Source of the DNA: Chaenocephalus aceratus
Lineage: Eukaryota > Chordata > Actinopteri > Perciformes > Channichthyidae
Assembly (NCBI GenBank): GCA_023974075.1
Contig: CM043800.1
Coordinates: 4,843,319 to 4,907,318, forward strand
DNA: 64,000 nt
Reading direction: 5' to 3'
In this document: in pieces, positions 1 to 64,000 of the stretch
Position numbering within the stretch: position 1 is the first letter of the stretch
Layout of the letters: each line of letters opens with the position of its first letter
Notes under the pieces: model-generated
The model's database searches: none
What the model was told of the DNA's origin: nothing
What the model saw: only the letters and a program-made list of their open reading frames with translations
Program-made: the position numbers and the translations under genes

Positions 1-1
1 G

Positions 2-161
2 TCTGCATGCCGTAAAACAGAGGCTGACTTGGCAGCTTTAATGGCAAGAAATAAACTATTAAAGGACAAACATGAACTGGAGGAAGAGGAGGAGCAAATT
101 AGGAGCAAACTTCAGATGGAGGAGGAACAAATTAGGAGGAGAAAGGAGCAACTTCAGATGG
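2..161 (+). pseudogene. BEL/Pao gag, N-terminal coiled-coil segment (partial)
   Basis: The first 160 bases read openly in one frame and give a very charged, Glu/Lys/Gln/Arg-rich helix with repeated LQMEEEQI-like heptads, typical of the coiled coil before the gag domain of fish BEL/Pao elements. The reading stops at a CAGATGG target duplication where a 7.97-kb DNA transposon has inserted. The same Glu-rich phrase resumes immediately after the second CAGATGG copy at 8131. The left end is cut by the window edge. Confidence 0.75.
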
Positions 162-674
162 CAACACACTCTCACTCCCTAAGCGTCCAATAGCGACGTT
201 TGGTCAGTGTCCGTGGCGTCCAATTGTGACGCTCCTAGGCTCCTTCAGCGTCATAAAGGGACGCAAATAGCTTTCAACTGATTGCAATGTATTCCCATCC
301 AACCCTGTCTCCTAAAAATTACGTTCCCACATAACTAAACTGCATTCTCAATTACGTTTAGCTAGAAACGTATTTTCTCCCACGTTACGTTAGTTATGAA
401 CGTATCTCAAATATGTTTATTTTCTACATATCTTCTAGAAACGTATTTTCTCCCACGTTACGTTAGTTATGAACGTATCTCAAATACGTTTATTTTCTAC
501 ATATCTCCTAGAAGCATATTTTCTTCCACGTTACGTTAGTTATGAATGTAACTTAAATACGTTTATTTTCTACATATCTTTGCCATTTATTGTCTTGCTT
601 ATAATAATGATAATTAGTTATTTATAAATATCATTTTAGAGCACACCTTTGAAATCGACAATCGGGCTCGATAT

Positions 675-872
675 ATGGTTAAATTAAAATCAGTAGGCGA
701 GGCTGTAATTTCGCCAGCTGTTACTCTCATGAGCGAGGCAGAACATAATAGTTTTAACATGCCAAAAAGCTGCTGTGTCGTTTATTGCACCTCAAACATT
801 AAAACAAATCCAGAGTTACGTGTTTCTGTACTTCCTCTAAGAAGAAAGGACAGTATCAGAAGAGCTCTGTGA
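675..872 (+). pseudogene. THAP zinc-finger exon fragment (left TIR copy)
   Basis: A 65-residue ORF whose internal Met begins MPKSCCVVYCTSN, followed by an LPLRRKD-like stretch. This matches the start of THAP domains: Met-Pro, a C-x2-4-C metal-binding pair, then a Leu-Pro motif. The distal Cys-His pair of the C2CH finger and the AVPTIF signature are absent, so only an N-terminal exon or fragment is present. THAP domains bind DNA and are found in P-type and some other transposases. An inverted, nearly identical copy lies at 3822-4031 in the right arm. Confidence 0.55.
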
Positions 873-3821
873 CTTCAGGCTTGATCGCCGTTCAAATGAC
901 ATCGCTGGTTTCCCCAAAAGTGGGCGGGGCTGTAAAGTGAAGTAGATTTACTCTCATCTATTAGTCAAAACCATTCTATTTATTCTAACGTAAATTACAT
1001 GCCAGTGTTTTATCTTTTATTTATTTGTTTTTATTTTAAATCGTATAATGTCGGACTTTTTTTCCGTCTGTGAGGAAAAGAAATGGGGCTCAGAGCCTCA
1101 AAATACTGAAATCTGTATTTTTTAAAATCTTTTCCTTCTAATTTATTATTCTTTTCTAAATAACACACTGTTATTTACTCAACAATAACACACAATTATC
1201 CTTGTTTTTATTTATTCATTTAATTCTATAATCTTGGGCTTTTTAGCCGTAAATAAAGTCACCGGAAACAGACGGGACATTTTGAGCGATACACACCACA
1301 AACCCACTAAACTGATTACCCAAGATCCTCAGCTTGAAGCTTGTTGATTGGATGTTTTAGCCGCAATGCACGCTGGGATATGGTGTTGATATGATATGGA
1401 GATATGATATCCGACAACGAAAAATAAAATAATACCTAATTCAGAGTGTGCTTGCTTTTCTCTTTGGAAGTCATCACATAACGGCATTGTAATACACGGT
1501 TCGGCTGCATTAAATATTACACATCTGCCGTAATTCTTTATTTATAGAGAGAGACAAACAGGAGAACTGCTGCCAAAACTGAATACTTGACGTGGATCAT
1601 AAATATATCAACAATTAAACAACATCTTCAATTTCTTTTCACAAAATACGTCTCCTTGCAGTATCAATAGTAATTCGGCTGACTTTTATATTTGATCCAA
1701 TTGGTATATAGGTTATATTTACACCATAACGGTGCACAGCTGATAGAAAAGGACTTGTAGTTTTTAAAGATATTACTGATTTTCTTTGAATATAAGAATC
1801 TAAATAATGAGTTGAGAGAATAGTCAGGGGATTTGGGTGATGGGAGACACATCTATGGAATCACAATTTCAATAGCTGACCATTAAATGACGGATATGCC
1901 CTTCTGTCTGTGATGTTTTACAAATCAGATATTAATGTGTAGAAGTAAAACAAGAGAAATAGTATAGCAATATCCTGTAAAATTATGTAAAAACATGAAT
2001 AAAACTACGCATCTTCAGATGGTATACATAAGTGTCTACACTAATAATACAAAGTTATTATTAGTATGCTGTGTGTACCTTGTGTACACCGCCTAGTGGT
2101 TAAAGCATGTTATTTAATTATTTTTGTTGAATAATCTTATTTGATCAAAACAATATTAAGAGTACATACTTTCATAGGGGGAAAGTAGAAGGTCAATGAT
2201 AGAAATATAGAATATAACAAGTCAAGAAGATACTAAGTGATCTCTACAATAAAACAGTTTAGTGCTGGATGTACAAAGATATTAATAGGAGGATGTGCAA
2301 AACAGAAAAACGAATTAACCTTTATTAACACATTGAAAAATACTTTAGGTTAAGGTCTTCTTTTAAACAAGAAAAAAGCTCTGGGGGTATCTATCTACAG
2401 ATGAATATTAAGCCTGACAAAGTACTTAACGTCTAAAATATTGCTTTCCTGCAATGTTAACTATGTTGAAACACTTATTTTAAATGATATTATACACATT
2501 AATTATACTCTTATGTATGTAGATAGAATAAGAAATGTGCAGAATATGACAGTTTAATGGTGGAGGTATACAGTACACACATATTGATAGATGTCTGTTG
2601 AGGAACCTGCGACCCAAGTTGTGTATAAGATCAATACACCTTAGAAAACCTTGAAATCTTGAAAGGGATATGCAAAATAGCCATTATACAGTTTTTAATT
2701 AACTATTAGTAGAGAATAACGAGTAATGAATATACTTTATAAAGATCTGCAGATAAATGTTTAGTCTTCTCAAGCACCAACTATCAAATATCTCTCCTGA
2801 TTGTTGGCACTTGACAATCACCTTCCCTGAATTGTATTCAGGTGTAACTAAAGTCTGCTTTAAGGGTTATTTATATTCCACATCATTAATCAGAATCTGC
2901 AAAGTAACTAAACTAAATGTAGTGGAGTAAAAATACCAGGTTAACCTCTGAATTGTAGTGGAGTAGAATAACAAAGTAACAATGAGCTGTCGTGTGGGTA
3001 TATATTAATGCTGCCCATTATGGATACAAGCGATTTTCACCCATTTAGTAATTACATGTTTTAAATGTGTACACACCAATGTGTTTCCTATCGCCTAAAC
3101 CTCCAGGGCTGTACACAGTTTAATACTGTCAACTTCTACATTTGGGAAAAACGTCTTTTAAAACTACAATTCCCAGTAGAGACGTGCCATAGAGAACATG
3201 TTGCGAAACACAATAGCCAGCATGTGTAGTTCTGGGGGGGGCGTTCGAGTCCAGTTTTGAATAGTCTGCCGTGGTTTCGTTCCATTTCAAAGAGCTTGAC
3301 GCTCGGCGTAACCTTGGCGCAACATCACGGGGTTTGTCAACGGGACTGTAGTCCCAAACGATAGCTGGGGATTATGGGTAGTGTAGTGTCTTGGGCCATC
3401 CTAAATCTCGAAATGTCCCGTCTGTTTCTGGTGACTTTATTTACGGCTAAAAAGCATGCTAAAATGCCCAAGATTATAGAATTAAACGAATAAATAAAAA
3501 CAAGGATAATTGTGTGCTATTGTTGAGTAAATAACAGTGTGTTATTTAGAAAAGAATAACAAATTAGAAGGAAGAGATTTTAAAAAATACAGATTTCAGT
3601 ATTTTGAATCTCTAAACCCCATTTCTTTTCCTCAAAGACGACAAAAAAAGTCCGACATTATACGATTTAAAATAAAAACAAATAAATAAAAAGATAAAAC
3701 ACTGGCATGTAATACGTTAGAATAAATAGAATGGTTTTGAATAATAGATGACAGTAAAATCTACTTCACTTTACAGCCCCGCCCACTTTTGGGGAAACCA
3801 ACGCTGTCATTTGAACGGCGA

Positions 3822-4031
3822 TCAAGCCTGAAGCCACAAAGCTCTTCTGTTACTGTCCTTTCTTCTTAGAGGAAGTACAGAAACACGTAACTCTGGATTT
3901 GTTTTAATGTTTGAGGTGCAATGAACGACACAGCAGCTTTTTGGCATGTTAAAACTATTATGTTCTGCCTCGCACATGAGAGTAACGGCTGGCGAAATTA
4001 CAGCCTCGCCTACTGATTTTAATTTAACCAT
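3822..4031 (-). pseudogene. THAP zinc-finger exon fragment (right TIR copy)
   Basis: Inverted twin of the fragment at 675-872, differing at a few residues (for example a SE to CE change upstream and VYC to VHC in the Cys pair region). Its presence in both arms follows from the ~0.95-kb inverted repeats. The residues that would complete the C2CH finger are missing, so this is not a full domain. Confidence 0.55.
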
Positions 4032-6372
4032 ATATCGAGCCCGATTGTCGATTTCAAAGGTGTGCTCTAAAATGATATTTATAAATGACTATTATCATTA
4101 TTATAAGCAAGACAATAAATGGCAAAGATATGTAGAAAATAAACGTATTTAAGTTACATTCATAACTAACGTAACGTGGAAGAAAATATGCTTCTAGGAG
4201 ATATGTAGAAAATAAACGTATTTGAGATACGTTCATAACAAACGTAACGTGGGAGTAAATACGTTTCTAGCTAAACGTAATTGAGAATGCAGTTTAGTTC
4301 TGTGGGAACGTAATTTTTAGGAGACAGGGTTGTCCCATCTGCGTCGGGATTTGACGCTCATGGAAGCACGGCATTCGTTTATGTCGGCTGCCCTTAAAGG
4401 CAATGTGAGCGTCCATTCCCATTGGCTAACGGAGAATTGTACACCCGGAAGTAAGTATTTCTCTTACTGTCGATTGATTTTACAGTGATATCTGCACTAC
4501 TCATCGACTAAAAAACACCAGATTATCCTTGCTTTTGTATTTTTCCCCTTCGATTCGGAGAAACAAATATTTTTTCTGAGTAAAGGATGGCAGAAGACAC
4601 TACACTACCCAGAATCCCCAGCTATCGTTTGGACTACACCATGTGCTCTGTTTGACAAACCCCGTTTTTCTCACCATTCATTCCGATGGCTGGCGTCTAT
4701 GTCACGTGATCTTTAAATTTCTCCCTGCAGAAAAAGAAAACATGGCCGAACTTTGTTTTATTCTCGGTGGAAAATGCCTATTTTAAAGTTAGTTTGGCCA
4801 TTAAAATGCGTTTTGATGTCATTTGATGCGAGAAATATGAGTTGTTATTTCAGATTATGTGTGCAGTGGATGTACATGATCTTTAGTTTGCTAGTTATTA
4901 CGAAGATTACTTCAGGAAATCGCGACGTTTTCATTGTTACCAAGGTGGTTGCTAGGGACGCTGCTATCGATATTATTTCTGTTATGTTGTGTAACTGTTT
5001 AATGGTGTTATCTTTATTGCTACCCCCCTTCCCCGTCAATGTATAGTGTTGGTCCACAGCCTAAACATATTAGTTTAACAAAATCCGCATCTAAAGATAG
5101 CCTACGGTATTTTCCCCTGTGCAATTCCAGTCTCACATCTCACAGCACATCGTCATTAACAAATACCGGAAACAGACCGAAAACATTTAAAAAAAATAAT
5201 AATAATACTTTATTCCGAGTGTGCTTGCTTTTCTCTTTGAAAGTCATCACATAACGGCATTGTAATACACGGTTCGGCTGCATTAAATATTACATATCTG
5301 CCGTAGTTCTGTATTTATAGAGCCCTGATGAGAAGACCTCTAGACAAACATGAGGAACTGAAAACGTGACGTGGATCATAAATATATCAGCCATTATACA
5401 ACATCTTACATTTCTTTTCACACAATACGTCTCCTTGCAGTATCAACACTAATTCAGCTCACTTTTACATTTGATCCAATTGGTAGAGCTGTATTTACAC
5501 CATAAAGGTGCACAGCTGATATAAAGGGACACCTGGTGGTTAAAGCATGTTATTGAATTTAATTATTTTTATTATTCGATATTAATACGATCCCTATAAA
5601 GTATATTCATTACTCGTTATTCTCTACTAATAGTTAATTAAAGACTGTATATAATGACTATTTTGCACATCCCTTTCAAGATTTCAAGATTTTCTAAGGT
5701 TTATTGACATATCATATAGGCCTACACAACTGTGGTGTAGTTCTGCACTGAATGAAAAACTTGGGTTGCAGGTTCCTCAATAGTGCATTACAAGACATCT
5801 ATCAATATTTGTGGATACCTCCAGCAATGTTAACTATGTTGAAGCACTTGTTTTAACTGATATTATACATAATGTATTATACTCTTATAAGATCTATGTA
5901 GATATTTCATCTCCGGCCTTGTCAGGTATTGAACAATCAATAAATAAAGAACACAGAATTGTTGAATATAAAACACAGAATTTGTGTGATTATACTAAAT
6001 GATATTCAAATAAACACAACTGCATATTTAACTGTTACACATGCTGATGTAACGCAAATGTTCCAACTTGGGATCAATAAAGTATATCTTATCTTAAGCT
6101 GATCGATGGCTATTGCCATATTTGCAAAATGTGCCTCTGAACCTTGACAAGTGCATGTTTCAGGCTTATCAATTAATGTAATGTAATGTTATCACAGGGG
6201 TCACAAACATAAGACCAGCTGTTAAATAAAGCTCTTCTGACTTTAGCTGGCATGTGTGTATATATATTAATACTGCCCATAATGGGCACAAGCAATTTTC
6301 ACCCATTTATTAATTATATGTTTTAAATGTGAGTGTTTCCTGTCCCCTAAACCTCCAGGGATGTACACATTA

Positions 6373-7351
6373 GGCTTGTTTGAGACAAGCAAGACCTGCG
6401 CAGACCTGCGCAGTTGCGATCAATGTCTTGCTAGTGCGTTGCATGATGGTTAGTCATTTTGTCCGACTTGCTCTGGAGGCTCGCCCACATGAGACTATGA
6501 AATCTCGCGTGACAAAGACGCCCGCAGCCTTGAGAGCGAGGCGAGGCGAGTTGGTGCAGTTGCTCTCCACGAGCTGCGGAAGCGAAATGCTTGATGGGAA
6601 ACGGCTCGCTGGTATCTCGAGCTGAGCACTCATTGGTGGTTTTTACCACGTGCTGCTGATGAAACTCTCCAATTGGCTGGCAAAAGTTTGTTGTTGTTTT
6701 GTGTCAGTTTTACGTCGCTACATCCATTCCCATTTTTCATCATTGTTCCACCATGTTTATCATCATGAAATTAATATCTATATATTTTATACTATACTGC
6801 TTACCGTTTTCATACTTTATATATCTTAGCATATTCATACACACTGTTCATACTGCTCACAGGCTGATATCTAGTGTATTCATACCCCACTGTTTATTCA
6901 TCATTCAATTCATTCTATATGTTATTCTGTAGATTGTGCACATTACTTTCCACTTGCACCTGGTTAGAAGCTAAACTGCATTTCGTTGTCTCAGTACCTG
7001 TAATATGTGCAATAACAATAAAGTTTCTCTTTAAGTTAAACCAAATCATTAAAATAAAATCTATTGTAATGTAATGATTTGGTTTAACCTTATTTATTGA
7101 ATACATCATTTAAAATGGCAAGATTAAATCAAATTACATTCTCCATACAATACATGTGGGATTTCTATTGCATCCACTTCATCTGCAACGAAAAACGCCA
7201 ACGCAATTTCCGCCATTGCAAACCCAGCCAGTCAAGCCGACTCCGAGTCCGAGCTGTCCGACTTAAGACGAGCTTTTTGACACCTCCCCCGGCTGCGATC
7301 GGCTACTCTCGTCTACTTTCGAGGCGAGCCGCAATGTGTCTCAAACAAGCC
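6373..7351. mobile_element. TA-flanked MITE-like DNA transposon, third nesting level
   Basis: The ends GGCTTGTTTGAGACA (6373) and its inverse GTCTCAAACAAGCC (7351) are flanked by TA on both sides (6371-6372 and 7352-7353). The related core at 3100-3130 shows the uninterrupted sequence, which confirms an insertion. No transposase is visible. Blocks of this 979-bp element recur: 6597-6905 resembles 45070-45200, and 6940-7025 resembles the complement of 46660-46760. Superfamily unresolved; TA duplications allow Tc1/mariner or ISL2EU-like groups. Confidence 0.65.
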
Positions 7352-8137
7352 TAGTTTAATACTGGCAACTTCTTATTATGGGAAATACAAAAACGTCTTT
7401 TAAAACTACAACTCCCAGTAGAGACGTGCCATAGAGAACATCTTGCGAAACAGAATAGCCAGCATGTGTAGTTCTGGGGACGGGGTGGGGGAGGGGGGGG
7501 ACGCGGTGGACCCATTCAAATTCAGTTTTGGACTGTCTGCCGTGGTTCCATTCCATTTCAAGTGCTGTTCGAGAATCGGCTTAACCCTCGGAGCACACTC
7601 TCCAATCACAGAGCTTGAGGACTATCATGGGGTTTGTCAAACAGAGCACATGGTGTAGTCCAAACGATAGCTGGGGATTCTGGGTAGTGTAGTGTCTTCT
7701 GCCATCCTTTACTCAGAACAAATATTTGTTTCTCCGAATCGAAGGGGAAAAATACAAAAGCATTGCACACAATTTAAGCCAATCAATGGTGTGTAATTAA
7801 CAAGGATAATCTGGTGTTTTTTAGTCGATGAGTAGTGCAGATATCACTGTAAAATCAATCGACAGTAAGAGGAATACTTACATCCGGGTGTACAATTCCC
7901 CGTTATCCAATGGGAATGGACGCTCACATTACCTTTAAGGGCAGCCGACACAAACGAATGCCGTGCTTCCATGAGCGTCAAATCCCGACGCAGATGGGAA
8001 TACATTGCAATCAGTTGAAAGCTATTTGCGTCCCTTTATGACGCTGAAGGAGCCTAGGAGCGTCACAATTGGACGCCACGGACACTGACCAAACGTCGCT
8101 ATTGGACGCTTAGGGAGTGAGAGTGTGTTGCAGATGG

Positions 8138-8274
8138 AGGAGGATATTGCAGCACATGTGGCTAAATTAGATGTGTTGCAAACAGGGAGCATCCTAAGTG
8201 GGAAAAGTTCAAAAACAAGGCATTCGGATGGAATTAACTCTTACATCAAACAAAGAAACATTAAACCACAAGTC
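8138..8274 (+). pseudogene. BEL/Pao gag, second segment
   Basis: Open reading resumes directly after the CAGATGG duplication, continuing the Glu-rich coil (LQMEEDIAAHVAKLDVL) and then a polar linker. It ends at CTCTACAC, the target duplication of the hAT element at 8283. Together with the blocks at 2-161 and 11226-12304 it forms the amino half of the gag polyprotein. Confidence 0.7.
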
Positions 8275-8801
8275 CTCTACACCAAGGGCTCCCAAACTTT
8301 TCAGCCCGCGACCCCCAAAATAACAGTGCCAGAGACTGGCGACCCCCCACTATCACGTGGTGACTGGAAGAAAAAGAAAAACGTGTGCACAGGACGCACG
8401 CACTAATAGGCGTATCCAAACACGCGCATAACGACAACACACAAGAACAGAACAGCCTGACAACCATGATATGATTTTACATATAGTAATTTCATATAAG
8501 ATAACAGCAGAACTCGTGAGTCAAAGGAATCTCCATGTAAATTAGGAGAACATTGTTGCGGTGTAAACTTTAAAGACATAAACTGTAGTAAACATATGAA
8601 CATTGTTGCGGTGCATATTTACATTTGGGGAATACGCTATGTTTCAGCGTTAATCTCACCTAATGACATACTTGCCAACCCTCCCGATTTTCGCGGGAGA
8701 CTCCCGATTTCATAGCCCTCTCCCGATTTCCTCCCGAGGTCATTTCTCCCGCATTTCTCCCGATTTCTGACAAAATCAGATGTACTGTTTCCACTCGGAC
8801 T

Positions 8802-9660
8802 TTAATACAGCTCCACCATTGTTTGCTCCAGCGGGGTCCAAAACAGCATGTCCTCATCAAGTTTTCCATCAAAACGGTATCTGGCGAAAACAAGCAGTTG
8901 GGCAGAGTTTGACATATCTGTGGATTCGTCTAACTGCAAAGCATATTTCCCTTTCTTCACTCTGTCAATCAGCTGACACTTGATATCCTGGGCCATGTCC
9001 GTGATGCGCCGGGATATGGTCCCGTCAGACAGCGGCACTGCTTCCAGCTCCCATGCCTGTTTATCCCCATGCATTGCCCTACTCATAGCGATAGCAGCAG
9101 GTTTAATTAGGGTTTCCCCGATGGCGTGTCGCTTTTTTGCCTGTGCAAATTCCACCTCATATGATGCCTTTTGAGCTTTGGTAGGGATTGTTGCTTGGTT
9201 AGTTATACATTTCTTTTGGCCTTGCAATTCTCTCTGCTTTCGGTGGAAAAAATCTGCTGGCAAGAGAGGGGTGCTTCGTGTTTAAATGTCTGAGCATTTT
9301 TACGGGCTTTAAGCTCTCATGTGCAAGAACCTCAGTGCACACTACACATTGGGGATGTTGTGCTTCATTGATAATGAGGCATGTGAATCCGTACTGGATG
9401 TATTCCTCTCGATACTTGCGACACTTGGATGAAGGCTTGTCTGACTGCTTATGGACCGCCTTACCCCCTGATCCCACCAGAAGCGCCTGCGCTGCGGCTG
9501 CGCTGCGGCTGCGCTGCGCTGCGGCTGCGCTGCGGCTGCGCCACGCTGCGACCTCCTCCTGCGTCATAACCCACCAGGCGCGTTTCAAAACGTGGCAGAA
9601 GCGGAGCGTCGTGTGTGCAGCCTTGCAGTTGTTGTTGATTTTGGAATATTTCCTGGACAT
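8802..9660 (-). pseudogene. hAT transposase fragment, ZBED5-like, frameshifted
   Basis: Two overlapping minus-strand ORFs. The upstream one (9660-9199) has a BED-like region with KCRKYREEYIQYGF, then a Cys pair (CVVC) and HLNTKHPS, the C2H2-type BED finger, then FFPPKAE. The downstream one (9263-8802) continues in another frame with KKRHAIGETLIKPA and LQLDESTDMSN, the segment holding the first catalytic Asp of hAT transposases in ZBED5/ZMYM-like proteins. The remainder of the DDE fold and the dimerisation domain are missing. The 5' coding part contains an Arg/Ser/Ala-rich run from a GCTGCG-type minisatellite (9486-9545). Confidence 0.8.
9486..9545. repeat. GCTGCG-type minisatellite
   Basis: About ten GCTGCG/GCTGCGCTGCG units occur in a row inside the hAT transposase fragment. 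They encode an Arg-Ser-Ala-Ala-rich stretch on the minus strand that is probably not part of the ancestral protein. Confidence 0.8.
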
Positions 9661-11225
9661 TTGTACTTCTACAAGTAGTAGGCTACGTAGTTAAATGGTT
9701 TATGTTTGTGTCTGTTTAAATCGTGTTTATTGTTGTTATTTCCTATGTTGTTGTGTTGTAGACTAGACACAGTTAATAATAATTGTAATATTCCAGTTAT
9801 AAACGACATGAATCAAAGATGTGTTGCTGTATTTTAGTGGTAAAAAAATATGCATTCATCATCATAATTATTGTATATATATATAATTTACAGTGCCTGT
9901 AAACCGGAGGAGAACGTTGGCATGTATTCTCTACTTGAAAGACGGTGGTGGGGGGGAGGAGAAGGAGCCGGTTTTGGGTGCACCCCCTCAACCAGCAAAG
10001 CAGACAACAAGGTGATTTTGTTAGAAATAAAAATCAATGTTTTATGGCATAATGTACCTTAAACATACCGTCAGTTTAAATGCTATTTTATTCTGGAAAA
10101 ACCCGGAAGTTCTCTATACCAAGCTTTTATTCTGAAAATCCGTCATGACGACATCCGGGACTACCACCCATTAGTATCATTAAAGTGGCTATTGATGCCG
10201 TTAACATGTATTACATATAAAGTTATGAAAGAGATAAGGAGGAGAAAAGGCATGTGGAAGTAAGCAATGAATGTAAAATGTCGAAATCCTCTGTTTAACG
10301 CGATATCGGACACAGACGAACGAGGGGGGAAGTCCCCTACGTCACTACAGCTCCCAGAGAGGAGGAGCGAACAGCGAGAAGCGGGAAAGACGAATGCTTG
10401 GAAGCTCTCTTCTGCACGGCCATCAGAGGGAGAGGAAGCTGCAGACTTTCTCTCCTGACTGAACAATATCCTGCTTGTAAGATTACCGCGCTTTTTATTA
10501 ATTAAAGTACCAATTTTGAACCTTCTCAGAGACTCCATTTAGTCTCCTTTTTAAGCTTCTTACCTGGACGCGAGAATAACGAACACAGCATAACAATTTT
10601 CATCACTTCCTGCCTGCGCTGCGCCGCGTCAAAAATAGGATTCATCCTATATTTTAGAAATTCCTTGCGGCGAGGAGCTTCTGCGACGCGGCGCAGCGCG
10701 GCGCAGCGGGTCTGGTGGAATAGCACCCATTGACTAGAGTGGCCGCGATCGCTAAAAACGCCGCAGACGCTCCTGGTGGGATTTGGGTTACGGTTGTCGT
10801 CTCCTCCTCCTCCCGCGCAAGAAGTCGACAGCCTTTGTGATGGCGGCTCTCCGCTCTCCTCCGCAGCCTTCTCCGCTGGCCTGTCTGCCTTCTCACTAGT
10901 TGGTATTAACCAACGTTTCATTTTGAAAAATGTATTAAAGATCTGTTCAGAAGAACTATACTAGTTTAGTTGATGTGTGTTTTACTGATATTACTGTGGT
11001 GCTGTAAAGTGACCTTTGAGCTGCAAATGACTTTCGTAAATCTGTCAGAATCAAAATTCCTTTATTTGTCCCGCTTACCTATTAAACAGACTTACATAAT
11101 ACAAAATGTCTATGCACACGTTATTATTATTAATAATACAAATAATAATAATTTTAAAAGACTTTTTTTATTATTTTTTTAAAAACACCTCAGCGACCCC
11201 CACTTTGGGAACCCCTGCTCTACAC

Positions 11226-12304
11226 TGCTAAGGACAATATAAAGACTCCACAAATGTTGCTAAACCAAAGGGAGGCTAGCAATGACTTCTTGGAGCCAAC
11301 ATAAACATTTCACCTTCGTTCCTTTCCTCAGAGCCAGTATCCCAGAAAAAATCCACTTTGAAAACACAAATGAATTATGGAGATAGCTTGAACGCAAGTG
11401 AAGATCAAAACAACATACTGGGCATTATGAGAAAACAAAATGAAATAACCACCCTGTTAATACAACAGTAATGCCTTTCATCCTTGCCAAAGAGAGAGAT
11501 TCCAGTTTTTGATGGCGACCCGTTAAAATATCACACATTTATGAAGGCTTTCGAGAATGGTGTTGAGAAAAACATAAACAACTACAGTGACCGACTCTAC
11601 TTTCTGGAGCAGTACACTCAGGGTCATCCCAAAGGACTTGTTGGAAGTTGCCAGCACATGGATCCAGAGAGGGGATATGTCAAGGCTAAAGCTCTAATCC
11701 AGGAGCAGTTTGGAAATGAGCAGAAAGTGGCATCTGCTTATTTGCAAAAGGCTCTTTCATGGCCTCCTATAAGAACCAAGGATGTTAAGGCTCTGCAAGA
11801 CTACAGCTTCTTCCTTAGAGCATGTGCAAGCGCAATGGAAGAGGTGCAGTATTTGCATGAGCTTGACATGGCTGCGAATATGATGATCATAATAAGAAAG
11901 TTACCTTACCATTTCAGAGACAAGTGGAGAACGTTGGCCTGTGATCTGCAGGAGAGGAACAGCCGCAGAGAAACATTCTTTGACAGACAAGTTAAAATCT
12001 TAACCGACCCAGTATTTGGAAACATTCAAGATGCTCCCTTCATAACAACAAATACTGCTTTAAACAGATCACAGCCTCGCTCACATTTCGTAGGAACTAG
12101 CTTTGCCACCACTGTAGCTCTTGTAGAAAAAGAAACCCAGACAGATACTGAAGGAAAGGAACACATTCTGACAAGATGGAGGACATGTCTGTGCTGCGGA
12201 GGAGGTCACACCTTGGACTCGTGCCATCAGCTTGAAAAAGGAACACACAAAGAGAAGATAGGCTTCTTGATGGAAAAAGGTGTCTGTTTCGGCTGTTTGT
12301 GCGT
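11226..12304 (+). pseudogene. BEL/Pao gag core with zinc knuckle
   Basis: After the CTCTACAC duplication the gag frame continues; a clean ORF runs from about 11484. It shows the DUF1759-type gag signature (IPVFDGDPLKYHTF, then a helical region ending KLPYHFRDKW) and a C-terminal Cys-rich part with CLCCGGGH...C and GVCFGCLCVGH, the start of CCHC zinc knuckles. Between 11226 and 11480 the frame has stops, so the copy is degenerate. The ORF is cut in the second knuckle by the insertion at 12311; the missing tail of the knuckle resumes at about 16722. Gag would coat the RNA in the retrotransposon particle. Confidence 0.85.
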
Positions 12305-12317
12305 GGGGCACGCCCCA

Positions 12318-12745
12318 GTGAGATGATAGTGAACTGTTCATGAACTTGTCATGAAAAGTTCATGAAATATCAGTGAACCATATTCATGAACAGCTCATAA
12401 ACAGCTCATAAACAGCTCATAACAAAGTTGATGAACTGTTCATGAAAGTGACATGAACATTAAATGGCACTAGGGCAGTTCATGAACTACTCATGAAACT
12501 CCTGTGCTGGAATGGTTCATGAACAATTCATGGAATATGGTTTTAGGCAGGTTCATGAACAATTCATGAAATGGAGTTTTCAGTGAGTGTGTAGGGATAT
12601 TCAGTTTTCAACCAAGAACATTTCAAGAATTGTTCATGAACATATCAAGAACTGTTCATAACAACTTCATGAACCATTCATGAACAGTTCATACACAGTC
12701 ACTGAATATAATTCAATGGCTGGCTATGAACTGTTCATGAACCAC
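12318..12745. repeat. Left GTTCATGAAC array
   Basis: Repeated GTTCATGAAC and near-variants (AGTTCATGAA, GTTCATAA, GCTCATAA) are spaced every 15-30 bases. The unit is self-complementary, so the array has no orientation. Confidence 0.85.
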
Positions 12746-12961
12746 TGACTGTGGGTCAATTGGCAACCATAGAAAACAACAATTATGTCAATCACAATGG
12801 AACTTTACTCAAATTAACAAACAAACAAATATACATGTATACAGGTGGAGCACTACAATTAATCCTATCACTATTTGAAGCAGTTCTTGACACTCAGCTG
12901 CACAAAAAATGTTGTTACGGGTTCCAAAAGCTTGGGTACCACAGCAACAATAAATGATTTC

Positions 12962-13028
12962 TGTAGAAAACAGAAAAGTGCAGCAGCAATAATTATACAC
13001 AGGATCCGGTTGATCGTCTGGATTGCTT
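12962..13028. repeat. 68-bp direct repeat, copy 1
   Basis: Nearly identical to 16019-16086 (begins CTGTAGAAAACAGAAAAGTG, ends CTGGATTGCTTCT), same orientation, about 3.06 kb apart, on either side of the LINE insertion. Confidence 0.85.
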
Positions 13029-13393
13029 CTTATTCAAAATTCAAAGTACACAGTCACATTTAAATAGCTGAACTTTACAAACATCACATTTCTCCATTTA
13101 AGTTATCTGTCTGTCAGTCAATTACTGTATCTCAAGGAGAAATTCAACATAGTCAATATAAATTATTACATTACATTGCATTTAGCTGACGCTTTTATCC
13201 AAAGCGACTTACAATAAGTGCGTTCGACCAACAAAATACAAACTTGAAGAAAACAGAATCATATAAGTACATCAGGTTTCACAGAGCAAAAACATTTCAA
13301 GTGCTACTCAACTGGCTTTAGGTAAGCCAGTCCATAAGTGCTTTGTTAATAGTTCTATTGCTCGAAGTGGAGTCGAAAGAGATGAGTTTTCAG

Positions 13394-13692
13394 TAGGGAT
13401 GCACGATAATTATCGGCCCGATAACAGTATTAATAGCCCCGATAATATACAATATATTTTTTGGGTAAAAAAAAAGAAAAAATACTGCGGTGTGGGTGGA
13501 TTGGGATGAGGGGCGCTTGTTTTTCACTCGGCTCCTCCCGTTTTGCCAGTACTGTGGTATTAGTGGTTTAGGAAGAGGGGAGTTCTTCACAAATCCAGCG
13601 CTCCCTAATACTTCGAACCTGATCAGTCACCTGAAACATCGACATCTCTACGATGGTGTGTTAAAAGCGTATGAAGACAATAATACAATACA

Positions 13693-13725
<33 letters not shown>

Positions 13726-14300
13726 TGCGCGCGCGCGTTGGAGCTATGTGCAACTCAAGGCATATGCTCGAACCGGAGCTGCCTGGACGCTGCAATCATG
13801 TTGCTGAGTGTGCTGACTTCTCGTGCAACGTCCCGCTGTCTGCTTCCTGCATCAAGTCAAGTGCTCGGCGCAGTTGTGGCGAAATGTCGCTCCTCTGTTT
13901 TCATTTAAACAGCTCCTTATATCCGTTAGCGCAGCTAGCTAGCACCAGATGCTAACAACAACAATGCACGTAAGGTCTCTCTCTCGCTCGCTCCACACAC
14001 ATACACACACCCTCCCGGTCCTCCCGATGGCCAGTCGGTGCCTGCCTGTGAGCGTGGAAGTGTGGTCTGCCACAAGCAGGCAGCAGGAGCGGGGCTGTCA
14101 GCATCAGCTTGTAGATGGTATTTTAAACTCGATGCGCTCTGAAACTACGGGGCGGCCAAGGTAAAAAAAATACACATGCGTTAATCGCGTTAAAATAATT
14201 AGTGGCGTAATTTTTTTTTTATTATCGGTTATCGGTATCGGTCTTGAGAAGCAGGAAGTTATCGGTATCGGTTTCAAAAAACCAATATCGTGCATCCCTA
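13394..14300. mobile_element. hAT MITE with BED-finger remnant
   Basis: The ends TAGGGATGCACGAT / ATCGTGCATCCCTA have perfect 8-bp duplications GTTTTCAG (13386-13393, 14301-14308). On the + strand at 13530-13660 a BED-type zinc finger remnant is visible (CQYCGISGLGRGEFF, then LISHLKHRH). It contains a (TG)n run at about 13696-13724 and terminal ATCGGTATCGG-type subrepeats. Confidence 0.9.
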
Positions 14301-14520
14301 GTTTTCAGTCTGCGCCGGAAGGTGTGTAAGCTTTCTGCTGTCCTGATGTCAATGGGGAGCTCATTCCACCATTTTGGAGCCAGGATAGCAAACCCACGTG
14401 TTTTTGCTGATGGGAACTTGGGTCCCCCTCGCAGTGCGGGTGCAGCGAGCCGTTTGGTTGATGCAGAGCGGAATGCACGTGCTGGGGTGTACGGTTTAAC
14501 CATGTCCTGGATGTAGGAAG

Positions 14521-15263
14521 TAGGGTTGCCAGAAACTGACCATGATCAAAATCGATTATTCGGCAGCCCTGGCGAATAATAATCGATTATTCGACCCCCC
14601 CCCCCACCCCCCCGCGGGAGAAAAAAAAGGAGAAAAAAAAAAATCAGACAAAAGGAATTCCGTTGTTTTCTTTACTAGAACATGTTTAACAGTACAAACA
14701 ACAAACACGCGTGTCATCACAACGACGTGGCCTTGAAGTGAAGTTGGTAATGGCCAGCTGTGCTGCGTCTTTCTCTGTAACCTCTTTGGCGTGCTTCGCA
14801 CTCAAATGCGAACGCATTGTTGAGGTTGAGTTGTGATAGACCAACGTCTTTTCGCAGAGCTTGCATTTAACTTCCTTTGGACTTGTATGTTCGAAGTAGT
14901 TCCACAAGGAGGAACTCTTTTTACCTGCCGGCTGCCGCTTTGTTCATCTTTAGTCGCACGTGTGAGGGAGAGGGGGTGTGGGGGCGGGGTCGGTGTGTAG
15001 CGTGCTGCAGCAGCAGTCTGCTCTGCGCAGGCTTCCTCCAAGTTTACAGTAAAACAAACTGGTGGTGTGACCAATGGCCATTTACAATTATTAATACTAT
15101 TACTATTATTAGCATATATATATTTTGGTTGAAACTAAGCCAGAAAAAAAAAAATCCATAAATAATAAAAAAAAAATAAAATAAAATCGATTTTTAAAAA
15201 TAATATTCGATTATGGAGACTGTAACGAATATTCGAATAATCGAATAATCGCTGGCATCCCTA
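14521..15263. mobile_element. hAT MITE with BED-finger exon
   Basis: The ends TAGGGTTGCCAG / CTGGCATCCCTA have perfect 8-bp duplications GTAGGAAG (14513-14520, 15264-15271). The minus strand at 14907-14686 encodes a complete-looking BED finger (WNYFEHTSPKEVKCKLCEK, then MRSHLSAKH), the DNA-binding domain of Ac/Tol2-like transposases. No catalytic part is present. Subterminal CGATTATTCG repeats occur at both ends. Confidence 0.9.
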
Positions 15264-16018
15264 GTAGGAAGGGCCAGATCCATTCGCAGCATGGTACGCA
15301 AGTACCATTGTCTTGAAGTGGATTCTAGCAGTTACCGGAAGCCAGTGAAGGGAGCGGAGGAGCGGCGTGGTGTGAGAACATTTAGGAAGGTTGAAGACCA
15401 GACGAGCCGCTGCATTCTGGATGAGCTGCAGAGGTCGGATGGCACATGCAGGTAGACCAGCCAGGAGGGAGTTGCAGTAGTTTAGGCGTGAGATGATGAG
15501 AGCCTGGACCAGAACCTGTGTCGCTTTCTGGGTCAGCTGGGGACGCATCCTCCTGATGTTGTAAAGCGTGTATCTGCAGCAGCGGGTTGTAGCAGCTATG
15601 TTTGCAGTGAAGGACAGGTTGTTATCTATAAACACATAACGCTATCAAATAATACTTTCTATCAATATATCTATCTTTACCAAATATAACATATTATGGA
15701 GATCACAAAAATACACTGTCAATGTTAATAAACAAAAAACAAGGCAATGTGCCTGCAAGACTGCACTCAGGTAAACATAACATATTACCCGTGCGCAGCA
15801 GCTAACCTGCCTGCGAGCCTTCGCTCAGGTCACATTTACCCAGGCACGGCTGAAGCCCGCGAAAATGGCATCTATTGTTGCCGACAGTTTAGTATTTTTG
15901 AAATACCGTTACTATGTCAAACATGCTCAAAACCTTCTGGCACACTCTCCTAAACATCTCCAACATCATATCTAATTCACACAAGTTAACATCGATCATT
16001 TTCATCATGTACTGACCT

Positions 16019-16086
16019 GTAGAAAACAGAAAAGTGGAGCAGCAATAATTATACACAGGATCCGGTTGATCGTCTGGATTGCTTCT
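16019..16086. repeat. 68-bp direct repeat, copy 2
   Basis: Second copy of the repeat at 12962-13028, with one visible substitution (GTGCAGC to GTGGAGC). Confidence 0.85.
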
Positions 16087-16309
16087 GAGGAGGGGGCGGA
16101 AGTGTCCCCCCTAAGGTAACCCAGATGTCACCGCTCACCTGCCAAAGGTTCCACCTTGGCGCTACTTACTCGTACTGCTTCTCAAACAGTACAGATAAAC
16201 CATAAAATGATATGAATGTCACCAAAATAAATACAGACAATGTTCAGTTTCAAATTCACTATTGTTTTGTTTTAAGATTAAAAGTTTTAAAAAAGAAAGA
16301 AATGTTCAA

Positions 16310-16705
16310 ATAGTAGATGAATATTCAAGAGGTCTTTAAAAACATCACACTGATCATAAAATGCTCATGAATATTCCAAAATATTCTGAACTTGCCACAA
16401 TCATCCAAAATTCATGAAATGCTCATAGTCATGAAAAGTTCATGAAATACTCATGCAAACTTTTTGGGGTTTTAATTATAATGTTGTGATCATGAAAAGT
16501 TCATAAATTGCTCATAAAAGTCTGTCATGAGCAAAACAGGAACTTTATATGAATGAACAATGTTCATAAAAATTTCATGAACTGCTCTTTAAAATGGTTC
16601 ATGAGCATTTTAAGAATTTTGGTTCATGAACATGACAAGTGAACATATAATGAGTTGTTCATGAATGTTTCATGAGTGCATGAACAGCTCATAAAGTCAT
16701 GAACT
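16310..16705. repeat. Right GTTCATGAAC array
   Basis: Counterpart of the left array, with the same palindromic unit in more degenerate form (TTCATGAAAT, GCTCATAAA, GTTCATGAA). Together they bracket the element at 12311-16715. Confidence 0.8.
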
Positions 16706-16721
16706 CCATCTCGCAGGGGCA

Positions 16722-17550
16722 TTAGCAGAAATTGCAATAAGTAAATTTCCTGTACAAAATGTGGCTTCAAACATCCAACCATACTTCACATCCCTTCCAA
16801 TGAAGCAAGACACAATGCTGCTCAAGCCAAGAATACATCAGAGCTATCAGTGGACAGCGTACTGGTTTCAAGTGGCCTTACAGGGGCTGGTGATGACAAT
16901 TGTAAACTTCCCATAGTTCCAATGCAAGTCAAGTCAACGAAGGGCAGCAAGATTGTGACCACCTATGCTTTCTTGGACCCAGGAAGTACAGCAGTGTTTT
17001 GTACAGAGGATTTGATGCACGAGCTCGGCCTAACTGGAAAGAAGGCGCAGATTAGTTTACGAACCATGGGCCAAGAAAGGGTCGTACATAGCCATATTGT
17101 GTTCGGACTAGAAGTGGCTGGCTTAAAAAATTACAATTTCTTTGAACTGCCACAAAGCAACACCCAAGAGTGCAAGCCTGCCAGCAGTGGGAACATTCCT
17201 AGACAAGCGGACCTACAGAGATGGCCTCATTTGAAAAATGTTAATTTGCCTGAAATAAATGCAGGGATTGGACTGTTGATAGGAACCAATGTTGCTAAGG
17301 CCTTGGAACCATTGGAAGTCATACGCAGTGTGGATGACAGACCCTATGCAAGCAGGACAATCCTGGGCTGGACAGTGAATGGACCGCTAGAAGGAGTGAG
17401 TGGGAATGCAATGGACTTTGACAAACCAGAAGTACCTGTGAACAGAATCTCAGTTGTGAATTTGGATGGACCTAGGCAACAGCAGTTCAGCGCAGACTTC
17501 CCTGAATGCAGATTGGAGGAACAAGCTGGAATGTCAAGAGAGGATCTCAA
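16722..17550 (+). pseudogene. BEL/Pao zinc knuckle end and aspartic protease
   Basis: The reading frame resumes after GGGGCA with the tail of the interrupted zinc knuckle and a second CxxC pair. An uninterrupted ORF from 16850 contains the retropepsin-like domain: AFLDPGST with the catalytic Asp (about residue 43), then GIGLLIGTNVAKALEPLEV and ILGWTVNGP, which are typical of the Pao protease (DUF1758). The ORF ends in the MSREDL segment that normally leads into reverse transcriptase. There the BEL similarity stops and SURF6-like sequence begins. The enzyme would process the Gag-Pol polyprotein; with pol gone this copy cannot function alone. Confidence 0.85.
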
Positions 17551-17900
17551 GGTTAAGAAGTTTGCAAAGAGAGTGTTTTTTCAGCAAGAGTCGAAGAGGA
17601 AGTGTAAAAAGAAAAGTTTTAAAGATGAGAAGAAGCCTCATCCCAAATCCCAACAAAAGCCCTCTCCTTAAACGGCTGCTCAGAAAGGCCCCCGCTGCAA
17701 ACAAAGAAATGGAGAACAGGATGAAGTGGACCAACGTGCTCTACAAGGCCGAAGGACTCAAAATCAAAGACAACGAGGACATGCTGAGCTCCTCGTTGAA
17801 GGAGTGGGGCGATCAAAGCGAGAATATCGTGGAGAAGATGCAGAAACGGCAGGAAGATACGGAAGAACATCCGACATCAGTGACATCTTTTCCACAGTAT
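17551..17900 (+). pseudogene. surf6-like: SURF6-like host cDNA fragment captured in BEL element
   Basis: A Lys/Arg-rich stretch followed by MKWTNVLYKAEGLKIKDNED and NIVEKMQKRQ. This is the most conserved block of Surfeit locus protein 6, a nucleolar RNA-binding ribosome-biogenesis factor. The conserved block reads in the frame of 17466-17903, which differs from the protease frame by one register. It drifts frame again near 17855, where the RKxRKNIRH-like continuation is in another frame. Part of the expected Lys-rich linker before WEKR is shortened. No introns and no poly(A) tail are seen. It occupies the place of reverse transcriptase, so it was probably acquired by template switching during retrotransposition, or inserted as a truncated retrocopy. 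Confidence 0.75.
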
Positions 17901-18402
17901 TGACTCTTTTCGACTGACAGACTTAAAGGACACTAAGGATTATCTTTGACTGAGCCAAGGTGGTGGTACCTTTTGGCCTAACTGACTTATGACTCGTACA
18001 CAGAAAAGAAGAAGAAAACTACACATACATGAACTGCAACTGCATGGACTTGATTACTAAGCTATAATTGTCACATGTCTCCCATTTGAATTGTTAGTAA
18101 TTATTATGTATACTATCCTAATAATTAGAGGCTGGTGTGTAGGAGCCATGATCGCTGTTGATTGGTTGGCTTGGGTCACATGGGTATGGGTGGCACTCAT
18201 TATAATCCTGTTCACCTGTGTGAGGTGTGAGTGTGTGGAAGAGAGGGTGACACGGGGCCATTGTACTTTTTTGTTGACCGCAAGACTACAATTGCTTGGA
18301 TTATAACAATGTATATGTCTGATCACCGAGTTGTTTAATTAAACTACCATACTACGAAACAGATTCTCAGATCGCAGCGAGTACTTTTTTTAGTGTGTCA
18401 CA
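17900..18402 (+). repeat. Putative 3' terminal region / LTR of the BEL element
   Basis: Noncoding. It has a purine tract (AAAAGAAGAAGAAAA, about 18004-18018), then from about 18069 a TG...CA segment of about 330 bp with TATA-like and ATTAAA-like elements near its end (18337-18345). The 5' LTR is outside the window, so the boundaries cannot be confirmed. Confidence 0.35.
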
Positions 18403-18575
18403 CTAACAGGCCCGGCCTCAGCCTCTCAGCGACTTAGTTTGTTTCCTGCTGTCGCTACACTAACGTTACACACGGCAACGACATTAACTGCAAACAGTCG
18501 TAACTTGTGTGAAGTGTAACATTAAACAATATATTAACATATTAAATATAACATTTATGACACCACTCGTTCCAC

Positions 18576-18767
18576 TCAGTAACCCTCTTTGTTCTGTGAT
18601 AGAACAAAGAGGGTTTTTAGTTTGTTGACATGTGATAGTCTATACACCATCATCTTCACCATCCATTTACACAAGTGTGATGTTAATGCTATGGGTCTGT
18701 AGTTACTGCCCATGATTAAGTACGTAAAATATGGGCACTTTGACCATGCACTGCGTGGGTGTAACAT
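18576..18767 (-). pseudogene. LINE reverse transcriptase fragment
   Basis: A 63-residue minus ORF contains NYRPIALTSHLCKWMVKMM. This matches the RT motif (SYRPI-LTS-LCK-MER) found in several jockey/I-superfamily LINEs. The rest of the protein is absent. Clade not assigned. Confidence 0.6.
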
Positions 18768-18904
18768 TACTACAATCTGCTTGTAGAGTAAAGTGTGGGT
18801 CAGACATTCGAGATGGCCGGGTTCGAGTCTCGGAGTGAATTTTTTTCCCCTCCAGCTTTTTTTATTATCTGTTTTGAATGACTTATAATCTTTGTTTTTA
18901 AATG

Positions 18905-19040
18905 GGGGGCTGTGGTTCAGTGGATAGTGTGCTGGACTTCAAATCAGGTGATAGCAAGTTCAAATCCCACTGCATTCAGCATGTAGTTGTGTCCCTGGGC
19001 AAGACACTTCACCCTCAAATTAAGGTGGTAGCCTGTCTTC
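18905..19040 (+). mobile_element. tRNA-derived SINE, 3'-truncated
   Basis: A-box-like TGGTTCAGTGGAT and B-box-like AGTTCAAATCC are followed by the body TGTGTCCCTGGGCAAGACAC, which is shared with the full SINE at 48948-49136. The LINE-type tail is missing. An unrelated short B-box-like piece (GGGTTCGAGTCTC) sits just upstream at 18820-18832. Confidence 0.75.
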
Positions 19041-19216
19041 TGCGTTAATGTGTCACGGCAAAGAAATGGGAGTGTATCAGCCTCAGATGTATTAGTGTTG
19101 CTCCAGCTGAAAACTATATCCAACCATATACAATTAATTTTACCACAAAATGGTTCTGAGACTTATTCAGAAATGTATACAAAGGTTCATCACAAAGACT
19201 GGAGCCTTTTCAGAAT

Positions 19217-19230
19217 ATATATATATCAAT

Positions 19231-19269
<39 letters not shown>
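19217..19269. repeat. (AT)n microsatellite
   Basis: About 25 AT units. Confidence 0.95.
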
Positions 19270-19272
<3 letters not shown>

Positions 19273-19444
19273 ACAAGAGGGACATAATATCACAAAACAA
19301 TTAATGATGATTATTTCAGCCATATGTATAATAGTGTTAATATCTATGAGATTTAAAGTAATAATAATTCCCTGCAAAAGCACTAATAACTAAATATAAT
19401 AATGGCAAAAATAGCAATTCGATATATATAGTACAAATCAATCA

Positions 19445-19725
19445 TTGTCATGTGAAGCAAGGAGTGGTTGGACCCAAATGCAGAGACTGGAGACAGCAGA
19501 AAATGTAACAAAAATGTATATTTAACAGGCAGAACAGGAACTCAAGTAACAACAATCAACACGGAAAAAACAGAACTTCATGACATAGACAAACAAGGAA
19601 CAGGGTGACGAGGGGATGAAGTGCAAGTGGAGCTAGGAACAGGTTGAACTAATCAGGGCGGGGAGACAATTAAAACTGGAGGGAAAACACACAGAGCAGG
19701 AAGTGAACTCGGAGAAGACAGAAGG
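19445..19725. repeat. Possible interspersed repeat (unclassified)
   Basis: Composition and phrases (GGACCCAAATGCAGAGACTGG near the left end, AATCAGGGCGGGGAGACAAT inside) resemble a common fish dispersed repeat. A loosely similar complement occurs at 50690-50870. No ends or target duplications identified. Confidence 0.3.
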
Positions 19726-19776
19726 AGAATACTTTCAATTTCAAAAGAAAACAAAAAAAGAATAATACTTTTGTAG

Positions 19777-22700
19777 CTAAGATACACCAAATTGCCCACC
19801 CCAGCTTATGTCATTTTCCATACCATCTTTAAAAAGATGGCATTGTGTGCAAACTGGCAGCCTCAGGATCAGTCCACAGGTGTTGGCCGTGGGGAAACCT
19901 GCTGGCCCGTCCTCCGGGTGGAGGCAATTGAGATTTGGCTGGGTTGGAAACCCTACAGCAGGGATTGTCGGTAGGCCGGTGGCAAAGGCCAACACATCTC
20001 CGACATTCAGAATGCTTTCTCCATCTGTGGAGAAAGTTTGAGATCATTTTTAGGTCTACATAATGTTAAGAGCATTAAGGGTATTTGTTGTGTTTAAGAG
20101 ATGAGCAGATAATAATAATATTGCAGATCTGACTAGACAGTATACCAGTGTTTCTGAAATGGGGCTACGCTTGTGTCTAGGGAAACTGGAAATCATGAAA
20201 TGTTGTGGAATTCCGGCACTTCCAGTGTTAACCAACATTACAACATAGGACTATATAACTATAGGTGTCCTTTATCTCTTTTTGGCTATTGAGTCTTTGC
20301 ATAAGGAATGCAATTTGTGTTAATTTGGCAATTTCTTACCCTCCACTTGCAGCAGCCAGTCCCGCCAATGGTCCTGGCCTCCATCCGCCTGCGGTTGGAA
20401 CCAGGCCCTGAAACCCTCCCAGTCTTAAAAACTTCAACCATTTCGGACGCCAGGAGTGGCTTCTGGTCCTGAAGAAACACGCTCTTCAGGACTGTTGGGT
20501 GGGCCTTCAAAATGTCCAATGGTCCAACAATTTTAAGACCTTCGCAAAACCTGTAAATGTAAGAAGTACCAGAAGAGAGAGAACATAACTAAATGTGTGA
20601 AAAATGTCCTGATACAACCCGTTTCCATGTTACAGCATGTGTACAGTACATTACACTTACTGTTGGAGGGCTTCCACCTTGCGTCCATCAACATAGTGGT
20701 GAAGAGCGGCCGCCAGGAGCTCATCCCTCTGGGTCATGTTTCCCACAAATTGCAAGGAGCCCAAGAGTGAGAGCTCCTCTGTGGCCTCCTCCACTGCCTC
20801 TCTGGCCCCTTCAAGGGTTGTTGCATCGGCAATCTAATGTTAGAAATTTGAACATTTGAATACAAAATTCATGGATAACATTATGCTACAATAATGATCA
20901 TTCTGAATTGTCCACCCCTATAAGTTAAACTAAATATATTCTAACAATGGATAACTATTAACTTAAGGGTTTCACTTTATAATAAGGGTTTATAATATTC
21001 CTTAATAACATAAATCTCCCATTGGAATACACAATACACTTCAGAGTAAGTATGCTATGACAAATTCAAGATTACTGAGTCTAAGGACACACCAGACCGA
21101 AGCTTTGTACAAAACAGACTGCTAAATTTGAACATTTGAATGGAAATAAAGAATGTACTTGCCTTTTTGAGCTTGGCCCTCAGGGCGGGGTCGAATATGT
21201 CCTCTATACAGGCAGGGAGAGGTTGTAGACCACATATCTGCCTGTATAGGCGCTCGGAGAGAAAATGTGGAGACACCGACCCCTGAACCAAGCAGATGAC
21301 CAGCATTTTGGCGACCACCCTGTATAGCCCTTTCTGTAATGCTGAAGATAAAAAAAAGTATTACAAGATTATACAGTGACCATAGGGCTGCTCGATTATG
21401 GCAAAAATCATAATCTCGATTATTTGAGTCAATAAATGTAATTGCGATTATTAAATGCGATTATTCATTGACTTTGAAAACATCCATTTATTGGAGAAAC
21501 AAATGTGAACGGTATGTTTTTAACAGTTGATTACCCTGAACTTTAAGTATAATTCAACTGAAAAACCATTATAATAATAAAAAAATAATCGTTTTATTTC
21601 GATTACATTGTTTTCGCAATCGTTGCAAGCCATAATCATAATCGCGATTCAAATATGATTAATTGAGCAGCCCTAGACCATACAATGTTTTCATCCATAT
21701 AATGTCCTGATCTTATATTTAAAAAACCTATGAAAACTAACATCACTAAAATAAGACACACAATTACAGTATGCAGTGTTAATAATACAAAAATGCAGGA
21801 TAATACTATGGGTTAACTTACTATTTATTGGCACAGTATACATTTAAAAAGGTAAACGTTTAATTAATAATACATTTTCCATAATATGTGACCTGCTCCA
21901 TCGAAATCAGTCGCATTGACCCGAAGTCACATTTTGAGTTGTATACACTGCTGGAAAGAGGATATTCCTAGCTTTCTAATGATATCAGGATTGTTTTTGT
22001 TCTCCAAATATTAAGCGAAATATGTCACATTATATAATGACTGTCACGGAGTCATCATTTTGAGAAAAAGGCCTTTAAAGTGTCCTCTTCTCTGGAATCC
22101 ATCCATCTGATTGATTATTAGTGGAGCAAATGATCAAAATACTACGGAGGGAAGATATTTTCATTTGGAGGGGAAGCTCGCGAGTGTGTGTGTATGGTGT
22201 ATACGTGTGGGTTGTGAGTGTGTTTGTGTATTTTTGCGTTTGTGTGTATTGTGTTTGTTTCCCGGGGAAAACCCTCACGAGAAACACCGGCTGTTGTTAT
22301 GCTTGCTGTGACGTCAAGTTACTCCGTTCTCCGCTTGTATTTATGCCGAAGCTTCAAAGCTGTATTTATCATCTGAATTTGCCGAAACAAGTTTAATATT
22401 CTGAAAGCCAAGACTTTGCTTAATTGAAATCAGATGAAAACAAACTGTAACGGACCCTGCCGTGTTATCTATGATTACTATACTCTTACATTCATAATGT
22501 CAGCCGGAGGGAGGGGGGCGGCGCTGCTGGAAGAGCAGAGTGCGAGTGAGAGCTGTCTTCGTCCCTTTACAAGCTTCAAAAATGTATTTATCGTGTGATT
22601 TTGGAAAAAAAGTTTCATATTCTGAAAGCCAAGACTTTGTTTGTTTAAAATCAAACAAAAACACCCGAACCCTGAAAAAATAGTTTTTTACGTAAATCCA

Positions 22701-25093
22701 CATTTATTCTGAAATGAGCCGTTGCGACTTCCGACTGATTTCGATAGAGCGGGTCACATATATGTTTGCTGGTCATATATTATGCATCTTCAAATCTACA
22801 AATTACAATGCTTTTTATTTACTTCTTAACTTACCAACACTGTCCAAGACCTTCGAAGATGCTGTGATGCTGAAGTTGTCTCATGAGGAGAGTACAAAAT
22901 TCCCTTGTGGGACCCCCCTCATCAACGGCACCCTCTCCAACTCCCTCCGTGTCAACAAAAATGACATCAATTTTGTTTTCCGGGACAAAACCGGTCCTGG
23001 AAAAGGCTCTAAAGGCACAATCAAATTCTTCCCCCCGGAAAGCATTTATTTGATTGGCTCTCACTAACTCCACTTTGACCCTGTCTTGTAGACACCGCAA
23101 AACCGTTTCAACGTCTACATGTCTGGAAAAGAAACGGATAAAAAGAAAATGGGAATAATAACATTAGCAATATTCGATGGGAATGTGCTTTACACAGTGA
23201 TGCATGCAGGTGGACACAAATCCAGAGAACTGAAAAAGATTATAATACATGTATTACTTGCAGACAACAAATGAAGTTGCAAATGTACTGGTGAGAGCTG
23301 CAGGTAACATACATTATTGTATGTGTAATCTGTACTGTGGCAATCCATGATGGAGCTTCATTTATTTAGTAGGCCTATTACAAAAGGGATATCATCTAAG
23401 GTCAAATGACCACCAGATTTCTCAAGCTACAAACATTTATCAAATTACGGGATTCTGTGACTCTTGTCAGCTTTTTCCACAACCTTGAAATCACAAGAGC
23501 GAATGTTCATTACTCACACACTGGCTGGTGGGGAGGGTCTGCGTTGTGCGGAGGGGCTGCCTGGTGGGGATGGGCTGTGAGGTGGGCTGTGAGGTGACAG
23601 CGATTCCTGAAAAGATAAGAGTCAGTATTCTTAACTCAACAAAAATCTGCAGTACCTCTTTAATCTAACTCGAGTCCTGAATTTCGTGTCTTGATTGAAA
23701 TCTAAAACCTATTTCATATGGGTCAGAGCTATCTCTTCAAGTACATTATAAAAAACCAAACCGTTTTGAAACACATGTCAATGAGCTGGTTATGAATGTA
23801 TGTCAACATTTGGTAATTGTCCTTACTACTTTTTATTTCATACCTGAACTTGGGGAACAACCCGAGATGGGCCGGGTAACGGTTGAGGGTGGGAGACAGG
23901 TTCACTCTGAGGTGGAGCAGCACCCTGTAAAAGAAGGTGCTTACTTTAGATATACAGAATTATACAGTGATCAATGTTTAATTTATTGTATTTGTCCTGT
24001 TGTTTTTAAATGTAAACGTTTATCTACGTTTGGCCGAATGTAGAGATTTTACCGACCCAAGGCATTGCCTGGTCGGATCTCCCTTGGACACAGGGAGGTG
24101 AGGGCAACAAATCTCCGCTGTTGTCCAACCATCCGGCAGAGGTCAAATTCTGGAGGGACGTTGGGCACTTTCTCCCTAAGGGCCTGGAGGAACTGTGCCG
24201 GGTCCAGGTGAAATGGCACAACGATATCTGACAAAACGAAAAAATTATATTACATACCCTGTATATTAACTCAGTGGCCACTTTATTAGGAAATATATAA
24301 TTGTACACCTGCACTCTAATGCAAATATGTAATCATGTAGCAATAACTCAATAATTATACACATACTGGTCTTGAGCTTCAGTTAAATTCAAACATAAAA
24401 ATTACAAAATATGTTTATATTAAATTATGTCTATGAGGCTTATAGTTTTGAAGATTATGTAAGAAGGCATTTTTAGGTGTAGTTCATTATAAACCCACTT
24501 ACCCATAGGAGAACTGTAGATGTCTTTGTCCTGCTTCAGGACAGACACTTTCACTGTGACAGGTCGGCTCGCCACTTTTCTTCCTGTTCTCCTTCTTCCG
24601 TCAGGTCCTCCCCCCTCGTCCCGTCGAAACATCTCAAACCTATGAAAGTGTTTACATTATGCACAATGTGCACGTTAATTATAAAATATACTAGGTTTAT
24701 TACGATGTATTATTCACCAGGTATTATGTTTATTGTGTACTTCTTGCTTTGCAGTTACTTTAGTGCATTTAAAAGAGTTAATTAGAGTAACCATGGTAGA
24801 GTTCAGAGGTGGAAAAATTCAGGGGGGCCAAATCCGGCCTGCGACTTCGTTTTGTCTCGCAAGAGCTTGTAAAGAATATAATATGTTTAATATACGGTTT
24901 CATGCTGCTTTACAGAAGCACGTTGTCCATAAACTACATGTCCCACAATGCATCTCATTTTGAGACGACATGCGCACTGAAGAGACTTGCAATTATATGC
25001 CCTCGACTTCTGCTTTCAGACGTAGTTAATTACCAAGTTATTTTCCTATCCGATAATAACCCAATGCAGAGGCAATAATGTCATATAATACAT

Positions 25094-25137
<44 letters not shown>

Positions 25138-25638
25138 TATAGACTCCGGTAAAATGATAAGGAGTCCTTCAGCTTATTTACTCAAGTAAAAATCCAAATT
25201 ACAGGCTATAAAATGTTCTCACGGTAAAAAGTCACTTTTAAACAGTCTTTTATGTTGTTTTCATCTGTCGTGCATGATATGCACCGAGGTCGTTTTTTCT
25301 ACGTCCCATCCATTTTGTTTTAAATTAGTCTTTACATCGAGGAAGGAACGCAATGATGCAAAATAAAAATAATCCATAATTCACCTCAAATGCATTAAAA
25401 CTAAAACCTACTTACGTCCCACCTCTGCATTTACCTACTGACCATTTCCACGTGGTGGTTGTGGTCTGTGTCTGTTCACATCATTTCAATAAACCCAATC
25501 CATGTTATATTAAAATGACATAGGCTACCTTTCCACAACGCCACCTTGGTTTGGTTGTGGATGTTCTTGGGGCTGGTTCAGCAACCTGTCGAAAGAATTG
25601 TTCATGGTGTCTCTCAGGTCAGATAGCCTTCTCCTCAT
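19777..25638 (-). CDS. HECT-domain protein (G2E3-like), ten exons, possibly a pseudogene
   Basis: Minus-strand exons with splice signals: 25638-25529 (ATG), 24639-24503, 24227-24053, 23924-23844, 23606-23518, 23122-22835, 21341-21163, 20833-20661, 20550-20340, 20024-19777 (TAG). The N-terminus is low-complexity with a TVKVSVLKQDKD segment. A Pro/Ser-rich linker precedes the HECT N-lobe (INAFRGEEFDCAFRAF, GAVDEGGPTREFCTLLMRQL, SIFEG; then GLYRVVAKMLVICLVQG). The C-lobe ends FPTANTCGLILRLP and keeps the Thr-Cys of the ubiquitin-accepting site. Such proteins in fish resemble G2/M-phase E3 ligase G2E3 without its PHD fingers. The intron after 21163 uses GC instead of GT. A one-base slip near 20375 separates the WRDWLLQVE frame, and the phase does not match at 24053/23924 and 22835/21341. 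Fold is clear, intactness is not. Confidence 0.75.
21383..21675. mobile_element. hAT-type MITE in HECT gene intron
   Basis: The inverted ends TAGGGCTGCTCGATTA and TAATTGAGCAGCCCTA enclose 293 bp with AT-rich subterminal CGATTAT repeats. The flanks share GACCA only, so the 8-bp duplication is degraded or the exact end is off by a base or two. Confidence 0.75.
21885..22760. mobile_element. Non-autonomous DNA transposon in HECT gene intron
   Basis: The inverted ends TATGTGACCTGCTCCATCGA and TCGATAGAGCGGGTCACATA, with an extended ATCGAAATCAGTCG match, enclose about 876 bp. Inside, two related blocks (about 22340-22430 and 22565-22665, sharing TTCTGAAAGCCAAGACTTTG) indicate an internal duplication. 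No ORF of note. Confidence 0.75.
25099..25131. repeat. (AT)n microsatellite
   Basis: About 16 AT units, inside a probable MITE region. Downstream, 25140-25440 contains a TTTACTCAAGTAAAAATCC phrase and a CCACCTCTG end, typical of a common fish hAT MITE. A CAGAGGTGG-like start lies near 24805, but no target duplication was found. Confidence 0.8.
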
Positions 25639-26083
25639 GTTCACCAATCTGCTGCGAATAGGCGTTAACAAAAAAACTTCCGGAGGTCAAACAGTTAGGG
25701 TCAATTATCCAGTCAGTGTTTAATAACACTAATAACAAAAATAATTGATTTGAATGTTCATGTTTTTAATGTAAGTTATGTTACTTACTGTTTTACTACC
25801 AATAATGATTAGAATTATTATTAATTCTTGTTCCAACATGTGTAGTTAACATATTAAACTATTCTCACATTTTACTTTTTGATAATTAACTCATGTCTCA
25901 TACACGCATCATATCATTATTTATATATCCTGCTTCAATTCACAGGGTGTAAAACCAGGCCCAGTAGAGAACATGGCTGTGATGTTCGCAAATGCAAAGC
26001 AGAGAACAATGTCAGATGAACTAAGTTGAGACATAAGAAATTATGTGAAAGAAAGATATGCACAAAGAATAGCTTATGTTGAT

Positions 26084-26205
26084 TTGTATCTCATTACTCT
26101 GAAGTGCTCTGAAATACTGTGATTTTAGTGACTCCACACATACTTCTCAACATTCAGGTTTACTGACATAAGCTGTGAATATTAAACATTACAAGCATGT
26201 AGGTA
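26084..26205 (+). repeat. Left arm of long inverted repeat around the MITE/Tc1 cluster
   Basis: About 110-120 bases match the complement of 29232-29340, including CATACTTCTCAACATTCAGG and ACATAAGCTGTGAATATTAA. The loop is about 3 kb and contains the TTAA-type MITE and the Tc1 element. Confidence 0.8.
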
Positions 26206-26613
26206 GAGAAAAAAATGTGTCTGCTGACTCGCTTCTCATATCAGCAACCCACAACAGCAAGAAGTCACATCACTGTTTGGCTACAGACTCCAACCATCTG
26301 CATGCATTTGTTTTTTTCGTGAACATCAACAGCTGCACTTAAAGGGATAGTTTGGGTCTTTTGAAGTTAAGTTGTATCAGGTACTTATCCATGGTTATTG
26401 TGTATTACAGTGGGGCAAAAAAGTATTTAGTCAGCCACCAATTGTGCAAGTTCTCCCACTTAAAAAGATGAGAGGCCTGTAATTTTCATCCTAGGTATAC
26501 CTCAACTATGAGAGACAAAATGAGAAAAAAAAAATCACATTGTCTGATTTTTAAAGAATTTATTTGCAAATTATGGTGGAAAATAAGTATTTGGTCAATA
26601 ACAAAAGTTCATC

Positions 26614-27944
<1,331 letters not shown>

Positions 27945-28051
27945 AGTGGAGTTTGGAGTGTGACTGTTTGAGGTTGTGGACAGGTGTCTTTTATACTGAT
28001 AACGAGTTCAAACAGGTGCCATTAATACAGTTAACAAGTGGAGGACAGAGG

Positions 28052-28817
28052 AGGCTGATTGATTGATTGAACATTGTATTAACAGATTGCAGAATGGGTA
28101 CAATACAGTACAGCTCAATACACACAATTGTTAAGGGGATGCAGACCAGAAAAAGACTTTCGTCTTGTTTACATCAGGGTCCCCCATTTAATTCATCATA
28201 ACATATATGACATACATGACATACAGATAGACAGTACTGTTACATCTAGAAATGTATGACATACCAGATCTACAAATATACAGTACTGTTTGTGAGTATA
28301 AAAAGTGTCTAAAAAGAGAGTATATACATTGAGGGGGGGTGGGAAACTGTATATTGTAGGGGGTTAGGTTTGGACATTTACAGGGGCCAGTTTCGAATTG
28401 CAGTCTTCCGTAGGTGCTCTTTTAGAGAGGTTTTGAAGGTGGGTAGTGATTCACATTCCTTTACAGCTGTGGGTAGGGCGTTCCACATTGTTGTGGCATA
28501 ATTGCGAAACGTGTTTCGTCCCTTGTTTGAGCCAAATCTGGGTTTAACATGATTTGTGGAGCTCCCTCTGGTGTTGTGGTCGTGGTATTCACTGACCTTT
28601 GGGAAGTATTTTGACATGTACATGGGTACCTTCGTGGTGTAGTGTATCTTGTAGACATGGCCCATTGCAAGTTGCAAAGTGGGCAGGGGTGAGGTGGGTT
28701 CTAGTAGTAAGGTCAAGCAGTAGTCTGACCAGTTTGTTTTGTGATGTTTGTAATTTTGTTTTTAGCGCCTTTGAGGTGCTTTGGTACCATGAGGTGCAAG
28801 CATAGTCGTAGTACCCT
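28052..28817 (-). mobile_element. 5'-truncated LINE fragment inside the Tc1 leader
   Basis: Comparison with the usual Tc1 leader shows that 28052-28817 is inserted sequence. On the minus strand it encodes the end of an ORF2 (CTSWYQSTSKALKTKLQTSQ, then a frame change and MWNALPTAVKECESLPTFK). It ends in a tail of repeated TCAATCAATCAA, typical of target-primed LINE insertion. A CR1/Rex1-like clade is likely but not proven. Confidence 0.75.
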
Positions 28818-29231
28818 CTTAAAGAAGAAGTGACATGGTCTGTGAGAGCCAGAAATCTTGTTTGTTTGTAGGTGAACAATTCATTCATTAAAAATCCTAC
28901 AATGTGATTTCCTGGATTCTTTCCCCCCATTTTGTCTCTCATAGTTGAAGTGTACCTAGGAGGAAAATTAGAGGCCTCTCATCTTTTGGTGGGAGAACTT
29001 GCACAATTGGTGGCTGACTAAATACTTTTTTTCCCCACTGTATATACAGACAGGAGCAATGGTACAACAGCAAAGCAATGTACTGCTTTGGACGATGGCA
29101 ACAGAAAAACATATTTTAGCCATCTTAAAGAGGCCCATCTGCAGAGGAATATACGCTGATTCAACACAGACAGAGTGGCATGTTCTCACTCCCAGTGATA
29201 AAGGAGAGAACAGACCCATTCCTTGTCTACA

Positions 29232-29340
29232 TGCCTGTAATGTATGTTAATATTCACAGCTTATGTCAGTGAACCTGAATGTTGAGAAGTATGTGTGGTG
29301 ACAATAAAATCATAGTATTTTTTCAGAGTAATGAGATACA
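29232..29340 (-). repeat. Right arm of long inverted repeat
   Basis: Complement of 26084-26205; similarity is high but with small indels (the GTGCTCTGAAATACTG region is shortened on this side). Confidence 0.8.
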
Positions 29341-30320
29341 AATGAATATAGCAATGCTCACATTTGTAACAGACAGCACCCTGATCAATACAAAACATTT
29401 TTAGCCAGAAGCCTACAATTTTATCCTCATATAATATCAAAGTCTTTCTAATATCCTACAGGATTCAGCAGGAATTTATGCTGTGAAATGTATACTGTAC
29501 CGTGCCATGTGATCAAACCTCAACACAGTGTGTAGCTATGATGGAGATATTTTCAGTTTAGCTGAATGTATGCCATGGCACACGTGTATGACATACATCC
29601 CAGGTCTTAGAACACCAAATGTATAACTTTATCAGTTTAAAAACAAAAAATAAACGAACCTGAAAACGTGATCAATTCCCAATGATGCATTATATTTTCA
29701 CGAGAATTTTACATTATCCGTTGCTAGGTTTTAGATTATCAGTAGGTAAAAGTGGTATCACAATTATTCAGTCGGAATATTTTATTACATTATGCCCAGG
29801 TACTCACAAGAACATATCCTAGATGTCTGAGAACATCCATCGCGTATGAAGACTGAATGAAAATGGATAGATACATGTTGAAAAGCATTGTAATTAGTAA
29901 AAGAAACAAGAGCATTTTTTAAACTTCATGCAGATATTAATAGCATTTCAAGCTGTGCATGTTCTCAGGCAGCAATGCACATTTTTTTTTGTTGCTTTCC
30001 TGCAATATGTGCTTATGTTCCGTGGCACTAATGAACAATGTTAAACGCAGGGCTATGTTTTGTAATATATCAATGTCAACACATTATGTTTTCTTTAAAA
30101 AAACATTTAGTGGCGATTATTGAATTTCCCCATGAGGTCTGGACTGTTATTTGTCGAAAACACATCCCAATGGATGACTATATAAAGCCCAGTCACCGTG
30201 GCAACGTGCAGGCCACAAGTGGGGCTAGTAACTGCACAAAATCAATGAGAGAGACCATTGTTTAAACAAAGTAATTTATTTAAGGAAAATGCACTCGAAT
30301 ACTACAACATAAAAACATAG
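29341..30320. other. Noncoding AT-rich stretch, nothing recognised
   Basis: About 1 kb without convincing ORFs, inverted ends or repeats. Confidence 0.5.
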
Positions 30321-30328
30321 GTACACAC

Positions 30329-31122
30329 CAGGGTTTCCGCTAGGATTTTTTCTCGCCGGTCAAATGTCCGGGCAGAATTTATTTTACCGGACTAATTTGA
30401 AACTTACCGGTCACTTTCCGTTAGCATGTAATTACCGGACTATGAGCAGATATGCTTCAGTTTAAAACTCAGTTCACGGGGCTCATTTTTATATCGCTTC
30501 AGTTTATAATCGTAACAGATCGAAAAATTCAGATTCATTTTTCAATAAATGATTCCACAAACAACAAACAACATAATTATTACATTCAAACAAACTACTT
30601 GTAGTAGATAACGTACATTATTCAAAAGTTTACATTACATTTGAATAATAACACGGGAGAAACGGAGCCTCTCTTTTCCCCTCTCCCTCCCTCCCTCTCT
30701 CCCTCTCTCTCTCTCTCCCTCCCTCCCTCCCTCTCTCTCTCCCTCCCTCTCTCTCCTGACAGCCCGTCAGTTTCTCATGCAGCTCCTGCAGCTCGCTAAA
30801 CAGAGGGCGGGGCTTCAGGTGATTATGCAGAGCTGCGTGTCTCCGTCAGACTCAGCAGCTGATCTGATCTCTCTCTCTCGTCCGGTTACACTTCACTCGC
30901 GTTTATGTCCATATCGATCAGATCCAGCTCTCCTGATCGGCCTTTACAGAGAGCACCGATCAAACTATTAAGAGTGAATATCGGCCGATAATGACCGGCG
31001 GCCGATCGATCGGAGCCTCCCTAATTATTACCAGACATTTTGACCGGCAGGTTTTGAATGTACCGGTTTTTAATACATTTTACCAGCTAAAAACCGTTAA
31101 TTACCGGCTAACGGAAACCCTG
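30329..31122. mobile_element. hAT MITE
   Basis: The ends CAGGGTTTCCGCTAG and CTAACGGAAACCCTG have perfect 8-bp duplications GTACACAC (30321-30328, 31123-31130). 794 bp, with ACCGG-rich subterminal motifs on both sides and an internal CT-rich simple repeat at 30674-30756. No transposase. Confidence 0.93.
30674..30756. repeat. CT-rich simple repeat
   Basis: CCCTCCCTCTCT-type polypyrimidine run inside the MITE. Confidence 0.9.
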
Positions 31123-31258
31123 GTACACACATATATACACTCACTAGAAAATTGTGCAAAGTAGTAGTTTTAAAAAAAGGCAATTAGTGTGAGTTCAAAG
31201 GGCAAAGAACAGCCTGCGGGGGAGCCGCTGTGAAATATGTGTCATGTCCGTGACAAAA

Positions 31259-33221
31259 TCAGACAACATTCAATGTTGCCATGAATGCCAGTATATTTTG
31301 GATGACGTCCAGTCCAAGATCTCCTCTACGACTAGCAAGAGGATCAAACTGTGCGGTGAGTTGCTCCATGTCCTCATCGCTTAGCAGGTGCTGGTTTCGA
31401 GGTACGGTGACCCTCTCTGGCCAGTCCAATGCAACATCCCCTGCATCAGCTCTACTCTCTCTTTCTGGCTCCTCCTGAGCAACATCCCCTGCATCAGCTC
31501 TACCCTCTCTCTCTGGCTCATCCTGAGCATCTCCTTGTCCTCCACCAAAGAGGCTCTGCATGGCAGAAGTGGTCTGGCCCTGCCGTTCCAGTCAACCTTG
31601 GACAAAAAGTTGTATGGGACTCTGGTGTCTTTCGGTCCTCAACCCATGATTGTTCCACTGATCCAAAAAATCCCGTAGGTCATGGTTTATGCGTGGGAGA
31701 TAGACATAATGCAGGGCCCACATGTGCATTTCATTGTCTATTTCTAGTATGCCTTCACTCTCCAGGAAGTTGAAGAGGTCGTAATAGACATTGCTCACAC
31801 CTCGCCACAGGTCACCCCAGAGCCATTCTATTATCTGGTTGTGGGTGCTTCTTCCACGGAGAGCACTGCCTCTGTGAGAGCCTCTGAAGATGTTCATCAT
31901 TAGGCAGACAGAGTTGTTTTCGCCCCCATGGTCGGTTCTGACCCTCGAGGGCACACCATACTTGGCCACCGCGTCCATGAAGCTCGCCATCACGGTAGTG
32001 CTCCTGTTGTTGTCTGAGGCCCGGAGGAAGGCGACCAGGCGGCTGTACCCATCAATACCCCCATGAATGACAATCCTCCACCTGAAACAAAAACATGAAA
32101 AGTATAACTAGTTTGATGCACAATACATAAACTGAAGCAGGAGTTTGGGTTTTGTGGCCTACTGATTAAAAGTATCCATCTTTTAAGTCTGGTATTGGTC
32201 ATATTTACCTTATTAATTTGTGGTGTCCATCTAGGTGCCACAAGGAGTTTGGTCCGGCGACCCGGTATGCTCTACGGTGCAGTCTCTGTGACATTGCTCG
32301 TAGTGCAGCTGCTTCTGGGTCTATCCGCCTCATGCTGTCCCGCACTCTGCGTCTCTGTATCCACAACTGCTGGGCCTGCAGCTGTGCCCTGACTGATTCA
32401 GGGCCAATCTGGTTATTCCCAGCCACTAACTCCTTGATGAGGTCGTCTAGTGCAGCATCTGAGATGGTGGAGTATATCCCAGAGTGCGGCATGTGGAACC
32501 GCCTGAAAAATAAACATGTTTTAAAAATATGTGAGACCTACGGTATTCAGATTTACTTTACAACATGCATAGTGTAACATGGCTACAACCCCTCCTTGGG
32601 ATGTTTACAATACATTGAGACAAGAAGCACATTCCAATGTTGAAGACATGCTACATACCTCAATCGCCGTGTCACTGTGCGCAGAGATACTTTTAATATC
32701 TGTGCCATCTTTGTAGCTGTAAAACCACTTAGAATTAGTAACCATCCGGATCAGATAAAACACAAACACACTGTAGATGTGTCCCCGCTCTTATGTGCCC
32801 ATCCCCTTAGGTGTCTATCCTTTGTATATTTACTGCATGTATACCTGTAGTCTGATACAATATCTACAGTTTGGAAGGGTATTAAATTAAATGTGGTGAT
32901 GTTTAATGGTTTATGTGTTAATGTAATGGCAGTTAAACAGGACCGGTCACAAACACCAAAGTAAGGGGAGGGGGACGACGACCACAATAGGAGGGTTAAA
33001 ATGTATTGGCCTGTTGGCCACTTACTACTCAACAATACTAACACTGGTTTCTCAACGATAGCCTATCCTAAAGTCTATCACATTGGCCTACCTTGTTGTG
33101 CGGTTGTGGTAGGCCAAGATCTCCAGACTTCAACTATATATTCCCGAAGGTCCTGAAGTAAAAGATCAGCTGTAGGGACGTTAATTATCCTGCCCCGTGA
33201 CCACTCGAGGCTCCTCTCCAT
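31259..33221 (-). CDS. DDE integrase-core (rve) protein, four exons, one in-frame TGA
   Basis: Exons on the minus strand: 33221-33092 (ATG), 32716-32659, 32502-32209, 32081-31259; every junction is GT-AG and in phase. A helix-turn-helix lies around the second exon (ATKMAQILKVSLRTVTRRL). The integrase core follows: WHLDGHH (first Asp), GGIDGYSR, RTDHGGEN (second Asp) and HNQIIEWLW (Glu), so the catalytic triad is present. The C-terminal part has two copies of an acidic 17-residue repeat (EPERE-RADAGDVA type) and a closing LSDEDMEQL segment. A TGA at 31594-31592 interrupts the frame, which continues open for another 110 codons to 31259. This family recurs as multi-exon genes in fish and cnidarians. 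Whether it is a transposase or a domesticated gene I cannot tell; no TIRs were found. Confidence 0.8.
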
Positions 33222-33524
33222 TGTTTCTAACCTGCCAGTAAACGGTTTGGTGAAATAGGGAAGAAGACAGAATTTGTAAGTGTGAAAGATCTCACAGCCC
33301 CTCAGTAAGTTATATTCACAAACAAACTACATTCCTTTGTGTTCGATAGTAGCGATAGGCTGAGCCCTTCCTTACCTCACTACTGTGTATTGTAACACAG
33401 CATGACCATCATCTGTTTGGAGAAGTCTTGTGCAGTCATGTATTGTCCTTTTGCAACGCAAGATGAAGTTTCTCGTGGACATTTTTCGATGATTTTACTG
33501 TTTCTATAAATAAGAAACGGTTTC
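33222..33524. other. Upstream region of the rve gene, nothing recognised
   Basis: About 300 bases upstream of the ATG at 33221. I see no clear TATA box or CpG-rich promoter. Confidence 0.3.
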
Positions 33525-33604
33525 TTCTTCTTCTTCTTCTTCTTCTTCTTCTTCTTCTTCTTCTTCTTCTTCTTCTTCTTCTTCTTCTTCTTCTTCTTCT
33601 TCTT
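33525..33604. repeat. (TTC)n microsatellite
   Basis: About 26 uninterrupted TTC units. The Lys-rich minus-strand reading here is only this repeat. Confidence 0.97.
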
Positions 33605-33741
33605 GTGCATGCTGGGAGTTTTTGGAGTGCGACAGAAAGAGAAGAGCGAGACTTTTTCGTTATAATTTCCGTTTATTTTTGTGTAATGGGTGTTCATTTA
33701 ATATAGTTTATCGGTGGTGGTTTTGATTTTCTTTACTTTTC

Positions 33742-34245
33742 GTGCTTTTTGGTGGTGTTTTTGGGGTGTTTTGTGGGCTTCTCCTGCCGGTGTCTCGCCG
33801 GCCGGCGTCTGACGCCATGGTAAATGGAGAGTTTGCCAAACTCACGAGGAAGCACGGCATTAAAATCTCAGCCGGCTTCCCATGCACTGTGGAGGAGATC
33901 GGGCTGGCTGTGGGAGAGAAGGTCGGGCACAGCAGCATTAAGTCCCTGGCGCGGATGAACAGCGCGGTGGTGATCTTTCTGGATCAGGTGGAGAAGGTGA
34001 ACCGCGTCATCGAGACGGGCATCGTGGTGAGAGAAATGTTTGTACAAGTACAGCCGCTGATGCTTCCCGCAACCAAAGTTGTACTGTCTAATGTCCCTCC
34101 CTTCATAACTGATGAGTTCCTCAGTAGAGAACTGTCCAGACACGGGAAACTTGTTTCTCCCGTAAAAAAGATGCTGTCTGGATGTAAGTTTCAGTTACTG
34201 AAACACGTAGTGTCTCACCGTAGACAAGTGTATATACAGATGTAG
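33742..34245 (+). pseudogene. Tx1/L1-like LINE ORF1 fragment
   Basis: An open frame with an internal Met at 33817. The protein has LTRKHGIKISAG, SLARMNSAVVIFLDQVEKVN, PATKVVLSNVPPFITDEFL and LLKHVVSHRRQVY, the order seen in ORF1 of fish Tx1-clade LINEs (an RNA-binding region normally followed by CCHC zinc knuckles). The sequence breaks off at about 34230, before the knuckles, into unrelated DNA. The preceding 33605-33741 may be its 5' UTR, abutting a TTC microsatellite. ORF1 of such elements packages the LINE RNA. Confidence 0.7.
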
Positions 34246-34547
34246 CACCCCAGATCAGACTCAAATGGGTGTGTCCCAGTCAAAAGCCCAGCAGATGCCA
34301 GTGGCTGGGGATGTTGCCAAATTGCTAGAGGGCGTTGCCCAATTTCCCCATTTGTTCAATTACAGGATTTAACCATGAGATGGCGCTTCATTCACAAAAT
34401 ACACAAAGACAACTGGGTGTTGTAGAAACATCAATATTTTAGATCAAATAAAGTATATAGTTTGCTTTATGCAGTATATTTATTGTAATATTGTTGGGGT
34501 GTTTTTACACAGTACAGTAGATTGAAGTAAATCAACTTATACATTAA

Positions 34548-34680
34548 GATAAGATAAGATGGACCTTTATTAATCCCGTCGGGAAATTCAGTAGTTCAAA
34601 CAGCAACAGGGTAAGAGTGAAAAACAGGACAGCACAGATTCACACAGATTAATAAAATCAAAAATAAGATGAGCGATACA
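34548..34680 (-). mobile_element. 3' end of a non-LTR retrotransposon
   Basis: AAGATAAGATAAGATGGACC at 34548 followed by TTTATTAATCCCGTCGGGAA is the complement of a familiar fish LINE 3' end with (ATCTT)n tail. Only the 3' UTR is present. A Rex-like origin is likely. Confidence 0.55.
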
Positions 34681-35000
34681 AATAATAATAATGAGAAACT
34701 ATGAAATAAGAAATGAATAAAACTAAAATGTAATTATCATATCATATATTATAATGTATTTTATTATTAAGTAATATCATACATTAACCCCATTATAGCA
34801 GATGCCACATTGAATGGATGAACACATGTATGCATCAATAATTACAACAGAGTATTTCTAAATACAAGTTGTAAAAATACTTATATGTATTTAATATTAA
34901 CCCTTTGGAGTCGACCGTCACGCCGGCGTGATCAGATCACATGACCTGCTCAAGCCGGTGCCGCATAAAAACAACAGTCCGGACACCATTGCCGTTTGTT

Positions 35001-35435
35001 TCTGTCGAAAGTACTGGCTTTAGACTATATCCCAGTCTTTGTTTCATGCAAAAAGACCCAGTAAACACGGAGATACGATGATATAAAGTTAATACATTTC
35101 AAAAGTATGAAAAATGGAAGCACATATCTGAATATCTTCGCCATATTTGATCATTTTACGAAACGGAAAATACTGGAAACTGTAGATCCTGCTCAACAGG
35201 ATGTATATGTGTATTTCTGTCGAAAGTACTGGCTTGAAACTATATGCCAGTCTTTGTTTCATGCAAAAATACCCAATAAACACGGACATACGATGATATA
35301 AAGTTAATACAGATATATTTCAGAAGTATGAATAATGGAAGCACATATTTGAATATCTTCACCGTATTTGATCATTTTACGAAACGGAAAATACTGGAAA
35401 CTGTAGATTCTGCTCAACAGGATGTATTTACCAGG
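35001..35435. repeat. 215-bp tandem duplication
   Basis: Two head-to-tail copies starting TCTGTCGAAAGTACTGGCTT at 35001 and 35216, about 90 percent alike by eye. Confidence 0.9.
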
Positions 35436-35459
35436 GAGGGGGTGAGGTAATCAGGTAAA

Positions 35460-35590
35460 CGGAGTAATACGAAACGAGACGAAGAGGGACGGTGGGAACC
35501 GAAGAGAGACGGCGGCAAATGGAGAGAGACGAAGATATACGAAGACAGGCGGCGGGAGACGAAGAGAGGCGGCGGGAGACTGTGATTGAA
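35460..35590. repeat. GAGACGAAGAGAGGCGGCGG minisatellite
   Basis: Degenerate purine-rich units of about 20 bases. Confidence 0.75.
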
Positions 35591-35815
35591 GTAAAGTGAC
35601 AGACAAACATTGAGAATTTAGATCTAGTTAGATAGATTTAGAGTTTTGAAGATTCAACTATGATGAAGAGAACTCTGAACGTGAGTCAAGCTTTAAGCTT
35701 GTTTTTTGACATGGAGGAGGAGGAACCTGTGATGTTGCCCTCTGTGTCGTAGTTGACAGAAACCGCTTTGAAGCGTGGCACAGATAAAGACAGAAAAAAC
35801 AGATTTTTGTACATA

Positions 35816-35819
<4 letters not shown>

Positions 35820-35852
<33 letters not shown>
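35820..35852. repeat. (AT)n microsatellite
   Basis: About 16 TA units. Confidence 0.95.
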
Positions 35853-35857
<5 letters not shown>

Positions 35858-36276
35858 ATTATATTTATAATAACACTTTTGCCTTATCAGAATGAAATCC
35901 CATGCTACCTCAATCAAACTTTCACATTATCATAGTGACATCCCATGTATATATTTCCAGCTTTTAAATGGTTTCGTTGTGTATGTTTGTGTTACCTATA
36001 TGAAAAATAATATAATTTTCTAAATCTGTTTTTACGTTTTTTTTGTGATTTTGGGTCCAAAATGTTCATATAGTAGAAGATCACTGCTCTAAACAAAGTC
36101 AAAAATCCTACATCCATACGAAATAAATATAATTAATTATGATGAATACGTTAAGTCTTGTTCATTGTTTTTCACTTTTATTAAATGTTTGATATTTCCG
36201 GTGAAAATGGTGGACTATCGGACATTCAAAATGCAGCATATTTTCACTCTTACACACATATATTCTCCTTTTACTT

Positions 36277-37357
36277 TGAAGGAGTTTTGGACTACTTTTC
36301 TCCGCGCCGTTCCTAATGAGCTTGCTTTAAAAGAAGAAACACTCAAAACAACCAGGACGAGGGTTAAACAAAAATCTGTTTTAATCATAAACGGTAATAA
36401 TGCAATACCATATAATACATTACCATACAAAGCCATATCATATGAGTAATGTCTGGAGTATGCCTACTCCTGGCCTTGTTCACAGGCTGCCCCGACCTCC
36501 CGGTCCGGGCCGCGCGTGGAGAGAGGACGAAGCAACCGGTTGCACGTCCCAAAACCAACAAAGGGGTGGAGTTTCATCTGGGAGATACCAACACGCTGTC
36601 TCACAGGGAATTAGCGCGGGCAGCTTTGAAAGCCACAGGTGTTGGGAAGGCCTGCAGGATGCACCTCATTAAAAATCAGGGGAAATGTCCCTCCCAATTT
36701 GCAAAGCCTATCGATGGTTTAACCCAGAAAAACATTCTCAGAGATAATCTTTACACTCAAAACAGAAATCACCATTAATTCTGCATCTTCCTTCTTCACA
36801 AATAGCTTAAAACACTCTTTTGATAAACAGTCAAATAAAACAACTATTGCGCTGATCTACTTTTAAGAAAAAGGGAACATTGTTTCAGGAATCTATAAAA
36901 AACCTCTCTATATGGTAGAGGAAAAATGTACTTTTTGTTCCTTCAACTATTAACACACAGGAATGTATAAACCCACACATATACTTATTCAAGATATATA
37001 GACTTCTCTGAAACCTGGCCTGCTTGAGATCCTAAACAGAATATATTCTCCCCCACCAAGCACCATGTCCTGCATACCTTCACCTCCCCCACATAGCAAT
37101 AAAACCCAGTTTACTCTTAACAGCCCTTTGTCTATCGCCATTTTAGTCCTCACATTTATGAAAGGATAAAACAGAGAAATCACTATAAAACACAAACACA
37201 GGTATTGTTTGAACAGTATCCACTTAACTGTTACTATTGATAATTACCAGAGAAATTCAAAGGGACCTCTTTTAATATCTGGAAATTGCAACAAGACTTT
37301 CTGCCATTTCAAATGTAACACACTTCTTTGGTACAATATCTCACATCAATTTCCACA
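36277..37357 (-). repeat. LTR, left copy (3' LTR in element orientation)
   Basis: 1081 bp, nearly identical to 43012-44096. It differs by small indels (for example GCAGGATGCACCTCATT here against CAATCAGGC on the right, and a missing GGTCC unit). In minus orientation a GATTAAAAC signal precedes the end by about 100 bases, in the position of a polyadenylation signal. Confidence 0.92.
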
Positions 37358-37358
37358 A

Positions 37359-37369
37359 TTCCCTCTTTT
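37359..37369 (-). promoter_or_regulatory. Polypurine tract
   Basis: AAAAGAGGGAA in minus orientation, directly before the 3' LTR start TGTGGA; the expected plus-strand priming site. Confidence 0.75.
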
Positions 37370-37644
37370 GCACTCTTAAAAAAGAGTGCAACTTACACAA
37401 GGCACTTGAAACATACTTATTGTCACTTCTCTCCACTGTGTTCATCTCTCCACCTTATATTTAGAGCCCTTTAAACATTTGGAAACAGCCCTTCATAGCA
37501 AGTTCTTATGGCAGAATGAGAGGGAGACCAAAAATGTCAAAAAACTGCGTCCTTGTCTGCTGAGTCTCCATACTCGTCCTCTCTGACACAGGCCAACAGT
37601 GTCAGGAGGGGGAGAAGCAGCTTTTCCTTCAATGGTAGAACTGA

Positions 37645-38598
37645 TTAGTCTGACACATAATGAGCGGATGCACGGCACACAACAACACCCACATGATAGT
37701 CTTTGTCCATGGATACAACTCGAATGGTTTCATCAGACCTCTCTGAGGGCAGGATGGGCTGGTTACACGCAGCACATTTAGGCGCCAGGACCCTGTGGTA
37801 GTCTTTCAGACAGTAGATTTTATTCTCAGTGTCCACAGTGAAGGGCACTCCGTCCAGGCTCTCGTTGCAGATGACGCAGCGGAAACAACCGGGGCGGTAC
37901 GACTTCCCCAGGGCCTGCAGGATCATGTTCATGATCAGATGTCCACATGCGTTGCACTTGTCTGCAGACTGCTGGAACCCAGAGTACAGAAAGTCCTCTT
38001 CACAGAAAACCCTTCCTGCGTCATAGTAGAACGCCTTCCCTCTCAGCCTTCAACTACAGGCGCTGCAGGTGAAGCAGCTGTCATGGTAGAGGCTGCCCAT
38101 AGCTTGGCAGGCCTGGCTGGCTCCATACACCGTCTTGTTGTACTTATCACACACTCCTGTTTCAGCGGAGAGTGGAGTCCCCTGTGCCGTCCTGGCTTGC
38201 CGTGTCTTTGTCCCCTCTGATCCGCTGACGGCGGCTTCTGGGCTGCCTGCTAAAGAGATGTCTTCCTTCTCCTCCGGCTTGCTGATGGCGGCTTCCGAGT
38301 CGATGCTGAATAGATGTCCTTTCGATCTTCCTTCTCCGGTCCGATGATGATGCCTCCCGGGACGACTGCTGGATGGATGTCCTCCCGGTCCGATGATGAT
38401 GCCTCCTGGGACGACTGCTGGATGGATGTCCTCGAGGTCCTTCTCCTCCAATCCGCTGATGACAGCATCCGAGTCGACCTCCATGACGAGAGCCAGATCC
38501 GTCCTGATGTCGTCTAGGGTCCTCGCAGGTGTTTTCCCCCGCCGCACACTGGCTCCAGTGGTACCAGTTGTCCCCCTTTCCTTGTAGGCGGACGGCAT
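37645..38598 (-). pseudogene. ajuba/limd1-like: Ajuba/LIMD1-type LIM-domain sequence, intronless, inside the LTR element
   Basis: From 38160 to 37690 the minus strand reads without introns through LIM1 (GVCDKYNKTVYGASQACQAM, YHDSCFTCSACS), LIM2 ([43 protein letters not shown]) and into LIM3 ([30 protein letters not shown]). Zn-ligand Cys/His spacing is kept. These scaffold LIM domains belong to Ajuba/LIMD1/WTIP, which act in Hippo signalling, cell junctions and P-bodies. One TGA (38052-38050) replaces the Arg expected after the CSACS segment. Similarity ends abruptly after DYHV, where the host family continues ECYHCEDC. The upstream reading to 38598 is a low-complexity acidic region with a 51-bp tandem repeat (about 38343-38440), of unclear origin. 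Lack of introns points to acquisition through RNA. Confidence 0.85.
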
Positions 38599-38783
38599 GG
38601 GATGTCCGCTGGGTCACTCGGTCGGGGCCGGAGAGCCTGGGGTTGATCCACTTTGTCCTGCTGACAGTCAGCCTCCTGCGTCTCGGGTCCCCCTTTTGGC
38701 GTCAACAACCTGTGTGGAGAAATCTGATACAAATCCCTCAAGCCTACGCTCCGGGCTCTGGGGCCCTCGGCTGTTTGACCCAC
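38514..38783 (-). other. Open frame of unknown origin upstream of the LIM sequence
   Basis: An 89-codon ORF beginning MGQTAEGPRARS, rich in Pro, Arg and Gln, overlapping the start of the next ORF in another frame. It may be the host gene's disordered N-terminal region, an element leader ORF, or chance. The MGQ start invites comparison with myristoylated Gag, but there is no Ser/Thr at residue 6 and no other gag feature, so I do not claim it. Confidence 0.25.
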
Positions 38784-38849
38784 CAGTGCGTGGCCACTTG
38801 GAGCCTGTTGGTGGGGTGTCTTAAAACAACAGACGTCTGTGCACAGGTT

Positions 38850-41800
38850 TTCTAAATTAATTGTGCAGCTTCAGAATCTTAATACTTGGACTGTGCCAAC
38901 TAAATAAGAACCCCAACATCTTTAGGTAAACTAAATAACATATTTCAATAGCTCTGAATTTATGACAAGCATCTGTGTTTATCTTTAAATGAAATCCCTG
39001 AGATCCCATTAAAAATCTAAATATAATTTGAACTGCTAATGTTTCTGGTAAAGAAACACACTAATGTTATGGATTCAAAAACAACCAAAATCACAATACT
39101 AACAAAGTGAATGGCTTCCTGGTGATACTGCTTTTACCCGTCAGTTCTTAGATATTATCCCGCTGAAAAAATGAATACAGAATTCCAACAAACTGTCATC
39201 AAATGTCTTTCTATTATGAATTTAGATGAAATGTATATCCCCATAATGACCTAAACAATAAAGTCTATGGCTTTTACTTCTTTACCAGGCTAGTTACATG
39301 ATGTTGTCTAAATTAAATTGTTTCATTACATTACTATGTTTTAGCTTTAACTGTAATATGTTCTTTCTACATTTCAAACCTCAGTTACTTTAATACCTGT
39401 TGAAACATTACTCACAGGTCAACTTCTTCAGTATTCCATTCTGGACTTACATCTCTCTGGTAGCCCCTTGGCCACTGATTCTGCATCTGTGTTACCTGCT
39501 ATAACTCAATCAATATTAGAGACATGTCAACATTCATCAAACAGTATGTTATCCCCAAATATGGAGCAGGTCAATTCTAAAACTATAAATCAATGGTCAG
39601 ATTGAACAATGGAGTTGGAGCAGCAGGTTCCTTTCAGTCCCTAAATAAAAAAAATGTACATTGTGAAGTTTACACTCCCCCTTTTTTACACATTAACTCA
39701 TGTGTAAATACAATCCTGTATGGGAAGAAAACCTTCAGGTCATAATGGATTATAAAACAATACCAAACATTTTTCCCAAATGTACATCCATCATTTCCAC
39801 AGTAAACACTTCAGTGAAATTAAGTGTTTCTCTCCATCTTTCAGTCCTAAAAGAAACCGAATCCTCAAATGTCATAGTTTGAGTTTCACATTCTGAAAAC
39901 TGCCACCTCCTGTGGGAGTGAAATATCATCAAGCAGATTAGAAACGGTTTCCCCTTTTGTGCAATGTTAGGAAACCTCTCATTTCACACATTATTATCAC
40001 ACAAAAATAATGTGTTAGTCCAAAACATGCTTGATTAGTCATTGTTTTAAATCATGCAGTTGCACTGATCAGATGCAGACATACACTCACTCACACTGTC
40101 AGGTTGTAAAGTCAGGTTTGGTCAGGTACACCTCAGAGTCAGTCATTGACAGTGCCTTCCCAAGTTACCCTGTCGGTCAGGGTCAAAGGTCAGTTGGTCT
40201 CAGTCTTTTTGGCCATGTGTCGTGCTCTGCAGAGACTCCAATCTTCCAGCACAGGCCAGCATCCTCCGTCTATAAAAATCTGTATATATGGAGCGCCATC
40301 ATTTATTAATTCACAATTACAACTATAATGTTCACGATATCTCCAACCCCTCATTGGAATAGCTGTTTCCCCACATTCCCTGAAAAGTGTTAGCCAAAAA
40401 ATGTCACTTCCTTATTGTACTACTACTGCAGTTCATTAACACCTAATCAATATCAACACGTCTAATAGATGTAATTCAGAAACTTGTGTACATCACTATT
40501 ATCTTGTGTCAAAACATTACTAGGATCTGTAAAGCTCTGCTATGTATTCCATAACTCATTCTATTAATTTATCTTCAATTCTGGTGCACTTAAAGAACAA
40601 TGTTACCCTCTTTAACAGTGCGTGGAACCCTGGGTGTCCTGAACATGTAACAATCACTCTATCAAGGACCTAAAAACAGAAGTAATTTCATCAATGGTTT
40701 GTAGCTGAACTTAGGAATTATCCCTCATGGTAGGTATGTTTTTACTTTTTAACATCTCTAAATGTCAGTTAATTACTAACTAAATGAATGTACATTAGGA
40801 GGTGGTGCCGCTAGTCCTCTAAACTCATAATCTGGTGCTGTGCGCTTCCTGTGAAGCTGCAAGTAAGATTTTAAAAAACCACTGCAGGGTGGGTCGAGTG
40901 ACCCCTCCTCCCTATTGGTCGTCAATAATATGCACCCTTCTAATGGGTGATTGAAGGCCCCACATTATTTCCCATTTCAGCATCAGCCCTCTTTACTCTA
41001 AAATTACTTTTTAAATAGGAATATGTAGAAATGGAACAAATATTCAATCTTCAGAAAAGTTCTTAACCAATGTCTATCTAGTGAACAGCTAACATATTTT
41101 AAAATGTCAGATGTATAAAAATAAGCCTAAATACTCCCTTACCATCAAAGTCCAAATCTAGACACAAGGTGAACAGTTTTGGTAACGGACAATTTAATCT
41201 AAAAACAAAACAAAATTGGACTTGTGTCCTTGTTTTTTGTTCTTCAAAATACATTAGCAAATACCCTGCGAAGTATTCGCAACCTAACTAACCCTCCCTA
41301 GGATATGAAATCCATTAATCCCTTTACTCATAGTTAGTTTATATGTCTAAATTATTATGTGTGACCTAATAATCAGATGTCTTGTTTGTCAACCAAGAAT
41401 ATTATCTTTTCAGTATTCCAGACCATCGCTTAAACAATCAGCCTCCCCTCTCAAACACTAATGTTATTGTTGTACACCACCCTCTGGAAAACTCTTGCAC
41501 AGTTATGCTGTCAAATCATCGCATAATTTCCTCAGAGTCTGAACCGTCTGAGACCAGCCTGTCTCAAGATCTTGTCATAATGTGAACAGTCAGTGATGCG
41601 TTGTCCTCTGCAGCTGTAGTCAATAGGATCAATGAAACTCTTGCACTGGGATGTCCTGAGGGGGAAGGCACCTCTGGATCAATGTGCAGACACACGTTGT
41701 CCTCTGCACAGCAGGAATCCCCAAAAACTGCTGTTCCTCTTCCCACCACTGTTGCCTTGGCAACGAGGTACACGCAAAATGTCAAACCCTCCTCAGAGAT

Positions 41801-42995
41801 GCGTTCTCTGCACAGTTCTTCTGTTTCTGTAGTGAGCAACTCTTCACCAACACACTGATTCAGAGTACAACCCAAAGGTGGCGCACAACTTTCCAGTGCC
41901 GCTGTAATCACAATAAATCAGCAACTGGAGATAAACTCAATTTAAATCTCTCCCCCAAAGGGTTACAAAATAAAACGGCTTCATATACTCAGCAATAGCT
42001 ATTATTACTTTCCCTCAACGATACTGTATGCAATAAATGCCTCTGAAATATAAGTAAACTTCTCAATAAATGACAAATACCACGAAATTCACAATGCAAT
42101 GTTTCTTATTTATTTAAATATCTACGACACATTGATCTATTAATCTTCAATGTTATTCCCTCCTTTTTCAGAGGAAAGCTGTGAAGTGGGGGCTTTCTCG
42201 AACCCACACCTCCAGCCTGCCTCCAGCCTGACTTCGCATGTCTTTATCTGACTTTTCTCCCTTATCTTATTAGTAATTATTCCCAGAAAATTATTCCCCG
42301 TACAGTCTATCGAGCTTTTTTAGATTAATAACCCCACAGAACAAGAGAACGAGATTCCGTTCGTTTCAAAATGGCTTTTTGAAATTTGCGTATCTCTCCC
42401 TTGGATTTATAACATATAATACACTCCAGCTTCCTATGAAGCTGAAGAAGCATTATTCAGATTCGTCCTGGGTGGATATCATTTCTTATGAAACCCACTG
42501 GACTTCCCCGACTGAAATTGCCGACTTGATTTCTCTAAAACCAACGGGGCCTTGCACCATCGTCTTACATTTCTCGTCGCTTCACGTGTAGCATATCCCC
42601 GAGGTTCCTAACCGTTGCTTTATCAATATGAGTAGTCCATCGTTACCTACCTATTATAATATAATTGCATTGCATCATTTTCTGTAGTCCTTTGTTACCT
42701 ACCGATGCAATATAAGCAGTCCTTCGTTACCTACCTATGTTATTTAAATATCTACATTGCACTCTTTACCGTAAATGACACCTGGAAATATCTTTGACAA
42801 CTCTAAAATTTAGCTTGAGCCAATTACAGACCTTCGATAGAAACAGGCGTCCGTTTTACCTTTCAGTTGGATCCATAGTTGTCAAATATTATTCCAGGCA
42901 TCTCCCTTCTTCCGCTGGCTGCCCGTGTTCCTCATAACAAAACACTCATGACGTCACCACGTCGGCACGTCCTTACGTCTCCACGTCATGACGTT
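38850..42995 (-). other. Internal region of the LTR element, no recognised coding
   Basis: About 4.1 kb, AT-rich. The largest minus ORF is 41911-41564 (115 codons, Cys/Glu-rich), which I do not recognise. 42640-42745 has three loose copies of TCCTTCGTTACCTACC. A perfect RFX-type X-box palindrome with a TT spacer (GTTGCCTTGGCAAC) lies at 41751-41764. Retroviral genes expected here are missing. Confidence 0.5.
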
Positions 42996-43008
42996 GTCGG
43001 GGTCGCCA
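42996..43008 (-). promoter_or_regulatory. Primer-binding-like site
   Basis: TGGCGACCCCGAC in minus orientation, three bases inside the LTR. The TGG start and GC-rich body fit a tRNA 3'-end complement. It is one of the two features proving that the two LTRs belong to one unit. Confidence 0.7.
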
Positions 43009-43011
43009 TTT

Positions 43012-44096
43012 TGAAGGAGTTTTGGACTACTTTTCTCCGCGCCGTTCCTAATGAGCTTGCTTTAAAAGAAGAAACACTCAAAACAACCAGGACGAGGGTT
43101 AAACAAAAATCTGTTTTAATCATAAACGGTAATAATGCAATACCATATAATACATTACCATACAAAGCCATATCATATGAGTAATGTCAGGAGTATGCCT
43201 ACTCCTGGCCTTGTTCACAGGCTGCCCCGACCTCCCGGTCCGGTCCGGTCCGCGCGTGGAGAGAGGACGAAGCAACCGGTTGCACGTCCCAAAACCAACA
43301 AAGGGGTGGAGTTTCATCTGGGAGATACCAACACGCTGTCTCACAGGGAATTAGCGCGGGCAGCTTTGAAAGCCACAGGTGTTGGGAAGGCCAATCAGGC
43401 TAAAAATCAGGGGAAATGTCCCTCCCAATTTGCAAAGCCTATCGATGGTTTAACCCAGAAAAACATTCTCAGGGATAATCTTTACACTCAAAACAGAAAT
43501 CACCATTAATTCTGCATCTTCCTTCTTCACAAATAGCTTAAAACACTCTTTTGATAAACAGGTAAACAGTCAAAGAAAACAACTATTGCGCTGATCTACT
43601 TTTAAGAACAAGGGAACATTGTTTCAGGAATCTATAAAAAACCTCTCTATATGGTAGAGGAAAAATGTACTTTTTGTTCCTTCAACTATTAACACACAGG
43701 AATGTATAAACCCACACATATACTTATTCAAGATATATAGACTTCTCTGAAACATGGCCTGCTTGAGATCCTAAACAGAATATATTCTCCCCCACCAAGC
43801 ACCATGTCCTGCATACCTTCACCTCCCCCACATAGCAATAAAACCCAGTTTACTCTTAACAGCCCTTTGTCTATCGCCATTTTAGTCCTCACATTTATGA
43901 AAGGATAAAACAGAGAAATCACTATAAAACACAAACACAGGTATTGTTTGAACAGTATCCACTTAACTGCAACTATTGATAATTACCAGAGAAATTCAAA
44001 GGGACCTCTTTTAATATCTGGAAATTGCAACAAGACTTTCTGCCATTTCAAATGTAACACACTTCTTTGGTACAATATCTCACATCAATGTCCACA
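43012..44096 (-). repeat. LTR, right copy (5' LTR in element orientation)
   Basis: 1085 bp counterpart of the left LTR. On its inner side it abuts the primer-binding-like site; on its outer side it abuts the 44-bp array. A TATA-like TTATATGG lies about 170 bases before the inner end. Confidence 0.92.
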
Positions 44097-44098
44097 AC

Positions 44099-44250
44099 AT
44101 ACATACATTTTCACTCTTACACACATATATTCTCCTTTTACATACATACATTTTCACTCTTACACACATATATTCTCCTTTTACATACATACATTTTCAC
44201 TCTTACACACATATATTCTCCTTTTACATACATACATTTTCACTCTTACA
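44099..44250. repeat. 44-bp tandem array at the LTR element's insertion site
   Basis: Three to four copies of a unit containing CATTTTCACTCTTACACACA and TATATTCTCCTTTTACATAC. One partial copy lies left of the LTR element at 36240-36276, so the element inserted within the array. It degrades into related ATTCATACATTTTG-type sequence to about 44400. Confidence 0.9.
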
Positions 44251-44463
44251 CACGTATATATTTACACTCACACATTCATACATTTTGCTCTCATATTATC
44301 ATATTTCAATGCACACATTCATATATTGTCACTCACACATTCATGCATTTTGTTCTCATATTCATATAATTTAATGCTCATATTTATACATTTTGCTCTC
44401 ATGCGAAATCTACTAAAACAAAGTATGTCATGGTGGTCAGCTGTTAAACACAAAAGTGTATCT

Positions 44464-44533
44464 TAAGGGCTGTAAATATAATAAGCCTGTTGTCAATTTT
44501 AGACACAGGCTTATTATATGTACAGCCCTTAAT
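44464..44533. repeat. Perfect-stem hairpin
   Basis: TAAGGGCTGTA and TAATAAGCCTGT on the left pair with ACAGGCTTATTA and TACAGCCCTTA on the right around a 13-15 base loop (near TCAATTTTAGA). Stem of about 27 bases with a small mismatch. Probably a tiny palindromic MITE or its relic. Confidence 0.85.
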
Positions 44534-45070
44534 AACATTCATTTTCTGGACTCAATGTGTGTCTTGGCCGTTTTCTTTGTTCCGCAAACGAGTGCTTTTT
44601 GTTTTGAATTCACTTCCGCGAGTTTCGCGGGCCGCCCCCCTCGCTCCACTGACCATTAGACCATTTAGTAAGGTAAAAAGCAAAAGGGCAAAAACGCCTC
44701 TCAGACGCTCTTCCGTTTACTTTTTTAATAAAGAAAAACAAATGGTCCGTAGATACACGGACTCATATAGCCTATGTATGTATACTGTAAGGAGAATGTA
44801 TGTGCGTGAGAGGACCAGTATGAATTACGGCATAGAAATATGCAAACAAAAACCTACAGAGTGGGGGGGAGGGGGAGAGCTGTGGAATGTGACCCTTCCT
44901 CCACACATTCCGATGGCCAATTCGTTTTAAACAAAGAGTTCGCAACACAGGACAGCATAGGCAACATGGGGGGTGGGGGCTGGTGAACGGTCTGGTCAAT
45001 GTTTGTAAACACAATCCCCAGGATGTGTCCTAATCAAACCAAAAGAGAAAATGCAGATATCATTCTCTCT
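44534..45070. other. Noncoding stretch, nothing assigned
   Basis: Mixed-composition DNA with short ORFs only. Confidence 0.4.
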
Positions 45071-45364
45071 CTCGACTCGCTGGTATCTCGAGCTGAGCGC
45101 TCATTGGTGTTCATACTGCTCACAGGCTGGGCTGCTGTGTATTCATACTGTACCCCTCCTCACTGTTTATTCATCATTCAAACATTTACACCTTCCCTTT
45201 TTCCCGTCAAGAGGTTGAAAAAGATTGAGTCCTATGTTTCCAATTGGTTCCCAAATCTGAACATTGACCAGTGGCATAACATCAGCAGCCGGGTAAATGA
45301 GAGACTGAGGAGCCCCCGAAAAACAGATCCCGAAATAGCTCGTCCTGGTTTACGCAGCAGATAG
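45071..45364 (+). other. Fragment of the 6373-7351 family followed by a small open frame
   Basis: 45071-45200 resembles parts of 6597-6905 (CTGGTATCTCGAGCTGAGCGCTCATTGG). The following frame to the stop at 45362 encodes a basic stretch with SYVSNWFPNLNIDQWHN and ends 40 bases before an AATAAA signal (45401). It could be a last exon of an unknown protein; I do not recognise it. Confidence 0.35.
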
Positions 45365-45771
45365 GCCTACAGTATGGTGTCTGTTATGTCAGTTATTTTA
45401 AATAAAACGTTGAAAACTGAACTTGAAAATAGTTTCCTCTTTTTATTTTAAGTATCATTTTCGGGACTGGGAGACGTGGGGAGACGTGTGTGATTAAAAA
45501 TTAATTTGCAGAAATGTAAAGTGATCTAACTAAGTTCTATTCATATTCTTGACGGGAAGAGCCGTGTAAATAGGTGGCCATATATGCATTTGAAAAGCAA
45601 TATAAATCATCATTACAATAGGCTATAAAAGCACCATCGATAACCATTACCTTTATCCAATTCAAACTTTGTACGGGAAAAAAGGAAGGTGTACATGGTA
45701 TACTGTAGGCCTAATGTATACATACAAAGGCCATTCAAGCTAGAGTTCTTCTGGAAATGTTCACATCAGGC

Positions 45772-46371
45772 CAGAGTCCTGCATCGGGTGACCCGCAAAA
45801 AAGGTGATTCGCGGGTGGTATTTTTTCAAACGCTTTTTTCCGGGTTCGATTCTGGGTAAAACAAAGATGATGCGGGTCGGGTCGCGGGTATTGCATAATA
45901 AATATATTAAAATAATAATAATTTAGTTTAATGTTTAAATCCTCAGACTTCTCCCCCGCGGGACCGCGCCTAATCATAATCTCTGCAGCGCATCAATCTG
46001 CTGCTGTGCGCGCCACATTCAAAATGGCTGAGGTGAAAGCTTGTGGAGAATACAGCATTTTCAATAACACTTCCTCAAGAGCGAAATCCAACGTCTGGGA
46101 GGCTTTTGGTTTCATCCTAGATGGAGAAAAGAACCAACATCCCACGCTATTTGAGACAAATATGCAACTGCATGTGTTAATAATTGCACGTTTTCACTAC
46201 TCATATATAGGCTAGGCTATGTGGGTTCGGGTCGGGTTGCGGATCTTGTGCCGACGGGTCGGGTCGGGTTGCGGAACTAATTGGCAATATGTGCGGGTAG
46301 TGGGGCGGGTTCGGTATTGCACGTCGCGGGGCGGGAGCGGGTCTTGAAAATCAGACCCGTGCAGGACTCTG
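45772..46371. mobile_element. hAT MITE with BED-finger N-terminus remnant
   Basis: The ends CAGAGTCCTGCATCGGGT and ACCCGTGCAGGACTCTG have perfect 8-bp duplications CATCAGGC (45764-45771, 46372-46379). Subterminal GCGGGT/GGGTCG repeats occur on both sides. On the + strand 46024-46130 a short reading with SNVWEAFGFILDGEKN resembles the start of a BED finger. 600 bp. Confidence 0.92.
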
Positions 46372-46379
46372 CATCAGGC

Positions 46380-47560
46380 ACCTTCAAGTTAAACAATACT
46401 ACAGTAAACAATTAACACAGTAGGCCTAAATTATGTGGATTAAATCACGTTTATTTAGTTAAAAATAAACTAAATATGATTGTTTGAATGATTAAATGTC
46501 ATCAGGCACCTTCAAGTTAAACAATCAGGTGCACACTTTAATGTGCCGCCACTTCCGGACTCGGCTTGACTCGGTTTAAAGAATGCACAAATGTGTTTAA
46601 TCGTTTATGTCAGATATGTACTAAGTAGCCTAAAAAATGTTCCTGCTCAAGATTAGATTCAACTTTATTGTTATTGCACATGTTGCAGGTAGGCCTACCG
46701 AGACAACGAAATGCAGTGTAGCTTCTAACCAGGTGCAACAAGCAGCGAAAAGTAATGTGCACAATACTACAGTACACAATTAACACAGTAAATTATGTGG
46801 ATTAAACCACATTTATTTCGTTAAAAAGAAACGAAATATGATTTTGTTTGAATGATTAAATTTAGGGTGAATTGCCCTAATGTGGGACATTTTTGCATTT
46901 CAGACTTCGGGAATATATTGCGATATGAAGCCGATACAATAAATCAAAATCCAGTAAGCCTACCATTCCGAAATCCCCAGTAATATTAGACACTAATAAT
47001 ACAGTAAACTATTAATACTGTACATATTATTGTTTGCCCGTGGGATTAGGATGATCGGTAGTGAGAGCCGCTGCATTTTCCTCCGGTCGGATGTGATATA
47101 AAAACAAAGCGATTATTTTTGTTGTTGTAAACTCACATGGATTAAATGTAGTGCATTTATTTCAACTCGCGAACATATGATACATTAAATGATTGTGAGG
47201 ATGATGATTGAAAATCGTTTGTTTGAGTCTGGATGCATTTCCTGATCTAAAAACATAGCGATGGTTTTGTACTTACGCCAACGTGAATTAAACATTATTT
47301 TGTTCAATAAAAACATGGTGATGTTTAGTAAATGATTACATGTCTCTTATTTAGCACAGAATATGATCCTATCCGTGACATATGGATCTTAACAAATATC
47401 CGCTATATCAGATACCTGTAGATCAGCTGTTTATTTCACATGAGTTCCAGTGTGGCAGCTTTTCACGGCTCCCCCTGGTGGATCCATGATCCATTGCAGC
47501 TGGTTTCATTATAATTAAATGTATTTATCAAGGGGGCGTTTCAAGTCCTGCGGGGGGTTT
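46380..47560. repeat. Degenerate repeat mosaic
   Basis: Two related ~105-bp direct blocks (46392-46499 and 46762-46862, both with AATTAACACAGTA and ATTATGTGGATTAAA). Between them 46660-46760 matches the complement of 6940-7025. 46520-46565 resembles 7215-7260. Likely an old, rearranged copy of the TA-flanked family of 6373-7351. Confidence 0.5.
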
Positions 47561-47639
47561 TCCTTTTCAGCAGGGGCCCACCCCGTGCCGATCACGGACC
47601 CGCACGGGTAGGCGTCTGAAACGAAGCGCTACATCTGTA

Positions 47640-48336
47640 CTAGTATACTATGAAAACTACTTTATTTACACAAAATAATTTGTGGGTATTTCTGCAATAT
47701 ATTACATTTTTTGTGAATATTTATACATTTATTTAACATTTTAGAGATGTTTTATAATAAGATTTCTTTTTATTCTACAACAGTACAGAATACAGTTATT
47801 TTTTGTTTTTTTACATTTTGTTACATTACATTTAAGGTTTTACTGCAACAAAAAAAAGGAAAGTTGCCTTCATTTTACATGCAGTAAAATGATTTTATGT
47901 GTTTTTACATAGAATTCAATGTAATTTAACTTTCAAGACAATTAAACAATAGAATTATCCTGTAAAAAACGATAATTTCGCATCAAACCAATTTACAGAA
48001 TAAAACCTTTATTTATTTTAAATAAAAGTAATTTACTGTATTTTTATGGTATTTACACTTAATATAGAAAAACAAGAAAGGTCTGTAAAATAATGCAGTA
48101 CATTTCTGTGAATTTTTTTTTTTTTTACAGTGTAGGAAAAGCATATATATTGCACAAATTATTTTTAAAATCATATTTTACTCATATTTATGGGTGCATT
48201 CCATATTCTAAACACACAAATATTGACAATGTATATAATTAATTATTATTATTATTATTAATAATAATGTTTTTGTCTGTGGTTTAGGGAGGGTGGCGCC
48301 CTATCGCCCCCTATTGGCCAGCCGCCACTGTGGTTA
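47640..48336. mobile_element. AT-rich MITE-like region with an ACAGTG-type and a CCGCCACTG-type end
   Basis: AT-rich DNA ending TTTTTTTACAGTGTAG at about 48135, typical of a fish ACTGTAAAA MITE. It is followed at 48290-48336 by GGCCAGCCGCCACTG, the complement of the CAGTGGCGGC hAT end also seen at 61738. Left boundaries not found. Confidence 0.4.
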
Positions 48337-48352
48337 GTGCTTTTAAAGTGCC

Positions 48353-48373
48353 TCATATATATATATATATATT
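48353..48373. repeat. (AT)n run
   Basis: About 10 AT units. Confidence 0.9.
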
Positions 48374-48947
48374 TGGGAAAGTCACATTCAATTGTGGCAT
48401 TGAGCCGACTACTCCTCAGTCCTGGCCATGCTTTTAGATAAATAAAAGACAATGAAGACTGACTGCAAATCACTAAAGTCTGCTTAGTTTTGAATTACAG
48501 CCAAGCCAAGGAAGAGCGCTGGACATTGAAGCAAATGTCTGTAGTGGCCAAACGGTGGTACTATAAGTTACGTGTCACTCAGTGACATAATTGGGCCAAA
48601 AAATAATTTTTCCCATTGACTTAAATTATTTTTATTAAATCAGTTACCCAGTACAAACACTATGAAAGCCCTTATTTACATCATTAGGGTCTAAAAGCTG
48701 CAGAATGTGCTAAAAGCCGAACACAGTTACCTTACCTCTCCTTTCATCTGACGGAGCTGCAGATTGGAGGCAGGGCTCTATTGACCTAGATCCGGGGCTG
48801 CATCTCACTTCTCTTAACTTCAATCCTTGCGTCCCTCACTTGCGTCTTAGTCCCTTCCACCAGGGAAGCATGGAGAGACGCAAGGAAACCACGAGAAGGG
48901 AGAAGAAGCAGGGAAATGAGTTTTAAGAGCAATGGGACATCCTTTCC

Positions 48948-49136
48948 ATTACATGTCACTTGTTAGACGCTTTTATCCAAAGCAACTTATATACTCAATA
49001 CTGCGGGTAATCCCCACAGGAGCAATTTGGGGTGAAGTGTCTTGCCCAGGGACACAACGACATGCTGACTGCAGTGGGGTTTGAACCTGTGACCCCCTGA
49101 TACGAACACCAACGCACAACCCACTGCACCACACGC
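48948..49136 (-). mobile_element. Full-length tRNA-derived SINE with LINE-type tail
   Basis: Read on the minus strand: A-box-like TGGTGCAGTGGG, B-box GGTTCAAACCC, then the body GTGTCCCTGGGCAAGACAC, and the tail TTTGGATAAAAGCGTCTAAC. The tail matches the 3' end of the L2-like LINE at 13164-13215 (ACGCTTTTATCCAAAG in complement), the relation expected if that LINE family mobilises this SINE. Confidence 0.88.
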
Positions 49137-49490
49137 TCATTTCCTCGGAGCGTCACGTGAAGCGACGTCCGTTTGTGATGACGCCGCACAGCTGATCGTC
49201 TGACAGCAACCAGCTCTGTCCCCGTTATTTTCACAAACACCCCTGCCTCTGTTAGTACACATTTACTGACATAAACATTTGTATCATCTGTTGTAGACCC
49301 AAATAAATTAAATAAGAACTCATTCTCAAAAAAGATAAACGCCATTCTTAAAATGTATAAACAAACAATAGTTTGATTGATATTGATTTGAGTGACAATG
49401 ACAATTATTGAGAGAAGAAAAAGAGATATGTTATCTATCAAAACCCAGTTAGATTAACATTCATTGGATTGTCCACTTTGTTGTTCAGAT

Positions 49491-49887
49491 CCATCCATCT
49501 TCTCCCGCTTATCCGTGGTTGGGTCGCGGGGGTAGCAGTTCCAGCAGAGAGCCCCAAACTTTCTTTTCCCTGGCGACATCAACCAGCTCTGACTGGGGGA
49601 TCCCAAGGCGCTCCCAGGCCAGCGAAGAGATATAATCCCTCCACCTGGTCCTAGGTCTACCCCTCGGTCTCCTCCCAGCTGGACGTGCCTGGAACACCTC
49701 CCTCGGGAGGCGCCCAGGTGGCATCCTTACTAGGTGCCCGAACCACCTCAACTGGCTCCTTTCGACGCGAAGGAGGAGCGGTTCAACTCCGAGTCCCTCC
49801 CGGATGACTGAACTTCTCACCTTATTCCTGCGGAGGAAATCTCGGCTGCTTGTATCCGCGATCTCGTTCTTTCGGTCATGACCATCA
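49491..49887 (-). mobile_element. 5'-truncated Rex3 (RTE-clade) LINE
   Basis: Flanked by 12-bp duplications TGTTGTTCAGAT (49479-49490, 49888-49899). The minus strand encodes the ORF2 C-terminus (LRWFGHLVRMPPGRLP, RRPRGRPRTRWRDYIS, ELLPPRPNHG) and ends in GATGGATGG, the Rex3-type tail. About 400 bp, the usual short truncated copy. Confidence 0.9.
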
Positions 49888-50213
49888 TGTTGTTCAGATA
49901 TCACATATTTGTAACTAAATGATACATGAATTGATACAAAACACGGTATACACTGAGGAGTGACTCCTGTGCGTTTCATGTGTTATTTTCACTCCGTTGG
50001 GAAACTGCTCTCATGTCAAGAAGCATCAGATCAGTGCATGCGCTGCATCGTCCAATCAGTGAGCGATACACAGTAAGGGGGCGGGGCGAGTGGCTGAGGA
50101 TTTCACCAGAGGACGGTCTGGTTGTTCCTGACCGTCTGGTTATCGCTCCTCCGTTATCGCTCCTCGAACCTCGGTCCTGCGGCACAAATAAGGCCACTGG
50201 GACGCTACTCAAG

Positions 50214-50435
50214 ATGGCGCAGACAAATCAACTTCCGGTGATACTGAGGAGCGAGGAAATGAAAAACAAGAGAAGTGAGATGCAGCCCGGGTTTTTGTAC
50301 TCAAGAGTCAGGAGGACATTTTGGCCTCATACACCACTGAGCAACTTTCATAGGACTGAACATTACATTATTGTACATTACAGCACAGTAGAGTTTGCAT
50401 GTTTGGTATCTTACAGTAGTGCAAAACAATGTTAA
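50214..50435 (+). other. Short open frame after an AAGATGGCG start context
   Basis: ATGGCGCAGAC at 50214 in a Kozak-like context follows GC-rich DNA (50080-50210). The predicted 70-codon product is not recognised and may be chance, or a first exon. Confidence 0.2.
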
Positions 50436-52731
50436 ACTGCCGCAACTTGGTCATTTAAAAGGTCTTACATTTGGAATAACAGAAGTCCTGTGTGGAAGAT
50501 GATGATGTCCATGTGGCAGGAGCGTTATGTGAGAAATATAAAATGTAAAATGAGAGACTTCCCAATTAGACAAATGTATTATTTATATACATCTTTAAAT
50601 GTGTCATTTATTATTTATATACATCTTAGCATTTGTCATGAACTTGTTTTTGTGTTTCCCATTAAAACATTTTAAATCTGTTTTAAGTTTTCTCTCCTTA
50701 TGTCATGTCTTTTTTTATTTCCTGTGTTTTCCTGCCTGTTTGATTGTCTGTCCTGGTCTCATGAGTTCCACCTGTCCCTCATCAGCCCTGAACCACCTGA
50801 CCTCCTGCACACCTGCACTTTATCCTCTCAATAGTTGAGCCAGTATTTAAGTCCTGGTGTTGTCACAACTTTGTTTGTTGAATGTGGGAATTGCTGTTCT
50901 GTTTAACCTTGCCCTGTCCTATGCCAAAGGTCATTATTCAAGATATGAACATTAAGACAAAACTTTGATAATATAACCTTTTTATATCTTCTGTATTATT
51001 TGTCACAATAAATCAACTGTACATATGGTACTGCTCATCTTCAATACAAAATAAAACGCAGTTATTATCCGGTATTGCAAACAATTGCTAACCCGAGGTG
51101 ACTGCTAAAGCTGGAAATAAGTTAAACGGCTTTCCTGCGGGCGGCCATCTTTTTCCGGCTTATGCTACTGGAACAGTTAACTTGGGTGTGAAGTCACTCC
51201 CAGTTCTGACGTAATGGAATGCAGCATATTTTACATTTATATTATTCTACTTGCTCAATTCAGACCCCCTCCATTAGCTTACAGCTTCCGTCAGTTTTGG
51301 TTTTGACTGCTTCCACATATTGAGGGGATATTTACACATTTTTAATGGAACACATTAAAATCAGGCTCAATGTCGGATAACCATTTGTCATTTGGACTGA
51401 GAAGGCCCTCATCTGAAAACCAGACGTGTGGCCAAGACAAATATTTACATTTGAACCACACTCAAGGTAACCTGACATGACAAGTAATCAGATCTCAGTA
51501 CTAGCCGAGCACATGTTCACCGCCAACATTATACCGTGTTAACCTGCAAGTCCCCAAACCCGACACCATTACCCCCACATCCCCAGCGTCCTCTCAAAGC
51601 AGAAATGACTGCCGAATGTGAAAGTCCTTAACTGTGTCACCCCCACAGTTGGGAGGTTGGATGTAGCAGGCAGGGGAACATTATCCTTTAACAGAAATGT
51701 ATTGATTTATGGAGTTCATAATCTGCAGTGGCACAGAGGGGGAAGATGTGGCTCATTCCAGCTTTCTGAGGCTTACACTTTAATGAAGTCATTTATCTCT
51801 GATCTGAACCTATACGCCATCCATCCATCGAGCAGTAGCCTCTTGTCCTCTGAGAACATAGCAGGGTCAGCACAACTGCAATATGAAAAGCATAGAGGAC
51901 CCCATGCGTTTTGATATCTGCCATTAAAGTTGACCTTATCCAAGTAAAGTTATATTTGTAATAAGATGTTGTAGTGCACTCTGTCACTGGTTTGCTTTTG
52001 CATTTTGGCAACATGAAGATTTACCGATAGGGTAACTTTAAAACTGGCTAATAAATAGCAGTAGATAGCAAACGTTTATTATTACAGAAGCTATCTATTA
52101 TCATTCGCCACTACAGGCAATAAGTCCACCTCACACAGAAGCAGATTTCACTGCAAAGTCAAACGTTAGGGTTCGAAAAGGGCTAGGAGAGAATGGGGCA
52201 CAGTGTTTTCTTTTATCTGGGTTACCTCATCTTTTAACCATTTTCTCCATTACACACTTTGTGCTCTATCTGGTGCCCCAGGTACTCCCAGTCCAAGAAG
52301 CTTTTGTGTGATAAAGAAACGAATGAATTTAGAAAATCTCACTCACACATCTTGTAAACCTCTGGCACCCACTGTATCCTGCAAATCATGAATAATGCAT
52401 GCTATTCCGAGTTCCATCTTGTTCTCATATGACCTATAGCCAAAATGATTATGCAGATAGAAGCATATAAATAAATAATCAAATGTTATAAATGGTCACC
52501 TGGGGCATGGACGACTCCTGTGCATTTGTCTGTGGGGGACAAAATGAGACGGTGCTTCCTCATGTTATTTCCATTATTTTTTTTCTTTAGAAGAAGTGAT
52601 TGGCCTGAATTAACACGCTAATGTGGTGGCTGTTGTTTGCACAGCCATTTAAAATGTAATTATTTTCAGCCTGGCAGAATGGTGATGGCAGCTGAGGCCT
52701 GCAGCTCATGGATTAACTTGCCTCAATAAAG

Positions 52732-52735
<4 letters not shown>
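50436..52735. other. Noncoding stretch, nothing firm
   Basis: 50690-50870 loosely resembles the complement of the repeat at 19445-19725 (phrases like CACCTGTCCCTCATCAGCCC). The rest holds only short ORFs. Confidence 0.4.

Positions 52736-52772
<37 letters not shown>
52735..52772. repeat. (CA)n microsatellite, left part
   Basis: Continues at 53159-53198 beyond the hAT MITE that inserted into it. Confidence 0.95.
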
Positions 52773-52773
<1 letters not shown>

Positions 52774-53157
52774 AGAGCTCGCGTCTATGACGGAAAAATC
52801 TGAAAGCAGTCCGGATTAGAACAAACTCGGAACAGTGCTAAAGTGTTATGCATGCCTGCCAAAAAGGAAATGATACCGTTTCCAAACCCAACTTTGCCGT
52901 ACAAATCATTGACATTTCTGGGAGTTTTGGCTTTACGCTGTGCGCATTTCCGCAAGTTGCAGTGGGCACACATAACACGGCGCTAACAGTTCACAAACGT
53001 GCGCCCGCCCCCCGTTGACAGTTCACGACTGTGCTCCCCCCCCCCCCCCCCCCCCCCCCAGAGTGTAAAGGCCGACGGGTAATACTGAATTTTGACGGAA
53101 ATTGTACGATCCTGTCCGTCAAAATGACGGGCAGTGAAAAAGTCTAGCGCAACCTCT

Positions 53158-53158
<1 letters not shown>
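52773..53158. mobile_element. hAT MITE inserted in a CA microsatellite
   Basis: The ends CAGAGCTCGCGTCTATGACGG and the inverse of CAGAGGTTGCGCTAGACTTT share CAGAG..GCG. The flanks are ACACACAC on both sides, necessarily ambiguous in a CA run. It contains a poly-C run (53036-53059) and an inner TGACGG motif near both ends. Confidence 0.8.

Positions 53159-53198
<40 letters not shown>
53159..53198. repeat. (CA)n microsatellite, right part
   Basis: About 20 CA units. Confidence 0.95.
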
Positions 53199-53204
<6 letters not shown>

Positions 53205-54065
53205 TATTCACTGTTTAGCATCGTAATGTCTAATCTCACTTACAGTTGGTTTTGTTTATTCTGAGCCATGCATAATTGCATTGTTGTTAGGTTAAAATTG
53301 CCCAAATACAAGCACACTAGGATTGTAAACAAAAGTCACATGACTAAAGAATGGTGCAGTAATGGATTATCTCACGTGCAGACCTCATGAATTAAGAAAT
53401 GTGTATATTGCATATTTATTTGATAGCAGAGGTTTTAAATTGCTTTATGTTATGTCAAAGTTGTTGTTACTAATAGTTGTTATCTTTGTCCTGTAAACTC
53501 TGCTTTTATCAACCTTGTCTCCACCTTAACAGGCAGCTTTTTCCATGAAAAACTTTGCATGGAGCTAATGATTGACCAACCATCTGGAGCATAAAGTCTT
53601 CCCAGTTAGTCGCTTTACTATCAGTGCTGACACGATGCAAAATATAAAACTTTTTTTTTTAATAAGTATTGTGTGGCTGACTAACCCACTGTGGCTGGGT
53701 ATATTACATCTGTCAATCTCTCCATCACAGCCAATTAAAGGAGAAAAAGCAGCCATAGAAGAGGCTGATGCAGTCTGGTGAACCTGAATGCACCTTTAGG
53801 TACAACCTTTGGTAGAGATTCTGCAGCTGAAGCGGTAAAACAGAAAACATTATGGATAAGATGAAAGGTTGGGTTTGGCCAGCTGATACGATGCATTGAA
53901 TATCAACGTTATTGCTTCTTACACTCAGGCCATGTCAGTGCTATCCAAATGGCAATGCACTAAACTAAAAGCTTAAGCTGCTTGTGGTCACACCCAAACA
54001 GCTTTGCATGAAATAAACTAAAATTAAAAGCCCTTTGTCAAACTGTTTGCTGGCTGTCGAGGCCT
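53199..54065. other. Noncoding stretch, nothing recognised
   Basis: Only short ORFs, no inverted ends seen. Confidence 0.4.
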
Positions 54066-54289
54066 GGCCAGAGGCCTGTACTACGAATCTAGTTCAACAT
54101 ATCCTGGATATGTTTGAGTTAGCCGGTTTACCTAATCCAAAACAAACCCGCTCTCGCTAACTCAAGCCAGCTTTGTCCTATCTAGTTAGGTGCGCGTAAA
54201 ATGGGTGGTATTTGGAGCATTCGACCAATCGGAATAAATGGAGAAGCCTAGAGCAGCGTACTTCACAGCGGAGGGAACAAGCTGTCATC

Positions 54290-54436
54290 ATGAGCCACTC
54301 TGAAGATCTAAAGCGCATTATAAAGGCAAAGAGCAACACGGTTGCGGCTGCCAAAAGTCCCCAAAGCAGTTGGCAACAGATTGCTGACTCCGTGAATGCG
54401 TCCTATGTAACGGTGTGCACAGCTGCACATCTTTAA
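54290..54436 (+). pseudogene. Harbinger Myb-like protein, N-terminal exon
   Basis: The reading SEDLKRIIKAKSNTVAAAKS then SSWQQIADSVNAS is the first helix pair of the Myb/SANT-like DNA-binding protein that Harbinger elements encode beside their transposase. It probably splices out after the VNA segment; the following codons reach a stop at 54434. The part carrying the usual TWQQLK motif was not found and may have been lost to insertions. Confidence 0.65.
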
Positions 54437-54997
54437 AAAGTGTATTGGATGCATGGCAGTCATGAACAAAAATAAATCCGGCGCTTCTAGATTAATTTTC
54501 TAGTTTAGCGGGTAAATAGTCATTAAAATACCAAATTGATCATTGAGTGGCAGCCGTTTTGTCTTTATAATATCATCGCCCGAGGGTCACAAGTGGACTT
54601 TAAGCCATGCTTTAAGCCTAATTTTTTTTTTTTATCCTTTTAATTTATAGCATTTTTTTTAATTCAAGCTGTACATGACATTTTTTATTTCGTTGTTCAG
54701 ATGTAACCCCGGTAGGTCTAAAAGGACCTGGGAACAAACTAAAACTAGAGAATGCAATTCCTGAAGAAATTGCTAGTGGGAATGCTTTATGCTGAAAATC
54801 TGCCGCTAAACTGCTATGCTGAAATGTAATGTGTAAGAAGAAAGTGAAGAATTTAGATTTAAATGATACATGAACACTGGGGGCTTGAATATGTGATGAG
54901 AGAAGAAAAGAAAGTAAAAAGGCTTGGAAAAGCAGCAGAATATTTGAATTGCAAACTTCTGAACTAACTTGATCGCGAATGATCTGTTGTATGTCAT

Positions 54998-56290
54998 TTG
55001 ATGACACCCCATAATACGCTTAGATGCGTTGATGGCTGTATTGTTACCAAACCTGTGAAGTTTTGGGGCGTTTGGAGCAGTTTCACTGAAGTTATGAGAA
55101 AGCAGTGTTTCATGGCGAGCATTGTGTTGCCATGGCAACAGCATTTGAAGAAATCTCAAAATTGTCCCGTAGATGTCTTCACGGCTGGACTGTTAGCACA
55201 CATGTGAAGTTTGAGCACTTTTTGAACATTTTCATAGGTGTAGGGTTCGGTACCGAGAACCGGAACCGGTTCCAACATTTCGATTCCAACGGCATCATTT
55301 AGAAATGTGAATTTCGGTTCCGCTTTTCGATGCATGAGGAAATGTTTCTCGCCGCTCTCCGTAGCCTACTGTATAACTGCGGCGGGGCGGAAAATGTAGC
55401 GTTGTACCCAAAGTGTAGCGTTGTACCCATAGTACAACGACAGATCCCCCCTAGATCTAGTCTCTAGTAATTCTTCTTAATTAAAGTGCATCAGATTGAA
55501 GCATTTTACTTTAAAATGTTCAAACATTTCTTCCCGGTATGCCTGAGAAGGCAGATATGCTTGTTTTTCTCAACAAGAACTGTTTTTAAATGGGGGGGGG
55601 GGGGTTTCCTTTAAAAGTTGGACTGTTGCACTGTTGTAGCTTCAGTGGTTCTCAGGTTACAGTTACATAGCAGTGAATATAAACAGACTGATTAATGTTA
55701 ATATTACTGTAGACTAACCTGTGTAAAAGTTTCTCGAATAAATGTAATTTTTTTGGTGGAAGAAGCATGTATATTTGTTTTACCCTGCCCCTCAAAGAAT
55801 CGGAATTAAGAACCGGAATCGAAAAGTAGAATCAGAATCGTGGAAATTCAAACAATACCCAACCCTACATAGGAGTTATAGCGACATCATGTTTTATGGC
55901 GAGGGATACGTTTCCATGGAAACGGCATATTTTGAGATCTCAGATTTGGCATAGAGCTGTTGAGGCATGGACCGGTGATATACAAGTGAAGATTGGGGGA
56001 CGATTGCACCGTGTCGATTGGACATACAGCCACATCGTGTTTCATAGCGAGTGGTCTGTCGCCATGGCAACTGCATTTGATGACACCCCATACTACACTT
56101 AGATGCGTTGATGGCTGCATCGTTACCAAACCTGTGAAGTTCTGGGCTGTTTTCACTGAAGTTATGAGAGAACCGTGTTTCAAGGTGAGCATTGTGTTGC
56201 CATGGCAACGGCATTTGAAGAAATCTCAAAACTGTCCCGTAGATGTCTTCACGGCTGGACTGTTAGCACACTGCTATCTGAAGTCTGCTG
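54998..56290 (+). repeat. Repeat array with RFX-type X-box palindromes
   Basis: Four related units of roughly 100-200 bases around GTTTCAT-GCGAG and GCCATGGCAAC-GCATTTGA. The centres are GTTGCCATGGCAAC at 55126-55139 and 56196-56209, GTCGCCATGGCAAC at 56058-56071 and GTTTCCATGGAAAC at 55910-55923. The first and last units share a further 170 bases (GATGACACCCCATA through GACTGTTAGCACA). A hAT MITE (55241-55867) splits the array. The 14-base palindrome is the consensus of RFX transcription-factor X-boxes; binding is only inferred. Confidence 0.75.
55241..55867. mobile_element. hAT MITE
   Basis: The ends TAGGGTTCGGTACC and GGTATTGTTTG/ACCCAACCCTA-type inverse have 8-bp duplications CATAGGTG / CATAGGAG (55233-55240, 55868-55875; one mismatch). 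627 bp with subterminal GAACCGG/CCGGTTC motifs. Confidence 0.85.
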
Positions 56291-56924
56291 CTCTGAGCAT
56301 GTCAGTTGGAGTGAGGACATCATCGTGTTTCATTACACATATGTTTATATTTGAGCTAACGAGGCGTCCAGAGATCACAGGTTTCCATTGTTCTGAATGA
56401 GAGATAAACCTCTTACATGTGAACGAGGCATTTTGTTTAATTATTTGTCATTTTTCAAGCTACGGGATGTTTTCCTACGTTTGTCATGAAAGATTATGTC
56501 TCAGGTATGTAGGGTTTGGGAATTATGGCAGTTTTAAAAAAAAATATGAAGGCACATTTCAAACTGTCCTCCACTCTAACTCTGACATCACGCACTCTGC
56601 CTTAACGAGCTGCCCAATGTTAAAGTTCAAATGTTAAAAATGTGATGAATTATTATTTATTTTTTTATTATTTATTTAAAGGACAGTGCACATTAATTCA
56701 CATTGCTGTAAAGGAGCCAGTATTAGCCAGCAGGCAACTGTTGTCCTTGGCAAGATGTTAAATGACCACAACAAGACTAGAAAATAAAAACATAATTAAA
56801 TAGAGTACAGCAGACAACATCAGTACAACAATAAATAAATAGCAGTACAACAATAAATAGGAACAGCAGTACAACAATAGAGAGGAACAAACAAACATGC
56901 AAACAGATGAAATATAATCATACC

Positions 56925-58042
56925 CAGGGTTGGGAGGGTTACTTTGTAAATGTAATCAGTTACTGATTACTGATTACATGGCTCTGAAAGTAATCCGAAT
57001 ACAGTTACAGTTACGTGTCTTTAACGTAATCAGATTACTTTTAGATTACTTTTGGATTACTTTCTTTTTCCATCACAGATGGGTATGTTTTGGTGAACAG
57101 GAGACACAAAAAGCAAAAGGAAACTGAACGTGTTTTTACTGTTTTAATGGCTTATCAAGAGCACACTGAAACATCACATCTGAAACGATGTAACAACATA
57201 ATAAACTTTTTGGGGATGCAGCTTGGGATGTGAGGAGTGAGGGACACGGCTTAGAACGGGCGTGTCGCCTTCTGTCCTGCCAGTGTTAGCAGGACATTAA
57301 TTAAAATGTCGAACTCGGACTTCATTGTAAGGACATTTCGGCCAGGGGTGTAGAGCTATATTTGTTTAAGGAGAGTGAGGAGAGTGTGTGCACCAATCTG
57401 CCTTGATCTATGTATTCATATCCGTGACACTCACAGTATCTGCTGCCCACAGCTGTTTTTATAGAAGGAAAACCTCCTTCACTTCATGAAATCTCTGCAG
57501 CACCAGGAGGCAGCGGGAGGGTTAACTCAGCCTCTGAGAAGACGAGCTCGCACCGCCTTTCACGCACCGCCTTTCACGCACCGCCTTTCACGCACCGCCT
57601 TCACTGTGTTTACCTTCAGAAATAATCATTAGTAAGTCTAAAGAGCGACCGCAGGCTGATGTGTTTTAACCACACACACACACACACACGCGATTTAAAC
57701 GCAGACTTGTGTTCCTCCATGTTTCGTTGTTATTGTTTCACTGAGCGAGCGGACCCGCGATTTTTTTCCAAACGCTTTTTTGGCCCATCTGCGGCGGTAA
57801 TAGGTTTTGTGCGCTGTGATGATTCGGCTGTACCTTTAGTAATGAATATTAAATGTTGTGAGGAAATTTTTCCACCAATAATTCCAATAAGTAATCCAAA
57901 ATGTATTCACTTCAGGTTTACGAAAGTAACTGTAATCAGATTACTCGTTTTTCAAATGTAACGCGAGCTGAATACAGTTACTTGATTTTTGTATTCTGAT
58001 TACGTAACGCCGTTACATGTATTCCGTTACAACCCAACCCTG
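56925..58042. mobile_element. hAT MITE (CAGGGTTGGG family)
   Basis: The ends CAGGGTTGGGAGGGTTACTT and CCGTTACAACCCAACCCTG have abundant GTAATCAGATTAC-type subterminal motifs. This is a very common fish hAT-derived family. 1118 bp. The flanking ATCATACC / ATTCATACC suggest an imperfect 8-bp duplication. Inside, 57545-57600 is a 15-bp tandem repeat (CACGCACCGCCTTTC). Confidence 0.85.
57545..57600. repeat. 15-bp minisatellite CACGCACCGCCTTTC
   Basis: Four consecutive units inside the hAT MITE. Confidence 0.9.
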
Positions 58043-58062
58043 AGATTCATACCTTGATACAG

Positions 58063-59223
58063 TTAAAAGTGTTCACATTTTTGATTGTTTAAAAGCCAGT
58101 TCTTATGATTGTGGTTAAATGTATGATAGGAGGTGTTATTCCTGATCTGTATTGGTATTGTGTTCCAGAGTGTTGGTGCCCTCACAGAGAAACAGTGTTT
58201 ACCAAAGGAACTGGACCTAAGAGGGACTATACAGTCCCCTCTTAGGGCAGACCTTGTGGTTCTGCTGTTTGAATTGTTCTGCTGTATACAAGTGCAGAGT
58301 GGTGGGGGTGCCTTGCCGTTTAGAATTAAAAAAATGAGACATGCATCAGTGTGTTTTAAAATATGTTCCCAGCTGAGCAGGTTATGTTTGTCCAGGATTT
58401 TGCAATGGTGGTATAGCTTTGGTTTTTTGTCAAAAACTTTGAGAGCTTGCTTGTAAAGTGAGAGGATAGGCCTTAATGTTGTGCTATTCGCCTGGGTCCA
58501 GCTGGTCATACAGTATGTTAGGTGGGGAAGGATCATGGCAGTCATATAGAGTTTTGCTACAGGTGTTGTCAAACAGTTCCTTATATATCTAAAGTTTGCA
58601 TTACCTTTCTCACTTGTTTTTTGAAGGATAAAGTAGTGTCAAGGATAATGCCTAGTTATTTAAAATGTGTAACTGTTTGAATGACCTCCCCAGACACATA
58701 GACCTTGGGTTCACAGTGTGATACAGTGTTGGTCTTGCTAAAAAAACATACAGACTGTCTTCTTAACATTCAGATATAGATGTGAGTCAGTAAGCCATTG
58801 ATTTACATGAACCATTGCATCATTTAATTTGGCCGCAGCTTGGGCCTTGGTTTTTGCATGGACATAAATGACAGTGTCATCAGCGTACATTTGCACCTCA
58901 CATCTAGTGCACACTGATGGCAAGTAATTTATATAAAGGCTGAATAGAATTGGGCCCAGGATAGATCCCTGGGGTACACCCAGTTCATTCCTCAGGAGTG
59001 GTGATGTCTCGCCACTTACCCTTACACACTGAACTCTGACAGATAGGAGCTCATCCATTGCACTGGGTGAGAAATTAAAATAAGACATTTTGTGAATGAG
59101 TACTTCAAGATTATGGGATGTATCTCTGGAATTATGAAAGTTATGAATGAGAAAAGTAATAGCAATCGATTCCCGACCGAGCTGAACGTTTTGATGTTTG
59201 AACGGAGTTTCTGCGATGTTCAA
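58063..59223 (-). pseudogene. LINE ORF2 reverse transcriptase, partial
   Basis: Shows LGVPQGSILGPILFSLYINY (RT block 4) and MYADDTVIYV (block 5, the YADD catalytic motif), then a thumb region NDAMVHVNQWLTDSHLYLN. After stops and a frame change, the C-terminal domain continues with MTAMILPHLTYCMTSW and APTLWNTIPIQIRN. No endonuclease or RT blocks 1-3 are present, so it is 5'-truncated. Confidence 0.85.
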
Positions 59224-59464
59224 TGCGGGAGGAGAAGCGCGGCAAAATAAGTCGGCGGAATAATAAACCTTTCGTCCGTAGAATAACAGTTAGTGGGAAT
59301 GCTGTTAACAGCATTCCCACTAAATTAAATATAAAAACATAATTTAATCTGGTAATTTTCCCTCTTTTGAGATCTTAAAAATACGTACACGTTTTGTATT
59401 GCTTCAATTGGTCTGTGTTTCATAACTGTATAGGAAAGTCAAATTTTTTCCCCAATTCTTGCAG

Positions 59465-60489
59465 CCAACAAGAAAGAAAAGAAGGGGCTCTCCTCCAGCA
59501 GAATGCACCCCTGCCGAGGAGCTGGCCCTCAGCAACAATGAGGGTCGGCCCTTGATGGTAGGGGTGGATGGGGGGGGTCTCCACTGACCCTGGTGGCAGC
59601 AGCTCCCACCACCTTTTTATACAGGGTAAGAGTCAGGGAGCTTTATACAGCTGGGATGCTATAAAACACAAATATATAATATATCTATTTTTGTGGGAGT
59701 AAGTAACATGTATTTTATTGTTCTGCAGATGATGGGGAGAACGTGGTGTTGCTGCCCCTCCCCAATCAACAACTATCTCATACAGAGGTAACGTAACCTT
59801 TGGTATGTCACCTATCTGGTCGCTGAATATGGATAAAATAGACCATTTACATGTCTTTTTTTTTCAGGAGTGCCTGGATGATGATGAGACGCTGTCGGTC
59901 GGCTCAGAGCGCTCTGGCGGTACACTATTTTGTTACCAATGATATGAAGTTTTCAATTTGCCCTAACACAGACAGAGAGGGTGTGGACACGTTGCTTTAA
60001 TTGATTCTTTCTGATTACTTGCACATGGTGGTGGTCTGCACATGGGACAAATAACTACTGTCTATTGAAAACATATTTGCTTTGCTCAATTTGCAGGAAG
60101 AAGGAACTCTTCCTCCCCCGCAGCCTGGGCTCTCGACATGTAGGCCCTCATCACGACAAGTAATTAATTAAAATGTAAAAGTATAGTCAAGTGTAAAATG
60201 TGAGCCATGCTTGAATGTTAAAGCAACATATATGTGTTTCAGGCTGAAGCAGACTCTGTGAGGGCCCTTTATAAACGGACCCTAGTCCAAAACATTCAAT
60301 TGAATGAGCTACTCATTAAAAAAACAAAGTTGGAGGTGGAAAAATTGGACAGAGAAAGACAGGTAATTTTGTAACATTCAGTTAATTTATTTTCAAGTCA
60401 AATGAAAGGGTGACCTTTACATCTTTTCGGATACCTAAAAGAGAAATCCCTTTTTTCTCTTTTTCCTTCAGGAATGGTTGAAAAAATAA
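59465..60489 (+). pseudogene. Harbinger Myb-like protein, C-terminal exons
   Basis: Exons suggested by splice signals: 59465-59557 (PTRKKRRGSPPAECTPAEEL), 59729-59787, 59868-59919 (ECLDDDETLSVGSERSG), about 60097-60133, 60243-60362 (DSVRALYKRTLVQNIQLNEL then a Lys/Glu-rich coil) and 60472-60489 (stop TAA). The TPAEELALSxNxGRP phrase and the C-terminal coil are characteristic of the Harbinger Myb-like partner, which binds element ends and brings the transposase to the nucleus. Phases between some exons do not match, so splicing is unsure or the gene is decayed. Confidence 0.6.
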
Positions 60490-60536
60490 AAACTCCTACA
60501 TAAATCATCCAAGGCCTCTCTCTCTGTGTTCTTTTT

Positions 60537-61740
60537 TTATTGAACAAATAACAAAGCGATAGCTTCTCTGAGAGCCCTGCCAGTAGGGTAGTCCAGGGTG
60601 CTAGGGCCTACCACATCAGGGGGTTGGGGGTTTGCAGGAGGGGCCCTCTCCTTCCTCATTGTGGCAATGTTGTGCAGCACAACACAGGCCGTTATAATGC
60701 GGCACGCTCTTTCAGGGGCCACTCTGAGGCCCCGCAGGCAGGTGAATCGGGCCTTCAGTATGCCAAAGGTCATTTCAATCCTGACCCTGGTTTTGGCATG
60801 GGCCACATTAAAACTGGTTTGTAGCCCTTCACCAGGGTTAGGATACGGGGTAATCAGGAAAGCCTGGCAGGCATAACCCCTGTCCCCGAGCAGCACTCCA
60901 CTGAAGAGCCCTGAAGATAAAGGAACATTTCCATGAGTATACACAAAAGGCAGTTTAAGAAGCACAAAACAATAAGAATGTACAGTTGCCATACCCTGCT
61001 CGAGTTTGTGACACAGTGAAGACTCAGAGAAGATCCTCGAGTCATGGACTGACCCAGGCCACTTTGCCTCAAGGCTGGTGATGAGACACCTGTGGTCGCA
61101 TGTGGCCTGCAAAAGCATGTGGGGTTAACAAGCCTACTTCCACAGTAAGAGCATCTAGTCAGTGTAGCATCAATGTTCATTTGAAATGAGTCCATGCTAT
61201 AGAGAAAGATAGTCCAAGTGTGAAACATGTACTGTGTGATTTCCTTTAATCACCCAGACTTCGATGTGTGTTCTAGTGAATGTGCAAGATTTACCTGAAT
61301 GTTGAGGCTGTGGAATGATTTGCGATTCACAAAGTTGCCTTCATTTTCTCCCAGGGACGCAGAGATCGGTATGTGTGCAGTCGATACAGCCAAGCACCCT
61401 GGGAAACCCTATGAAATAGTAGGCTGCATTTATTATACAACAGTGTACGTCATAGGAACAACATTCACTGTAAAGATATAATCACATACCTGCCATGCTG
61501 TAAAATCCCTCTTTGATTGTCTGCGTGGGACATGTGCCAGGAAACACAACAAAGGTCTCTGCGAGCCCTGTCAGAGCATGTGCGACCTTATGCATAGCAC
61601 TGCAGACTGTATTCTTGCTGAGGTTCCCTGCATCACCCACAGCATAAAGAAAACTACCGCTCGCAAAGTAGCGCAAAGCAATACATACAGTCTACGGCTA
61701 AGGGCACAACTCCGATGTGTGGCATTAGCAATAGATGCAG
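60537..61740 (-). pseudogene. HARBI1-like Harbinger transposase, four exons, frameshifted
   Basis: Exons: 61740 to about 61489 (ALRYFASGSFLYAVGDAGNL, then FVVFPGTCPTQTIKEGF), about 61411-61296 (GENEGNFVNRKSFHSLNIQ), about 61108-60995 (CLITSLEAKWPGSVHDSRIF) and about 60912-60540 (GVLLGDRGYACQAFLITPY, KTRVRIEMTFGILKARF, ACVVLHNIA). The second Asp (GDRGY) and the Glu (IEMTFG) of the DDE triad are present. The first Asp survives as GCIDCTH at about 61377-61397, but a two-base deletion right after it shifts the frame relative to ISASLGENEG. The amino end is cut by foreign sequence at 61738. The gene converges on the Myb-like gene with about 50 bases between stops. Confidence 0.8.
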
Positions 61741-61800
61741 TGGCGGCCGGCCCATAGGGGCACCGCCCCCCCTCTTCCCACATGTTTGATTGTCATTAAA
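61738..61800. mobile_element. Transposon end of CAGTGGCGGC type
   Basis: CAGTGGCGGCCGGCCCATAG starts exactly where the Harbinger transposase reading stops. A complementary end (GGCCAGCCGCCACTG) is at 48322-48336. Its partner end here was not found; it may have been cut by the DIRS fragment. Confidence 0.45.
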
Positions 61801-61848
61801 AATTAGACGCAGCGGTGGAAAGGCAGAGAGCAGCTTTGTCGGCCATGG

Positions 61849-62460
61849 CTAGTGTGCAAACGCGTCCACCCCCAAGGGAGGATTGTCCTGCCGAGCCAGG
61901 GAAAACCATAGGGTACAGTGGCTGTTGCGCCGGTTGGCGAACAGGTCCACCGCCGCTTTCCCAAACTGGGCCCAGATGTGCTTCACCACCTCCGGGTGAA
62001 GCATCCATTCGTCCGGCAGGGGCCCACCTCTTGACATGAGGTTGGCCCCTCCGTTCTCCAGTCCCGGAATGTGGAGGGCCTTCAGAGACAACACAGTCTC
62101 TGAGGCCCACAACCACAGGTTATCTGCTGTGGCCAACAAGGCGGCGGAGCGGAATCCGCCCTGCCTGTTGATGTCCGCCACTGTAGTGCGGTTGTCGCTC
62201 CCCACCAGCACATGTTTGCCCTGTAGTAAGGGTTTGAAGTGCTGTAGGACCAACACTACTGCCCGCAGCTCTAGAAGGTTGATGTGCCGAGTCTCTGTCA
62301 GAGGCCAGCGACCACCTATAGCTCTCTCTCGGCAGGTCCCCCCCCATCCTGTCACGGATGCATCTGTGAACACCGTGATGTAGGAGGTCACCCGCCCCAG
62401 TGGAGTTCCCCTCCGCAGATGCTTTGGGGACCCCCAGTATCGGAGGTTGCCCTCCACTGA
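61849..62460 (-). pseudogene. DIRS retrotransposon RNase H region, partial
   Basis: A 203-codon minus ORF with FTDASVTGWGG, HINLLELRAVVLVLQHF, VLVGSDNRTTVADINRQGG, LHIPGLENGGANLMSRG and AAVDLFANRRNSHCTLWFSL, the RNase H-like and following region of fish DIRS elements. DIRS elements replicate through reverse transcription but integrate with a tyrosine recombinase, which is not in the window. Some conserved residues are altered (for example NTTTVAYIN usually, here NRTTVADIN). It starts at a poly-C run next to the BEL gag and ends near 61800. Confidence 0.85.
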
Positions 62461-62469
62461 GGGGGGGGG

Positions 62470-64000
62470 GGGGTGGTTACCAGACGTCGTTTGTGCCTCT
62501 TGTCAATCTTGCTTATACTCGGACCACCTGTGAGCTGGGCAAAGCTTGGATCATTGAGTATGTTGGCCTGGTCACAAACATACTTTGCAAAGATGAAGAA
62601 TGGTGGATACGATACTCTGTGTGTTTCTTTGGAACGTGATGCTGGAGAGACCCACTTGTTATGCAGGGAATAGGGCAGCTTTTGGACGATTGGGGTTATG
62701 CCACGAGATGTGTCTAGGTAGTTCAGACCTGGCAGAAATCCATCTGCCTTGGCGGCTTCAATCTCCAGCTCCCTCAACTTTAGATTTTCACTGTTGTTGA
62801 TTTTTGGGAAATCATCATCTATTGCTTCAGTTGACCCATAACACTCTTCCAACCTTTGCCACAGCATATTGACACCTGGTGCCGCATTATGGATGTGAAC
62901 CGATCTGATTCTCTTTGCATGTTCAGAGGATTTCGGTCCAAGCCATTTACACAGGAGGTCGAGCTCTTCTCTTGATGACAGGTTCAAGCCCTCTGTGGAA
63001 CTGAGGAATGATGCTTTCCAGGTCCAATAGTTTTCCGGCTGGTCATCAAACTGCAATAGCCCGGAGCTAACCATTTCCCGACGTATTAAATACTTGGCCA
63101 AATCTGCTGTAGCTGATGAATGAGACTCATTGGCTCTGGGTGAAACATCTGCATGTGGCTGAGCAGGTTGCTGAACATGACTGGATGGTCTTGCTGCGTG
63201 TGACTGCTCATGATGGCTGTAGATGTTTCTGGATGGACCTTCAGCAGGGCTATATATGTGGCTGGTATCTCGCTCCTGATTGTGTGCATGTTGAGCAGGC
63301 AATTTAGGAAATCCACCTTCAATTAACTCATGTGGCTGGACAGCGTCTTTAGCTTGCTCACCGTCGTCCATTGCGTGCTGGCGCCTCGGTGTGGATATGG
63401 GTTGTGGTGGCTTTGATTCTTGGTGAGAGTCAGGTGCTGGATTCCCTTTATACCACTCAGTGTACGCGCTTGTTACGTTCCCTTCTACATCTAGGAGTAC
63501 AAAGGGAAGTAACAACACACAAAATAACCGGCCGAGAGAAAAAGGAGAGGAAAATGAATACTGAAGCCACAAAGTGAGGTTTTAATTAATAAAAAAAGTA
63601 GAGGCTCACCAGCCAAATTGCAAAACAAAACTGAGAACAACTTTCTTATAAAAGAAAGCGACTAAAACAATACACTGGAGCACATCTACTAAATTATTAG
63701 CAAAACACAGGTTACTAGCAGGTCTCACACAGACACTACACATGCTGCACACATGCAGCCCAGAGGAGAAGGAGAGACCACTGCAGCCTTCATGGAGGTG
63801 CTGATTGGGGATTGGGAGCACCTGGAGAGAGGCTGCACCTGGAGACAATCAGAGGGAGAGAGAGAGACACCCACACAAAAGCACACACAAGCACCAACTG
63901 CAGCACGTAACAGCGCTCTTTAGACTTGCACGATCTGGATCTCCATATGCACCCTCAGCAGCTGCTTCGAGAACTTCAGCTTCAGCAATGGCAACTGCAG
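62470..64000 (-). pseudogene. BEL/Pao gag, second copy, truncated and split by a solo LTR
   Basis: The minus-strand frame from about 63440 to 62500 gives the DUF1759-type gag: LAKYLIRREMVSSGLLQFDD, YWTWKASFLSS, LLCKWLGPKSSEHAKRIRSV, LWQRLEECYGS, ITPIVQKLPYSLHNKW, ILNDPSFAQL. A short segment around 62800 appears deleted or frame-shifted. The frame breaks off at KIDKRHKRR next to a poly-C run and DIRS sequence. Upstream, beyond a 442-bp solo LTR (63471-63912), the reading resumes at 63918 with AIAEAEVLEAAAEGA, another gag-typical helix, and runs off the window. It is clearly a different lineage from the BEL copy at the left end. Confidence 0.85.
63471..63912. mobile_element. Solo LTR inside BEL gag
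   Basis: 442 bp starting TGTTACGTTC and ending GCACGTAACA, with 5-bp duplications GCGCT (63466-63470, 63913-63917). The TG...CA ends, short inverted repeat TGTTACG and 5-bp duplication define an LTR left by LTR-LTR recombination. The host gag frame is open on both sides and in register once it is set aside. In minus orientation an ATTAAAAC signal lies about 130 bases before the end. Confidence 0.88.

What the first reader, a model, noticed from the sequence alone, without database searches (positions are those of the whole stretch)
36277..44096. LTR element carrying an intronless Ajuba/LIMD1-type LIM sequence in place of retroviral genes
Seen: two ~1.08-kb direct LTRs, a TGGCGACCCCGAC primer-binding-like site and an AAAAGAGGGAA polypurine tract in matching orientation, no gag-pol motifs, and LIM1-LIM2-start of LIM3 of an Ajuba/LIMD1-type protein in the same orientation. 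Known: these LIM regions are split by introns in vertebrate genes, and retroviruses can transduce host cDNA. Inference: a non-autonomous retroelement captured a host Hippo/junction scaffold gene.
Basis: partly seen in the sequence, partly recalled or inferred. Interest (0 to 1): 0.92.

Follow-up and report, generated by a model that had tools for sequence, protein, structure and literature searches.

The report
Icefish retroelement carrying captured limd1 fragment
In an Antarctic icefish genome a retrovirus-like jumping element once picked up, apparently through splicing, a piece of the host gene limd1 and spread with it to more than two hundred places, so that the versions before and after the capture can still be read side by side.

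Summary
Window 36277-44096 is one LTR element on the minus strand (LTR K2P 0.015, PBS, PPT, no Pfam family above cut-off between). It carries 468 nt of limd1 cDNA: exon 2 base 1 to mid exon 7, five introns removed. The element|limd1 fusion occurs at 241 places (control 0). In 46 of 50 loci examined both borders agree; the other 4 bear a later deletion, so one capture is inferred. 117 places keep the pre-capture 5' border, where the one copy read through reads CAG|GT, a splice donor facing limd1's exon 2 acceptor. The 3' border is a 7-nt microhomology, CATGTGG. Best reading: read-through transcript, splicing of the element donor to limd1 exon 2, template switch back into the element, then amplification in trans. 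The protein seems unneeded: 43 of 43 copies lost a predicted zinc ligand, 21 of 43 share a frameshift, and N:S shows no purifying selection. Gene capture by retroelements is known; this is an unusually complete record of one. The autonomous partner was not found.

The parts
43012..44096 (-). 5' LTR (TG...CA), 1085 nt
   Evidence: one search lists 39 further long LTR matches besides the two of the window, plus one fragment (40 of 1960 candidates scored)
42996..43008 (-). primer-binding-like site TGGCGACCCCGAC, 3 nt inside the 5' LTR
   Evidence: LTR end + PBS 39-mer found 24 times, control 0
41981..42995 (-). 5' leader of the element, no coding signal found
   Evidence: 408 first-look candidates, 40 scored, 47 rows at 82-100%; no Pfam family above cut-off
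41978..41981 (.). point at which five other copies hold 0.69-1.23 kb more
38157..41979 (-). internal region without recognised protein family; includes 49-nt tandem repeat at 38336-38440; the frame leading into LIM differs between copies
38157..38162 (-). AAACAG, last element bases before the capture; in LIM-less copies followed by GT in most listed rows (splice donor)
37689..38156 (-). captured limd1 cDNA, 468 nt: exon 2 (38156-38055), exon 3 (38054-37987), exon 4 (37986-37924), exon 5 (37923-37793), exon 6 (37792-37741), part of exon 7 (37740-37689)
   Evidence: 98.1% to the parental exons
38050..38052 (-). in-frame TGA in the captured LIM1 (parent has CGA)
37689..37695 (-). CATGTGG, 7-nt microhomology between limd1 exon 7 and the LIM-less element: 3' border
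37369..37688 (-). element sequence between the captured piece and the PPT, shared with the LIM-less copy read
37358..37368 (-). polypurine tract AAAAGAGGGAA
36277..37357 (-). 3' LTR (TG...CA), 1081 nt
36273..36276 (.). target-site copy, left flank (ACTT)
44097..44100 (.). target-site copy, right flank (ACAT; 3 of 4 bases match)
44097..44259 (.). host 43-nt tandem array into which the element inserted; one unit also lies just left of 36277

Best explanation
An LTR element (endogenous-retrovirus-like) of the icefish lineage, without recognisable gag-pol, transduced part of the host gene limd1 once. Inferred steps: a transcript started in the element ran through into limd1. The element's own donor (CAG|GT) was spliced to the acceptor of limd1 exon 2, and exons 2-7 were spliced normally. 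During reverse transcription the polymerase switched between the element's 3' region and the limd1 part at CATGTGG. The limd1 piece thereby replaced the element's stretch between the donor and that point. The chimera was then amplified in trans to at least 241 places and probably recombined with related LTR types. The LIM protein was not needed for this spread.
For: Shown. Parental limd1 on C16 has at least eight coding exons; exons 2-7 are bounded by AG and GT. 46 of 50 loci align to the spliced cDNA from exon 2 base 1 (one from base 3) to position 468; the other 4 run from base 4-5 to 446. A LIM-less relative reads ..AAACAG|GTGGAT.. at the 5' border and ..AATAACATGTGG|GTGTTG.. at the 3' border. 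With up to 3 mismatches, LIM fusions number 241, LIM-less 5' borders 117 and 3' pre-capture borders 31; controls 0. 21 of 100 listed LIM-less 5' borders have the 3' border downstream on the same strand. LTR pairs are young: K2P 0.0151 here, 0.0037 for C6:33.16 Mb. Target sites match 4 of 4 bases for four of five other two-LTR elements. Passenger status: 43 of 43 copies have a changed predicted zinc ligand; 21 of 43 share a +2 frameshift; distinct changes are N:S 27:5 shared and 31:17 single, neutral expectation about 0.72 N. The copy nearest the parent carries LTR type A.
Against: No element remnant is left in the limd1 stretch read, which covers introns 1-7 but not the region upstream of exon 1, so linkage of element and gene is inferred. 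The donor CAG|GTGGAT is only a moderate match to the consensus (recalled); at least two listed LIM-less rows lack GT there; no RNA data were available. The microhomology is short: limd1 exons 2-7 and the element's 3' region share 30 words of 7 and some of 8-10 bases that were not used. No autonomous partner was found. LIM is less diverged between copies (2.1%) than the stretch upstream (2.4-2.7%) and much less than the 290-nt stretch downstream (4.7%), so weak constraint, or older variation brought into the flanks by recombination, is not excluded. One of five other elements lacks a matching target site (2 of 4).
Confidence: 0.86

Rival explanations
1. The captured LIM protein is useful to the element or the host and is kept by selection, as proposed for KIT-ligand and nectin3 in crocodilian ERVs.
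For: 15 of 43 copies are open over the whole captured piece without indel or stop; gene predictors annotated copies as proteins in Champsocephalus gunnari and Pseudochaenichthys georgianus (P0001, P0002); LIM diverges less than both neighbouring stretches.
Against: 43 of 43 copies have lost at least one predicted zinc ligand; 21 of 43 share a frameshift; N:S is not below neutral; the upstream frame and start codon are not shared between copies.
Confidence: 0.09
2. Capture without splicing: limd1 mRNA was packaged and two template switches joined it to the element.
For: The 3' border has a 7-nt microhomology; such switching is described for LTR retrotransposons (PMC5408686, passages).
Against: The 5' border falls exactly on the first base of exon 2, opposite a CAG|GT in the LIM-less element; normal limd1 mRNA has exon 1 there.
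Confidence: 0.1
3. A LINE-type processed pseudogene of limd1 flanked by two unrelated solo LTRs.
For: Intronless and truncated, like a pseudogene.
Against: Same fusion at 241 places; five other LTR pairs enclose the same internal sequence; flanking repeat unit and 4-mers fit one insertion.
Confidence: 0.01
4. Copies spread by DNA duplication of one chimeric locus, not by retrotransposition.
For: Two single LTRs on C10 have the same flanks in the stretches printed (L004, L005); some fused loci are identical or near-identical.
Against: Zero-mismatch fusions are listed on each of C1 to C17 in a cut list; four of five other two-LTR elements have their own 4-base target-site repeats, and LTR pairs are young.
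Confidence: 0.03

Closest known systems
Crocodilian ERVs with captured KIT-ligand (CrocERV29) and nectin3 (CrocERV31), PMC4299795 (passages; section 15 read)
   Same: Vertebrate ERVs that took up a host mRNA; nectin3 came in at the expense of env; several copies
   Different: There the KIT-ligand capture lost no viral domain and the authors report purifying selection on the captured frames. Here no gag-pol is seen, the captured piece shows no purifying selection by N:S, copies number in the hundreds, and the pre-capture form is present
Acute transforming retroviruses (v-onc transduction; recalled)
   Same: Read-through, splicing into a host exon, and recombination at the 3' side by template switching
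   Different: Those are infectious tumour viruses; this is a germline element with a damaged passenger
LTR-mediated retroposition in metazoans (Tan et al. 2016, seen only as described in PMC5408686 passages; original not held) and maize Bs1 (same passages)
   Same: LTR element with host cDNA; microsimilarity at a border
   Different: Here the 5' border looks made by splicing at an identifiable element donor, and the amplification is large
Walleye epidermal hyperplasia virus with cyclin D homologues (as cited in PMC4299795 section 15)
   Same: Fish retrovirus with host-derived genes
   Different: There the genes are thought to act for the virus

Membership tests
LTR retroelement / endogenous retrovirus (ERV-like) | Two LTRs beginning TG and ending CA, with PBS and PPT in matching orientation | tested here: met
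LTR retroelement / endogenous retrovirus (ERV-like) | Short target-site duplication | tested here: met
   4 bp: C6:33.16, C21:5.98, C3:28.5 and C1:3.45 match 4 of 4; window 3 of 4; C6:2.44 2 of 4. Single LTRs: L003 4 of 4, L004 and L005 3 of 4, L007 2 of 4
LTR retroelement / endogenous retrovirus (ERV-like) | gag-pol genes (autonomous member) | tested here: not met
   No gag, pol or env family in six frames of the window copy or in three element-strand frames of the extra segments of two relatives; hence non-autonomous; retroviral class cannot be assigned
Host-gene transduction by a retroelement | Intronless host sequence with a parental gene with introns in the same genome | tested here: met
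Host-gene transduction by a retroelement | Pre-capture element found, borders explained by splice sites and microhomology | tested here: met
Host-gene transduction by a retroelement | Captured frame maintained by selection (as reported for crocodilian ERVs) | tested here: not met
   N:S and zinc ligands; lower divergence than the flanks points the other way
Authentic limd1/Ajuba-family gene | Introns, own exon 1, full LIM3 | tested here: not met
Host-gene transduction by a retroelement | Chimeric spliced RNA observed | not testable with these tools
   no transcript data

The most novel reading that the evidence does not exclude
Only LIM-dead versions could spread. A retroelement-driven LIMD1 LIM1-LIM2 fragment would compete with real LIMD1 at junctions and in Hippo signalling, so the host purged working versions while copies with broken zinc ligands multiplied. 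In the 16 indel-free copies all 16 have lost a ligand, and 9 of 34 distinct residue changes fall on 16 of 155 codons (expected share 0.097; P 0.004; test chosen after looking). In addition, the capture abolished the element's own splice donor (CAG|GT became CAG|GA), which could raise full-length RNA and help explain why 241 fused places outnumber 117 unfused ones.
Probability: 0.2. Interest if true: 0.85.

Novelty: new member of a known kind. Interest (0 to 1): 0.62.

Why it matters
Retroviral transduction of host genes is best known from tumour viruses or from older, worn fossils. Here one germline genome holds the parental gene, the unfused element with its donor, the 3' microhomology and a series of fused descendants, so the capture model can be checked base by base. 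It also shows that a captured cellular cDNA can reach hundreds of copies with a broken protein, and that such copies enter protein databases as WTIP/LIM proteins of icefishes (P0001, P0002).

Tried and rejected
Rejected: authentic gene; processed pseudogene between solo LTRs; duplication of one locus; LIM on the strand opposite to the LTRs (my first impression, corrected). A conserved N-terminal fusion protein was considered and dropped: upstream open frames lie in different frames in different copies. A 116-aa piece of an open frame in LIM-less relatives found no homologue (protein database, length-limited; PDB only at E 0.32 and 0.43; IMG/VR; NCBIfam). The LTR had no match in phage records. 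The 'LIM' window lies at 37709-38177, shifted by 20-21 nt from the true piece. Columns 230-240 and 63 were left out of the N:S counts (indel misalignment; change judged specific to the parent). An earlier count gave 17 open copies and a provisional reading; the recount is 15. The tree has weak support (4 starred of 39 inner branches), so the 9 LTR-type changes are only indicative. In the cross-match the LIM list was a hand-picked 24 places out, and one of the 17 pairs spans 17.7 kb and may not be one element.
Full report
Genome. The window is G000:C16:4843319-4907318 of a 1.064-Gb assembly in 3032 contigs. Contig lengths C1 43,377,216, C3 48,033,548 and C15 33,456,537 equal chromosome 1, the longest scaffold and the N50 printed for the blackfin icefish Chaenocephalus aceratus (PMC10522714, passages); that paper gives 3,135 scaffolds and 1,065.7 Mb, so the copies held differ slightly. 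The best protein matches to the LIM frame were two predicted proteins of other icefishes, Champsocephalus gunnari (P0001, 91%) and Pseudochaenichthys georgianus (P0002, 82%). By eye both carry the element-specific stretch before LIM1; limd1 proteins of notothenioids and other fishes follow (120 of 405 hits listed). The fusion is therefore shared by at least three icefish genera.

Anatomy. On the minus strand: 5' LTR 44096-43012, 3 nt, PBS 43008-42996, leader, internal region, captured limd1 38156-37689, 320 nt of element, PPT 37368-37358, 3' LTR 37357-36277. LTR divergence is K2P 0.0151; with an assumed 2-4e-9 changes per site and year (recalled, not measured) this is about 2-4 million years, and the C6:33.16 pair (0.0037) about 0.5-0.9 million. 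No Pfam family above its cut-off was found in the rest, nor any in extra segments of two relatives.

Copies. The LTR search scored 40 of 1960 candidates and gave 42 rows: the two window LTRs, 39 other long matches at 89-97%, and one fragment. Five further LTR pairs were read in pieces; 5 of 5 hold limd1 sequence and the same internal region. One of them, C6:33.16, lacks window 38078-38297 and with it the first part of the captured piece. All five have 0.69-1.23 kb that the window copy lacks. The LIM DNA search scored 40 of 754 candidates, all matching at 92-100%. A limd1 protein search gave 85 rows from 84 scored of 2437 candidates: two are limd1 exon 1 and 83 are LIM stretches whose coordinates cross parental exon borders. 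The fusion 38-mer with up to 3 mismatches occurs 241 times, its reversed control 0. Of 24 LTR-end + PBS matches, 17 have a LIM place 3-20 kb downstream on the same strand (one at 17.7 kb), 1 has a LIM-less border and 6 are unresolved, because the lists are cut and I compared with a hand-picked 24 LIM places.

Parent and borders. limd1 on C16 (minus strand, about 20.739-20.756 Mb) has at least eight coding exons. Its spliced exons 2-7 align with 50 of 50 loci at 94.9-99.6%. The 50 loci are 43 distinct places, because 7 were fetched twice. In 46 loci the match runs from base 1 (45 loci) or base 3 (L074) to base 468; in 4 (L052, L053, L076, L077) it runs from base 4-5 to 446, with a later deletion. 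The 5' border is the first base of exon 2; the 3' border is CATGTGG in exon 7. No trace of the element above chance was found in the parental stretches L078, L079, L081 and L082, which cover introns 1-7.

Pre-capture state. Two loci with diverged leaders were followed. At C1:40.42 Mb the element matches the window at 88% up to 38156 and then reads GTGGATATAGC instead of limd1. About 0.5 kb on it reads ATAACATGTGGGTGTTG and continues into PPT and LTR. So the limd1 piece replaced the stretch between CAG|GT and CATGTGG. An acceptor-like TTTATTTCTGTAG lies 484 nt after the donor. The 7-nt match at the border has a chance of about 5e-4 under simple base matching, but longer shared words elsewhere were not used. 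Genome-wide, the unfused 5' border occurs 117 times (100 listed) and the unfused 3' border 31 times, controls 0. Of the 100, 21 have the 3' border downstream: 12 at 266-591 bp, 7 at 2.2-2.45 kb, and one each at 3.4 and 5.1 kb.

What sat there before. In the longer LIM-less form a 350-nt sample (L087) lies in an open frame of 481 aa on the element strand; related rows reach 678 aa. Of 38 rows (some are pieces of one place), 27 lie next to a LIM-less 5' or 3' border. By place and length it could be an env-like gene, but only a weak V-set match (E 0.077) and no homologue was found, so this is a guess. It would make this capture resemble nectin3 replacing env in a crocodilian ERV (PMC4299795, section 15 read).

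Is the protein used? Against the parental exons, distinct changes are N 27, S 5 when shared and N 31, S 17 when single (neutral expectation about 0.72 N; Fisher P 0.07; in the 16 indel-free copies 8:1 and 24:7). All 43 copies have at least one changed predicted zinc ligand (87 of 686 ligand codons against 248 of 5934 others; codons aligned to the parent whatever the frame; ligand positions by the recalled LIM consensus). LIM2 His is Arg in 38 of 43 and kept in 2. Pfam still recognises LIM in three copy-derived fragments, with 89-97 bits against 100 for the reference. A +2 frameshift (CAGG for AT) is carried by 21 of 43 copies of all four LTR groups. Upstream frames differ between copies. Fifteen copies have neither indel nor stop in the piece; the window copy has no indel but one TGA. 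Against the passenger reading, LIM is less diverged between copies (2.1%) than the stretch upstream (2.4-2.7%) and the one downstream (4.7%; 478 of 903 pairs compared). The set is not random: loci were the best matches to the window DNA or to limd1 protein, and the latter should favour intact LIM.

History. The tree puts the parent next to L058 (type A LTR) and then a ladder of copies; LTR types change at least 9 times, with weak support. Read with caution: one founder in a type A element, later recombination with other LTR types.

Print. Searches for ajuba/LIM with endogenous retrovirus, for gene capture with teleost and LTR terms, for icefish transposable elements, for limd1/WTIP with icefish terms and for captured host genes in fish showed no title or abstract start on this element among the papers listed (15 of 36, 25 of 61, 12 of 33, 10 of 276, 10 of 1,446); subscription journals and repeat databases were not searched. 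TE expansion in large icefish genomes and a radiation onset of 10.7 million years are stated in PMC10256766 (abstract and passages).

Noticed in passing
L087 (C9:16948300-16948649) and rows: LIM-less relatives carry an open frame of up to 678 aa at the place where LIM now sits; possibly env-like, weak immunoglobulin V-set resemblance, no homologue found.
   Followed up: partly
41978-41981; L010, L012, L013, L016, L019: Five other copies have 0.69-1.23 kb here that the window copy lacks; no Pfam family in the one tested (L012) or in the corresponding stretch of L084.
   Followed up: partly
38336-38440: 49-nt tandem repeat just upstream of the captured piece; indels in this stretch probably shift the upstream frame between copies.
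   Followed up: partly
36225-36274 and 44097-44259: The element split a host 43-nt tandem array; units lie on both sides.
   Followed up: yes
L018 (C1:3458001-3462000): The C1 copy is interrupted by about 4 kb of unrelated sequence with an open frame that looks THAP-like by eye; not tested.
   Followed up: no
L004, L005 (C10, 57 kb apart); window 6371-7139: Two single LTRs with the same flanks where printed, whose flank also matches window 7139-6371 at 95-96%.
   Followed up: no
P0001, P0002: Databases list copies of this element as LIM/WTIP proteins of two icefishes.
   Followed up: partly
L032-L034, L037, L049, L054-L057: Fused copies with strongly diverged LTRs (only a 110-170-nt match at 75-81%), suggesting exchange of LTRs between element lineages.
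   Followed up: partly
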